Below are positions 1 through 51,741 of a stretch of DNA of 51,741 nucleotides, piece by piece. Position numbers and translations under genes: made by a program. The notes beneath the pieces are model-generated. The model saw only the letters and a list, made by a program, of their open reading frames with translations, searched no databases and was not told where the DNA came from. Each line of letters opens with the position of its first letter. The stretch's first letter is position 1. Location: assembly GCF_924101635.2 (NCBI RefSeq), contig NZ_CAKMAA020000076.1:1-51741 (forward strand), written 5' to 3'. The stretch is from Candidatus Nitrotoga sp. HW29 (lineage in GTDB: Bacteria; Pseudomonadota; Gammaproteobacteria; Burkholderiales; Gallionellaceae).

Positions 1-694
1 TCTCTTGCCGAAACGATAACTCTTTTCCGCTCAGCACAGAAACAGGGGAGACAAGATCAAACAACGCACTTCCCATCGGATTGGCAGTAACAACAATTGG
101 CGGCAATAGAATCAGTTCATTTCCTGTTTCCTCCATAACTGCAACTGAAGGTGACGACATAACGGGAGAAGTGATTGCGGCCGTACCAGCTACCACGACG
201 GGCGGCGGAGCGACAGAATTGCTCATGGTAAAATTTGAGGCTGGCGTCGCCACAGTTTTAGATGTGCCCTCTTTCTCTGGCTTCTTCAACTCTACTTGCT
301 CCAAGCCCAATCGTCTGGCTTGAAGCTGCTTATCTTTATCATTAAGTTGCGCAGCATTTAAGAGCACTTTGACATTTTTATCCACGCCTTGGCCCACTCT
401 TATTTCCTGCTCGAATACACGAGTATTCAACGCATCCACTTTCTTGTGAACTTCCAACTTCAATTTGCCCGCGGGAACCATTAAATTCAATGGACACTTG
501 CCCTTAAATTTATCATTTATAAAGACTTCAGCGCCCATATCCTCATCTTTACAAGTAACACTAAGCATGGAATCAATCGCGTGTGCTTTAACGGATACTA
601 TAAAAGCAAAAAATAGCAGGGGTATTAAGTAAACGAATTTCCTGATCGCGGCATAGATAAATAGCGCCGCGCCGCGCATGACGTACATAAACAT
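1..694 (-). CDS. TonB-dependent receptor, N-terminal part, with PEGA-like N-terminal domain (runs off left edge)
   Basis: Open frame of 231 codons read leftward from an ATG at 694 with no stop before the window edge. A GGAG ribosome-binding site lies about 8 nt upstream. A long hydrophobic signal region (about residues 20-40) ends near AHA. It is followed by a roughly 70-residue segment containing AEVFINDKFKGKCPLNL and VPAGKLKLEV, which resembles a PEGA domain. A Pro/Ser/Val-rich linker follows, then PPIVVTANPMGSALFDLV and PVSVLSGKEL, which match the TonB box/plug entry of outer-membrane TonB-dependent receptors of the metal-uptake type. The beta-barrel is outside the window. A DUF2946 gene sits 50 nt upstream in the same direction, a pairing usual for copper- or zinc-linked receptors. 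The ligand cannot be told from this fragment. A PEGA-like extension before a TonB plug is unusual. Confidence 0.8.
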   Translation of the reverse strand, partial: MFMYVMRGAALFIYAAIRKFVYLIPLLFFAFIVSVKAHAIDSMLSVTCKDEDMGAEVFINDKFKGKCPLNLMVPAGKLKLEVHKKVDALNTRVFEQEIRVGQGVDKNVKVLLNAAQLNDKDKQLQARRLGLEQVELKKPEKEGTSKTVATPASNFTMSNSVAPPPVVVAGTAAITSPVMSSPSVAVMEETGNELILLPPIVVTANPMGSALFDLVSPVSVLSGKELSFRQE

Positions 695-744
695 GGTAAT
701 TCTCCAAAAATAAATGACACGACCCCGCGTTAGCCGGGGCAGTC

Positions 745-1068
745 TTATGCAATTTTTTGGAGAAAATTAGGCGGGCCGCGTGCAACGGCGATAAGAGGTT
801 GATTGGAACGAAATGTAATGATGCTAAACCATACCGTGCCGCTCGGAATAGCGGTAACTGTAAAGGCCGGGGGAGTGCTGCCAAGTACGCCACCCAGTTG
901 TGTATAAGCCGCACAATATCCACATGCTGATGAATGCGGAGCATGCTTATCATGCTGCTGACCATTCTCCACAAGAGCATGATGTAAAGCATGCATAGCC
1001 CCACCTTGCTGAGCAAAAAGCAATAGCAAAGTAAGGAGTAGCGGAAAAAACGCACGGGAAAATTGCAT
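745..1068 (-). CDS. DUF2946 family secreted/periplasmic protein
   Basis: A protein of about 107 residues. The preferred start is the ATG at 1068, because it opens directly into a signal peptide (MQFSRAFFPLLLTLLLLFAQ); the frame extends upstream to 1107. The mature part is rich in His (HALHHALVENGQQHDKHAPH) and has a CGYC motif and a C-terminal ARGPP segment, all typical of the small DUF2946 family. Members of this family are commonly encoded beside TonB-dependent metal receptors, and this gene lies 50 nt upstream of one. The His and Cys residues suggest metal (copper) binding in the periplasm, but no biochemical role is established for the family. Confidence 0.75.
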   Translation of the reverse strand: MQFSRAFFPLLLTLLLLFAQQGGAMHALHHALVENGQQHDKHAPHSSACGYCAAYTQLGGVLGSTPPAFTVTAIPSGTVWFSIITFRSNQPLIAVARGPPNFLQKIA

Positions 1069-1189
1069 GATGCGCTCAACCTTAACAAAGATTGAAAGAT
1101 GGTGCAATATGAATATACTGAACTTAATACGCTACTCTATCCCGGTCGGTTTAATTCAGTATCTGCAAAATTAAAACACAGTGTAAGTG

Positions 1190-1195
1190 TATAAT
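1190..1195 (+). promoter_or_regulatory. possible -10 box upstream of mlaA
   Basis: A perfect TATAAT hexamer lies about 165 nt before the mlaA start. The spaced -35 region (about 1167-1172, AAAATT) is a poor match, so this is only a candidate. Confidence 0.3.
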
Positions 1196-1360
1196 CACAG
1201 GCAACGCAGCTTGAATTGAACAAAGCCATCCAAACGGCCGCAACCCTGTGCAGGTAACGAAGATCGTACATCCATTTTGAATGGTACTATCTAAGCAATA
1301 TCTAGATACTTGCGACTATTGGCATTGCAGCTATAATTGCACAAAATAAACTTACCTCCA

Positions 1361-2356
1361 ATGATTCTCATGTCCTCAACTAGAATTTATTTATTGCTTG
1401 TCAGCCTTGCATTAGGTGGCTGTGCTTCGACTCAAGGAGAAAGAAACCCGCAAGACCCGCTGGAGCCATTTAATCGGAGTATGTATAAACTTAACGATAT
1501 AATGGACAAGACTGTATTGAAACCGGTAGCAAAAGGCTACAGCACCTTCATCCCGGAACCCGGGAAAATCATGGTGAGCAATTTTTTCTCGAATCTGGAT
1601 GACATCCTTGTCACAATACACGACCTATTACAATTAAAATTTGCTCAAGCTGCATCCGATGGTACACGCGTATTATTCAACTCAACGTTCGGCGTTTTTG
1701 GTTTATTTAACGTTACCGATCGACTTGAAAAGCACAATGAAGACCTCGGTCAGACTTTAGGTTACTGGGGTGTCAGTAGTGGGCCTTACGTCGTCCTTCC
1801 ATTCTTTGGCCCCAGAACTATTCGCGATAGCATCGGTTTGTATGTAGATGCTTATGCCAGCCCCATTCGCTTTATCCCTAATATACCTACGCGCAACGTA
1901 CTGTATGCAACACGGGCGGTCAATGTCCGAGCCGGACTACTGGATCAGGAAAAAATATTGGAAGAAGCCGCAATTGACCGGTATATCTTTACCCGTGATG
2001 CTTATTTGCAACAACGTCAAAACTTAGTCTATGACGGTAATCCGCCTCGTGAAAAATTCGATGACGAGGAAAATAGCGATACACCAGATAAAACTTTAAT
2101 CGAAGATAAACAAGAGAACCTACAGCCAGCCGTAGACGATACACCTAAGCCAGAAGCAGTTGGTACATCTATCCCTCAAAGCATGGAATCACCAGCGCAA
2201 CAGCCATCGAGCGATGCTGCGTCTTCGAGCGAACCTGCTGCGCCTAGCGTGCAACTACAACCATCAGAAATGGGGATGCCTGCTGACCCAACTTTTAACC
2301 CGTATAGGATGGAACAACCCATACCCTCAACAACTGAAAATCCCGTGCTCAATTAA
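1361..2356 (+). CDS. mlaA: MlaA (VacJ) family outer-membrane phospholipid-removal lipoprotein
   Basis: MlaA is the outer-membrane component that extracts mislocalised phospholipids from the outer leaflet and passes them to MlaC and the MlaFEDB transporter. Seen here: a lipoprotein signal ending LALGGC, then the family landmarks DPLEPFNRSMYKLND, TRVLFNSTFGVFGLFNV, EDLGQTLGYWGV, GPYVVLPFFGPRTIRDS and VDAYASP. After the MlaA domain (to about residue 230) there is an extension of about 100 residues rich in Pro, Glu, Gln and Ser, longer than in E. coli. The frame is open back to a TTG at 1337; ATG 1361 or 1370 gives a sensible signal peptide, but none of the three has a clear Shine-Dalgarno. No other mla genes are nearby, so it appears unlinked from the transporter operon. 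Confidence 0.93.
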   Translation: MILMSSTRIYLLLVSLALGGCASTQGERNPQDPLEPFNRSMYKLNDIMDKTVLKPVAKGYSTFIPEPGKIMVSNFFSNLDDILVTIHDLLQLKFAQAASDGTRVLFNSTFGVFGLFNVTDRLEKHNEDLGQTLGYWGVSSGPYVVLPFFGPRTIRDSIGLYVDAYASPIRFIPNIPTRNVLYATRAVNVRAGLLDQEKILEEAAIDRYIFTRDAYLQQRQNLVYDGNPPREKFDDEENSDTPDKTLIEDKQENLQPAVDDTPKPEAVGTSIPQSMESPAQQPSSDAASSSEPAAPSVQLQPSEMGMPADPTFNPYRMEQPIPSTTENPVLN

Positions 2357-2399
2357 AAGAGAATTCTAGTATCGCGATCCAAATTTCGGTCTTACTCTA

Positions 2400-2576
2400 G
2401 GGCACCTCTAAAAATTAAGAGTTCTAAACAAGACTAGGCGCGAATGAAAAATGTTGACGCAGCATATAATTGATATGTAAGGAAACATTTTTTGAGCAAC
2501 AACGTATTGTGACGAGATGGGTTAAGCAGGCAATCCCAGAAGGGGATGCTCGCAAATCTGAATTTTAGAGGTGCCC
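2400..2576. mobile_element. MITE-like element, 177 bp, with inverted repeats (IS remnant)
   Basis: The ends are inverted repeats: GGGCACCTCTAAAAATT at the left (from 2400) and AATTTTAGAGGTGCCC at the right (to 2576). They are flanked by the direct repeat TCTA (2396-2399 and 2577-2580), a plausible target duplication. There is no room for a transposase. It is most simply a deletion derivative of an IS element (IS5-like ends are my best guess) that could be moved in trans. It lies between mlaA and htpX. Confidence 0.65.
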
Positions 2577-2588
2577 TCTAATTAAAGC

Positions 2589-2665
2589 ACCCCGCAGCAA
2601 GCTACGGGGTATTAACTACGCTTTTCAAGCCGCTGGCTTTCAACCAGCCTTCGCTCCAAGGAGCG
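2589..2665. repeat. cluster of three small palindromes (REP/terminator-like) between convergent genes
   Basis: Three hairpins follow each other. The first is ACCCCGCAGC-AA-GCTACGGGGT at 2589-2610 with one mismatch. The second is GCTGG/CCAGC at 2632-2648. The third is CGCTCC-AA-GGAGCG at 2652-2665. They sit between the convergent mlaA and htpX genes. None has a clean T-tract, so a REP-type dispersed repeat or an IS200/IS605-type end is as likely as a bidirectional terminator. Confidence 0.45.
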
Positions 2666-2765
2666 GGGAATTGAACCCGTAGAGATTAAAATAGAATACA
2701 GCTTATTGATTGTATCTTCGCCCTACTAGCCGACCCTCCCGACAATCCACGAAAATAAAGTCAAC

Positions 2766-3641
2766 TTAACGCCCTGCGCGTAACGCCCCAATGCGCTCAT
2801 CGAGAGATGGATGGGTACTAAACAACTTAGCTAAACCCCCTCCACCCGCAATACCAAATGCTGCCATCTGCTCGGGTAGCGCAGCCTGTTCGTGATTAAT
2901 TTTCAACTTCTCCAATGCAGCAATCATCTTATTACGCCCTGCCAGATTTGCCCCCCCTGCATCGGCACGAAATTCGCGCTGGCGCGAAAACCACATAACA
3001 ATAATGCTGGCCAGGATACCCAGTACCATTTGTGCGATGATGTTAGTAACCCAGTAAGCTGGGCCATATTCACGTTCCGTCTTGAACACCAAACGATCCA
3101 CTAGATGACCGATAATTCTGGAGAAAAAGATTACAAAAGTATTGACCACCCCCTGTATAAGCGCAAGCGTTACCATGTCGCCGTTAGCGACATGGCTGAT
3201 TTCGTGCGCAAGCACAGCTTCTGCCTCGTCCCGGCTCATGTTATGCAGCAAGCCGGTACTTACCGCCACTAACGCATCGTTACGATTCCAGCCGGTAGCA
3301 AAAGCATTTACGTCTGGCGCTTCGTAGATAGCTACTTCGGGCAGGCCGATTCCTGCAGCTTGCGCCTGCTTGCGCACTGTTTCCATTAACCAGCGCTCCG
3401 TGGGATCAATCGGGTTAGAAATGACCTGCGCTCCAACCATTCGCTTGGCCGACCATTTAGACAAGAACAACGAGATTATTGAACCGGCAAAACCCATCAC
3501 CGCCGACATGGCCAAGAGAGCGTTGAAATTTATGCCGCCACTGGCATCCAACACTTTATCAATACCCAGCAAGCGCAAAGTGATACTAATGACAAAAAGT
3601 ACAGCCAAATTGGTCAGAATAAACAGAAAAATTCGTTTCAT
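2766..3641 (-). CDS. htpX: HtpX membrane zinc metalloprotease (M48 family)
   Basis: HtpX is an inner-membrane protease that degrades damaged membrane proteins, overlapping in role with FtsH. At 291 residues it is close to the usual length of about 293. Seen here: two N-terminal transmembrane helices, the zinc-binding HEISH motif (HExxH) in [14 protein letters not shown], the third ligand region [10 protein letters not shown], two more hydrophobic segments ([15 protein letters not shown] and a helix near [18 protein letters not shown]), and the C-terminal [11 protein letters not shown] signature. A GAGAGG-like ribosome-binding site precedes the ATG. It stands alone, convergent with mlaA. Confidence 0.96.
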
Positions 3642-3867
3642 ATGTATTACGCCTCTCTTAAACTGAAAATATGGGATGCAATTTCTTGCTTTTGCACAGA
3701 GTCGTGTTTAATGTTGGGGTAGTGAGTGATATTTCAAGAGTACACACCAATGTAATTATTATTATAAAATGCAGACAATCATTATAAATGCGCTTAATCA
3801 CAGGCAAATAAGTTCTCAGAGTGAGGATACAAATGTCATTAGAAACCAATAAAACGGTACGTACAAA

Positions 3868-4683
3868 ATGCAAGAATTACTAGATCATCCAGCCGTACAG
3901 GGTGGGCTTGCTCCCTTCGTCACCGCTCTGATAGTGGCAGAATTATTACGGCGCTTACGCCTAAGCGGTTTAGCGATTATTGCCGGGTTTGCTATCACTG
4001 TTTACTTGGTGAGCGGCTTCTCTTTTGAACCACTCACCTCTTCACGCAAAATCGTGCTGTTGGGCTTGCTCTCTGCACTGCTCGGTCTAGCACTGTCACG
4101 ATTTAATTGGCGTCCATTACACCTAATCCTCGCTATAGCGGGCGGTATTGCGGCCGTGTGGATGGCGTTACGTATTCTACAGCAGCAGGATATGACGAAT
4201 ATGTTGCTTTGGGGTAGCGGGTGCGCTTTATATGTCGGCTGGTTGATATTCTGGATGGACACATTACATGAATCACCAGTACGAGCAGGAAGTGCAGGCA
4301 TGGCACTGGGACTGGGCACGGGCGCATCTGCATTGCTTGGCGCATCTGCCCTGCTCGGCCAGTTTGGTTTGGCTCTGGGTGCGGCGGCAAGTGCTTACCT
4401 GCTGCTTCAAGCGATATCTAACAGTCGATTGCCCTGCGGACGTAGCTTTACTCTACCCTTGTCACTCATCGCGGGATTGACTGGCTGTCTCGCAGTACTG
4501 ACCGCACAGTTGCCATGGTATGCTTTAACTGTGCTGGCAGGAATTCCACTCGCTGCAAAAATTCCGGTCTCCGAAAAAACGGGGCTATGGTTACAATCGC
4601 TATTACTGTCTATTGTCACCTTAGCCTGCGCGGCAGGTGCTATATACATAACTTGGTATGTGGCAGGTGCACCGCCTTTTTAA
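3868..4683 (+). CDS. polytopic inner-membrane protein of unknown function
   Basis: A 271-residue, strongly hydrophobic protein with about eight or nine predicted transmembrane segments, for example VLLGLLSALLGLALSRF, LHLILAIAGGIAAVWMAL and LLLSIVTLACAAGAIYITWYV. It has Gly/Ala-rich helices (GALGLGTGASALLGASALLG type) and no recognisable catalytic motif. I do not recognise the family. Codon use matches its neighbours and the frame is clean, so a real gene is likely. There is no clear ribosome-binding site before the ATG. It is monocistronic, between htpX (divergent) and the metal efflux operon (convergent). Confidence 0.7.
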   Translation: MQELLDHPAVQGGLAPFVTALIVAELLRRLRLSGLAIIAGFAITVYLVSGFSFEPLTSSRKIVLLGLLSALLGLALSRFNWRPLHLILAIAGGIAAVWMALRILQQQDMTNMLLWGSGCALYVGWLIFWMDTLHESPVRAGSAGMALGLGTGASALLGASALLGQFGLALGAAASAYLLLQAISNSRLPCGRSFTLPLSLIAGLTGCLAVLTAQLPWYALTVLAGIPLAAKIPVSEKTGLWLQSLLLSIVTLACAAGAIYITWYVAGAPPF

Positions 4684-5067
4684 TCGGAATAGCATACAAG
4701 ACCTCGCTATCCATCCTCTCATCCCACTGCAATATTGAGGTGCATGAAACTTCTTAAGCCTGAATGAGGACACAGCTCCCATTTTGCGCGGATAGCTATT
4801 TGCTATTTGAATCGATCCACCACCGCGTGAATAGTTGTATGCTTACATGACACCGGATTTACAACGGCATATCAACTACCACAGATAAAGGACGCCGTGT
4901 CTTCACGTTTAGATATATCACGCCTCCTACCCAATTTTTATTCATTAACTCGCATCTTCCAGTTCATTCTTCTTCAGCCCCAGCCTCGCGACCGCACCCT
5001 CCCCGTTCTCATGATTTTCAACTCTTCGAAACCCGATTATCAGACTCCCACTGATACAGCCCCTGAA
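4684..5067. other. intergenic region, no gene supported
   Basis: A 384-nt spacer between convergent genes. The only frame is an 80-codon GTG-started ORF (4897-5136) that runs into the end of the efflux pump gene on the other strand and resembles no known protein. I see no terminator with a T-tract and no RNA gene. Confidence 0.5.
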
Positions 5068-8000
5068 CTACAAACCAGGAGTTTTTTGAATGGAATTGGT
5101 TTCTTCAGCAAACACGGAGAACAACAACGGCAGTAATAACAAAGTGAACAAGGTAGCGGAAACAATTCCACCGACGATAACTACAGCGAAAGGACGCTGT
5201 GTTTCCGAGCCTATACCATGAGAAAGTGCGGCAGGTAACAAGCCAATACCGGCCATCAGCGCGGTCATCAGAATGGGACGCAGACGTGCCACCGCGCCTT
5301 CCAGTACACTCTCATACATCTCTTTACCATTACGCAAGCCTTCCATGAATTGCTCTACCATGATCACACCGTTTTGAACCGAGATGCCTGCCACGGCAAT
5401 GAATCCGACGGCAGCCGAAACAGAGAGGTGTAACCCTGCAAATCCGAGTCCGGCAATTCCTCCGATCAGCGTGAAAGGAACCATCAAGATTACCAAGAGT
5501 GCTTTACGCATGGAGCGGAATGCCCAGAACAATAATATAAAAATCATCAGTATCGACAACGGTACAATGATTTTTAGACGTTTGATTGCACGTTGCTGAT
5601 TTTCAAATTGTCCACCCCAAGTCATGCTGTAGCCAGGCGGAAGCTTTACCTGTGCCTTCACTTTTGCCATGGCTTCATCAACAAAACTGCCTTGATCACG
5701 TCCGAGCAAATTGGCTTTTACGGCGACCAATCGTCCACCGGCTTCACGTCCGACCCGAGCTGCTCCCTGCCGTACTGCAATTTCAGCAATTGAGCCCAAT
5801 GGTAAAGTACCTCCGGCAGGTAATGTTATCGGTAAATCAGCAAGGTCATCTACGGCGTCCCGGTATGGCTTATCCAAACGCAAGGTCACATCAAAGCGTC
5901 GACTTTCTTCGTAGAAAATGTTGACTGCGCTACCTGCCATAGCGATTTTTATGGTGTTGTTCACGTCATTGACATTGATACCGTAACGCGCCATTCGATT
6001 ACGATCAAGCGTGATATTTAATTCGGTTTGTCCGCCAACTTTAATTGCAGCTACGTCAGCCGCTCCACGAATACCATTAAGAATATGGGCAACTTGTTCC
6101 GATTTATCTTCAAGAATTTCTAAATCAGAGCCAAAAATCTTAACCGAGATTTCACCTTTTACGCCAGATAGCGCTTCCTCTACATTATCTTGAATGACTT
6201 GCGAAAAATTCGTCGGAACGCCGGGAATAGCACGAATTTTTTTAGTCATGTCCGCAATTAATGCTTCTTTGTCGACAAAATGCCATGTGTTATGCGGGTT
6301 GAGATCAGCCATAATTTCCAGATTATTCGGCCCCTTCGGATCAGTACCATCGTCGGGGCGGCCCACTTGAGTAGTGACATTATTTACCTCAGGATAGGAA
6401 TTCAGGATAGCGCGTACCTGACGTTCAACATCTTTGGTTTTGTCTAATGCAGTTGCTGGCGGCAAGCTGATAGTTAGCCAGATATTACCTTCGTCCAGCT
6501 TGGGTAAAAACTCACTCCCCAAAAACGGGACTACCATAAGTGTGATAGCAAGCATACAGGTGGAAGCAGCTACGATACTTTTACGACGATTACCTGCCCA
6601 CAGCAACAAGTTTCGATAGTGCCCTTGCAGTTTGTGCATCCAGTCACTGTGCTTTTCGGCAAGATCTTTATTTTTCACCGCATAACTCAATAGCGTAGGC
6701 AACAATGTCAAAGTCAGCAAAATTGCACCTATCAAAGCGAACGTCAGCGTAAGCGCAACAGGTGTAAAAATCTTTCCCTCTACGCGCTGGAAGGTAAATA
6801 TAGGAAGAAAGGCCAATATAATTATTGCCTTGGAAAATAAAATGGGAGACCCCATCTCAATGCTGGTTTGTTTTATGAGATGTATGCGCCAGCCATAAGT
6901 ATGATGCTGCGGCAATGTATCCGCTTTGGCTAGAGCGAGCTTGACCATCAACGCTTCAATCAAAACAACCGCACTATCAATTATGATTCCGAAGTCCACC
7001 GCGCCAAGTGAAATCAAATTAGCTGACACACCTCCGTGATCAAGCAGAATAAATGCAAATAACATTGCCAACGGAATAATCACCGCTACAGCAAGCGCCG
7101 CATACCAGTTACGCAGAAATAATATCAGGATGGCTATCACTAATATCGCGCCAACAATCAAATTTTCACTTACCGTGCGAACTGCGTGGCGAACCAAGTC
7201 AGTTCTGTCATAGTAAGGGACAATTTTCACCCCCGGAGGCAATTTTGGTGCTAATTCTGCAATACGAACTTTGAGGGCTTGCACAATCCTGGTGGCATTC
7301 TGCCCTTTGGTCATCTGCACGATACCTTGCACGACATTGTCATAATCATTGAAGGCCACAATACCAGAACGCGGCCGTTCACCAATGACCACCTCGCCAA
7401 CATCACTAACCAGCACGGTTTTGCCATCCTTGGCCATAATCACCACACGCGCAATGTCACCTGTGGTTTTAAATAACCCGATGCTACGCACCACCAATGC
7501 CTCATCACCCCGCTTCAGCACACCGCCACCACCATTATTACTATTAACACTAAGAGCTTGTGCTACCTGATCGAGCGTTACATTGAATTTGCGTAAAAGA
7601 AAGGGATTAATATGAATTTGATACTCTTTCACCGTGCCGCCAAAACTAACTACATCTGCCACACCCGGAACTTGGCGTAACGCGGGGCGTAACACCCAGT
7701 CCTGTAGTGCGCGCACTTCGTTGGGCGACATGTCTTTGGGTGCTTCCAGCACATAACGATACACTTCACCTACCGCATTCGTCAGGGGTGCCAGGCTGGG
7801 CTGTACACCAGGAGGTAAGCTGATGTTCTGTAGTTTTTCCAGTACTTGATGACGTGCAAAATAATCATCGGTACGGTCGGAGAAGGTAAGCGTAATGACT
7901 GATAAACCGGTAATGGATACAGAACGCAATTGTGTCATGCGTGGAACGCCGCTCATTTCGCGCTCAATTGGTAACGTTATGCCGCGCTCTACCTCCTCGG

Positions 8001-8172
8001 GCGCTTGCCCCAAAGCTTGAGTAACAATCTGGACCTGGACATCCTGCACATCAGGAAATGCTTCAATCGGCAGATTTTCGATGGCCTGCCAACCGGCAAT
8101 CATCAGTACACATGTGCCCGCGAGCACAAACATGCGCTGTTGCAGTGCGAATGTAATTAGCTTTTCTAACAT
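5068..8172 (-). CDS. heavy-metal efflux RND pump (CzcA/CusA family)
   Basis: A 1034-residue inner-membrane proton-driven pump of the HME-RND family, exporting divalent or monovalent metal cations from the periplasm through the adaptor and channel encoded just upstream. Seen here: N-terminal LITFALQQRMFVL helix, NLPIEAFPDVQDVQVQI, periplasmic porter domains, and in TM4 the sequence DFGIIIDSAVVLIE. Its D393, D399 and E406 match the charged proton-relay residues of the CzcA/CnrA/NccA (Zn, Co, Ni) branch; CusA has a different TM4. A second half repeats the fold and ends with LLLLPLLFSVFAEE. Metal specificity is inferred only from that motif. It is the last gene of a three-gene operon, 32 nt after the adaptor. 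No regulator or sensor kinase is adjacent. Confidence 0.92.
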   Translation of the reverse strand: MLEKLITFALQQRMFVLAGTCVLMIAGWQAIENLPIEAFPDVQDVQVQIVTQALGQAPEEVERGITLPIEREMSGVPRMTQLRSVSITGLSVITLTFSDRTDDYFARHQVLEKLQNISLPPGVQPSLAPLTNAVGEVYRYVLEAPKDMSPNEVRALQDWVLRPALRQVPGVADVVSFGGTVKEYQIHINPFLLRKFNVTLDQVAQALSVNSNNGGGGVLKRGDEALVVRSIGLFKTTGDIARVVIMAKDGKTVLVSDVGEVVIGERPRSGIVAFNDYDNVVQGIVQMTKGQNATRIVQALKVRIAELAPKLPPGVKIVPYYDRTDLVRHAVRTVSENLIVGAILVIAILILFLRNWYAALAVAVIIPLAMLFAFILLDHGGVSANLISLGAVDFGIIIDSAVVLIEALMVKLALAKADTLPQHHTYGWRIHLIKQTSIEMGSPILFSKAIIILAFLPIFTFQRVEGKIFTPVALTLTFALIGAILLTLTLLPTLLSYAVKNKDLAEKHSDWMHKLQGHYRNLLLWAGNRRKSIVAASTCMLAITLMVVPFLGSEFLPKLDEGNIWLTISLPPATALDKTKDVERQVRAILNSYPEVNNVTTQVGRPDDGTDPKGPNNLEIMADLNPHNTWHFVDKEALIADMTKKIRAIPGVPTNFSQVIQDNVEEALSGVKGEISVKIFGSDLEILEDKSEQVAHILNGIRGAADVAAIKVGGQTELNITLDRNRMARYGINVNDVNNTIKIAMAGSAVNIFYEESRRFDVTLRLDKPYRDAVDDLADLPITLPAGGTLPLGSIAEIAVRQGAARVGREAGGRLVAVKANLLGRDQGSFVDEAMAKVKAQVKLPPGYSMTWGGQFENQQRAIKRLKIIVPLSILMIFILLFWAFRSMRKALLVILMVPFTLIGGIAGLGFAGLHLSVSAAVGFIAVAGISVQNGVIMVEQFMEGLRNGKEMYESVLEGAVARLRPILMTALMAGIGLLPAALSHGIGSETQRPFAVVIVGGIVSATLFTLLLLPLLFSVFAEETNSIQKTPGL

Positions 8173-8204
8173 TGCTTCTCTAACATTTGAATTAGAATCG
8201 ACGT

Positions 8205-9380
8205 TTAGTTATGAGCAGTATCACTCGCTATTCCGAGTTCTGAATTAAGTAATAATGCTCCGCTTGTGACCACACGTTCGCCTGCCTGCAAACCCTCTTT
8301 GACATAAGCATACTCGCTCCCCTGTAGACTGAGCGTAACCCGGCGTCGTTGTAATACCCCGGGAGACTGCTCGACAAATAGATAACTGAACAAGCCTTGG
8401 GTGACTATAGAAGCGTTGGGTACGCGGGGTAATTTCGATTTTCCATTTACAATGGGAATGACGCGTGCAAACATTTCCGGCTTTAATTTAAGGTGTGGAT
8501 TATCCAATTCACAGCGCACTTGTATACGTCGGGTGAATGGATCCACTGTACCACCGATGACAGTCACTTTCCCTTGAAAAGTTTCGCCAGGGTAAGCGTC
8601 TACTTCAACAGAAACCAGATCACCAAGACTAACCTTATCCAGCTGCCGTTCAGGTAGATCAATTTGCACCCAAAGATGAAGTGGATCGGTAATGACAAAC
8701 AATGGATTAGCGGCATCCGATCTGACCTCACTACCGGCATTGACCTGACGTTCGCTGATGATCCCATCTATTGGCGCACGTAAAATGAATTGGCCCGCTG
8801 AAGTGGGCACATCTGCATTCAAATTTTTTATTCGTGCCTTTGTTCGCCGGGATTCTGCTTGTGCTTGTTGCCAATCAGCCACAGCTGCCTCTACCTCTTT
8901 GCGAGCAATTCCCTTGACTTGATATAGCTGTTTGGTTCGCTCGTAAATTTCTTGTTTACGTAATAGATCTGCGTCTGCTTTTACGTTATCGGCTATTGCC
9001 ATAGCGAAATCCGGTGAGTCCAATACTAATAGCTGGTCACCCTTTTTAATTTGCATCCCGACTTCGGCCGGTATTTTTACGACACGGCCAATAAGCGGAG
9101 AAAAAACACGAGCGGTATGATTATCATTGTAAACAATACGCCCGTTTAATGGCTCCACCAAAGGCTCGGGAAATGCTTCAACCGTTTTTATTTTCAAAAA
9201 TGACAACTGTGGCGCGTTTGCAGCAAACCGTAGCTGATCAGAAGTCGCTTGAACTGCAGATTTTTCCGGGCTGGGGGCTACGCTGGGAGCGCTAAATTTA
9301 TTCCATCCCCAATAGCCTGCAACAATCACCAAGGTAATAACAAAAAAGAATAACAAAAATTTTTTATTTAATTTGATCAT
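8205..9380 (-). CDS. RND efflux periplasmic adaptor (membrane fusion protein, CzcB/CusB-like)
   Basis: A 391-residue adaptor linking the inner-membrane pump to the outer-membrane channel. It has one N-terminal transmembrane anchor (LLFFFVITLVIVAGYWGW). A lipoyl-like segment follows (FSPLIGRVVKIPAEVGM, KKGDQLLVLDSPDF), then a helical hairpin of about 60 residues (LLRKQEIYERTKQLYQVKG onwards), a second lipoyl half (LRAPIDGIISERQVNAGSEV) and a beta-barrel (VEVDAYPGETFQGKV, TRRIQVRCELDNP). No His-rich metal-binding tail is present at the N-terminus, unlike CzcB of Cupriavidus. It lies 42 nt downstream of the channel gene and 32 nt upstream of the pump gene. Confidence 0.92.
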   Translation of the reverse strand: MIKLNKKFLLFFFVITLVIVAGYWGWNKFSAPSVAPSPEKSAVQATSDQLRFAANAPQLSFLKIKTVEAFPEPLVEPLNGRIVYNDNHTARVFSPLIGRVVKIPAEVGMQIKKGDQLLVLDSPDFAMAIADNVKADADLLRKQEIYERTKQLYQVKGIARKEVEAAVADWQQAQAESRRTKARIKNLNADVPTSAGQFILRAPIDGIISERQVNAGSEVRSDAANPLFVITDPLHLWVQIDLPERQLDKVSLGDLVSVEVDAYPGETFQGKVTVIGGTVDPFTRRIQVRCELDNPHLKLKPEMFARVIPIVNGKSKLPRVPNASIVTQGLFSYLFVEQSPGVLQRRRVTLSLQGSEYAYVKEGLQAGERVVTSGALLLNSELGIASDTAHN

Positions 9381-9422
9381 AAAGCGAATTTTTCATTTTA
9401 TAAGGCAAGCGACGAGGTTACG

Positions 9423-11006
9423 TTAGTGCCTACTTATAGCATCGGAACGATTCCACCATCCTCCCCCAAGTGCTTGGTATAAGGCTGCCGCATTGCCAAA
9501 GCGATTGGTTTGAGCCTGAATTAGATTAATTAATGATTGTTGATGGCTTTGTTCGGCTATCACCACGATTTGATAGCTAACATAGCCCAACTTGTATTGC
9601 TTGCGGGTAATATCAGCAGTTACTTTCAAGGCTTGTTCGGATCGTGCCGCAGCTTTCAAGAAATCGGCATCTGACTGAATGGTATGCAGCGTATCAGCCA
9701 CATTTTGGAAAGCAGTAATCACCACATTTCGATAATCTGCACTGGCCTGAACCAGACGCTCTCTTGCAGCGCGTTCCTTGGCTTTTAATGTCCCGCCATC
9801 AAACAACGTTTTAGAAATGCTTCCGAGCAACGAAAAAAAAGGACCACCGGTCTGAAACATCCAAGACGGGGTTGAAGCCATTCCTCCAATTGCACCGGTA
9901 ATTGCAAATTGCGGAAGTCGGCTGGCAATCGCTACCCCCACTTCCGCACTGGCCGAGTGTAATTGTTCTTGTGCGGCTCGAATATCGGGACGCTGTTCAA
10001 CAAGTTGCGAGGGAAGGCTTAATGGCAGCTCCTCCGGTAAATGAAGCGACCCGAGCTCAAATTTTTCTGGTACATCTTCATTGGGTAAATTGCCTGCCAG
10101 GGCGCGAATCAAATCGCGAGTTAGCTCAAGCTGCTTTTTCATTGGGATGAGTGCTTGCTCTGCCTGTGCCTTCACTGATTCTTGAGACGCCACATCAAGC
10201 TCGGCGATAAATCCAAGCTTAAGTTGTTGACGCATAATCTCGAGATTTTCATTGTAGGAATGAATGATTTTTTGCATTACCGCTATCTGGCTGCGTAACG
10301 ATGCTTCCTGCAAAGCAGCCGCTACAACATTTGTGGCAAGCGTGATGTAGGTAGCTTCCAATTGAAAATGCTGCGCATTTAATTGGGCTTGAAGCGATTC
10401 GACCTGCCGACGGTTAACACCAAACACATCCGGCACGTAACCAACCGTTAATTGCGCGACATGATAATTGTAATAAACGGGGCCAACAAATATTGGCCCC
10501 GCAGGATTCGAAGCGGTTTGGATATTCCGGCCGTTCCCCTGTAAACCTAATGCGTTCCCCCCATTGTTACCACTCAATTTGTTACGCGATGGAAAATAAC
10601 TGGCACTTATGGTGGGAAAGAAAAACCCCTCTTGCGCAATAACGTTTTGCTGCGACTGGCGCAATGCTGCTTGTGCAGATTGAATCGTCGGGCTGTTCTT
10701 GAAAGCTCGCTCAATTAATGAATTAATTTGCTGTGAACGAAACATCGTCCACCAGTCAAAAGGAATGGCGGCTGTTGCACTATATTTTTGCAACTCTCCA
10801 CCTTGACCTGATCCCACAGCAGTTTTTTGATGCGAAGACTGGGGAGCATAACTGGTAGCAAGCGGTGCTTCAGGCTTTTTGAAATCAGGGCCCATGGCGC
10901 AGCCGGTCAGCAATGTCGAAAACGCTAGTACAACCCAATAAAATGAGTGCTTCACTAAGCGTTTTTTAGTTACCCGCCTGATTATTCTGTGCTGCTTAAT
11001 TGCCAA
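9423..11006 (-). CDS. RND efflux outer-membrane lipoprotein channel (NodT/CusC-type OMF)
   Basis: A TolC-like outer-membrane channel of about 510-527 residues, first gene of the efflux operon. It has a lipobox LLTGC followed by AMGPDFKKPEAP, the standard opening of the NodT/OprM/CusC family, then two repeats of the OMF helical domain (for example NSPTIQSAQAALRQSQQNV and LPSQLVEQRPDIRAAQEQL). The frame begins at a TTG (11006). An internal GTG at 10955 would give a shorter, more typical lipoprotein signal (MKHSFYWVVLAF). Neither has a clear ribosome-binding site. The channel is of CusC/NodT type while the pump's TM4 is CzcA-like, so the operon is not a clean copy of either czcCBA or cusCBA. Confidence 0.88.
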   Translation of the reverse strand: MAIKQHRIIRRVTKKRLVKHSFYWVVLAFSTLLTGCAMGPDFKKPEAPLATSYAPQSSHQKTAVGSGQGGELQKYSATAAIPFDWWTMFRSQQINSLIERAFKNSPTIQSAQAALRQSQQNVIAQEGFFFPTISASYFPSRNKLSGNNGGNALGLQGNGRNIQTASNPAGPIFVGPVYYNYHVAQLTVGYVPDVFGVNRRQVESLQAQLNAQHFQLEATYITLATNVVAAALQEASLRSQIAVMQKIIHSYNENLEIMRQQLKLGFIAELDVASQESVKAQAEQALIPMKKQLELTRDLIRALAGNLPNEDVPEKFELGSLHLPEELPLSLPSQLVEQRPDIRAAQEQLHSASAEVGVAIASRLPQFAITGAIGGMASTPSWMFQTGGPFFSLLGSISKTLFDGGTLKAKERAARERLVQASADYRNVVITAFQNVADTLHTIQSDADFLKAAARSEQALKVTADITRKQYKLGYVSYQIVVIAEQSHQQSLINLIQAQTNRFGNAAALYQALGGGWWNRSDAISRH

Positions 11007-11560
11007 GGTCGGCCTGAATAAAATTTGATAGTTAACGATAATTTGAATGCTCTAGACATTCCCGACAAAAATCAGATCGAATTGGCTTTCTATGGAATAG
11101 CAATGAGTAATCAACTTCCCTCGGTAGAAAAGTAAATCCATTCGTTCTTTGATGGATGCTAAAAACAAATAGATTTTTGATTAACTATTTCTTGTTATTC
11201 ATCGTGCGCTTAACGAAAAACTGGCGCCACGTATCATATAAAGCCATCAAATTTATCGACACCTGATTTTCTAACTTGAACATTATAGTCGAAAGTACAT
11301 TTTTCCTCTTTATAAATAAGTTCATAACAAATTAAACAATTGTAGATTGTTGCGCACTGAACACTCACGTTCTTCATTAAGAATGGACTGAAGCTATTAA
11401 TCATATGTATTCCTCACATGTACAACCTCATATTTAGAGGTTGTATGCATGTACTTTTATTCTATTCAGAACATGAAATACACCATAAAACCCGCTTTAT
11501 TCATCGTGCTGTATTTTTCCAGATTGTCGATAATCGTTATAGCTCAGTGGAGTAACAATT
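11007..11560. other. divergent intergenic region between metal efflux and flagellar operons
   Basis: A 554-nt AT-rich spacer that should hold promoters for both divergent operons. A 99-codon frame (11449-11748) overlaps flhB in another frame and looks like a shadow. Apart from the inverted repeat at 11421-11445, listed separately, I see no RNA gene or recognisable operator. Confidence 0.5.
11421..11445. promoter_or_regulatory. 9-bp perfect inverted repeat upstream of flhB
   Basis: TACAACCTC, a 7-nt spacer ATATTTA, then GAGGTTGTA. It lies about 115 nt before the flhB ATG. It could be a dimeric regulator's operator or an RNA hairpin; no T-tract follows on the plus strand that would make it a good terminator. 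Confidence 0.4.
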
Positions 11561-12712
11561 ATGTCAGACGACAGCGATCTCGAAAAAACAGAAGAACCCT
11601 CACAGCGACGCCTGGATCAGGCTCGGGAAGAAGGTCAAGCAGCACGTTCGCGCGAATTATCAACTTTTTCCGTACTATTTGCAGGGGGCGCCGGACTATG
11701 GCTGATGGGTTCCACGCTATCTGCGCAACTGGTCAAGCTGTTGCATGACGGTCTCACGCTTGATGCCACACTGGCTTTCCATGACGATTTGTTGTTGCCA
11801 CGCTTGCACACGCTGTCACTGGAAGCTCTCGTAGCATTTCTACCTTTTTTATTGTTGCTATTTGTTACTGCCGCACTGTCCCCGTTGTTACTTAATGGTT
11901 GGATATTCAGCCTGAAGCCGCTACAACCCAGCCTTGCCAAACTCAATCCGATCACCGGCATAGGCCGCATGTTCTCAATTAATAGCCTGGTCGAACTGGG
12001 TAAGGCTATCGCCAAATCGCTGTTAGTAGGTGGAATAGGCGCATGGGCTATCTGGCACTATAAGGATTCGGTAATGATGTTGATAGCGGAGCCATTAACT
12101 ATGGCCTTGCCTCATTTAGGCCATCTCTTGTGGATGAGCTTCGTAACTATTATGGGGGGCTTGCTCTTAATTGCATCAGTGGATGTCCCCTTCCAATTGT
12201 GGGAACACAACAAAAAATTGAAGATGACCAAGGAAGAAGTGCGCAAGGAGGCAAGAGAATCCGAGGGTGATCCACAGGTCAAGGGACGCATTCGCAGTAT
12301 GCAACGCGAAATGGCACGCCGCCGTATGATGGCGAACATTCCAACAGCGGACGTAGTAGTGACCAATCCCACACACTATGCCGTAGCATTGAGTTACAGC
12401 GAAAAAGGCATGGGTGCACCGATCGTGGTAGCAAAAGGCTCTCATCTGCTCGCTGCACGCATCCGTGAAATTGCCGTACAGAATAATGTGCCTATCCTTG
12501 AAGCTCCTCCACTAGCGCGCGCCTTGCACAAACATACCGATTTGGGACAGGCCATCCCCGAAGCGTTATACAACGCCGTAGCAGAAGTATTGGCCTATGT
12601 GTATCAATTGCGCCGTTATCGTCAAGGCAATGGTGTCATGCCAGATGCGCCACATGATTTACCGGTGCCGCCACAGCTTGATCCCGCATCGGATGAGAAA
12701 GAATCTACATGA
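11561..12712 (+). CDS. flhB: FlhB, flagellar export substrate-specificity switch protein
   Basis: An inner-membrane component of the flagellar type III export gate that switches from rod/hook to filament substrates. At 383 residues it is the normal length. Seen here: the N-terminal EKTEEPSQRRLDQAREEGQ, four transmembrane segments, the cytoplasmic linker SEGDPQVKGRIRSMQREMARRR, and the autocleavage motif NPTH in VVVTNPTHYAVAL. The last codons overlap flhA by 4 nt (ATGA), so the two are translationally coupled. It is the first gene of the flhBAFG block. Confidence 0.97.
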   Translation: MSDDSDLEKTEEPSQRRLDQAREEGQAARSRELSTFSVLFAGGAGLWLMGSTLSAQLVKLLHDGLTLDATLAFHDDLLLPRLHTLSLEALVAFLPFLLLLFVTAALSPLLLNGWIFSLKPLQPSLAKLNPITGIGRMFSINSLVELGKAIAKSLLVGGIGAWAIWHYKDSVMMLIAEPLTMALPHLGHLLWMSFVTIMGGLLLIASVDVPFQLWEHNKKLKMTKEEVRKEARESEGDPQVKGRIRSMQREMARRRMMANIPTADVVVTNPTHYAVALSYSEKGMGAPIVVAKGSHLLAARIREIAVQNNVPILEAPPLARALHKHTDLGQAIPEALYNAVAEVLAYVYQLRRYRQGNGVMPDAPHDLPVPPQLDPASDEKEST

Positions 12713-14793
12713 TGGACTTATTAACCATACAAAATCTAATCAAGCGTATTGGCTTGCGCAGCATAGCCGGGCCACTACTGATTGTGATGATTCTGGCGAT
12801 GATGGTGTTGCCGTTGCCGCCAATTTTGCTTGATATTTTATTCACCTTCAATATTGCAATCGCTGTTATGGTTTTGCTGGTAAGCATGCATACCATCAAG
12901 ATTCTGGATTTCGCTGTATTTCCAACTGTCCTGCTAATTACCACATTGCTGCGCCTTTCACTCAACGTAGCTTCCACTCGTGTGGTACTGCTGGAAGGCC
13001 ATACCGGCCCCGGAGCTGCCGGCCAAGTGATCGAAGCATTCGGTCACTTCCTGGTGGGTGGCAATTATGCCGTCGGCATAGTCGTGTTCATCATTCTGGT
13101 GGTGATTAACTTTGTAGTGATTACCAAAGGTGCAGGACGCATCGCTGAAGTGGGAGCACGCTTCACATTGGATGCAATGCCGGGCAAGCAGATGGCGATC
13201 GATGCCGATTTGAATGCCGGGCTGATTGGCGAAGAAGAGGCACGGCGACGGCGTGCTGTTATTTCACAGGAAGCGGATTTTTATGGCTCAATGGATGGAG
13301 CCAGCAAATTCGTACGGGGCGATGCAATAGCCGGCATTATCATCATCTTTATCAATGTCATCGGCGGGTTAATCATTGGCGTATTTCAACATAATCTGGA
13401 CATTGCTACTGCCGCCAACAACTATACCCTGCTAGCCATCGGCGATGGTTTGGTGGCGCAAATTCCGGCACTGGTTATCTCCACAGCCGCCGGCATGATG
13501 GTGAGCCGTGTCTCAACGGAAGAAAATATTAGCCAACAAATCGTGGGGCAATTATTTAGCCAACCACAGGTACTCGTTTTAACTGCGGGCATTATCGGCA
13601 TGCTGGGTCTTATCCCCAACATGCCACACTTCTCTTTCTTGTTGCTAGCCGGTGCTTTGGGCGGCATCGCTTATTTCATCATTCAGCGCAGCAAAACAAT
13701 TGAACAAAAGCCTGAAACTGTAAGCATTGAAATGCCTCCAGCAGAAACGAATGAAGCGAGCTGGGAAGATGTGTCTCAAGTGGACATACTGGGACTGGAA
13801 GTCGGATATCGTCTTATCACATTGGTTGATAAAGCGCAGGACGGTGATCTATTGCGACGCATTAAGGGAATACGCAAAAAATTTACCCATGACGTCGGAT
13901 TCTTGCCGCCTGCAGTACATATCCGCGACAACCTTGACCTGCGTCCGAATACGTACCGCATTACCCTAAAAGGGGTGGAAATTGGTACGGGCGACGCTTT
14001 TCCCAATATGCATCTGGCAATTAACCCCGGCAGCGTCAGCGGTACGTTACCCGGTACTCAAACACAAGATCCGGCATTTGGCCTACCCGCTATCTGGATA
14101 GAAACAGCGACACGCGAACAGGCACAGTCTATGGGCTATACGGTGGTTGATGCCAGCACGGTTATCGCCACTCATCTCAGCCACCTTATCCATACCCACT
14201 CCGCTGAATTATTGGGTAGGCAGGAATTACAGCAATTGTTCGATCATTTAAGCAAGCTGTCACCCAAGTTGACTGAAGATCTTATTCCCAAATTGCTGCC
14301 GCTTTCTACAGTACAGAAAGTGATGCAGAACTTGCTCGACGAAGGCATGCATATTCGTGACATGCGCACCATATTGGAAACATTGGCCGAGTACGCCACT
14401 CAAACACAGGATGCGCACCATCTTACCGCCCTAGTACGTGTCGCGCTGGGCCCGGCCATCGTGCAGCAATTCTACCCCGCAGCGCAAGAATTGCAGGTTA
14501 TCGGCATGGATAAAGAGCTGGAATATATTTTGATGCAAGCCATGCAGACAGGTGGCAACAATTTGGCTATCGAACCCGGATTGGCCGATACGCTTCTGCG
14601 TGAAGCGCGAACTGCCGCACAGTTACAAGAGCAGTTAGGACTACCCACAGTGCTTCTGGTACCGGGACAGTTACGCGATTTGCTGGCACGTTTTCTAAAA
14701 CGCGCGCTACCGCAACTGAAAGTAATTTCGCATGAGGAAGTGCCCGGCTTCAAAGCAGTACGGGTAACTTCAATGGTAGGAGGAAGAGCATGA
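12709..14793 (+). CDS. flhA: FlhA, flagellar type III export gate protein
   Basis: The nonameric export-gate protein of the flagellar secretion system, 694 residues as usual. It has an N-terminal half with about eight transmembrane helices, including the conserved FHIPEP-family region (GAGRIAEVGARFTLDAMPGKQMAIDADL read in segments) and FYGSMDGASKFVRGDAIAG. A C-terminal cytoplasmic chaperone-docking domain starts near residue 340 (DILGLEVGYRLITLVD). Two adjacent ATG codons (12709, 12712) overlap the flhB stop. The gene ends in a 4-nt overlap with flhF. Confidence 0.97.
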   Translation: MMDLLTIQNLIKRIGLRSIAGPLLIVMILAMMVLPLPPILLDILFTFNIAIAVMVLLVSMHTIKILDFAVFPTVLLITTLLRLSLNVASTRVVLLEGHTGPGAAGQVIEAFGHFLVGGNYAVGIVVFIILVVINFVVITKGAGRIAEVGARFTLDAMPGKQMAIDADLNAGLIGEEEARRRRAVISQEADFYGSMDGASKFVRGDAIAGIIIIFINVIGGLIIGVFQHNLDIATAANNYTLLAIGDGLVAQIPALVISTAAGMMVSRVSTEENISQQIVGQLFSQPQVLVLTAGIIGMLGLIPNMPHFSFLLLAGALGGIAYFIIQRSKTIEQKPETVSIEMPPAETNEASWEDVSQVDILGLEVGYRLITLVDKAQDGDLLRRIKGIRKKFTHDVGFLPPAVHIRDNLDLRPNTYRITLKGVEIGTGDAFPNMHLAINPGSVSGTLPGTQTQDPAFGLPAIWIETATREQAQSMGYTVVDASTVIATHLSHLIHTHSAELLGRQELQQLFDHLSKLSPKLTEDLIPKLLPLSTVQKVMQNLLDEGMHIRDMRTILETLAEYATQTQDAHHLTALVRVALGPAIVQQFYPAAQELQVIGMDKELEYILMQAMQTGGNNLAIEPGLADTLLREARTAAQLQEQLGLPTVLLVPGQLRDLLARFLKRALPQLKVISHEEVPGFKAVRVTSMVGGRA

Positions 14794-16004
14794 ACATGAA
14801 AAAATATGTGGCGGCAACTTCGCGCGAAGCATTACGGCTGATACGCATTGAAATGGGTGCTGATGCGGTTATTCTATCCAACCGTAAAGTGGGCGATGGA
14901 GTCGAAATTATGGCACTGGCCAGCGCAGAGTTTGCCCAGTTAACACATGAGCCGCAACAATCCCCGCCCGTACCAACTCGAGCGGCGACAGTGACACAAA
15001 AGCGCGCACCCGTCGCAGTTATGGCCGAGCCTGCATTACCATCCATCTCAACAATGCAAATGGAACAACAAGGCATTCTCAGTGAAATCAAGTTCATGCG
15101 TAATATGATGCAGGAACAGATGGACTGCCTATCATGGTCGGACAGGCAGCAACGCGACCCTCAACGCACTCGTATGTTGCGCGATCTGCTGAATGCCGGA
15201 TTTAGCCCCGCCCTGTCGCGCCAAATGATAGACAAAATGCCCGCCAAGGCCAATATGGAATGGATACGTCAGGTGCTGGGAAACAACTTGCGTATCGCCA
15301 CAAAGCAAGAAGATTTAATCGTACGCGGCGGCGTAGTTGCATTAATAGGTCCCACCGGTGTTGGAAAAACTACGACCACGGCTAAACTGGCGGCACGTGC
15401 GGTGGTCCGTTATGGTGCAGACAAGGTGGCATTACTCACCACTGACAGTTACCGAATTGGTGCACATGAGCAATTACGCATTTATGGCAAAATACTTGGC
15501 GTGGCAGTACATACCGTACGCGATACCGAAGATTTACGCCTCACCCTATCCGGCCTGAGGCAAAAACATTTGGTACTGATTGACACCATTGGCATGGGGC
15601 AGCGCGATAGTCGCATGGCAGCGCAAGCGGAAATGTTCAATGCAACTGGCGTACAGCGCCTGTTGTTGCTTAATGCTACCAGTAACGGCGACACACTAAA
15701 TGATGTGGTGTGCATGTACAACGGTGCCGGGGTCATTGGCTGTATCCCCACGAAATTGGACGAAGCGGTAACCTTCGGTACGGTGCTGGATGTAGCAATG
15801 CGCCACAAATTAATATTACACTACATCGCCAATGGACAACGGGTACCAGAAGACTTGCACGAAGTAAACATGGAATATTTATTGCATCGTGCCTTCAAAC
15901 AATCGGCCAAAGCAGCTCCATTCGCTTTGCATGAACTGGAGTTCCCTGCGCTGATGGCGGGGGTAGGTGCGGCACCTGTAATGCGGGAGGAATATGCAAA
16001 TTGA
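14790..16004 (+). CDS. flhF: FlhF, SRP-type GTPase for flagellar placement
   Basis: A signal-recognition-particle-family GTPase that recruits early flagellar parts to the cell pole. In its 404 residues the start MKKYVAATSREALRLIR is typical of FlhF. A variable B domain is followed by an NG domain with P-loop GPTGVGKTTTTAKLAA, the TTDSYRIGAHEQL motif, the DTIGMGQRDSR region (G3) and TKLDEAVTFGTVL (G4 and after). It overlaps flhA by 4 nt and the following flhG by 11 nt. Together with FlhG this suggests polar flagella with controlled number. Confidence 0.96.
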   Translation: MNMKKYVAATSREALRLIRIEMGADAVILSNRKVGDGVEIMALASAEFAQLTHEPQQSPPVPTRAATVTQKRAPVAVMAEPALPSISTMQMEQQGILSEIKFMRNMMQEQMDCLSWSDRQQRDPQRTRMLRDLLNAGFSPALSRQMIDKMPAKANMEWIRQVLGNNLRIATKQEDLIVRGGVVALIGPTGVGKTTTTAKLAARAVVRYGADKVALLTTDSYRIGAHEQLRIYGKILGVAVHTVRDTEDLRLTLSGLRQKHLVLIDTIGMGQRDSRMAAQAEMFNATGVQRLLLLNATSNGDTLNDVVCMYNGAGVIGCIPTKLDEAVTFGTVLDVAMRHKLILHYIANGQRVPEDLHEVNMEYLLHRAFKQSAKAAPFALHELEFPALMAGVGAAPVMREEYAN

Positions 16005-16890
16005 ACGCGTAGCTGATCAAGCTGAAGGATTACGCCGTCTGTTGGTTCGTGCTTCCACACGTGTGATCACGGTGGCCGCTGCCCGTACGGGTTTCGGGGC
16101 AACCAGTGTGGTAGTGAATCTGGCTACGGCCCTGGCACACGCCGGTAAAGAGGTGCTCATACTGGACGAAAGTCCGTCACACGACAATGTTAGTAATATG
16201 CTTGCGCTTAAACCGCATCATGACTTGTTGCACGCTGTACAACACGGAAAGACGATGCGCGATATTATGCTGCATGATAGCCCACAGAATATACGCATAT
16301 TACCTGTAGCACGTGCCATTCAAGCATTGCCAACCTTGTGTACGCAAAAACGCGAGTATTTATTGGAAAGTTTGGCGGAAGTATCCTGTGATGTTGATGT
16401 TGTACTGGTGGATGCAACAACCTATAGAGAGCCGGATATTACCGGTAGCCTGGCACCCAATCAGCCGCTACTACTCGTACTGAACTCCACTCCTTCTGCT
16501 ATTACTGAAAGTTATGCCTTGATCAAGCGCATGGCCATGCAGGATGGACGCCAGCACTTTGGAATTATTGTTAACAAGGCATGCAATGAACAAGCGGCAC
16601 GTCTTATATTTGGTAACGTAGCACAAGTGGCACGCCAACATTTGCAGGTATGCGTGGAATATCTAGGTTATATTCCGTTTGATGACAAACTCAAACGTGC
16701 GACACAATTATGTCGTCCTGTTTCTGATGTATTTCCAACTGCACGGTCTGCGCTGGCATTTGGCGAACTGGGACGCAACCTGATGTTGCTGCCCGCTGCG
16801 GACAAGGAGGAGGCAGGAAGTCTGCCCAGTATTATGCAGCGCTTGATTCGGCAAGTAGGAACAGAATTAAGGCATACGCAACTATATTAA
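15994..16890 (+). CDS. flhG: FlhG/FleN-like MinD-family protein with degenerate P-loop
   Basis: A 298-residue MinD/ParA-fold protein located where FlhG (FleN, flagellar number regulator) is expected, overlapping flhF by 11 nt, with a GGGAGGAAT ribosome-binding site. The fold is visible from VVVNLATALAHAGKEVLILD and the domain continues to VEYLGYIPFD. The deviant Walker A region reads AARTGFGATSVVV, with no conserved Lys at the position used by KGGVGKT. ATP-driven cycling as in canonical FlhG is therefore doubtful. Betaproteobacterial FlhG-like proteins are known to diverge here, so the change need not mean loss of function in flagellar control. Confidence 0.85.
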   Translation: MQIERVADQAEGLRRLLVRASTRVITVAAARTGFGATSVVVNLATALAHAGKEVLILDESPSHDNVSNMLALKPHHDLLHAVQHGKTMRDIMLHDSPQNIRILPVARAIQALPTLCTQKREYLLESLAEVSCDVDVVLVDATTYREPDITGSLAPNQPLLLVLNSTPSAITESYALIKRMAMQDGRQHFGIIVNKACNEQAARLIFGNVAQVARQHLQVCVEYLGYIPFDDKLKRATQLCRPVSDVFPTARSALAFGELGRNLMLLPAADKEEAGSLPSIMQRLIRQVGTELRHTQLY

Positions 16891-17160
16891 TATATGAAAA
16901 ATATCTCTATGCATCAAACAACGCTTTGATATAACATCATTTAAAATATTTAATAACAGTATATATGACGCTAAACTTTCACATTACAACATGTTTTATT
17001 GAATCCATTCTTTCCGCAAAAACAGGAGGTCGTAAGCTTTAAATAAAGCATTTTTGACTTTCGTTTCACCCAAGCGGCCCTGTATTGAGCTTATTGAAAC
17101 GAGCATGATGTTTGCTACAGCTATACTTCCATAATCAATATAAATTCAATAACAAATATT

Positions 17161-17871
17161 ATGTACACAGCAAGCGGATTAAGTGACAAGGAACAATGCA
17201 TCAAAGAATATGCGCCACTAGTAAAGCGTATTGCACACCATTTGATGGTGCGACTGCCCAGCAGCATAGTAGTAGATGACCTTATACAGGCTGGCATGAT
17301 GGGCCTTCTGGAGGCAGCTGGACGCTATGATGAGTTGCGTGGCGCACAGTTTGAAACTTATGCCTCGCAACGTATCCGCGGTTCGATGCTGGACGAATTG
17401 CGCCAAGCCGATTGGATGCCGCGCAGCTTGCGCCGTGATATGCGCCGAATTGAAGCGGCAATCAACAAACTACAGCAACGCTTGGGCAAACCACCTACCG
17501 AAACAGAACTTGCTCAAGAGTTGGGCATGCCGCTGACCGAGTATCAGCATATGTTATTCACGTCGCGTGGCGCACAATTGGTTTATTACGAGGATTTTCA
17601 CAGTGAGGGTGAAGAGGATTTCTTTGAGCGTTATGATTTTGATAGCGATGCCAATCCACTCGAAGTATTGCAAGATGAACGTTTTCGGAATGCCTTGATT
17701 CAGGCCATCGCAAATTTGCCGGAACGTGAGCGTATGTTAATGGGCATGCATTATGAGCAGGATATGAACTTGCGCGAAATCGGTGAGGTGATGGGCGTCA
17801 GCGAATCGCGAGTGTGCCAATTGCACAGCCAAGCGGTTGCGCGGTTGCGCAGTTCGTTAAAAGGGCATTAA
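17161..17871 (+). CDS. fliA: FliA, flagellar sigma factor (sigma-28)
   Basis: An RNA polymerase sigma factor for late flagellar and motility genes. In 236 residues, sigma region 2 (YAPLVKRIAHHLMVRLPSS, DDLIQAGMMGLLEAAGRYD, FETYASQRIRGSMLDELRQ), region 3 (PRSLRRDMRRIEAAINKLQ) and region 4 with the helix-turn-helix LREIGEVMGVSESRVCQLHS are all present. A 270-nt AT-rich spacer separates it from flhG, so it may have its own promoter. The stator genes follow after 3 nt. I see no good ribosome-binding site before the ATG. Confidence 0.97.
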   Translation: MYTASGLSDKEQCIKEYAPLVKRIAHHLMVRLPSSIVVDDLIQAGMMGLLEAAGRYDELRGAQFETYASQRIRGSMLDELRQADWMPRSLRRDMRRIEAAINKLQQRLGKPPTETELAQELGMPLTEYQHMLFTSRGAQLVYYEDFHSEGEEDFFERYDFDSDANPLEVLQDERFRNALIQAIANLPERERMLMGMHYEQDMNLREIGEVMGVSESRVCQLHSQAVARLRSSLKGH

Positions 17872-17874
17872 TTA

Positions 17875-18615
17875 ATGGACAAGCTTAGCTTAGCCGGCCT
17901 CTTGCTTGGCCTGGGCGGTATCTTGGGCGGGCAATTACTTGAAGGCGGTGAGCTATCCATTCTTTTTCAGGGTGCGGCTTTCCTCATCGTGTTCGGCGGT
18001 ACGCTGGGTGCTGTGATGCTACAGAGCCCGCTAAATGTTTTTTTAGCGGGAATCAAAATGAGTCGTTGGGTATTCGTTACACCCAAGTTATCCCCGCAGA
18101 AATTAATCTATCAAATTACCGGTTGGAGCAAACAGGCACGCAAGGACGGCATACTGACTCTGGAACCGCATATTGCCAGAAGCAACGATTTATTCGTAAA
18201 AAAGGGACTTCAACTGCTGGTGGATGGCAATAGTGCAGAAAAAATTCGAGAGGCACTGGAGATCGATAATCATACGTATGAACAATTGCGATTCCAGTCT
18301 GCACGTATATGGGAATCCGCAGCAGGTTACGCGCCGACTATCGGCATTCTAGGCGCTGTACTTGGATTGATACACGTCATGCAGAGTCTGGGCGAACCGT
18401 CGAAACTGGGGGCAGGCATTGCGGTTGCATTTATTTCTACCATTTACGGTGTGGGACTTGCGAATCTGGTTTTTTTGCCTATGGCCAATAAATTAAAAAT
18501 GTTAATCCTACAACAAATAATAATGCGTGAAATATTGGTAGATGGGCTGGCTGCCATCGCCAGTGGTGAAAACTCACGTTTCATCGAAAGCAAATTGCAG
18601 GGATTTATCCCTTAA
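17875..18615 (+). CDS. motC: flagellar motor stator protein, MotA family (MotC-type)
   Basis: An inner-membrane stator subunit which, with the MotB-type protein encoded 3 nt later, makes the ion channel that drives the motor. It has 246 residues. The N-terminal segment LAGLLLGLGGILGGQLLEGG is followed by FQGAAFLIVFGGTLGAVML, a cytoplasmic loop, and GYAPTIGILGAVLGLIHVMQ with GAGIAVAFISTIYGVGLANL, the MotA/TolQ/ExbB signature. Its place after fliA and lack of the long MotA tail fit the MotC paralogue class; no other motA is in the window. Confidence 0.9.
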   Translation: MDKLSLAGLLLGLGGILGGQLLEGGELSILFQGAAFLIVFGGTLGAVMLQSPLNVFLAGIKMSRWVFVTPKLSPQKLIYQITGWSKQARKDGILTLEPHIARSNDLFVKKGLQLLVDGNSAEKIREALEIDNHTYEQLRFQSARIWESAAGYAPTIGILGAVLGLIHVMQSLGEPSKLGAGIAVAFISTIYGVGLANLVFLPMANKLKMLILQQIIMREILVDGLAAIASGENSRFIESKLQGFIP

Positions 18616-18618
18616 ACC

Positions 18619-19386
18619 ATGGCACGCCGGATAAGACATAAAGAACACGACAACCATGATCGCTGGCTAATTTCATACGCCGATTTCATCACGCTGTTAT
18701 TTGCCTTTTTTGTGGTGATGTATGCGATTTCTTCGGTTAATGAAAGTAAATATCAAATATTCAGTGCTTCATTGACTTCAGTATTTGGTAAACAAATAGT
18801 CAAACCCGAAGCAATTGTTCCAACCAACGATCAAGACTTATTGCTGAAATCCCTGGTGGACAGGAGGAACGCCAAGATAGCCGAACAACAGCAGGAAGCC
18901 ATGCAGGACATCGCCAAAAAAATCAACCAAGTTATGAGCGCCTTGATTAAAAATGGCCAAGTCAGTGTAATGCAGACTAATCGCGGTGTCGCAGTGGAAA
19001 TCAATGCCAGCGCGCTATTCAATCAAGGGGATGCAGTATTGCAAGGCGATGCAATCGATACACTGGCCGAAGTAGCGAAGGTGCTGGAGCAGGTCGATCT
19101 GGCCATTGAGGTTGAAGGGCATACCGATAACATCCCCATTAACACCCAGCAGTTTCCATCCAATTGGGAATTATCTTCAGCACGTGCCAGCAGCGTAGTG
19201 CGTTTATTTATCGAACAGGGATTAACACCACGACACCTGAAAGCAATAGGCTCTTCCGCCAACTACCCAGTCACATCCAATGATACGGCAGAAGGGCGGG
19301 CGCGAAATCGCCGAATTACGGTGACGATATTATCGCCTTCATTTGAGCGAACAACCCCAGCGCCTAAAGAGTCAACCCTCAAATAG
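18619..19386 (+). CDS. motD: flagellar motor stator protein, MotB family (MotD-type)
   Basis: A 255-residue partner of the preceding MotA-type protein that anchors the stator to peptidoglycan. It has a single N-terminal transmembrane helix with the conserved proton-binding Asp in WLISYADFITLLFAFFVVM. The C-terminal OmpA-like domain carries VEGHTDNIPINTQQFPSNW, ELSSARASSVVRLFIEQG and GRARNRRITVTIL. It is the last gene in the flagellar block (spacing 3 nt after motC). Confidence 0.93.
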   Translation: MARRIRHKEHDNHDRWLISYADFITLLFAFFVVMYAISSVNESKYQIFSASLTSVFGKQIVKPEAIVPTNDQDLLLKSLVDRRNAKIAEQQQEAMQDIAKKINQVMSALIKNGQVSVMQTNRGVAVEINASALFNQGDAVLQGDAIDTLAEVAKVLEQVDLAIEVEGHTDNIPINTQQFPSNWELSSARASSVVRLFIEQGLTPRHLKAIGSSANYPVTSNDTAEGRARNRRITVTILSPSFERTTPAPKESTLK

Positions 19387-19626
19387 TATAATTCATCATT
19401 CCCCGAAGGCTGGAACTTAGATTTTCTAATCAGCCAAAAATTCATGCATCTTTAATTCATTTAGAGAATCGTTAAATTTGTTGAGGAGGGTTTACATCCT
19501 ATAAATTGCCAGAAATAAATCTGGAACAGTTTATCGATCTATTCTTGATCTACCTTCGATACTAAGTTCAGGTAACATTGAGACTACAAACAATAAATAC
19601 CATTCACTTGGTCTCCCAAATTACAT

Positions 19627-20682
19627 ATGAATTCGCCAGAACTTCAGAAAAAAGCGTTTTTACTCCTGTTAACTATCGTTTCCATTGCATTCGGCTGGAT
19701 CGTGTGGCCATTTTTTGGGGCTGTTTTTTGGGGCTCCGTCCTTGCCATATTATTTACACCCCTTTATCGTCGTTTGCTCGTTGTAACGCGCGGCAGGAAA
19801 AATCTGACTGCGCTCGCCACTCTGATACTTTGTTTGGTTATTGTTATTCTCCCGCTAACATTTATTACCACTTCACTCGTACAAGAGGGCGTCAGTCTTT
19901 ACCAAAAACTTCAATCAGGAGAACTGCATTTCGGCACGTATTTTCAACAAATCATTAACGCCTTACCGCGATGGGTAGTCGAGCTACTGGATCGTTCCGG
20001 ATTTGGCAACGTCTCTGCGCTGCAAGACAAGATATCTGTCGGCGTGATGGAAGGCAGCAAATACATTGCGACCCAAGCTTTCACTATCGGTCAAAATACT
20101 TTTGATTTTATTATCAGTTTTGGAATCATGCTGTATTTGCTGTTCTTTTTGTTACGTGAAGGTTCTAGTTTGTCCGAACGGATCAAGCAAGCAATTCCAT
20201 TGAGTATGGAACACAAACGTCATTTACTCAGCAAATTCATCACGGTCATTCGTGCAACGGTAAAAGGCAATATCGTTGTAGCCGCGGTGCAAGGTGGGCT
20301 AGGCGGTTTGATCTTTTGGGTGCTTGATATTCAAGGGTCGCTGCTATGGGGCGTCCTGATGGCATTCCTTTCGCTTTTACCAATGGGGGCAGCGATCATC
20401 TGGGCACCCGTTGCAATTTATTTTCTCTTCACAGGTGAGATCTGGAACGGCGTGATCTTGCTCGCATTCGGCATGCTGGTGATCGGACTGATTGATAACA
20501 TTCTTCGGCCTGTACTCGTTGGCAAGGACACACAAATGCCAGACTACGTCGTACTTATTTCAACGCTTGGCGGCATGGCACTTTTTGGCCTCAACGGTTT
20601 CATCATCGGCCCGGTAATTGCTGCCATGTTTATTACTGTATGGGATCTCTTTTCTTTGTCGAAAGAAGCAGCTAACGAGTGA
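19627..20682 (+). CDS. AI-2E family (PerM/YdiK-like) transporter
   Basis: A 351-residue inner-membrane protein of the AI-2E (autoinducer-2 exporter-like, UPF0118) family. It has about eight transmembrane segments and the family's C-terminal hallmarks GALLWGVLMAFLSLLPMGA-like, DNILRPVLVGKDTQMPDYVV and GLNGFIIGPVIAAMF. Members range from quorum-signal or antiporter roles to unknown, so the substrate is not assignable. It is monocistronic. Confidence 0.88.
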   Translation: MNSPELQKKAFLLLLTIVSIAFGWIVWPFFGAVFWGSVLAILFTPLYRRLLVVTRGRKNLTALATLILCLVIVILPLTFITTSLVQEGVSLYQKLQSGELHFGTYFQQIINALPRWVVELLDRSGFGNVSALQDKISVGVMEGSKYIATQAFTIGQNTFDFIISFGIMLYLLFFLLREGSSLSERIKQAIPLSMEHKRHLLSKFITVIRATVKGNIVVAAVQGGLGGLIFWVLDIQGSLLWGVLMAFLSLLPMGAAIIWAPVAIYFLFTGEIWNGVILLAFGMLVIGLIDNILRPVLVGKDTQMPDYVVLISTLGGMALFGLNGFIIGPVIAAMFITVWDLFSLSKEAANE

Positions 20683-20777
20683 ATATCGTACGTGTATAAT
20701 TTTAAATTATTGTGCCAAATTTAATTGGCAACCAAAATAAAGTTTCTCTTTGAGAAGCTGTGCATGAAGGGACTGTT

Positions 20778-21677
20778 ATGAAATGGGCACTGGTCTCAAT
20801 TTATGTGATATCAGTTTTGACTGTACATTTTCGGGGTAAGGTTCGTCTTCCTTTCTTTCGTCAGATATTCGATCACTCATCCATCGTGGCACCGATGAAC
20901 CTGTTTATGTACCTGTTTTCAGGAGTTCCTTACACAGCCTATTTTCCTGTCAATAAATTCCAGGGCTTGGAATTACTGGAAAAAAACTGGGAATTAATCA
21001 GAGCTGAAGCGCTTAATCTGCAAGCCCTGGAAAAGATCAAAGCTGCGCAAAAAAATGATGATGCAGGCTTTAATTCGTTTTTTAAAAATGGATGGAAGCG
21101 CTTTTATTTAAAATGGTATGACGCCAGTCATCCGTCAGCTGAACAGTATTGTCCAAAAACAGTTGCACTTTTACACACTATTCCGTGCGTGAAAGCCGCT
21201 ATGTTTGCAGAATTGGGGCCAGGCGGCAAACTCAATGAACATCGCGACCCTTTCGCAGGATCACTGCGCTATCACCTAGGTTTGGTGACGCCCAATGATG
21301 ATCGCTGCTTTATAGAAGTCGATGGTCAGCGCTATAGCTGGCGGGATGGGCAGGCCGTTGTATTTGATGAAACCTATATTCATTGGGCTCAAAATGGATG
21401 CGACACCAATCGCATTATCCTGTTTTGTGACATTGAGCGCCCAATGCGCTATCGCTGGGCGCAAGTGATTAACAAATGGTTAGGCAGAACAATCATGACC
21501 GCAGCAAGCTCACCCAACGAAACCGGAGATCAAACGGGTGGCATCAACAAAATATTCCGTTTTGTTTGGTTGGCAGGCCAATACCGTCGAAAACTGAAAG
21601 CATGGAATCGATCTTTGTATTACGTGATTAAAGGAGGCTTAATTCTGGCAGTAGGAGCTTTGATCATTTGGATATAA
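20778..21677 (+). CDS. LpxO-like aspartyl/asparaginyl beta-hydroxylase (lipid A hydroxylase)
   Basis: A Fe(II)/2-oxoglutarate dioxygenase of the Asp/Asn beta-hydroxylase family, most like LpxO, which adds a 2-hydroxyl to a lipid A acyl chain at the inner membrane. The start is set at ATG 20778, which has GAAGGGA 5 nt upstream; a GTG at 20760 is less likely. Residues 1-20 form an N-terminal transmembrane helix. The catalytic core is visible as KLNEHRDPFAGSLRYHLGL (HxD-type iron ligand), FIEVDGQRYSWRDGQAVVFD and ETYIHWAQNGCDTNRIILF (distal His and 2-OG Arg). A C-terminal transmembrane segment ends the protein. It fits the window's theme of LPS modification. Confidence 0.85.
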   Translation: MKWALVSIYVISVLTVHFRGKVRLPFFRQIFDHSSIVAPMNLFMYLFSGVPYTAYFPVNKFQGLELLEKNWELIRAEALNLQALEKIKAAQKNDDAGFNSFFKNGWKRFYLKWYDASHPSAEQYCPKTVALLHTIPCVKAAMFAELGPGGKLNEHRDPFAGSLRYHLGLVTPNDDRCFIEVDGQRYSWRDGQAVVFDETYIHWAQNGCDTNRIILFCDIERPMRYRWAQVINKWLGRTIMTAASSPNETGDQTGGINKIFRFVWLAGQYRRKLKAWNRSLYYVIKGGLILAVGALIIWI

Positions 21678-21686
21678 TTATTCAGA

Positions 21687-21945
21687 TCAGGGTAGTGGTT
21701 TAAAATCAATTTTTTTGTACAACTGCGCTAACACTGCAGGCAGCGTGTGGCGCACTCCATCAAAGCTTCGACCGCAAAACGGCCATATGCACTCTTAATG
21801 AAATTGCTTTCCCCATGCCCGGAATCAGCCGCTCCCCGACCCAGTTCATGAAAGACTGATTCGCTCCCCGCATGATTTTTAAAGACTGATAATACAGCTC
21901 CCATTTGTTAAAAGATGGGAACCCGGACAACTCATATTTGTCCAT
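21687..21945 (-). pseudogene. frameshifted remnant of an unidentified gene
   Basis: An ATG at 21945 opens a 61-codon frame (starting MDKYELSGFPSFNKWELYY, then VGERLIPGMGKAISLRVHM) that stops at 21760. Shifting frame near 21775 continues protein-like sequence (FCGRSFDGVRHTLPAVL, then AQLYKKIDFKPLP) to a stop at 21687. The combined composition looks like the C-terminal end of a real protein with one indel. A stop lies four codons upstream of the ATG and there is no ribosome-binding site, so the 5' part is also lost. I do not recognise the family. Confidence 0.4.
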
Positions 21946-22049
21946 ATTTTTGCATTACACCTTTAACATACTCCCAAAATTTTAGGCCTTGGGGTAAGCT
22001 TACATACCTAATTAATCATTTTAATCATTCAATACAAATTATAGACACT

Positions 22050-23714
22050 ATGGCTCAATATGTTTTTACCATGAACCGCGTGGGCAAGATCGTTCCGCCC
22101 AAACGCCAAATTCTCAAAGATATTTCCCTCAGTTTCTTCCCCGGTGCCAAGATTGGCTTGCTGGGACTGAATGGCTCAGGCAAATCCACCGTGCTGAAAA
22201 TCATGGCTGGAGTAGATAAGGATTTCGAAGGCGAAGCCATGCCGATGCCGAACTTGAATATCGGCTACCTGCCGCAAGAACCACAGCTTAGCCCGGAACA
22301 GACCGTGCGCGATGCAGTGCAGGAAGGACTGGGGGAAGTATTCAGTGCGCAAAAAAAACTGGATGAAGTGTATGCCGCCTATGCTGATCCCGATGCCGAT
22401 TTTGATGCGCTGGCTGCCGAACAGGCGCGACTCGAAGCCATCATCGCTGCCAGTGACGGAAATGCGGATCAACAAATGGAAATTGCTGCCGATGCATTAC
22501 GTCTGCCCGAGTGGGATGCCGTAATCAAAAATCTTTCTGGTGGCGAAAAGCGTCGCGTTGCGCTGTGCAAGTTGCTGCTGTCCAAGCCGGACATGTTGTT
22601 GTTGGATGAACCTACCAACCATTTGGATGCCGAGTCGGTAGAATGGCTGGAACAATTTCTTTTACGCTTCCCTGGCACCGTGGTGGCGGTAACACATGAT
22701 CGCTACTTCCTTGACAATGCCGCCGAGTGGATTTTAGAACTCGATCGTGGCCACGGCATTCCGTGGAAGGGAAACTATTCAAGTTGGCTGGACCAAAAAG
22801 GAGCAAGACTCAAGCAAGAAGAATCCTCTGAGTCCGCGCGTCAGAAGGCGCTCAGTAAGGAATTGGAATGGGTACGCCAGAACCCCAAAGGACGGCAGGC
22901 AAAATCAAAGGCACGTATCGCCCGCTTTGAGGAATTAAATTCGCAGGAATATCAAAAGCGCAATGAGACCCAGGAAATTTTTATTCCCGTGGCCGACAGG
23001 CTGGGTAATGAGGTTATCGAGTTTAACAATGTTTCTAAAGCGTATGGCGACCGACTGCTGATTGACAATCTCAGCCTTAAAATCCCGCCCGGCGCTATCG
23101 TCGGCATTATTGGTCCCAACGGCGCGGGTAAGTCGACGCTGTTCCGCATGCTAACTGGAAAAGAAAAACCGGATTCAGGTGAAATAAAGATCGGATCAAC
23201 AGTCAAAATCTCGCATGTAGACCAATCGCGCGATGCGCTGGAGAGTGACAAGACCGTGTTCGATGTTATTTCCGGCGGTAATGACATTCTTACCGTGGGC
23301 AAATTTGAGACGCCTTCGCGCGCCTACATCGGTCGCTTTAACTTTAAGGGCGCAGATCAGCAAAAGCTGGTCGGAAATCTTTCGGGTGGCGAACGTGGGC
23401 GCCTGCACTTGGCAAAAACGCTTATCTCGGGTGGCAATGTTTTATTGCTGGATGAACCTTCCAACGATCTCGACGTGGAAACCCTGCGTGCGCTTGAAGA
23501 TGCACTGCTGGAATTCGCCGGCTGTGTACTGGTTATCTCGCATGATCGCTGGTTTTTGGATCGTATCGCTACCCATATCCTGGCCTTTGAAGGCAACTCC
23601 CAGGTCACTTTTTTCGATGGTAATTATCAGGAATACGAAGCGGATAAAAAGAAGCGTTTGGGTGAAGAAGGAGCAAAGCCAAAACGAATTCGATATAAAC
23701 CGATTAGTCGGTGA
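22050..23714 (+). CDS. ettA: EttA, energy-dependent translational throttle ABC-F ATPase
   Basis: An ABC-F protein that binds the ribosomal E site and gates the first elongation step according to ATP level. The start is ATG 22050 (MAQYVFTMNRVGK, matching the family start), giving 554 residues against 555 in E. coli; the frame is open further upstream. It has two ABC domains with Walker A motifs GLNGSGKST and GPNGAGKST, signatures LSGGEKRRVAL and LSGGERGRLHL, Walker B LLLDEPTNHLDAES and LLLDEPSNDLDVET, and an arm/P-site interaction linker of Lys/Arg-rich helices between them. It is monocistronic. Confidence 0.97.
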   Translation: MAQYVFTMNRVGKIVPPKRQILKDISLSFFPGAKIGLLGLNGSGKSTVLKIMAGVDKDFEGEAMPMPNLNIGYLPQEPQLSPEQTVRDAVQEGLGEVFSAQKKLDEVYAAYADPDADFDALAAEQARLEAIIAASDGNADQQMEIAADALRLPEWDAVIKNLSGGEKRRVALCKLLLSKPDMLLLDEPTNHLDAESVEWLEQFLLRFPGTVVAVTHDRYFLDNAAEWILELDRGHGIPWKGNYSSWLDQKGARLKQEESSESARQKALSKELEWVRQNPKGRQAKSKARIARFEELNSQEYQKRNETQEIFIPVADRLGNEVIEFNNVSKAYGDRLLIDNLSLKIPPGAIVGIIGPNGAGKSTLFRMLTGKEKPDSGEIKIGSTVKISHVDQSRDALESDKTVFDVISGGNDILTVGKFETPSRAYIGRFNFKGADQQKLVGNLSGGERGRLHLAKTLISGGNVLLLDEPSNDLDVETLRALEDALLEFAGCVLVISHDRWFLDRIATHILAFEGNSQVTFFDGNYQEYEADKKKRLGEEGAKPKRIRYKPISR

Positions 23715-23780
23715 ATTTTGTTGGCAACAATGGAGAAAATTCCACCAGACTGTATTGTAATGTCGATTTTTTAGCCTTGA

Positions 23781-23789
23781 TGCTATAAC
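23781..23789 (+). promoter_or_regulatory. possible extended -10 promoter of sodB
   Basis: TGCTATAAC, an extended -10-like sequence, lies about 45 nt before the sodB ATG, with only a poor -35 (TGTCGA region) upstream. Candidate only. Confidence 0.3.
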
Positions 23790-23835
23790 TCGACTGTAAT
23801 TTTTAATCACTTGAACTTAAATTGAGGAGAACTAA

Positions 23836-24414
23836 ATGGAACACACTTTACCTGCACTACCTTATGCGATGGATGCACTGGCACCGCACATTTCCAAGGA
23901 AACACTGGAATATCACTATGGTAAACATCACCAAACCTATGTAACCAATCTCAATAACTTGATTAAAGGCACTGAGTTTGAGAACGCTACACTGGAAGAG
24001 ATTGTCAAAAAATCAAGCGGCGGCATTTTTAATAATGCGGCCCAAGTATGGAACCATACCTTTTACTGGAATGGCATGAAACCGAACGGTGGCGGTGTGC
24101 CAGCTGGCGCTTTGGCGGAGGGTATCAACAAGAAATGGGGGGGGGTTGAAGACTTTAAGAAAACATTCTCTGCTTCTTGCGTGGGTAATTTCGGCTCTGG
24201 CTGGACATGGCTGGTGAAGAAACCTGATGGCTCACTGGACATCGTTAACACCAGCAACGCCGCCACCCCCTTGTCCGGTACTGACAAGCCGTTATTGACT
24301 TGTGACGTATGGGAACACGCCTACTACATCGATTATCGCAACGCCCGCGCCAAGTATGTTGAAACCTTCTGGGGTTTGGTTAATTGGGATTTTGTAACGA
24401 AGAATTACGCGTAA
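23836..24414 (+). CDS. sodB: superoxide dismutase [Fe]
   Basis: A cytoplasmic iron superoxide dismutase, 192 residues. Metal ligands are visible: the first His in [13 protein letters not shown] (H26-type), the second in [11 protein letters not shown], and Asp and His in [14 protein letters not shown]. The Ala/Gln pattern [12 protein letters not shown] is typical of Fe- rather than Mn-type enzymes. A good AGGAGA ribosome-binding site precedes the ATG and a strong terminator follows. Confidence 0.97.
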
Positions 24415-24435
24415 TTTTTAAAGTTTACGTAAAAT

Positions 24436-24464
24436 AAAAAATCCCGGGAGTCCCGGGATTTTTT
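24436..24464. terminator. bidirectional rho-independent terminator between sodB and the DUF192 gene
   Basis: Near-perfect palindrome AAAAAATCCCGG...CCGGGATTTTTT with a T-tract on both strands. It lies 21 nt after the sodB stop and 17 nt after the stop of the convergent DUF192 gene, so it can serve both. Confidence 0.9.
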
Positions 24465-24481
24465 ATTTTAATTTAGCAAAA

Positions 24482-24913
24482 TTAAAATCCTGCAGGCGCT
24501 TGCCTTAATCCTTGAACCATTTTTCCTCGTTTGATGCCGTTCCGGGTAAACCAGCCGCTATTCATTTCTAGTGCATACAATGCATCGCTTTGAGCATGAT
24601 GCGTCTCTTCGGTGTTAGGCTGCATTTCCTCAATGTTAAGGATGGCACCATCGGCGGCAATAAACGCAATACTCAACGGCAGTGGCGTATTCTTCATCCA
24701 AAAGCTATACCTGTCAGCTTTTTCAAAAATAAATAGCATGCCGCAATTTGCGCATAAACGACCGCGCTGCATAAGACCTTGTCCGCGGCTTTGCGGAGTG
24801 TTGGCAATTTCGGCATGAATACTGTGGTTGCCAATCTTTAATGAAATATTTTCGCCCCAGGCGGGTTGCAGGGCAAACAAGCAAAATAGGGATAAAGCAA
24901 AAAAAAATTTCAT
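24482..24913 (-). CDS. DUF192 family secreted protein
   Basis: A 143-residue protein with a signal peptide (MKFFFALSLFCLFALQPAWG) and a DUF192 domain. Landmarks are TPQSRGQGLMQR, GMLFIFEKADRYSFWMKNT, PLPLSIAFIAADGAILNIEEM and YALEMNSGWFTRNGI. The family folds as a small beta-barrel and is widespread as an envelope protein of unsettled function. It is convergent with sodB. Confidence 0.88.
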   Translation of the reverse strand: MKFFFALSLFCLFALQPAWGENISLKIGNHSIHAEIANTPQSRGQGLMQRGRLCANCGMLFIFEKADRYSFWMKNTPLPLSIAFIAADGAILNIEEMQPNTEETHHAQSDALYALEMNSGWFTRNGIKRGKMVQGLRQAPAGF

Positions 24914-24971
24914 GTCGAACTCTGATGTTTGTTAAAACCAGTTTAGCAGAAATGAAGCATGGTTTGATATC

Positions 24972-27005
24972 ATGGAACTGAGTTACCCTATGTTAAACAA
25001 GACAATCATTTATTCCAAAATTCACCTGCCAAATTGCCGCCTATCCGGCTTGATATTTTTTTGCCTGTTATCTTTGTCTGCGCCGCTCTATGCCGTTCAA
25101 ATCACATTAAATGTGGCAGACGTTGCCGCACCGAGCTTTACCGCACGCGGAATTAAAGTGGTATTGGCACAAGAGGGTTCGGCAGAATTTAGCATAGACG
25201 AATTGCATATGGCAGAAAAAATATGGCGCAAGGTACACATATACTGTACAGAATTTTTGCTCAATTCAGCTCACGTGACCTGCCATAAAGGTAAGCTGGA
25301 TGTGATTCCAGACTTGCCATTCACGTTTAGTTACGAATTTTCCTCGCAACAGTTGGAATTACAGTTTACCGCTAACGCTAATGAATTATGGCAGGTGAGC
25401 GCTGATTTCCGCGCAAAACCATGGCGCGCCACTGCACTCTTACGCAATGCGCAAAGCAAACGCTTGACAGACTTGCTTCCATCAAATGGAGCATTACCTA
25501 AACAAGGCACCTTGAATGGCACCTTGGTTATTCATGGCGATAAAGCGGGGGTAAGCAAAATCAACGCTGATCTGCAGTTGGCCGATTTGGCTGCTACAGA
25601 TGCAAGTGGCTTGCATGCCGCCGAAAAATTGAGCGGTAAGCTGCATATTAATGCAGATCGCGCAGGCCAAAAATGGAATTGGCGTGGCGCACTCGATTGG
25701 CAAGGTGGTGAACTGTTCTGGCAACCGTTGTATCTGCGCGGCGGGCATACGCTTCAAGCCTCTGGTCAGTGGGACGGAGCACAGCTACAAGTAACGCAAG
25801 CTGTGGTTAACCTGCCGGAAGTAGGCAAAATTGAGCTGAACGCACTGTGGGATATTAAAAAGAGCAACTTATTGGAAGGCCATTTGGTTGGAGAAAACCT
25901 TTCACTGGCGAATGGCTTTGCTAATTACGCCAAACCATTTATGGAACAAAGTATCTTGTCGGCGACGGCGCTGAAAGGACGTGCTGATGTGGATTGGCAA
26001 TACCGCAATGGCACCACCCAAGTATTGCTGCTTCAGCTGCACGATGTAGCGGTAGAGGACGGTGAAAAACGCTTTGCACTACACGGTCTTAATGCAGACA
26101 TTCCGTGGCATGCCCAATTGCAGAATGTAGCGCATGTGGCTTTTACTGACGGCGAACTGATGGGGTTACCACTGGGTGCAACACAATGGCAAATCCAGAT
26201 GCGTGGAATGGATTTCACTCTTCCAACTGCCACACTGCCTCTACTTGACGGCAAATTAGAGGTGAGCGATTTCCATATACATAACGTAAATAATATGTGG
26301 CAATGGAGTTTTTCCAGCACGTTGACTTCGATTTCCATGCAAAAGCTCAGCGCTGCATTGCATTGGCCTGAAATGTACGGCTCACTATCCGGCTTTATTC
26401 CAAAAATGAGTTATCTGAACAAATTGCTCAAGGTAGATGGCACCTTATTGTTTCGCGTATTCGATGGCACGGTACTGGCAAATAATTTGGAGTTATTTGA
26501 TCCATTCGGTCGCGCACCTCGACTGTCGGGCAATTTGGACATGCGAGAATTAGATCTCGACCTGCTCACACGCACTTTTTCTTTCGGCAATATTCAGGGA
26601 CGTATTGACTTGGGAGTGAACAACCTCGAACTGGTGAACTGGCTTCCGGTACGTTTTGATGCCAAGCTGGCGAGCAGCCCGGGAAAATATCGCAAGAAAA
26701 TCAGCCAAAAGGCGGTAGAAAATATTTCTTCGCTGGGCGGAGCAGGTGGGATTGCTGCCTTGCAGCGCAGCTTTCTACGTATCTTTGAAAATTTCGGTTA
26801 TGACCGCATCGGGCTAAGTTGTATGCTGCAGAATGACATCTGTACGATGGGAGGCGTGGAAAACAATGGCAACGTTTATACGATCGTAAAAGGTGGCGGC
26901 ATTCCCGCCATCACTGTGATCGGCTACAATCGCAAAGTGCATTGGAGTGAGCTATTAAACCGCTTGAAGCGGGTATCGCAGGACAATAAGGCAGTGATCA
27001 AATAA
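24972..27005 (+). CDS. ydbH: YdbH-like AsmA-family intermembrane lipid-transport protein
   Basis: A 677-residue envelope protein. It has an N-terminal membrane anchor (GLIFFCLLSLSAPLYAV), a long beta-rich middle typical of bridge-like AsmA/TamB-family proteins, and a C-terminal domain with NNLELFDPFGRAPRLSGNLDM and IQGRIDLGVNNLELVNW, then KISQKAVENISSLGGAGG and DRIGLSCMLQNDICTMGGVE, which match the C-terminal domain of YdbH. The two small genes downstream correspond to ynbE and ydbL, reproducing the E. coli ydbH-ynbE-ydbL operon. In E. coli YdbH and the lipoprotein YnbE form an inner-to-outer membrane bridge for glycerophospholipids. The start could also be ATG 24990. Confidence 0.85.
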   Translation: MELSYPMLNKTIIYSKIHLPNCRLSGLIFFCLLSLSAPLYAVQITLNVADVAAPSFTARGIKVVLAQEGSAEFSIDELHMAEKIWRKVHIYCTEFLLNSAHVTCHKGKLDVIPDLPFTFSYEFSSQQLELQFTANANELWQVSADFRAKPWRATALLRNAQSKRLTDLLPSNGALPKQGTLNGTLVIHGDKAGVSKINADLQLADLAATDASGLHAAEKLSGKLHINADRAGQKWNWRGALDWQGGELFWQPLYLRGGHTLQASGQWDGAQLQVTQAVVNLPEVGKIELNALWDIKKSNLLEGHLVGENLSLANGFANYAKPFMEQSILSATALKGRADVDWQYRNGTTQVLLLQLHDVAVEDGEKRFALHGLNADIPWHAQLQNVAHVAFTDGELMGLPLGATQWQIQMRGMDFTLPTATLPLLDGKLEVSDFHIHNVNNMWQWSFSSTLTSISMQKLSAALHWPEMYGSLSGFIPKMSYLNKLLKVDGTLLFRVFDGTVLANNLELFDPFGRAPRLSGNLDMRELDLDLLTRTFSFGNIQGRIDLGVNNLELVNWLPVRFDAKLASSPGKYRKKISQKAVENISSLGGAGGIAALQRSFLRIFENFGYDRIGLSCMLQNDICTMGGVENNGNVYTIVKGGGIPAITVIGYNRKVHWSELLNRLKRVSQDNKAVIK

Positions 27006-27017
27006 AGGAGGGGCACG

Positions 27018-27218
27018 ATGAAGAAAATCTGGACCGTACTACCCTTAGCAGGCATGGCACTAAGCGCCTGCGTGACCATCAATATTTATTTCCCCGCCGC
27101 AGCTGCGGAAAAAGCAGCGGACAAGATAATCGACGAAGTTTGGCAAACCGAAAAACCTGTTACGGCCCCGAAATCGGATAAATCTCCGTCTATCGCACCT
27201 GAAATTAAAAAGGAGTAA
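27018..27218 (+). CDS. ynbE: YnbE-like small lipoprotein
   Basis: A 66-residue lipoprotein with lipobox LSAC and mature start CVTINIYFPAAAAEKAADKI. A strong AAAGGAGG ribosome-binding site precedes the ATG, 12 nt after the ydbH stop. It matches YnbE in size, lipoprotein nature and operon position. In E. coli YnbE sits in the outer membrane and pairs with the C-terminus of YdbH. The tail (TEKPVTAPKSDKSPSIAPEI) is low-complexity and charged. Confidence 0.75.
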   Translation: MKKIWTVLPLAGMALSACVTINIYFPAAAAEKAADKIIDEVWQTEKPVTAPKSDKSPSIAPEIKKE

Positions 27219-27223
27219 CCAAT

Positions 27224-27640
27224 ATGAACCACTTAATTAAATTTTGTTTTGCACTGTTTGTACTGTGCACTTCTGCCGCTGCATCTGCCCAGGTAAACAT
27301 CGAAATTAACACCCCTGGTGTTGCCACTTTAAAGCAGTCAATGCAGGCACGTCATGCACAACTGGCAGAGTTCTATGCCAGTGGCGCGGTCGGACTGACT
27401 GCTGATGGTATGATCGCCTTACGCGATGCCAATGCCGTTCCAATGGCAGGACGCCAGAAAGTCAATGGACTGGTTGCAGCGGAGAATCAAGATCGTAAAG
27501 CGTTGTATGCCGAAATTGCGCGCGCTAATGCCCACCCTGAATGGGAAGGTGATATCCGCAATACATTCGCACAACGTTGGATACAGCATGCCCAAGCGGG
27601 CTGGTGGGTACAGAATGGCGGCAGTTGGACAAAGAAATAA
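27224..27640 (+). CDS. ydbL: YdbL-like periplasmic protein (DUF1318)
   Basis: A 138-residue protein with a signal peptide (LIKFCFALFVLCTSAAASA) and a DUF1318 domain: LKQSMQARHAQLAEFYASG, GLTADGMIALRDAN, then VNGLVAAENQDRKALYAEI and a tail FAQRWIQHAQAGWWVQNG. It has a good AAGGAG ribosome-binding site and starts 5 nt after ynbE. YdbL modulates the YdbH-YnbE bridge in E. coli. Confidence 0.85.
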   Translation: MNHLIKFCFALFVLCTSAAASAQVNIEINTPGVATLKQSMQARHAQLAEFYASGAVGLTADGMIALRDANAVPMAGRQKVNGLVAAENQDRKALYAEIARANAHPEWEGDIRNTFAQRWIQHAQAGWWVQNGGSWTKK

Positions 27641-27793
27641 TTATCAAGCGCTAGCAAAACTGATAGTTCCGTTACTCGACAGCAATCTAAATATCCAGGC
27701 AGGCAATTCGCCTCGTAAATACTTACTGATTTTATAATTCCAGGATTTTTTAATGTTTTCATTCATTCCAACTTTACAATACCATCGGTGTTG

Positions 27794-28579
27794 ATGCCCC
27801 CCGTTCTCGTTTTCGACATTGAAACGATCCCCGACGTTGCCGGGCTTCGTACCCTGTATGGACTTGATCAACAGGTGAACGATAGAGATGTGGCGGAGAT
27901 GGCTTTTCAGATGCGTCGCCAGCAAACAGGCAGTGATTTCTTGCAACATCATCTGCATCGCGTGGTGGCCATTTCGTGCGCATTGCGCGAGGGCGACAAT
28001 TTCCGCGTTTGGTCGCTGGGTGGGCTGGAAGATGATGAAAGCGCCCTCATTCAACGTTTCTTTGACGGCATCAATAAATATACCCCGCAATTAGTATCAT
28101 GGAACGGCGGTGGCTTTGACCTACCCGTATTGCACTATCGTGGCTTGATTCACGGTGTTCAGTGCGCATGCTATTGGGATATGGGAGAAGATAACAAAGA
28201 TTTCAAATGGAATAACTACATCAGCCGTTACCATTCCCGGCATCTTGATTTGATGGACTTGCTTGCATTGTATACAGGCCGCGCCAACGCTCCGCTGGAC
28301 GACCTGGCCAAGCTAATCGGTTTTCCCGGAAAACTGGGTATGGACGGTAGCAAAGTGTGGGAGGCTTATCAGCAGGGCAAGCTGAATGAAATCCGCAATT
28401 ACTGTGAAACCGATGTAGTCAATACTTATTTGGTCTATGCACGCTTTCAATTGATGCGTGGTCAATTTACTCCTGCTCGCTATAAGCAGGAATGTGAATT
28501 GGTGCGCAATACCTTGAGCAAATCCTCCGAACCCCACTGGATGGAATATCTCGCGGCTTGGCCAACCGTAAAATCATAA
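27794..28579 (+). CDS. predicted 3'-5' exonuclease, PolB-like DEDDy family
   Basis: About 261 residues of a stand-alone proofreading-type exonuclease domain. Exo I is VFDIETIPDV (catalytic D and E), Exo II is LVSWNGGGFDLPVLHYR (catalytic D), and Exo III is NYCETDVVNTYLVY (Y and D), giving the DEDDy set. The start is placed at ATG 27794; in-frame GTG 27788 and TTG 27791 precede it and none has a strong ribosome-binding site. Family members are nucleic-acid exonucleases whose exact substrate is not known. Confidence 0.85.
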   Translation: MPPVLVFDIETIPDVAGLRTLYGLDQQVNDRDVAEMAFQMRRQQTGSDFLQHHLHRVVAISCALREGDNFRVWSLGGLEDDESALIQRFFDGINKYTPQLVSWNGGGFDLPVLHYRGLIHGVQCACYWDMGEDNKDFKWNNYISRYHSRHLDLMDLLALYTGRANAPLDDLAKLIGFPGKLGMDGSKVWEAYQQGKLNEIRNYCETDVVNTYLVYARFQLMRGQFTPARYKQECELVRNTLSKSSEPHWMEYLAAWPTVKS

Positions 28580-28581
28580 TC

Positions 28582-28968
28582 ATGTACAAGCTTCGTCGGA
28601 TCTGGCTTGCGCTGGGATGGCTATGGGTTGCCACGATCACATACCTTTCACTCACACCTCATCCACCGGAACCGATGCATTTTTCAAATGCTGACAAGCT
28701 GGAGCATGCACTGGCATACAGTTTTCTGATGCTATGGTTCTGCCAAGTCTATCAACAACGGGCGCCACGTATTTTTATAGCAGGAATGTTGGTCGCCTTA
28801 GGTGTCGGAATAGAATATTTGCAACGTATGACCGCTTACCGAGTTTTTGACTATGCCGATATGCTGGCAAATGGCACTGGCGTGCTCTTGAGCTTGATTT
28901 TTATAAATATGGGCCTGGGACGAATTGGTATCACGCTGGAAACTAAAATTTTTAAAACTGTGAAATGA
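28582..28968 (+). CDS. VanZ-like family membrane protein
   Basis: About 128 residues. The start is placed at ATG 28582 because the earlier TTG at 28558 lies inside the preceding gene. It has four hydrophobic segments and the VanZ-like pattern [47 protein letters not shown] and [11 protein letters not shown]. Function is not known outside glycopeptide resistance clusters, and nothing here suggests such a cluster. The next gene starts 1 nt after the stop. Confidence 0.8.
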
Positions 28969-28969
28969 G

Positions 28970-30295
28970 ATGACTGTTAAATCCATACACGCAAACAGCG
29001 TTGTTGTTGAATCGCTTGACTACGAAGGTCGTGGCATTGCGCATGCAGATGGTAAAGTAATTTTTATCGAAGGCGCGCTGACGGGTGAGCGCGTCACCTA
29101 TTCGTCATATCGTAAAAAAACCAGCTTTGAGTTAGCACAACTCGGCCAAATTATTAAACCCACTTTCATGCGCATCCAGCCAAAGTGCAAGCATTTCGGC
29201 GTGTGCGGAGGGTGCTCCATGCAGCATATGGATGCACGTGCCCAGGTTGCCGCTAAACAGCGCATTCTGGAAGACAACTTATGGCACATCGGCAAGGTCA
29301 AGGCCCAAACCATTTTGCTGCCGATTTATGGGCAGCCGTGGGGATACCGACAGCGGGCGCGGCTTTCGGTACGCCATGTATTGAAGAAGGGCAAGACGCT
29401 GGTAGGCTTTCGCGAAAAGCGTGGCGGCTATGTGGCGGACATGCAGCATTGTGAAATCCTGACACCTAAAATTGCCAAGCTATTGCCGCTGTTGGGAGAA
29501 TTGAATGAAAGCCTTACCATTCGTGATGCATTACCGCAAATCGAAGTGGCAGTCGGCGAACATGTGGACGTGTTGGTGTTGCGCATTTTACAGGCACTTT
29601 CACCGGCTGATGAAGAGGCAATCAAACAGTTCGCCGATACCCATGCGGTACAGTTTTGGCTGCAAACAAAAGGGCCGGAGACGGCAGTGCCGTTTTACCC
29701 GCTGGACGCACCGCCGCTGGCATACAGCTTGCCAGAGTTCGGGATTACCATGCCATTTGCTCCGACTGAGTTTACCCAAGTCAATGCGGATATGAACCGC
29801 GTCATGGTAAGCCGTGCCATGCGTTTGCTCAATCCTCAGCCGAATGAACGCATCGCTGATTTATTCTGCGGTCTGGGCAACTTCACACTGCCTATTGCGC
29901 GCAGTGGTGCTCAAGTAGTAGGCATCGAAGGCAGCGCTGCACTAGTGCAGCGTGCCAAGCAAAATGCCGCGTTTAACGGCTTGGGGAACAACACCCAATT
30001 TAGCGCGATGAATTTGTTTAAGATAGACGAAGCGGCATTGATACAGTTAGGCCATTTCGACAAAATGTTAATTGACCCGCCACGTGACGGCGCGTTTGAA
30101 CTAGTCAAGGCGTTGGGTACTGATGCGCCGAGTCGTATCGTGTATGTCTCATGTAATCCCGCAACGCTGGCGCGTGATGCCGAGATATTAGTGCATCAGA
30201 AGGGTTATGACCTAAAAGCCGCAGCCGTGATGAATATGTTTCCGCACACCTCTCATGTCGAGTCCATCGCACTGTTTGAAAAGACGCAGGCATAG
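28970..30295 (+). CDS. rlmD: RlmD, 23S rRNA (uracil-1939-C5)-methyltransferase
   Basis: A 441-residue SAM-dependent RNA m5U methyltransferase. It has an N-terminal TRAM domain ([19 protein letters not shown]) and a [4Fe-4S] cluster made by [13 protein letters not shown] and a later Cys in MQHCEIL. The Rossmann methyltransferase domain shows [18 protein letters not shown], the motif [14 protein letters not shown] and the catalytic [11 protein letters not shown]. Length and cluster spacing match RlmD (RumA). It starts 1 nt after the VanZ-like gene; the DUF455 gene follows after 3 nt. Confidence 0.95.
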
Positions 30296-30298
30296 CAT

Positions 30299-31114
30299 AT
30301 GCTGCTTGATGCTCCTAAAGAACTTCGCTTGGCAGCACTTCATTGGCTGGCAGAGTCGGACCCTGTTCTGAAATCCGCTGGCGTAATTGCCTTGGCTCAA
30401 GCATGGAAAAAAGGTGAAATTGACTTGGAGGTTGATACTTCCCTGACAACATTGCAGCCTATCCCCGGTCATCCGCAGCTTCCTGAACTCGTTTCACATT
30501 TATCTGTACCACGCAGATCCATGCGTACTGAAGAAGGCCGTGCTGCGCTGATTCATGCGCTGACACATATTGAATTTAATGCGATCAATCTGGCCCTGGA
30601 TGCTATCTGGCGCTTCCCGGAAATGCCGCGCGAATATTATTATGACTGGCTAAAGGTCGCAGCAGAAGAAGCCCGACATTTTTCTTTGCTTTCTGCACAT
30701 TTGGGTACGAAAGGTTATGCCTACGGCGACTTTGCAGCGCACAACGGTCTTTGGGATATGGTCGAAAAAACCACGGATGATATCCTTGCCCGCATGGCAC
30801 TGGTTCCGCGCACTATGGAAGCACGCGGCCTGGATGCCTCTCCGCCGCTGCGAGCGAAGCTTGCACAAGCAGGCGATATTGCGGCAGCTGAAATTATCGA
30901 CATCATTCTGGCAGATGAGATTGGCCACGTTTTGATTGGCAATCGCTGGTTTAACTGGATTTGCGAGACACGTGGCCTTGAACCTATTGCGACCTATGCC
31001 TCACTTGCAGAAATTTACAAGGCACCGACGCTGCGCGGGCCTTTTAATATTGAAGCAAGACGAGCGGCGGGATTTAGCGAAAACGAGCTGATGACTTTGA
31101 TGGCTGTCAAATAA
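30299..31114 (+). CDS. DUF455 family ferritin-like protein
   Basis: A 271-residue protein of the DUF455 family, a ferritin-like four-helix bundle related to the tRNA hydroxylase MiaE. Carboxylate and His motifs expected for a di-iron centre are visible: ALTHIEFNAINLALDAIW, KVAAEEARHFSLLSAHLG and IILADEIGHVLIGNRWF. Substrate unknown. It is the last gene of a short plus-strand run, convergent with the glycan cluster. Confidence 0.88.
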   Translation: MLLDAPKELRLAALHWLAESDPVLKSAGVIALAQAWKKGEIDLEVDTSLTTLQPIPGHPQLPELVSHLSVPRRSMRTEEGRAALIHALTHIEFNAINLALDAIWRFPEMPREYYYDWLKVAAEEARHFSLLSAHLGTKGYAYGDFAAHNGLWDMVEKTTDDILARMALVPRTMEARGLDASPPLRAKLAQAGDIAAAEIIDIILADEIGHVLIGNRWFNWICETRGLEPIATYASLAEIYKAPTLRGPFNIEARRAAGFSENELMTLMAVK

Positions 31115-31145
31115 CGATCACACCATTTGTATATCTGACAGCATT

Positions 31146-32177
31146 TCAAGCTAACGTAAACTCACCCGCCCTCATTAAATCAGCCATTACAGCATTCACC
31201 AGCGATTGGCAAAAATACGCGTTGGTAAAGCGCACGCTGTCTTGTCCGGCCATAAAGCACTGGATTGCCGCCTGATAGCGCGCGTGGCTATCGGCGTCGA
31301 TTGATTGTAAAAAACGTAACATCTCAGAAGGGCTATTAAAACGATCGCCATCGATGTAGCAATCCTCTGGAACGAGTGCTGTTTTGTGTGTGCTACCGAT
31401 ATAAATCGGTATGCAGCCGCTGGTAAAGCAATCGAAAATTTTCTCGGTCAAGTAGCCGGGGCTGCCGCGTGAATTTTCATAACAGATTGAAAATTTAGCG
31501 CGATCCAAAACGTCTGATTTCAAGTGCAATGTCCCACGGTAACTCGGGAATGGTCGGCTGGGAGCAATGCGGGCACGCCATTCATTCACACGCTTCATAA
31601 GACGTCCTGTTAGGCCGGGGCGTACCGCCGGGATGTCCCAACCCTTGCCATACAGCATAAATAGTTCAGGAGCCTGCGCTTCGAAAAAGCGAATAATTTC
31701 AATGCGGTTATCATGTAAACTGCGGGGATGAGGATGTAGTAGTGCTTTATTTGACGCAATCATCACGCAAAACAAATCACGCTCGATAAAACTCGGTACT
31801 GGCCGTAAACTTAAATCGTTGGGGTAATCCAGGCACAAAATTTGTTTGCCATCGATGAGTGTTTCATTCGATGTAAATACCTTACGATAACGGCGTAACT
31901 GCGCCATCTCGCTATTGAGGGGTCGAACAATCGGGTCTTCATATAGATATGCGTAAGCTGGACATTTTGGCAAGCGACGCCGCGCGTTGATATGCAGTTC
32001 AAACATTACGTCACGGCCAATGTTCATATCAGCGGTTGAAAGCTCAATCCCTGCTTCCAAAAACAGTTCACGCAACAAACGGTAGGGTATATGAAACTCG
32101 CCTCCATTAGGGCCGGCGCCAGGTTTGAAAATCTCATTCCGCTTATGCCTGCCAACCACGATTGATGCGTGCTTCAT
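31146..32177 (-). CDS. glycosyltransferase family 10 (fucosyltransferase-like)
   Basis: A 343-residue protein whose C-terminal half has the alpha-1,3/4-fucosyltransferase (GT10) motif FSICYENSRGSPGYLTEKIF followed by DCFTSGCIPIYIGS, the GDP-sugar binding region. The N-terminal half carries FELHINARRRLPKCPAY and a Rossmann-like fold. A fucosyl (or similar 6-deoxyhexose) transfer to surface glycan is inferred. No GDP-fucose synthesis genes are in the window. It is last in the minus-strand cluster, 32 nt after the GT2 gene. Confidence 0.82.
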   Translation of the reverse strand: MKHASIVVGRHKRNEIFKPGAGPNGGEFHIPYRLLRELFLEAGIELSTADMNIGRDVMFELHINARRRLPKCPAYAYLYEDPIVRPLNSEMAQLRRYRKVFTSNETLIDGKQILCLDYPNDLSLRPVPSFIERDLFCVMIASNKALLHPHPRSLHDNRIEIIRFFEAQAPELFMLYGKGWDIPAVRPGLTGRLMKRVNEWRARIAPSRPFPSYRGTLHLKSDVLDRAKFSICYENSRGSPGYLTEKIFDCFTSGCIPIYIGSTHKTALVPEDCYIDGDRFNSPSEMLRFLQSIDADSHARYQAAIQCFMAGQDSVRFTNAYFCQSLVNAVMADLMRAGEFTLA

Positions 32178-32209
32178 GCGCTGTTAATTTCTGTAATGAT
32201 ACACACCGC

Positions 32210-33118
32210 TTATCTCCTGGAAGAAAATAATTGGTCGCATTCAATTTTTGCTGCCGGTCGGGCGGCAAGCTTGACAATACCATTAGCGGTCCAGTCGATA
32301 CCACTCTTCCTCACCTCACGTACATAGGCTTTATTACGCTGCACAATATTAGCGTCGGCATAGCCACGTAAGTGTTCAATATGCAGCAGACAAGTACTGT
32401 AGCGAATATGTTGCCCGACAACACCGTGGTTATTCAGACGCACACCCATCTCCACATCCTCGGCGCCGTATTTTAAGGACTCGTCGAAACCGTTAACTGC
32501 AATGAGGTCGCGACGCCAAGCCGAACTGTTAGCGCCATTCCAGGTACGCTTGACTGGTGTGAGTCGCTCAAGCTTGCTCACTAAAGCCATCGGCAATACT
32601 GCTGCCTTCAGCAACACGCTGAGCTTGCGCAGTCCTATCTGTGCGACGATCCAGTTCAGCCGAAAAACCTCGCCACTGGCAATAGCTTGTTCCGATAGTG
32701 CTAACGTTGATTTATCGGGCAGACGAATCATTCCACCGGAAAGAAAAACACCCTCGGTGCGGCGCGCAATATGGCTGGCAATAAAATCGGGGCGGGCAAC
32801 ACAATCACCATCGATGAAGATGAGGTAATCTGCTTGCGACGAGTTGATGGCTTTGTTCAAAATAGTGTTTTTACAAAAGCCGTCATCTGGCTGCCAAATA
32901 TGGCGCAGTGAAATCGGGCTGAGACGGCGACTCCAATTCTCAAGTAGCGCGTGTGTCGGTTCGCCGGATCCATCGTCCGCTACACATATGCTGAAGTCGG
33001 CGTTGCGCTGGCCGACCAGTGCTAGCAGCACATAGTTCAGCGCCATTGGATTATTGTAAGTTGAAACGATTACTTCGGTACGCACGATACTTGGTTGTGT
33101 TGCAATCGAGTTGCTCAT
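32210..33118 (-). CDS. glycosyltransferase family 2
   Basis: A 302-residue GT-A fold enzyme. The N-terminal VIVSTYNNPMALNYVLLAL and CVADDGSGEPTHALL bind the nucleotide sugar; the metal-binding DGD sits in LIFIDGDCVARPDFIASH. An acceptor-side motif RRDLIAVNGFDESLKYGAED follows, an ED motif typical of the family. It probably adds one sugar to LPS core or another surface glycan. It lies between the GT10 gene and the DxD glycosyltransferase gene. Confidence 0.88.
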   Translation of the reverse strand: MSNSIATQPSIVRTEVIVSTYNNPMALNYVLLALVGQRNADFSICVADDGSGEPTHALLENWSRRLSPISLRHIWQPDDGFCKNTILNKAINSSQADYLIFIDGDCVARPDFIASHIARRTEGVFLSGGMIRLPDKSTLALSEQAIASGEVFRLNWIVAQIGLRKLSVLLKAAVLPMALVSKLERLTPVKRTWNGANSSAWRRDLIAVNGFDESLKYGAEDVEMGVRLNNHGVVGQHIRYSTCLLHIEHLRGYADANIVQRNKAYVREVRKSGIDWTANGIVKLAARPAAKIECDQLFSSRR

Positions 33119-33193
33119 ATCAACGCCATTCGATTAGCGTGATGGACACAGTTTCGCAAGCCGAAGAAGAGACACATCCGTTTCATGGAGATT

Positions 33194-33967
33194 TCATTCA
33201 GTCCAATGCTTGGATATCCAGGGTGCGGCCTGCACGTATCGGAACCGTCGGTTACGCCGTCCATCCAGCGCATCGGGCGGGTTGACTTCGCCATGAAAAA
33301 TCAAAATGCGCGCACTCTCTGGAATAATTGGAGCAGACCAATAGTTGTAAGGCCAACGGGGAATACAGTGATATTTGAAACTACGGCACCAAGCATCAGG
33401 CCAATAGCTCAACTTCCCTTGGCGATGCAACCAGTCGGAGAGAAATGCCTGCTCGTTTCGAAATTTACGTCGAATATCAGTTTGTTTTGCCCGGAATTCA
33501 GCCAGCAAATCAGCATGTGCACCGAGACAAAAGCGATAAACTGACGAGTTACCGGTAATGCGCCAACGTCGCTTCCAATCATGAATGATCAAAAAGTCAC
33601 CCGGTTGCTCAAAGAAACAGTCAATGTCATTGACAATCACCACATCAAGGTCGAGAAACAGCGCGGTACCTTGTAATCCGTGCAGGCTAGACTCGAAGGT
33701 AGTCAGTTTTTTCCAACCGCGCTCAGGGATACCGTCTGGCAAAGCCAAATCAGGAATGGGCAAACACTGCACTTCGGCGCGCACACCTTCACTTCGATCG
33801 GTTAAACAGACGAAACGAAACGGCCCGTGTAAGTGCCGTATCACCATCGCATATAACCTGTTGACATACTCAGGGCCATACTTGACGCCCCATTTCATGC
33901 ATAAAATGACGCGCTCGTCAGTACCTGCATGAGGCTGGTGTACTGATTTTTCAATTTCTTGAGTCAT
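33194..33967 (-). CDS. DxD-motif glycosyltransferase (GT8-like fold)
   Basis: A 257-residue protein with the pattern RVILCMKWGVKYGPEYVNRL, FRFVCLTDRS, LPIPDLALP and a DxD metal site in GTALFLDLDVVIVNDID, seen in LPS-cluster glycosyltransferases of the nucleotide-sugar transferase superfamily. The start overlaps the upstream O-antigen-ligase-like gene by 4 nt, so the two are translationally coupled. Sugar and acceptor are unknown. Confidence 0.75.
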   Translation of the reverse strand: MTQEIEKSVHQPHAGTDERVILCMKWGVKYGPEYVNRLYAMVIRHLHGPFRFVCLTDRSEGVRAEVQCLPIPDLALPDGIPERGWKKLTTFESSLHGLQGTALFLDLDVVIVNDIDCFFEQPGDFLIIHDWKRRWRITGNSSVYRFCLGAHADLLAEFRAKQTDIRRKFRNEQAFLSDWLHRQGKLSYWPDAWCRSFKYHCIPRWPYNYWSAPIIPESARILIFHGEVNPPDALDGRRNRRFRYVQAAPWISKHWTE

Positions 33968-35163
33968 ACTGCTCGGACGTCGCTACGCGTCACACCCGCC
34001 AGCGGAATGGCAAGCAAAATCATAAATGGCATGCCAAATACCGCATCTCGCAAGATAGCATTAAACATACCACCCACCATGATTGCCACCCCCAACATAC
34101 CCAGCCACATCCCATGCGCACCACCAATTCTCCAGGCGACAGTCAATTGAGTTAACCAAATCCACAACAAGGCAGCAAGTCCGATCAATCCAATTTCGGC
34201 AGTGTAAAATAAATAGTCATTGTGCGGGGTACGCGTCTTTTCACTCAGCAAACCTTTCGCATGTTTCTGATACTGGGAAGGCCAAGTCGCTATTCCGTGC
34301 CCCGTCCATGGCTTTTCCGCAATCATTTTGGTAGTGACGCTATACATCTCCAATCGAATGCCATCTTCACTTATTTGTTGACCTTGCGAAAAAGCATTAA
34401 TGTCATTTATCGTACCGATAGCACGCTGACGTAAATCCGATGCAGATATCCAGGCAACCGCAAGCATTAATACAAAACCTAGCAACCAAAGCACACTACG
34501 CCAAGACATGGTGAAATATTTCAAAAAAAACAATAAACACAACAATACAAAAATTAAATTAGCAGTACGCGATTTAGCGAGAAACAGCAACGCGATTACA
34601 ATATATAAAAACGCTACCACCCTCAACCAAAGCCATCGGCGATCAGCCAATGATGTCATTTCGTAAAGCATCCACCCAGCCGCTATTGCCAACAAGATAG
34701 CAAGCAAAATAGACTTATTTCCGCGATAAGCCAGGTAATTTGCAAAGATCTCTATCTTTGGAAGTACCTGTAATAAGTTGAGGTAATACAACGTAGCGGC
34801 ATAGAGTGCACCTACAAAAAAAACGTTGACTGCCCGCCTTTGCCAATCTCCCGATCCAACACTAATAAAAAACAATAAGACAATATAAATTTGATAGTGC
34901 ACAAATCCCGACCAAAAATAATCTTGAGATCGCTCCAAAAAAATTGCGGCACAGCATGTTATTGCTGATAAACCTAATATAGGCCAAAAAAGCGGACTCG
35001 CTTTAGCTGTCAGCCATTTCTTCGAAAAATCCCCTGAACATAATAAACTAAACAGAAACAACAGAATACCTGTGTAAATTATTCCAACCGGAAAAAATAA
35101 CGTCAATGGCAAAAAGGATAAAATTGTTTGGGGCAATACCTCACGCCGGAATACAGAATTCAT
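33964..35163 (-). CDS. O-antigen ligase/polymerase family membrane protein (WaaL/Wzy_C)
   Basis: A 399-residue polytopic inner-membrane protein with about ten transmembrane helices and a large periplasmic loop. It contains the Wzy_C family motif region NDINAFSQGQQISEDG, RLEMYSVTTKMIAEKPWTGH, GIATWPSQYQ and the conserved His in TRTPHNDYLFYTAEIGLIG. This is typical of WaaL-type ligases that join O-antigen or another glycan to lipid A-core. It is the first gene of the four-gene glycan cluster. Ligase and polymerase cannot be told apart by sequence alone. Confidence 0.85.
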   Translation of the reverse strand: MNSVFRREVLPQTILSFLPLTLFFPVGIIYTGILLFLFSLLCSGDFSKKWLTAKASPLFWPILGLSAITCCAAIFLERSQDYFWSGFVHYQIYIVLLFFISVGSGDWQRRAVNVFFVGALYAATLYYLNLLQVLPKIEIFANYLAYRGNKSILLAILLAIAAGWMLYEMTSLADRRWLWLRVVAFLYIVIALLFLAKSRTANLIFVLLCLLFFLKYFTMSWRSVLWLLGFVLMLAVAWISASDLRQRAIGTINDINAFSQGQQISEDGIRLEMYSVTTKMIAEKPWTGHGIATWPSQYQKHAKGLLSEKTRTPHNDYLFYTAEIGLIGLAALLWIWLTQLTVAWRIGGAHGMWLGMLGVAIMVGGMFNAILRDAVFGMPFMILLAIPLAGVTRSDVRAV

Positions 35164-35271
35164 ATTTTGATAGATATTTTGGTTCGGATTTCAAATGTAA
35201 CAATGCCATCATTCCCTCGTTTGAACGATAACTGCACCAAGCAACAAACCTGGCGCATGATCTGTGTACGT

Positions 35272-35973
35272 TCATTTTCCCTCCGCAATCTGTTTAACAA
35301 AACCCTGTAATGCTTGCAACGGATCAACGGCGCGAGTGATGGGGCGGCCAATTACCAGATAATCCGCACCTTCACTCAGCGCGGCGCAGGGCGTCATGAT
35401 GCGCAATTGATCATCGGCGGCGGCATCCGCCGAACGAATACCCGGCGTAACCAAACAAAATTCGCTTCCGCAGTGCTGACGCAGCAAAGCGGCCTCCCGT
35501 GCAGAACATACGACACCGTCTAGCCCGCTATCGCGCGCGAGCTTAGCCAAACGCAACACCATATCGGCAGGCGTCGTCGCAATCCCCAAATCGATCAAAT
35601 CTTCCTGTGCCATGCTGGTAAGCAATGTCACGGCAATCAGTTTAGGCGATTGGGTATATAAACTCATTGCCTCACGCGCCGCTTCCATCATCTTGCGTCC
35701 ACCCAACGCATGCACATTGACCATCCACACACCTAATTCAGCGGCAACCTTACATGCCTGCGCCGTCGTATTGGGAATATCATGAAATTTCAGATCAAGG
35801 AATACTTCAAAATCACGCTGCATGATCTGTTCGATCAATCGTGACCCTGCCGTAGTAAACAATTCGATACCCACCTTAAGACGACACAACGTAGGCTCCA
35901 ACCGGGCCACCAGTTCTAGTGCAAGTTGTGCATTAGGGTAATCAAGCGCGACAATAATTTTAGGATCGTTCAT
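35272..35973 (-). CDS. pyrF: orotidine-5'-phosphate decarboxylase
   Basis: The last step of UMP synthesis. In 233 residues, the catalytic Lys-Asp network is visible in [11 protein letters not shown], with IIVALDYPN at the N-terminus, [10 protein letters not shown], and the phosphate-binding [11 protein letters not shown] and [15 protein letters not shown]. The start overlaps the lapB stop by 4 nt, as in E. coli where pyrF follows lapB. It ends the aroA-cmk to pyrF series. Confidence 0.97.
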
Positions 35974-37145
35974 ATTTTTTGTCCATTTTCTTCACTTCTG
36001 CGTGGAGAATAGGTTTCCCAACCATGACATGCCGGACAATGCCAATAAAACTGACGCGCCTTAAAACCACAATTGGCGCAACGATACATTGCTAACGTAC
36101 GTGTACGTTGATGTACCAGGTTCTTCACCATCGCCACATCAGCACGGTGTTCAATTGATACTTCCAGCAACCGTGCCTCCAGCAGCTTATCCAGACCAAG
36201 TAGTGTGGGGTTGCGCTGCAGTTCATCACGTACCAGTCTATACGCCGCTTCAGCACCATCACGCTGCAGGATGGCATCAAACAGCACGTTCATCAAATCC
36301 AACGAGGGGTACTTGATCAAATAGCCTTGCAACATACCTATTCCCTCATCTACATGTCCAGCTTGACGATAGGCCTGAAGTAGACGCTCAGCCACCAAGG
36401 GTAGATATTGCTGGTTCTGCTTTTCAATGCGCTGCCAAATTTCAATGGCGTTGGCAAAACGCTGCGCTAAATTTTCTATGTCGCCCAACATCATGGTAGC
36501 GCGCACCGATTGAGGATTAGCTTCCAACGCCTGATCCAAATGAATACACGCAGCATCAATTCGCTGCTGCGTTAATTCTGCTGCAGCCAATTCGCAATAA
36601 AAAAAAGCGGCCTCCTTACCATGCGATTGACCGCTTAACACGGTCAGGCGGTGCGTCACGTCAATCGCCTTGAACCAATCCTTTTCCTTTTGATACAACT
36701 CGAGTAGAAAATTTAGCGCGGCATTGGCATACGATGTAGCTTGCAATTTAAGGAACAACTCTTCGGCACGATTTAATATTCCGGCATTAAGATAATCTTG
36801 CGCCAGTTCAAATAACGCCTGTTGTTTCTTGTTTTCATCCAGGTCAACGCGTTCAATTAAATTCAGGTGCATGCGAATGGCGCGATCTACCTCGCCACGG
36901 CGGCGAAACAAACTACCCAGTGCAAAGTGCAGTTCAATCGTCTGTGGATCAACCTTAACCACCTCAATAAATGCCTCGATCGCTTTATCCTGTTGCTCAT
37001 TGAGCAAAAAATTTAGCCCCTGAAAATAGGAGCGCGGCAGAGCACTAGATTCAAACAACATTTGCTTGATATCTATGCGCGCTGCCAACCAGCCCATCCC
37101 GAAAAACAACGGAAAAACCAGCAGCATCCACAGCTCAAATTCCAT
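35970..37145 (-). CDS. lapB: LapB (YciM), LPS assembly regulator
   Basis: A 391-residue inner-membrane-anchored TPR protein that presents LpxC to FtsH and so sets LPS synthesis rate. It has an N-terminal anchor ([20 protein letters not shown]), tandem tetratricopeptide repeats, and a C-terminal rubredoxin-like metal site with two CxxC pairs ([11 protein letters not shown] and [11 protein letters not shown]). It lies downstream of lapA with a 231-nt gap and overlaps pyrF by 4 nt. Confidence 0.96.
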
Positions 37146-37376
37146 AAATGAAAAATCAGATTAAAAGGTTATATGTAATTAATCAGCCTAAATCTTTCAT
37201 AAATCGAGTGATAATTACAAAGAGTTTTGTTTGACTGGGAAATCTAGAAGGAAGAAGCAATACATCCCCCGCCCGGAATCTAGACTTTGTATAGCAAACA
37301 AAAATGATCTATTTATAAAAACTACGCAATTTCTATCGCCAGATAGTCAATGCTAAATATCTCAGCACACATCGAT

Positions 37377-37664
37377 TTATTGAATATCTGGGTTATTATC
37401 GCCTGCACTGACCAGTTTATTTTTCAAACGCAATTCGCGTTTTAGCGCGGCAATTTCCCTGCGTTGCCGAAAAATATTACCTAGCACAGCGAGTACACCC
37501 ACACTTACACCTACGGCAAAAAATAACAACACAATCAGTATCAAGGATGATTGCCATTCATAACCAAAGAAATAGTGCAACACCACAGGCTGGTCATTTT
37601 TCATGGCAAAACCAAGAAGAATAAGGAACAATACTGCACGCAACAACCAAATCACATAGCGCAT
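37377..37664 (-). CDS. lapA: LapA family inner-membrane protein
   Basis: The start is ATG 37664 (MRYVIWLLRAVLFLILLGFA), which has an AGGTGA ribosome-binding site; the frame is open further upstream. It is about 95 residues with two transmembrane helices and a basic C-terminal coiled segment (RQRREIAALKRELRLKNK). It matches LapA, the partner of LapB in LPS assembly, and lies between ihfB and lapB as expected. Confidence 0.9.
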   Translation of the reverse strand: MRYVIWLLRAVLFLILLGFAMKNDQPVVLHYFFGYEWQSSLILIVLLFFAVGVSVGVLAVLGNIFRQRREIAALKRELRLKNKLVSAGDNNPDIQ

Positions 37665-37818
37665 ATATTCACCTAAAATAATTTTTCGTTGCGACAATAA
37701 CACGAATGAGCAAAAAATTGACGGCACTATCTTACGAAAGGCCGTCAATTTTTTCTACAAACAATGCTTACAACTAAACTGCCCAGAGCTCTAAAAGATT
37801 CAGAACAGACTTCAAATT

Positions 37819-38106
37819 TCAAGAAGATGGATAATCAACCCGCTCACGTAATTCCTTACCTGCCTTAAAGTGTGGCACATACTTAGCCGGAACCTGCACC
37901 TTATCACCCGATTTTGGATTACGCCCTATCCGCGGTGGGCGATAATTCAGCGCAAAACTGCCGAAGCCGCGGATTTCAATGCGTCCTCCTCGCGCCAAGG
38001 TTTCCGCCATGGCATCAAGGATTACTTTAACTGCTAGATCAGCATCCTTAGCCAATAGTTGCGGATAACGCTCCGCTAGCTTTGCGATAAGATCAGAACG
38101 GGTCAT
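37819..38106 (-). CDS. ihfB: integration host factor subunit beta
   Basis: A DNA-bending HU/IHF-family protein, 95 residues from ATG 38106 ([18 protein letters not shown]), which has AAGGAG placed 8 nt before it; a GTG three codons earlier is less likely. The family signature is [19 protein letters not shown] and [18 protein letters not shown]. It lies 12 nt after rpsA, the same order as in E. coli. Confidence 0.97.
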
Positions 38107-38118
38107 TCTTATCACTCC

Positions 38119-39852
38119 TTATTGTGCGTCAATCTTACTGGTATCCATCTTAGCCTTGAGCAAAGCACCCAAGTTGGTCGTTCCAGCCGTAGATGAATTA
38201 TCTACAGCAGGTGCGGGAGCAGCTTTTTGTGTTACTACAGCATCATCAGCTTTATCCAATGCCTTGATCGATAGATTAATGCCGCGATTCTTGCGATCCA
38301 CGTGAATAATCACAGCCTTTACTGCATCGCCTTCTTTCAAATGATTACGTATGTCCTCGACACGATCAGCGGACACCTCGGAAGCCTTGAGGAAGCCCTC
38401 GACATCACCATCCAGAGTAACTGTTGCGCCTTTGGCATCGATTACCTTAACCACTCCGTTTACTACACTACCCTTATCATGTGTTGCGATATAACCATTA
38501 AAGAGATCGCCATCCATTTGTTTGACACCTAACGAAATGCGCTCACGCTCCACATCAATTGCCAACACCACTGCCTCAAGTTCATCACCTTTTTTGTAAT
38601 TGCGTACAGCTTCTTCGCCAGGTACTGACCAGGAAAGGTCGGACAAATGCACCAAACCATCAATTCCACCTTCCAAGCCGATGAAAATACCAAAATCAGT
38701 AATCGATTTGATTTGTCCTTTTACCTTATCGCCTTTTTTATGATTCAAGGCAAAATCGTCCCATGGATTGGATTTGCACTGTTTCATCCCAAGAGAGATA
38801 CGTCGGCGCTGCTCATCAATTTCCAGAATGATGACCTCAACTTCATCACCCAGTTGCACCACCTTGGAAGGATGCACATTCTTGTTAGTCCAATCCATTT
38901 CAGACACGTGCACCAAGCCTTCAATACCCTGTTCAATTTCCACGAACGCACCATAATCAGTCAGGTTGGTTACTTTGCCAAACAACCGGGTACCTTGTGG
39001 ATAACGTCGCTCCAAGCCGGTCCATGGATCATCACCCATCTGCTTGATACCGAGAGAAACACGATTTTTTTCTTGATCAAACTTAAGAATCTTGGCTTCT
39101 ACTTCATCGCCTACCGCCAGCACTTCGGAAGGATGTTTGACACGACGCCAAGCCAAATCGGTGATATGAAGTAGACCATCAATGCCACCCAGATCTACAA
39201 ACGCGCCGTAGTCGGTAATATTTTTAACAATACCTTTGACAATTGCGCCTTCCTTCAGGTTTTCCATCATGGCCTGACGATCCGCGCCATGGCTTGCTTC
39301 CAACACTGCACGACGCGAAACAACTACATTGTTACGCTTACGATCCAACTTGATAATCTTGAGTTCCATGCTCTTATTTTCGTAAGGTGCAGTGTCTTTA
39401 ACGGGCCGGATATCCACCAACGAACCAGGTAAAAATGCGCGAATGCCATTAACCATGGCAGTCAGCCCGCCTTTAACTTTACCACTAACATAACCCTCAA
39501 CAATTCTGCCTTCTTTCATCGCATCTTCAAGCTCGATCCATGCAGCGAGACGCTTGGCCTTTTCGCGCGACAGCTTGGTTTCACCGTATCCATTTTCCAG
39601 TGATTCAATCGCCACAGTGACGAAATCGCCAGCCTTTACTTCAATTTCGCCTGCGGCATTGAAGAACTCCTCAACAGGAATAAAGCTTTCGGACTTCAGA
39701 CCAGCATTCACCACCACCACATTATGATCGATGCGTACAATATGCGCAGTGACCAATTCACCCGCGCGCATTTCTTTGCGCGTCAGACTTTCTTCAAAGA
39801 GGGAGGCAAAACTTTCCAGACCGTTTTCAACTACAGCAGCGTTAGCATTCAT
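38119..39852 (-). CDS. rpsA: 30S ribosomal protein S1
   Basis: A 577-residue RNA-binding protein with six S1 domains, needed for translation of structured mRNAs. Repeats are visible, for example [38 protein letters not shown] and [19 protein letters not shown], each followed by [24 protein letters not shown]. It has no Shine-Dalgarno before the ATG, and a small hairpin (39875-39889) lies in the leader, which fits S1 autoregulation as known in E. coli. Confidence 0.97.
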
Positions 39853-39874
39853 TTATAAATATATCCAAGACAAA

Positions 39875-39889
39875 CCCGCTTCTGGCGGG
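39875..39889 (-). promoter_or_regulatory. possible leader hairpin of rpsA
   Basis: On the minus strand CCCGC, loop CAGAA, GCGGG, then TTTG. It lies about 22 nt before the rpsA ATG. It could be part of a structured S1-regulated leader or a weak terminator of aroA-cmk transcripts; the stem is only 5-6 bp. Confidence 0.35.
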
Positions 39890-39976
39890 GCTGGTTAAAA
39901 AACCCGAACGATAGGTTCATTGCGGGGCTATCAAGCGTAAATCAATGGCAACTTTTATATCGAACTCAACGCAAAC

Positions 39977-41932
39977 TTAAGGTAGAGAATGGTAACGTGT
40001 CAGCACTTCCTGCACCGCTTGCTCAATAGTTAAGTCGGTAGTGTCGAGCAAACTGGCTCCGAGCATCTGTTGCAATGGAGCCACGCTACGCTGGCTATCA
40101 CTCTCATCACGCGTGCGAATTTTTTCTAAAAGGTCTGGAATGTTAGCACTCATTCCTTTTTCCATCAACTGTTTATAACGCCGCTCAGCACGAACCTCTG
40201 CACTGGCAGTCAAAAATATTTTCAAAGCCGCATCAGGGAACACCACTGATGCCATATCGCGACCATCTGCAACCAATCCTGGTGCCCGACGAAAAGCATG
40301 TTGCTTACCCAATAATGCGGTACGTACCGCCGGAAATATCGCCACTCTGGATGCCGCAGCTGCCGATTGCTCAGAACGCAATTCATCAGTCACCCGCACA
40401 CCATCCAGCCAGGAGTCTAGCCCCTCGAAACGTATCTCCATGCGCGCCGCCAGATCAGCCAATTGATCTTCCGCATCCAAGGCTACGCCATGCTGTTGCG
40501 CAACCAGCGCCAACAGACGATACAACGCACCACTGTCAAGGTAATGGAAGCCAAGCCGGACTGCAACCAGCTGCGCCACCGTACCCTTGCCAGAAGCAGA
40601 AGGGCCATCAATAGCAATAACGGGTACAGCATTAACCACGCTGGCAAAACATTCGAAGTAATCCGGAAAAGTCTTGGCGACGCATTGAGGATCGTTGATA
40701 CGCACACCTGTCTGACTAAATGCGGCAAGCGAGAAACACATTGCCATACGATGATCATCATACGTATCGATCGAATCTTGAGGGGCCAAAATCAAGGACT
40801 GAGGCGGCATGATGCGAATAAAATCCGCCCCCTCTTCCACCGTTGCACCAAATTTCCGCAATTCAGCGGCCATTGCTGCGATACGATCAGTTTCCTTAAC
40901 ACGCCAGCTGGCGATATTTCGTAGCGTGGTTACACCATCGGCAAACAATGCACACACCGCCAATGTCATCGCTGCATCAGGGATGTGATTGCAGTCCAAT
41001 TCTATACCTTTTATTCTGCCATTTTCCGGCGCACGCGCCTCCATCCAGTTCGACCCCATTGCGATGCGTGCACCCATCAACTGTAATGCTTCGACAAAGC
41101 GCACATCACCCTGAATACTATCGTGACCCGCCCCCTCAACTCGCACTGGACCACCACCAATGACACCCGCAGCTAAAAAATAGGAAGCGGATGAAGCATC
41201 ACCTTCAACATGAATCAACCCCGGCGCAATGTAGCGGCTACCCATAGAAACCGTAAACGAACTCCAGCCGTCCCGTACAACCTGCACACCAAAGCGCGCC
41301 ATCATTGCTAGCGTAATTTCAACATAGGGCTTGGAAATCAGCTCGCCTTTCACCTCCACCGTAGTTGCATTGGGCATCAATGGCAACGCCATCAACAAAG
41401 CACTAAGAAACTGGCTGGAAACATCGCCGCGCACCGCAATGCGGCTGCCGTTAAGTAGCGTAGCAGGATGTATTTCGAGCGGTGGGAAGCCTTCCGTACC
41501 GATATACCGAATATCCGCACCCAACTCACGTAACGCATCCACCAAATCAGCGATTGGGCGCTCGTGCATACGCGGTACGCCGGATAGTTGATAATGCCCT
41601 CCGACCAATGCCAATACAGCTGTCAAAGGACGAAATGCTGTACCCGCATTGCCGAGAAACAACCGGGCATCCTTAACCGGAAAATTACCGGCACACCCCC
41701 GTACACGATAGGCATGGCCTCCCAATGCTTCCACTGAGACGCCCAAAGTGCGCAATCCTGTCAGCATGTGCTCTGTATCATCCGAATGCAAAAGATCATG
41801 GATTTCTGTAACTCCATGAGACAACGCAGCGAGTAACAGCATGCGGTTGGAAATACTTTTTGAACCGGGTAAACGCACCGTACCTTGGGCGCTCAACATG
41901 GGAGGAAGATCAATAAATTTTTGATATGTCAT
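39977..41932 (-). CDS. aroA-cmk: bifunctional EPSP synthase / cytidylate kinase fusion (AroA-Cmk)
   Basis: A 651-residue fusion. Residues 1 to about 430 are 3-phosphoshikimate 1-carboxyvinyltransferase (shikimate pathway): [61 protein letters not shown] and [14 protein letters not shown]. Residues from about 438 to the end are (d)CMP kinase: [18 protein letters not shown] (P-loop), [28 protein letters not shown] and [13 protein letters not shown]. The two halves are joined without a stop or long linker. Separate genes aroA and cmk are adjacent upstream of rpsA in many proteobacteria, so this is a fusion of neighbours, known in some betaproteobacteria. Confidence 0.96.
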
Positions 41933-41981
41933 TTCAAAATAAAAAATACAGTCATTGCAAAGTAAATCATCGGACGGTGTT

Positions 41982-42003
41982 AGCCGTATTAATCAATACG
42001 GCT
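41982..42003. terminator. stem-loop between the defence operon and aroA-cmk
   Basis: A perfect 9-bp stem AGCCGTATT / AATACGGCT with a 4-nt loop, lying 49 nt beyond the stop of the last gene of the minus-strand operon and 50 nt before aroA-cmk. No U-tract follows on the minus strand, so it may be a weak or factor-dependent terminator, or simply a palindrome. Confidence 0.4.
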
Positions 42004-42051
42004 GAGTATATTCATTTTTTCAAATTGAACTCACCTGCATAAATGTTTTTA

Positions 42052-42912
42052 TCATGGCCAAATAGCGACAGGCACAGTTTTGCTGTAATCATTCCAGCGA
42101 GTATTCTTGACGGCGGTTTCCATCAAAGTAACCTCTTCATCCGGCGCGCCACCACCGTCTTCATTATCACTAAGACCCACTCCATAAATTAGTCCTCCAC
42201 TCTCGGTAATAATAAAGCGGTTGTGCATTTGTGCTTTTTCGTAAATATGTAATTGCATCTTCACGCCTGAAGGCAGCATGGAAACGCTCTGCTGGAAACG
42301 TCGAATCAGTTCGTCGTTCGCAATCTCATCGCTACGGTGTATTTCCACAATGGCTTTACTACCGGGCAATAACGAACATATCCGCTCTAACGGTCGCTGG
42401 TAGCGAAGCTTGGTAGGATCAAAATGTGGATCAACCAACTTAATTATTTTAGCGTGCCGAATCAAAAACTCAGCACAGCCTATCAGGGCTTTAGCGGTTC
42501 GAGGAATGGCACATTGTCGCGCGGCTTTAAAGCGCGGATTTTCTTCATCAATTTCATCTTTAAACAACACATCCGGATGATCTACAGCAGTAGCTGAAAT
42601 AATCGCGGCAAAAGGTTGGCGTGCATGCTCCACTAATGCCCGATCTATCCACGTCTGAGAACCTTCGCCACTTGGTCGGCTCGTGTCAAAAACGATATCG
42701 CTACCAAATCTATTCAAGCGCTCCACAATTTTTGAAAACTCGACTTTACCCTTATGTTCGCGCAAAGCCGAATCACAAACCAGCTTTCTCCACTTCTTTG
42801 GGAATGCGGATATAACTCGTCCCTGGCTCACACCAAACTTTTCGGTAAAGTAGCAGAACTCACGATAAGACGAAGTAATGGCATCCGGATCTAACGCAAA
42901 CTCTTTAATCAT
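42052..42912 (-). CDS. PLD-like domain protein of unknown function, last gene of the hsdMS-ATPase operon
   Basis: A 286-residue protein I cannot name by family. The C-terminal half looks phospholipase D-like: an IIKLVDPHFDP strand-loop near residues 155-165 and a single degenerate HKD motif, H230-x-R232-x4-E237 (MHNRFIITESGG), followed by GVGLSDN where PLD enzymes have GSxN. The canonical Lys and Asp are replaced by Arg and Glu, resembling the MIT-C type PLD-like fold. Catalysis is therefore uncertain; nucleic-acid binding or nuclease activity is possible. The start ATG overlaps the ATPase stop (TGATG), so the two are translated together and probably form a pair. Confidence 0.6.
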   Translation of the reverse strand: MIKEFALDPDAITSSYREFCYFTEKFGVSQGRVISAFPKKWRKLVCDSALREHKGKVEFSKIVERLNRFGSDIVFDTSRPSGEGSQTWIDRALVEHARQPFAAIISATAVDHPDVLFKDEIDEENPRFKAARQCAIPRTAKALIGCAEFLIRHAKIIKLVDPHFDPTKLRYQRPLERICSLLPGSKAIVEIHRSDEIANDELIRRFQQSVSMLPSGVKMQLHIYEKAQMHNRFIITESGGLIYGVGLSDNEDGGGAPDEEVTLMETAVKNTRWNDYSKTVPVAIWP

Positions 42913-44612
42913 CAGAATAACTCTCCGGCTCGCTCATCAAAAAATCCTTTAGGCCAGTTTTCTGTGAATTCACCTGCTTCATCTACGGGCAAGGATTTAA
43001 TCTGAACCCCACTTTCTCCGCGACCGACATAATAAACCCCGATCATTTCAGGAGAAACAGGCGGAAAACCCGACGGTAAACCACCCTCCGATGTTTCGCG
43101 AATCCGGCGCAGCAAGCGCAAAATCAGATGCTCGCTGTGCGTTTCAATCAAAAAGCTCAGTTCGTGACGAAGTACACTATAAATTAGCAGGTCACCCAGC
43201 CCCACTTGCACCGAAGGGTGGATATGAAGCTCTGGTTGCTCAATAGTCACCAAACTTGCAGAAGGCTCCAACGCAGCCACCACCACAGGCAGCACTTGCG
43301 AGATTCCTATTCCGACATCTCGTGACTGCATCTCCAGACCGGATTTAGTGTCGATCAAACCGATGCGGGGCTTAGTCAGTAAAGCCTCAATTGCTTTATT
43401 CAACATCCATTTACGCTGTGGGGTCAATTCTTCAGAGCCAATTAGGTCCAGCCACTCCGCGCGCACTTCGCGCACCCAACGGCGCTCGATTGCATAACCG
43501 GTATTAAGCTTATCTTCGTCCGCCATCCAGCAGCTGACATCATCGATCAGGCTTTGCTGCCCAGTCAGCAAAGCTTCCCAGCCAGCCAAACCATCTGCCC
43601 ATCCTGCTTCGTCCTTAGTGAGACTGGCATCGAAATCACGTGCAGGCACATGGCGAATGGGTCCAACATAGCGCATTTTGCGCAATTCATCGCGTACCAA
43701 TAAACCGGGGCCGACAATCAGAGACGAAATAAAGGCGGTGAACTCCCGGGCGATATAAACATTCTCCGCCCCAATTACATCGGGTGCCGGAATATGTAAC
43801 AGTTCGCCCAATCGAGGCAACGCGCTATCAAAACCGGAAAGCCATTCTCGCAGACCTTCACCGGTTTTTTCCATGCCCGCATTAGTTACCGTCTCGATAA
43901 TGTGCGGCCATATCGTATAGTGAGTTTCAATGTTGGATGCTACGGAGTCACTAGATGTGGTCGAATTCGCTTTCAATCTTAAAAAATATTCTAGGTTATT
44001 GCTCAGATCTTCCGGTGTGAATTGACGCATAAAAATGGGATTGATCTCGTTAATACTAATACTGACATCCCGGCCATCATCTGTAGCATTGATCTCGGCC
44101 AGCCATTCGCCATTGGCACCCACTTGATAGCCGATCACCACCGCTTTATCACGTAAATAACTCCAGGCAATCACCAACTTCACGCTTACCGATTCAACGC
44201 GATTCCGTGTTTCTTGCAACAGATTATAAAAAGCCCATACCTTTGAATCATCTGTTTGCCAATCATCAAAAGCTTCCGGTACCAAATCGGGCATCCCTTT
44301 GCCGCCTAAAGACAGCTCAATCTGAATGGCAATATGGCGGGTCGTATCACGCAAATGAACAAGATTACGAAACCCACCCAGATCAACAAAATTTCCACCT
44401 TGCAGAGTACGGTCGGGATTGGCATTGTTGCGCTCCAGTACTTCACGCGCATACTGCAACGCTTGCATGATGGTGCTTTTACCAACGCTGTTTGCACCGA
44501 AAAGCAGCGTAATCGGCTTTAGATCAATCTGAACCTCGGAACTGATGCCTTTAAAATTCTCAATATAAATTTTGGTCAAGCCCGTCTGATTGATAGCGGT
44601 CGATGCACTCAT
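42912..44612 (-). CDS. AAA ATPase with DUF3696 C-terminus (OLD/SMC-like ABC-type ATPase)
   Basis: A 566-residue ATPase of the AAA_15/AAA_21 group. Walker A is GANSVGKST (about 39-47) after IENFKGISSEVQIDL; the ABC signature is VGIGISQVLPVVVAAL; Walker B is SLVTIEQPELHIHPSVQ; the switch His is in FLIETHSEHLILRL. It ends with WPKGFFDERAGELF, the DUF3696 tail. Such ATPases drive many defence systems (compare OLD, Septu, PARIS), usually with a separate effector. Here the partner is the PLD-like protein whose gene overlaps its stop by 1 nt. Twenty nt separate it from hsdS. Confidence 0.85.
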   Translation of the reverse strand: MSASTAINQTGLTKIYIENFKGISSEVQIDLKPITLLFGANSVGKSTIMQALQYAREVLERNNANPDRTLQGGNFVDLGGFRNLVHLRDTTRHIAIQIELSLGGKGMPDLVPEAFDDWQTDDSKVWAFYNLLQETRNRVESVSVKLVIAWSYLRDKAVVIGYQVGANGEWLAEINATDDGRDVSISINEINPIFMRQFTPEDLSNNLEYFLRLKANSTTSSDSVASNIETHYTIWPHIIETVTNAGMEKTGEGLREWLSGFDSALPRLGELLHIPAPDVIGAENVYIAREFTAFISSLIVGPGLLVRDELRKMRYVGPIRHVPARDFDASLTKDEAGWADGLAGWEALLTGQQSLIDDVSCWMADEDKLNTGYAIERRWVREVRAEWLDLIGSEELTPQRKWMLNKAIEALLTKPRIGLIDTKSGLEMQSRDVGIGISQVLPVVVAALEPSASLVTIEQPELHIHPSVQVGLGDLLIYSVLRHELSFLIETHSEHLILRLLRRIRETSEGGLPSGFPPVSPEMIGVYYVGRGESGVQIKSLPVDEAGEFTENWPKGFFDERAGELF

Positions 44613-44632
44613 ATTTTATTTATCCTCATTGC

Positions 44633-45367
44633 TCAGGCTGCCTCAGACGATGTAAAAACGGATGCGACAAGACTGTCGAACAGGAAATTTGATTGAGTCA
44701 GTTCATTTGCAAGTTTTTCCCTAATGGAAACTATCTTATTATGAATTTGCAAGTAACGTTCCTGAGCAGTAATGGGTGGAATTGGCCATTCTTTCCGATT
44801 TGTCACCGGATCGCCAAACACATCCAAAAAAACAGAATGCAAAAAATCGTCTGCCAAGTTGAGTGTTGCACGACGTTTTTTACAGATAGCATCCGCTTTG
44901 TCGAGAATTAAAGCGATACGCCGCTGCTCTTCCAAGGGCAGAAGCGGGATCTCAATATCAGCCAAAATTTCGGTTGCATGTCCATTTTTCATCTCTTCTT
45001 TGAAGCCAACCTCAAGATTATTCGCTTTTGAGAGCAAAAATTGCTGTATGTAATGGCTGTCAAAATCAGGAGATTCAACAATGATTGCCTTTAAATCTTT
45101 ATTGATAGCAACCAGTACATCGTTAATAACAACATTTTCAAGAGTCATACTCACTGGCACAAGTATGCTGCCGACTGGCAATAAATTGGATGCTGATTCT
45201 TTCAGGCCAAACTCTGTAATTTTTTCCAACGAATCATTGATGCGTGCATCGCAAATATCCTTCGCAGTCACCCAAGGAATTGTGCCATTCCAGTAGGAAG
45301 AGTTTGATCGGTCAAGCGCCCCTCCGCAAACGATTCGTGCCAAATTTCCCAATCTGACATATTTCAT
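44633..45367 (-). CDS. hsdS: Type I restriction-modification specificity subunit HsdS, single-TRD (half-size)
   Basis: A 244-residue protein with one target-recognition domain (residues 1 to about 140: YVRLGNLARIVCGGALDRS, NGTIPWVTAKDI), then the central conserved region PLLPLEEQRRIALILDKAD with ADDFLHSVFLDVFGDPVTN. Where a full HsdS (about 400-450 residues) would begin TRD2, the sequence goes from NRKEWP straight to PPITAQERYLQIHNKIVSI, the C-terminal coiled-coil segment. So TRD2 is missing while the distal dimer helix is kept, in frame. Homodimers of such half-subunits can recognise symmetric bipartite sites. It overlaps hsdM by 4 nt (ATGA). Confidence 0.85.
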   Translation of the reverse strand: MKYVRLGNLARIVCGGALDRSNSSYWNGTIPWVTAKDICDARINDSLEKITEFGLKESASNLLPVGSILVPVSMTLENVVINDVLVAINKDLKAIIVESPDFDSHYIQQFLLSKANNLEVGFKEEMKNGHATEILADIEIPLLPLEEQRRIALILDKADAICKKRRATLNLADDFLHSVFLDVFGDPVTNRKEWPIPPITAQERYLQIHNKIVSIREKLANELTQSNFLFDSLVASVFTSSEAA

Positions 45368-46887
45368 CGAAGCATAGCCTCCAACTCAATCATATCGCGT
45401 TGAATCTCGATCTCAAGCGCTTGCATGCGCGCCAGAATCACCTTAGGTTCTTCACACTTCACTTCCTGATGATTAATTCCCCTGTAGCGGCGTATTGAAA
45501 GTTCGAAATTATGGGCTCGAATATCCGCGGCGGACACCTTAAAAGCTTTTGCAGTTCGATCAGAAAAATCGCTCTCGCCACTACGGTAGCAACGATATTG
45601 GATCAATACATCGGACAGATCTTCATCAGTATGTTCCAAACATTTTTCTTCATCCAAAAATCCATCGTCTTGCGCGTCGTAAAAAAACACATCCTGAGTG
45701 CATCCACCTTTGGTGAACACCAAAATAGCGGTAGAAAGTCCTGCAAAAGATCTGAATATCCCGCATGGCAGCGAGATCACACCCTCCAGCCGGTTATGAT
45801 CAAGCAAATATTCACGTGCGGCCAAATGGGCTTTGCTTGAACCAAGTAGAACACCATCGGACACAACAATAGCAGAGCGCCCCCCACTCTTGAGCATGTG
45901 CAAAACAAGAACGATAAAAAGCAATTCGGATTTTTTGGTTTGGACAATTTTAAGTAACGAAGGATGTACATCCTCCGCCAACGTCCCCTTGAAGGGTGGA
46001 TTGGAGAGGATGATATCCAGCCCACCTTTTTCACCATCGGCAATTTCCGGAAATTTTTCTGGGAATTCTTTTGAAAGCGTATCTATATAGTGAAGATCCG
46101 GATTTTCTACCCCATGCAGCATCAGATTCATGGCAGCCAAACGCAGCATAGTGGCATCGAAATCAAAACCGTGGAATCTACCGTGCCGGATGTGCGCCTG
46201 ATTATATTCAAACTGCTCACCAGAGTAATTATTGCTGCCACCTTCGAGTGCTTCGGCTAACTCCGGTTTAGCGTAAGCTTTGCGCAAGTGTTCCATTGCT
46301 GCCACCAAAAAACCAGCCGTGCCACAAGCAAGGTCACCAATTGTTTCAAACGGCTTGGGATCTATAAGCTCCACCATGAGCTTGATGATGTGGCGCGGCG
46401 TGCGAAACTGACCATGTATACCTGCCGTGGTGAGCTTGCTCAGCAAATACTCATATAAATCGCCCTGGATGTCGGCATTGCCCAGTGGCAATTTTTCGAT
46501 CTGCTCCACCATCGAGACCAGCAGACTGGACTTTGAAATTTGGAGAGACACGTTTTTTATATATTCGCCAAATGTGAATTTTTTGCCGCCGAGAATGCGC
46601 AGATGGGGAAAAACTTCGTCGCGCACAAACTTGAGCATGTCCTCACCATCACTCATCCGGCTCCAGTTTTGCCAGCGCAGCGTTTGCTGGTCAACCCGAA
46701 AAAGATGATGCGGGGATTCATCGGAGCGTAAGGCATTTCGCTCATGTTGTGCCTCTTCCATATCCAATAGGCGGGCAAAAATCAGAAAGGATATCTGTTC
46801 GATTATTATGAGCGAATTGGAAACCCCTCCCGTAGCACAATCCAGCCAGAGTCGGTCTATGTCATTTTTGACTTGGTTATTAATCAT
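45364..46887 (-). CDS. hsdM: Type I DNA adenine methyltransferase subunit HsdM
   Basis: A 507-residue N6-adenine methyltransferase. It has an HsdM N-terminal domain (RLWLDCATGGVSNSLIIIEQ, FLIFARLLDMEE), the SAM-binding motif I GDLACGTAGF (184-193), FRTPRHIIKLMVELIDPKP, and the catalytic motif IV NPPF (296-299) in LDIILSNPPFKGTL. All key motifs are intact, so an active methylase is expected. It starts 2 nt after the rmuC stop and overlaps hsdS by 4 nt. No hsdR gene is found anywhere in the window. Confidence 0.95.
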   Translation of the reverse strand: MINNQVKNDIDRLWLDCATGGVSNSLIIIEQISFLIFARLLDMEEAQHERNALRSDESPHHLFRVDQQTLRWQNWSRMSDGEDMLKFVRDEVFPHLRILGGKKFTFGEYIKNVSLQISKSSLLVSMVEQIEKLPLGNADIQGDLYEYLLSKLTTAGIHGQFRTPRHIIKLMVELIDPKPFETIGDLACGTAGFLVAAMEHLRKAYAKPELAEALEGGSNNYSGEQFEYNQAHIRHGRFHGFDFDATMLRLAAMNLMLHGVENPDLHYIDTLSKEFPEKFPEIADGEKGGLDIILSNPPFKGTLAEDVHPSLLKIVQTKKSELLFIVLVLHMLKSGGRSAIVVSDGVLLGSSKAHLAAREYLLDHNRLEGVISLPCGIFRSFAGLSTAILVFTKGGCTQDVFFYDAQDDGFLDEEKCLEHTDEDLSDVLIQYRCYRSGESDFSDRTAKAFKVSAADIRAHNFELSIRRYRGINHQEVKCEEPKVILARMQALEIEIQRDMIELEAMLR

Positions 46888-46889
46888 GC

Positions 46890-48527
46890 TTATTCCAATG
46901 GTGCATTTTCTTGTGGTGGCAATTCAGGCAGATGCTCTAATTCAAGCTCTGCCTTGGCTCGCAGACTCTCAGGAAAATCCCCTTGTACTAAGACGCCAAG
47001 TCTTTTGAAATCGTTGGCTTGTTTAATCAAATTATCTTTCCCGTTAGTAAATTGATCCATTGCTTTATTAAATGAATCTTTGGCCTTGTCGAGTTGCGCG
47101 CCAACTCCTTGCATTGAACCCACGAAAGCAATTAACTTTTTGTACATCTTGGCGGCACGCTCCGCAAGTTCCGCAGTATGAGCGTTTTGTTCTTCAAATC
47201 TCCAGAGTTGGCGCACGATATTGAGGCTGGTAAGCAATGTGGTCGGCGTCGCAACCAACACATTCTGTTCAATCGCTTTTTGGAATAACGTTTCGTCTGC
47301 GCGCAACGCTTCCACAAAAGCGGATTCAATGGGAATGAACATAAAGACCATTTCAGGGGAATTTAGGCCAGGCAGCTCGAAATAATTGCGATCTGACAGC
47401 TCCTTAATTCGGCTGGATATAGCTGCAACGTGTTCTTTCAGCGCCAATTGCCGCTCAATTTCACCTTCTGCATTAACATACCGGGTATAGGCATTAAGGG
47501 ATACCTTGGAATCGATGACTAGATGCTTCATTTGCGGAAGGTAAACAATTACGTCTGGGCGGCTCCTGCCCGTCTCAGTGTTAAAGCTGACTTCACGACG
47601 ATACTCTTTACCGGATCTCAACCCTGAACGTTCCAGGATATTTTCCAATACCATTTCCCCCCAGTTTCCCTGCATCTTAGATTGACCTTTAAGTGCTGTG
47701 GCCAAACCATGAGCCTCCTCGGTAATCTGTCGATTTAAATCTTTCAACTGGTTTAGCTCGGCCTTTAATGTTGTTTGTTGCTTTGTATCCTCAAGATGAA
47801 TTTCTTCAACCTTGGCCTTAAACTCATGAATTTGGGTCTTCAATGGCACAAGCAGCGCGTCGATGTTCGTTTTATTCTGATCAGTAAAACGCTTGCTTTT
47901 GTCTTCCAGAATTTCTCCGGCTAAAGATTTGAACTGATCCGAAAGCTGCTCACGAGCATCATTCAATAATTGCAGTTTTTCTGGTGACTGCTTGCGCTCA
48001 GCTTCTAGTGTCGCGGTGAGTGCGGATTTTTGCGCACTCAAATTCTTGATGTCCTGAGTTAGTAACTCGTTTTGCTCTTTTAGAACGACGCGTTCCAACT
48101 GAAGCTCCCCAATACGCTTAACCTGTGACTCAATAGTCGAGTTAACTTCACCCACATTTTGACGAATATCCGCGAGAGATCGGTTAAGTGCGCTTATTTC
48201 TTGACTTGCCAATTCAAGATTCGCCATAAGTTCAGGAACACGATCCGCCCGTTCGGCCAATTGCGCACGCTCATCTCCAGCTACATCAAGCTGATCACGC
48301 CAAAGCATGGCTTGCTTTTGCAGATCAGCAAGTTCAGCAGTGAGACGCTTTGCATCATCTTGTGAGGCAATTAGACGCTCATTGAGCCTAGTGATTTCAA
48401 TCTGAGTTTCAGCTTTTACCCGCAATTCAGTCTCAATAATACGAGCACGCATAATCAACCAAACAACTGCTGCACCAACTACTGAACCAATTGACAGTGA
48501 AACATAACTATAAATTGGCAGATCCAT
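46890..48527 (-). CDS. rmuC: RmuC family protein (PD-(D/E)XK-like recombination-limiting nuclease)
   Basis: About 545 residues from ATG 48527 (MDLPIYSYVSLSIGSVV), the usual RmuC-type membrane start; the frame is open to 48683. One N-terminal transmembrane helix, then a long coiled coil (to about residue 250), then the RmuC domain: GKSKMQGNWGEMVLENILER-type region and RPDVIVYLP followed by KHLVIDSKVSL. These show PD and DSK of a PD-(D/E)XK active site (about residues 324-341). RmuC limits recombination at inverted repeats in E. coli and is a predicted nuclease. Its stop lies 2 nt before hsdM, which makes it the first gene of the modification operon instead of a stand-alone housekeeping copy. 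Confidence 0.9.
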   Translation of the reverse strand: MDLPIYSYVSLSIGSVVGAAVVWLIMRARIIETELRVKAETQIEITRLNERLIASQDDAKRLTAELADLQKQAMLWRDQLDVAGDERAQLAERADRVPELMANLELASQEISALNRSLADIRQNVGEVNSTIESQVKRIGELQLERVVLKEQNELLTQDIKNLSAQKSALTATLEAERKQSPEKLQLLNDAREQLSDQFKSLAGEILEDKSKRFTDQNKTNIDALLVPLKTQIHEFKAKVEEIHLEDTKQQTTLKAELNQLKDLNRQITEEAHGLATALKGQSKMQGNWGEMVLENILERSGLRSGKEYRREVSFNTETGRSRPDVIVYLPQMKHLVIDSKVSLNAYTRYVNAEGEIERQLALKEHVAAISSRIKELSDRNYFELPGLNSPEMVFMFIPIESAFVEALRADETLFQKAIEQNVLVATPTTLLTSLNIVRQLWRFEEQNAHTAELAERAAKMYKKLIAFVGSMQGVGAQLDKAKDSFNKAMDQFTNGKDNLIKQANDFKRLGVLVQGDFPESLRAKAELELEHLPELPPQENAPLE

Positions 48528-49169
48528 GAATACTGATTTCCTTACCTTCCTAGTATCGAGTACATAACCCGACGGACAAAATTTTCCTAAAATGACCGAA
48601 TTGAATTGCGCTCGATGCATCAACTGAATACCACCCTTTTTGTTCTTAATTTTCCATAATAATGGAGCATCGTAAAATAACATAAATAGGATTTATATTT
48701 TTATATCGGTAATCATCACCTCGCCAACACATTCAATACACAACTGTTCAATTATTAAGCAAAGAATCAAACTACACGTGATTACCTTGGTTTATCTTGA
48801 GTATTCGTAGCACCCACCCTCTTCTCGTTTAAATACCAAAAATCTAAATTTATCCTTCATTTGAAGGATGTTTTAGACAATCCAAGCGCATAAACTAAAT
48901 ACTTTAGATAGTTAGCATTAAAAGTGGCTATTAAAGCGGAGTACAGGATATACAAAACTCGAGGTTGACCACTGCATAAACAAGAGAAGCAAATATTTTT
49001 TGCAGAAAATCGACATTTTTATCTGACCAGCTGTGCCTTTTTATAAGTATTGACCGAGAGCAGACTGCGAAGATCCATTGATATATCAGATAGAGGAGAA
49101 CGATAGAAAATTTTAAGTGCAAGGCAATAAAATCTGAAAAATAAATTAATCCACCTTGGGAGAAAAATA
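48528..49169. other. intergenic region upstream of rmuC operon and the Ig-like protein gene
   Basis: About 640 nt, AT-rich, divergent: it should hold the promoter of the rmuC-hsdMS operon and that of the secreted protein at 49170. The in-frame extension of rmuC to 48683 and two minus-strand frames of 63-69 codons (48931-49228) resemble no protein. No RNA gene seen. Confidence 0.45.
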
Positions 49170-49796
49170 ATGATAACCGTAAAAAATATTAAAGGCGCAA
49201 TTTTCATTTTGGCTTTAATGATCATCAATACTGCGCCTGTTCTCGCCGAAACGCTAACCTTGATTGGGGTAACGGGGAATTCATGTAATTATTCTGCTGT
49301 TTCCATCGATTCCAGTGGCAATCTGACGGCTACGTGCGTTGCAACATTATCCACATTAACGCCAACGTGCAGTCTGATTGCCTCACCGTCTACAATTAAT
49401 GCAGGATCAATATCTACGTTGACTGCAAGTTGTAGCCCCGCCGCCACTTCGTATGCATGGACTGGAGCAGGTACAACCAACTTTACATCTGGCGGCACCG
49501 TTACACCAACAGCAACCACCACCTATACGGTAAGAGGTACGAATGAACATGGGTCTGGAAATACTGCCTCAGCGACTGTGATAGTCACGACAACGCCACC
49601 GCCAGGCAACGGCGGCGGGCAACCTCCAACGCCATCTTCACCTATTGCAGAAATTAAACGATGGAACTATGCTTTTGAAACAGTTAACAAGTATCCTTTC
49701 CACGATACTAAACAGGAACCAGTGGCATATATGGCGTACAATAAACTGATACAATCACTAAAACCTACAATAATTTTCTTGCCGACTTCTTGGTAA
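49170..49796 (+). CDS. secreted protein with Ig-like/PKD-like domain, possibly C-terminally truncated
   Basis: A 208-residue protein with a signal peptide (GAIFILALMIINTAPVLAE) and a GGGAGAAA-type ribosome-binding site. Residues about 65-140 look like an Ig/PKD-type beta-sandwich (LIASPSTINAGSISTLTASC, ATSYAWTGAGTTNF, TPTATTTYTVRGTNEHG). A Thr/Pro/Gly linker (TTPPPGNGGGQPPTP) leads to a short tail that does not resemble a known domain. This build, with a linker followed by only about 45 residues, suggests the original C-terminal part has been lost. A terminator follows. Role unknown; extracellular or surface location is inferred. Confidence 0.6.
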   Translation: MITVKNIKGAIFILALMIINTAPVLAETLTLIGVTGNSCNYSAVSIDSSGNLTATCVATLSTLTPTCSLIASPSTINAGSISTLTASCSPAATSYAWTGAGTTNFTSGGTVTPTATTTYTVRGTNEHGSGNTASATVIVTTTPPPGNGGGQPPTPSSPIAEIKRWNYAFETVNKYPFHDTKQEPVAYMAYNKLIQSLKPTIIFLPTSW

Positions 49797-49831
49797 AATT
49801 CAGCTTGGCCTGAAAGAGTTTCCGTGTATTT

Positions 49832-49863
49832 CTCCCCCATCTTTAAAGATGGGGGAGTTTTTT
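49832..49863 (+). terminator. rho-independent terminator after the Ig-like protein gene
   Basis: A perfect 13-bp palindromic stem (CTCCCCCATCTTT / AAAGATGGGGGAG, 49832-49857) followed by TTTTTT. It ends directly against the ATG at 49864, so its 3' arm (GGGGGAG) also sits where a ribosome-binding site for that frame would be. Confidence 0.88.
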
Positions 49864-50154
49864 ATGAGATGTATGTATTTAAAACATTATGTGGCGCTAG
49901 TTGTGATGGTTTGCTGTGCTACTCCGGCATCAGGCGAGGAGCAGCAGGTATTGGTTGAGTCCAAGCAGATTTAAGTTACTAGCTTAGGTTTTGAAGCAGA
50001 ACTCATGCGTATTCCGATCGAACATCTCACGGAGGTGTCGATAAGCAAACCTCGTATTGGCCAAACCACTAAAAAATCTGCTTATTCACAAGACACCAGC
50101 TGTACACAAGCGCAGAGCACCAGTCTTGATCATGAACCCTTAATCAGCAAATAA
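49864..50154 (+). pseudogene. small secreted-protein gene interrupted by an in-frame TAA
   Basis: ATG 49864 opens 36 codons with a signal peptide (CMYLKHYVALVVMVCCATPA) and EEQQVLVESKQI, then TAA at 49972-49974. The same frame continues without another stop for 59 codons (VTSLGFEAELMRIPIEHLTE, then VSISKPRIGQTT and onward) to TAA at 50152-50154. Protein-like composition on both sides suggests a gene of about 96 codons with a single nonsense change. Family not recognised. Confidence 0.5.
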
Positions 50155-50201
50155 ATAGAGCTAGCATCTGACAAGCTTCTGACTTTTTCAAGAGTCCGTA
50201 T

Positions 50202-50615
50202 ATGCACGCAGGGAAACTGGTTTTCGCTCAGCTAATGGAACACCCATTGCACACATTTCGTCAGTGCGTGGCCAAATATCCAAGCGACACCAACGCTCAA
50301 GTTTTCGCATCTCAACAGTTTCTCTGCGTGGCCTTTGCGCCACTAACTTACCGCGAGAATCTTCGTAACATCGAAACTTGCCTGCACGCCCATCAAGCCA
50401 AGCTTTATCACTTGGATATACGAGGCAACATCACAAAGAGTACGCTGGCCGATGCCAATGAAAAGGGGAACTGCCGCATTTATGCAGATTTTGCGACAAG
50501 CCTCATTCAAATCGCCAGAGTGCTTTATGCCAACGACCGCTTTGTAGCGGAACTGGAACAAGCGGCTCAATACCGAGGCTTCGCCTTACATAATCCTACA
50601 GATTTTGTAGCCTGA
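50202..50615 (+). pseudogene. truncated IS4-family transposase (N-terminal part only)
   Basis: A 137-codon frame whose first 118 residues match the DUF4372 N-terminal region of IS4-family transposases: MHAGKLVFAQLMEHPLHTFR, QFLCVAFAPLTYRENLRNIE, CLHAHQAKLYHLDIRGNITK and NCRIYADFATSLIQIARVLY. Full-length enzymes are about 370 residues with a DDE catalytic core that is absent here. The last 20 residues look unrelated, so the element was cut and fused to other DNA. It cannot transpose by itself. Confidence 0.8.
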
Positions 50616-50761
50616 TTCTTTTTGATAAAACACCACTCGATCAATCGCTTAAAAATTATAAAATACAAATAACCATACAGAAAAACAACAACTAACTGAA
50701 TCTACTTGGCTAAACTGCCGGACACTACACTGGTATCAACAGACAAAATTGGATAAAGAAT

Positions 50762-51544
50762 TCACGCTAATTCCGCCTGTCTTGAAGCACCCGTTTTACT
50801 AAATATTGCGGTCATTTGTGAGCGTACAGTTGAGATCGCAACACCCGCTTCATGTGCGATTTATTTTGGTGTCATACCTTTAATAAGATCGATAGCAACA
50901 CGTGCTTCAGCCAGCGTCATTCCATACATTTGCTTCAATAAAATTCTCTGCGGTAGCATTGGTAAACTGAGATCCTGTATCACAATTAATGCCATATTTT
51001 GTTGAGTTTGATAGCAACATTGATGGTCGATAGGTAACGGAGTAATCAATATACGCAAAGCAGTTTTGCAATCCATACCGACTCTCAAACCACTGGCAAT
51101 TTTGGGGCCATGTAGCCCGCAAGCAAATCGAATTGCATAAATCAATTTTTTATTAAATGTATCGCAGTTAGCTATGCTGTTTGCAACCATTTTTATTTCA
51201 GTTCGATGCGACAGAAATGTATCGGCAAGACGACTCACATAGCTAATTCTTCCATCACCGCTAGCAATCAGAATAGGCAATCTTATTTGTTCCAGGCTTG
51301 CCTGAAAAAACGCATTCTGAGTTTTAATCGACTCAAAATGTGACTGTACATTGAGTACACGTCGCAGATGATCTAGTAAACCAGACAATTGTTTGAGGTG
51401 ATCAATCTTTTTTGTCTGGGGGATGCTTTTATATTGAATGGCAATAAAACTGTCTAATTCTTCATCGCTGGCAATTGGCGAGACGGAAAGAGAACCAAAA
51501 CCAAAAGGCTTCATAAAGTCTTGATAAAACTCACAACAGCTCAT
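50762..51544 (-). pseudogene. LuxR-type transcriptional regulator broken by an in-frame TAA in its HTH domain and lacking its N-terminus
   Basis: The open part (51544-50861) encodes 227 residues beginning in the middle of a PAS-like sensor domain (EFYQDFMKPFGFGSL, PILIASGDGRISYVSRLADT) and reaching the helix-turn-helix (GMTLAEARVAIDLIKGMTPK). There a TAA (50863-50861) interrupts it; the same frame continues as IAHEAGVAISTVRSQM and TAIFSKTGASRQAELA to a TGA at 50764-50762. The family has Glu at the stop position (K-E-I-A), so GAA to TAA is the simplest change. Related regulators are about 370 residues, so the 5' end is also missing; the IS30-type end 66 nt upstream is a likely cause. Confidence 0.75.
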
Positions 51545-51610
51545 GGCCTTTTTTCCAAAATGGAGGTAATCGATATACCATTGACCTGGTGGAATTTTTT
51601 TGAGGCGGAT

Positions 51611-51741
51611 TCAAGTTCGAAGTGCAACAACTGATGCTGGCTTGGTATAGCGCATCTCCACCCCGAATAGTACTTCATGTGGTGACCTGAAACCCAGCAC
51701 TTTGCGTGGCCGGTGGTTGAGTCGTTCTACCACCCGCTGTA
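51611..51741 (-). mobile_element. IS30-family transposase, C-terminal end (runs off right edge)
   Basis: A frame of 42 codons entering from the right edge and ending in TGA at 51611-51613. It reads QRVVERLNHRPRKVLGFRSP then HEVLFGVEMRYTKPASVV and ALRT, the C-terminal signature of IS30-family transposases. The bases around the stop (GCACTTCGAACTTGAATC on the minus strand) are likely part of the element's terminal inverted repeat, placing its end near 51605. The rest of the element, if present, lies beyond the window. Confidence 0.78.

Follow-up and report, generated by a model that had tools for sequence, protein, structure and literature searches.

Several described systems resemble parts of the locus reported here. 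The ATPases of Gabija (GajA), Septu and retrons (PtuA) and the OLD type have a nuclease either as a separate partner or in one fused protein, and in Menshen NsnB forms a set with NsnA and NsnC. Classical PLD nucleases use an H-x-K site, the full motif being H-x-K-(x)4-D, and there are PLD folds such as TrmBL2, MITD1 and FAM83B that are without catalysis and serve as binders. DrmC of DISARM is described, in the excerpt drawn on here, as a PLD nuclease (PMC9142583). In the excerpted part of its description, the Shield protein ShdA is an RmuC-type protein of Pseudomonas type I operons with RtcR, and no ATPase/PLD pair appears there (PMC11090510).

Gene content of the locus

The window, which is the whole stretch of 51,741 nucleotides from Candidatus Nitrotoga sp. 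HW29 that was analysed, contains five open reading frames on the minus strand, in the order rmuC, hsdM, hsdS, DUF3696 ATPase and PLD-like gene. The junctions in this order are a 2 nt gap, a 4-nt overlap, a 20 nt gap and a 1-nt overlap, and the ORF check agrees with the preliminary description that all five genes are open and run in the same direction. The features are:

46890..48527, minus strand: rmuC of the operon type, starting at the ATG at 48527 (545 aa), with an RmuC domain
45364..46887, minus strand: hsdM, 507 aa, matched by Pfam and by PADLOC MTase_I PDLC03021 (7.7e-149)
46309..46335, minus strand: HsdM motif I, DLACGTAGF, with Leu where each other aligned row has Pro
45991..46002, minus strand: HsdM motif IV, NPPF, unchanged in the window
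44633..45367, minus strand: hsdS, 244 aa, Methylase_S (9.1e-15)
42912..44612, minus strand: ABC-type ATPase, 566 aa, AAA_15/AAA_21 and a C-terminal DUF3696
44475..44501, minus strand: Walker A of the ATPase, FGANSVGKS, from motif patterns
42052..42912, minus strand: PLD-fold partner, 286 aa, fold from the model, 1-nt overlap with the ATPase gene
42217..42225, minus strand: H230-x-R232 in the PLD-like protein; all 64 aligned members have both residues
48528..51741, no strand: stretch upstream of rmuC, the site of hsdR and a regulator in relatives; neither was found

Searches of the window with HsdR seeds gave only chance matches (E of at least 0.34), so the absence of hsdR reported earlier holds for the window. 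The upstream stretch holds a DUF4372 ORF, part of an IS4-type transposase, and neither family matches nor HsdR seeds revealed a recognisable hsdR or regulator remnant in it. An RNA fold search at the hsdS-ATPase junction returned nothing.

Comparison with described systems

HsdM (N6_Mtase 7.9e-56, HsdM_N) and HsdS are clear members of the type I restriction-modification families (HsdRMS, with EcoEI-type HsdR), and the HsdR of the Methylocella relative matches PADLOC REase_I at 1.5e-287. In contrast to type I systems, the window is without a cognate HsdR, HsdM motif I is changed and HsdS is short: it keeps the N-terminal recognition half and the C-terminal conserved stretch, and an alignment with the forms of 369 and 391 aa from L050 and L051 places the gap at the second target-recognition domain. 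Type I enzymes are not known to us to have the ATPase/PLD pair among their subunits.

The window RmuC (family match 1.8e-96) would fit the excerpted description of Shield in its N-terminal hydrophobic stretch and coiled coil (both judged by eye), in its type I operon and in the CARF-sigma54 regulator found in relatives (PMC11090510). It differs in being the sole copy found in its genome, with HsdR and regulator gone, and no model named Shield is among the 4 PADLOC matches.

With GajA, PtuA and the OLD-type proteins the window ATPase shares an ABC ATPase architecture, related motifs and the head fold, but its partner has a PLD fold rather than TOPRIM or HNH, it ends in DUF3696, and the TM-scores by query are only 0.29-0.37. 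The closest PADLOC ATPase models are Menshen NsnB (4.9e-44, a partial match), PDC-M55A (2.7e-41) and HEC-03B (1.3e-40), with the best-matching stretch in the C-terminal part. No partner of these three matched the PLD-like protein when 68 family members were searched in PADLOC, and no Nsn partner model was found among the matches listed for the four other genes, which for hsdM and hsdS are the best 25. The same 68 members hit five weak PADLOC families, the best being BrxL (4e-4, in 4 members). MADS also combines HsdM-like, HsdS-like and AAA ATPase genes, and its mad2, mad5 and MAD3 models match partly, but far below the NCBIfam cut-offs (MAD2 126.2 against 720 bits, MAD3 32.4 against 420 bits). 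DISARM DrmC and SauUSI likewise place a PLD fold beside a methyltransferase or ATP-dependent restriction, and SauUSI is a fold match; both differ in having no sequence match to the PLD-like protein, which carries H-x-R.

Literature searches in an open-licence collection, which lacks most subscription papers and bioRxiv preprints, listed nothing that describes this gene set in its title or in the opening of its abstract. The ATPase and PLD-fold pair, a recurrent accessory of type I operons, goes unnamed in the libraries that were consulted.

The ATPase and its PLD-fold partner

Walker A, other conserved ATPase motifs and an ABC head fold identify the ATPase as ABC/OLD-type. Its DUF3696 match (4.4e-7) reaches 30.5 bits, above the cut-off of 22 bits, the model is well defined (pLDDT 88.5, pTM 0.89) and its fold neighbours in the PDB are GajA, SMC and Rad50 heads and a retron ATPase. 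All of the four ATPase patterns are present in each of the 12 Nitrotoga loci except L047, where ETHSEH is unmatched (11 of 12).

Neither NCBIfam nor PADLOC gave a match for the PLD-like protein, it belongs to no Pfam family, and a PDB sequence search with its family gave nothing meaningful. An identity as RNase_Zc3h12a was dropped, the match being sub-threshold (Pfam E 0.03) and present in one of 68 members. From the predicted model (pLDDT 95.1, pTM 0.90) we confidently assign a PLD-superfamily fold, with matches to Nuc (1byr, TM 0.56 by target length), Zucchini (4ggj), SauUSI (7clg) and PLD3, and also to TrmBL2, MITD1 and FAM83B. The site departs from the classical motif, with Arg232 in place of Lys in all 64 aligned members. 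The alignments for structure prediction omit four rows from plasmid records (68 to 64 and 57 to 53 rows). Since H230 and R232 are both invariant, the position is never Lys, and the H-x-R pattern also matches in all 12 Nitrotoga loci. By analogy with the non-catalytic members among the fold matches, the PLD fold may serve here as a binder.

Phage records gave no match to the PLD-like protein. Among plasmids, one search gave five records and another four. A class-wide profile search matched 7 of 369 genomes, three at full length (our own included) and four partially, the partial matches lying in frames 583-700 aa long at E 1.4e-8 to 4.6e-4. A phylum-wide single-protein search matched 11 of 398, our own included and some partially.

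Related loci and the probable loss of hsdR

We fetched 80 loci, the best 80 of 493 ATPase relatives, with taxon labels such as Rhodobacterales taken in part from record titles. Two loci, L047 and L049, were counted as Nitrotoga by ATPase identity (94 and 93%), the record titles saying otherwise or less. Most often the operon has the order [CARF-sigma54 or WYL regulator]-HsdR-(RmuC or UDG)-HsdM-HsdS-ATPase-PLD. Conservation of the ATPase and PLD-like genes as a true pair is borne out by 66 of the 69 non-Nitrotoga loci, in which the PLD gene directly follows the ATPase gene; out of the other three, L059 has the PLD gene there too, L095 stops at a contig edge and L099 has an unmatched 353-aa ORF at this position. 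Among the 56 non-Nitrotoga loci that have 9 kb or more upstream, 46 carry HsdR, 49 HsdM, 49 HsdS, 28 an RtcR-like regulator, 16 WYL, 3 RmuC and 3 UDG. The pair is found without hsd genes in seven of these 56, and in L024 it lies beside a pAgo-like gene.

Ten of the 11 other Nitrotoga loci have the identical five genes in identical order, a recurrence which makes the gene set more than chance. No HsdR was found in the available sequence of the 12 Nitrotoga loci, seven of which have at least 5.5 kb upstream of rmuC. The ATPases nearest to those of Nitrotoga (L053-L056, 54-58% identity) are all accompanied by HsdR in the operon, so the lack of HsdR is a derived state of the genus and the earlier view of the gene set as a system designed without hsdR finds no support. 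As judged from sequence comparison, and because the usual operon of the 80 loci contains HsdR, hsdR was most likely lost here rather than absent by design.

A free hsdR fitting the window hsdM and hsdS was also looked for, as the preliminary description had proposed, and none was found in this genome. Two HSDR_N genes were rejected as cognate since each of their contigs (C52 and C5) carries its own hsdM. A broken hsdR at the start of contig C68 has a C-terminal piece 97 and 94% identical to orthologues in genomes G402 and G401; it was rejected because these orthologues lie near HsdM proteins that are 27-29% identical to the window HsdM.

Erosion and constraint in Nitrotoga

The preliminary description called the methyltransferase intact; this stands for the reading frame only. 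The family match is clear and motif IV is kept, but motif I has changed from Pro to Leu at its second residue; the 10 other Nitrotoga rows and all 54 outside rows have Pro there (53 distinct, L029 and L088 being two fetches of one record, one of which was dropped). With one fixed pattern applied to both groups, 5 of the 11 Nitrotoga HsdM proteins, the window included, deviate in motif I or IV, against 5 of 53 others (Fisher p 0.01, relatedness ignored). Four of the outside exceptions (L081, L083, L089 and L120) deviate at Cys alone; the fifth, L114, has NPPI as motif IV and is also without HsdR nearby. Both motifs are kept in 6 of the 11 Nitrotoga loci. HsdS is short in 9 of 11, and in L052 hsdM and hsdS are deleted, leaving remnants, with the ATPase/PLD pair open.

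Median dN/dS (Nei-Gojobori, non-independent pairs from 12 loci) is 0.059 for PLD, 0.065 for the ATPase, 0.124 for aroA-cmk, 0.168 for RmuC, 0.193 for HsdM and 0.283 for HsdS, at median dS of 0.44-0.51. Pairs that were saturated or had dS of 0.02 or less were excluded, which kept 58 of 66 for RmuC, 50 of 55 for HsdS, 61 of 66 for PLD and all for the others. In the set of reference and neighbour genes (eleven gene rows, L051 excluded from the medians), rpsA has 0.029 and ihfB 0.067. The pair, at about 0.06, is similar to ihfB, below aroA-cmk and above rpsA, and some neighbour genes are equally constrained (0.059 and 0.077). Nitrite-oxidising Nitrotoga keep the ATPase and PLD genes as strictly as ordinary core genes; the restriction genes are missing or wearing out. 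An orthologue of the ATPase was found in 14 of the 19 Nitrotoga genomes and in 13 of the 15 near-complete ones. HsdM (0.19) is still under purifying selection, so some strains may yet have a use for methylation.

In none of the 55 Nitrotoga pairs is HsdM better conserved than the ATPase, an inversion of the order in three sets that bear HsdR. There the ATPase and PLD-like protein evolve faster than HsdM, and HsdM is better conserved than the ATPase in 51 of 55, 6 of 6 and 21 of 21 pairs. The Magnetococcales are without the inversion (ATPase 74.7%, PLD 76.8%, a comparison of these two proteins only). The fast evolution outside Nitrotoga may partly reflect horizontal exchange.

Explanations for the retained pair

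We favour, at a probability of roughly 0.6, a two-gene ATPase/PLD effector, as a rule the companion of a type I system, which Nitrotoga now retains without that system in a reduced, vertically inherited operon. Comparison of the loci suggests that an HsdR-RmuC-HsdM-HsdS-ATPase-PLD operon entered the Nitrotoga lineage and would later have lost hsdR. From folds, motifs, gene pairing and constraint, the two proteins would form one effector of the Gabija/Septu/OLD type: the ABC ATPase dimer would sense a nucleic-acid state tied to infection or DNA damage, probably via its central domain, and switch on the PLD-superfamily partner, whose H-x-R site would act on nucleic acid. The gene order of complete systems suggests that the pair would be a second line behind restriction, turned on by the CARF-sigma54 or WYL regulator. 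In Nitrotoga it would be a near-core function, for which restriction is no longer needed and the methyltransferase probably not either. Nitrotoga is then a natural experiment in which restriction is lost and an accessory pair is under strong constraint. It could teach how a defence effector survives the system it came from, and the activity of the pair is directly testable without restriction genes.

Tentatively, the pair could be an undescribed, portable effector recruited by type I restriction, pAgo, a large helicase-nuclease or a lone RtcR-like regulator, and captured in Nitrotoga as a core genome-maintenance machine with the parent restriction system decaying.

It is possible, though doubtful, that the Nitrotoga pair, perhaps with the single RmuC, now serves housekeeping processing of DNA ends or replication forks and that defence is its origin only. 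Besides a dN/dS near ihfB and below aroA-cmk, this would fit the presence of the ATPase in 13 of the 15 near-complete Nitrotoga genomes, aroA-cmk following the pair in the 12 loci compared, the operon-type RmuC as sole RmuC in the four Nitrotoga genomes searched, and a central domain of the ATPase that is conserved in Nitrotoga, hypervariable in Magnetococcales and variable in Rhodobacterales. However, the same picture could arise from a defence gene whose trigger is fixed, two of the 15 near-complete genomes gave no match to the ATPase orthologue, and we know of no repair phenotype for the pair.

The preliminary description had proposed that HsdMS marks self DNA by methylation and that the pair, with or without RmuC, replaces HsdR and cuts unmethylated invaders. 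The tight operon of conserved order, the purifying selection on HsdM and HsdS (0.19 and 0.28) and the six HsdM proteins with both motifs speak for it, and half-size HsdS could pair to give a symmetric target, as in work on truncated S subunits. It is nevertheless unlikely here and fits badly, because HsdM and HsdS erode (5 of 11 HsdM off motif) or vanish, as in L052, and the pair stays, and because the pair lacks hsd genes in 7 of the 56 loci with room, besides its place next to pAgo in L024.

Just as improbable is a PrrC/RloC-like guard, in which the type I complex silences the pair and phage anti-restriction proteins release it. The pair often lies directly 3' of hsdS in complete operons, and the excerpted source gives a precedent in PrrC, encoded within a type IC locus (PMC12707154). 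Against this, the pair is still kept in Nitrotoga without HsdR, in L052 also without HsdM and HsdS, and it exists elsewhere without hsd genes.

A chance neighbourhood or relic with no present function, to which the lost hsdR, shortened HsdS and eroding HsdM might point, is very improbable for the pair given the conserved order, open frames, matching ATPase and H-x-R patterns, low dN/dS and the pairing seen in the locus survey; it is possible for hsdM and hsdS.

Operon-type RmuC

Four non-Nitrotoga loci have rmuC within the operon, which supports the link drawn in the preliminary description, and all four genomes have a second rmuC. The tree (31 rows: 52 loci offered, 38 with a phmmer match at 1e-10, 7 duplicates removed) groups the window copy with the operon RmuC of L053 and L054 (support 99/100), apart from RmuC of the same-family genome G364. 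The tree and the second rmuC elsewhere speak against a housekeeping gene joined by chance. The operon label needs at least three changes on this tree, which may be a single gain followed by two losses or more than one gain, and the tree carries long-branch warnings. The window rmuC has a second, upstream ATG in the same frame, at 48683.

Gene order and predicted folds

The preliminary description gave the spacings between five minus-strand genes, and re-reading the frames in the window showed these to be exact. All five frames are open:

46890-48527, minus strand, rmuC
45364-46887, minus strand, hsdM
44633-45367, minus strand, hsdS
42912-44612, minus strand, ATPase with DUF3696 at its C-terminal end
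42052-42912, minus strand, PLD-like gene

Downstream on the same strand are genes which we take, from their sequence, to be aroA-cmk, rpsA and ihfB. Upstream of rmuC, an ORF with DUF4372 (50202-50615), likely part of an IS4-family transposase, is a possible agent of rearrangement.

The PLD-like protein had no match in NCBIfam or PADLOC and one sub-threshold match in Pfam, and 68 relatives searched against Pfam and PADLOC gave scattered weak matches only. Among the PDB neighbours of its structural model (pLDDT 95.1, pTM 0.90) are members of the PLD superfamily (Nuc, Zucchini, PLD3, the restriction enzyme SauUSI) together with TrmBL2, MITD1, FAM83B and polyphosphate kinase; several of these are not known to cleave nucleic acid. 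The query-normalised TM-scores are low (0.25-0.38), therefore only the domain common to the protein and its neighbours is matched. H230 and R232 are invariant in all 64 members. The ATPase model (pLDDT 88.5) is similar to GajA, the SMC and Rad50 heads and a retron ATPase.

The parent operon and the probable loss of hsdR

We annotated the best 80 of 493 ATPase relatives by profile and phmmer searches, counting 11 loci as Nitrotoga and 69 as others. In 66 of these others the PLD gene comes immediately after the ATPase. Of the three exceptions, L059 also has a PLD gene, L095 stops 73 nt past the ATPase, and L099 differs, with a 353-aa ORF which is unmatched by the PLD profile and has an H-D-R stretch by eye. 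Measured on longest frames, the junction is most often a 1-nt overlap (29) or a 46-nt overlap (13). In the 56 non-Nitrotoga loci with at least 9 kb upstream we found same-strand HsdR in 46, HsdM in 49, HsdS in 49, an RtcR-like sigma-54 activator (phmmer above 40 bits) in 28 and a WYL protein in 16. Both relatives scanned carry an EcoEI-type HsdR of type I, and HsdR accompanies each of the four ATPases closest to Nitrotoga (L053 to L056). In L053 the RtcR-like protein is matched by the PADLOC model RtcR_PspF2 CARF_AAA_HTH (2.6e-200). A uracil-DNA-glycosylase-family gene is found between HsdR and HsdM, the position of RmuC elsewhere, in L055 (6081-6758) and L056 (6251-6928), both called by Pfam, and in L117, called by phmmer.

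No HsdR was seen in the window or in 11 other Nitrotoga loci, where the DNA upstream of rmuC spans 3.2 kb in the window (3.1 from the longest frame), 5.5-7.9 kb in seven loci, 2.5 kb in L047 and less than 1 kb in L042, L046 and L049. Searching the whole genome of the window with the Methylocella HsdR returned only a broken gene on contig C68, in two pieces 33 and 35% identical, and the best match across 19 Nitrotoga genomes is 36% identical. Mean HsdR identity within two beta-proteobacterial sets is 80.2 and 79.6%, and identity between the HsdR of Vibrio and that of Methylocella is 52%. The simplest reading of these comparisons is that hsdR was lost within the Nitrotoga line.

The C68 gene (locus L038, 379-3731) is a frameshifted EcoEI-type hsdR near the contig start, adjoining a RhuM/Fic-like ORF named by eye. 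We rejected it as partner of the hsdMS in the window, as its orthologues accompany a different HsdM. The hsdM genes found in this genome are only on other contigs.

HsdM and HsdS without HsdR occur in three of the 56 loci (L072, L098 and L114). In L072 and L098 other genes intervene. L114, on an Arenicellales chromosome (around 10 kb), is HsdM-HsdS-ATPase-PLD with HsdM motif IV changed to NPPI; here hsdR may have been lost a second time, independently, accompanied by the same erosion.

In L053, L054, L056 and L034 the operon has RmuC between HsdR and HsdM, and each of these four genomes has a second rmuC; the genome of the window and three other Nitrotoga genomes checked have a single one. A tree of 31 rows places Nitrotoga RmuC with the L053 and L054 operon copies (99/100), apart from that of the same-family genome G364. 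The L034 and L056 operon copies branch elsewhere, and at least three changes of the operon label are required. The Nitrotoga RmuC thus arrived together with the operon; in other lineages RmuC was likely recruited repeatedly.

Erosion of hsdM and hsdS

HsdS has 233-245 aa in nine of the 11 HsdS-bearing Nitrotoga loci, including the window; the remaining two have forms of 369 and 391 aa. Aligned with the long forms, the short ones miss the second recognition domain and keep the C-terminal conserved stretch. By one fixed pattern for both groups, 5 of 11 Nitrotoga rows have an HsdM that deviates in motif I or IV, versus 5 of 53 distinct outside rows (Fisher p 0.0097, relatedness ignored). Motif I is changed in the window, L043, L044 and L051, and motif IV in L050; four of the outside rows differ at Cys only, and the fifth, L114, is the sole one there off motif IV. 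Both hsdM and hsdS are missing from L052 (Nitrotoga sp. BS), whose ATPase and PLD frames are open: blastn aligns the rmuC end and some 45 nt at the start of hsdM, then picks up again within roughly the final 150 nt of hsdS and continues into the ATPase gene.

Constraint on the ATPase/PLD pair

The closest ATPase relatives are Candidatus Nitrotoga records or near-kin contigs: nine loci share 93-95% identity with the ATPase of the window, and two share 83 and 89%. The ATPase is present in 14 of 19 Nitrotoga genomes and in 13 of the 15 near-complete ones. Nitrotoga genomes G401 and G406 (L145, L146) have an additional, shorter ATPase, in frames of 463 and 452 aa, whose C-terminal part is 40-43% identical to the ATPase of the window.

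Median pairwise Nei-Gojobori dN/dS in Nitrotoga, over 11 or 12 loci, is 0.059 for PLD, 0.065 for the ATPase, 0.124 for aroA-cmk, 0.168 for RmuC, 0.193 for HsdM and 0.283 for HsdS; every one of these genes has a median dS within 0.44-0.51. With L051 left out, the neighbours give 0.029 (rpsA), 0.067 (ihfB) and 0.059-0.157 (five others). The pair is thus constrained like the surrounding core genes, tighter than aroA-cmk and looser than rpsA, with a dS equal to that of the neighbours. Relative to Nitrotoga, the ranking of HsdM and the pair is reversed in three HsdR-bearing sets.

Mean identity (%) of HsdM, ATPase and PLD
Nitrotoga: 80.7, 91.7, 91.5
11 Rhodobacterales loci, HsdR-bearing: 80.1, 60.8, 44.5
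L053-L056, HsdR-bearing: 83.4, 65.1, 40.4
Seven other beta-proteobacterial loci, HsdR-bearing: 79.0, 59.1, 33.5

Magnetococcales do not follow this reversal in a simple way (ATPase 74.7 and PLD 76.8, the two proteins compared there). Their ATPase blocks at residues 101 to 260 are 33-52% identical and the other blocks 74-100%; the same numbered region in Nitrotoga is at 82-98%, with one block at 66%. Such a hypervariable centre between well-kept flanks is seen, for example, in L030, L031 and L033, and Rhodobacterales are variable too. It would fit a sensing domain under conflict, and the frozen centre in Nitrotoga would fit a fixed task. Horizontal module exchange could contribute to the fast evolution in other groups.

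Read from the gene order, predicted folds, motifs, constraint and loss pattern, which the analysis shows, the ATPase would sense and its PLD partner would act on nucleic acid, backing up restriction in the parent operon and presumably working alone in Nitrotoga. Domestication of the pair in Nitrotoga is the boldest reading that the data allow. The proposal that HsdMS marks self DNA is the least compatible with L052 and the HsdM changes. The gene set is real, conserved and, as a whole, without a name in the libraries searched; it is not a designed hsdR-less restriction system.

Other partners of the pair

In seven of the 56 non-Nitrotoga loci with room no hsd genes accompany the pair, and each of the seven has an upstream gene flagged as RtcR-like. 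L091 (8403-17251) and L101 (8388-17794) have an RtcR-like regulator, ATPase and PLD, followed by a large helicase (1550-1600 aa) with a MTES_1575 nuclease domain, and no hsd genes were found upstream. Two tandem ATPase/PLD pairs each are found in L107 (6321-12534) and L109 (9743-15796). In one case only, Deinococcus sp. AJ005 plasmid p96k (L024, 5138-9897), a pAgo-like PIWI protein (585 aa, match 7.6e-30) is encoded directly upstream of the pair.
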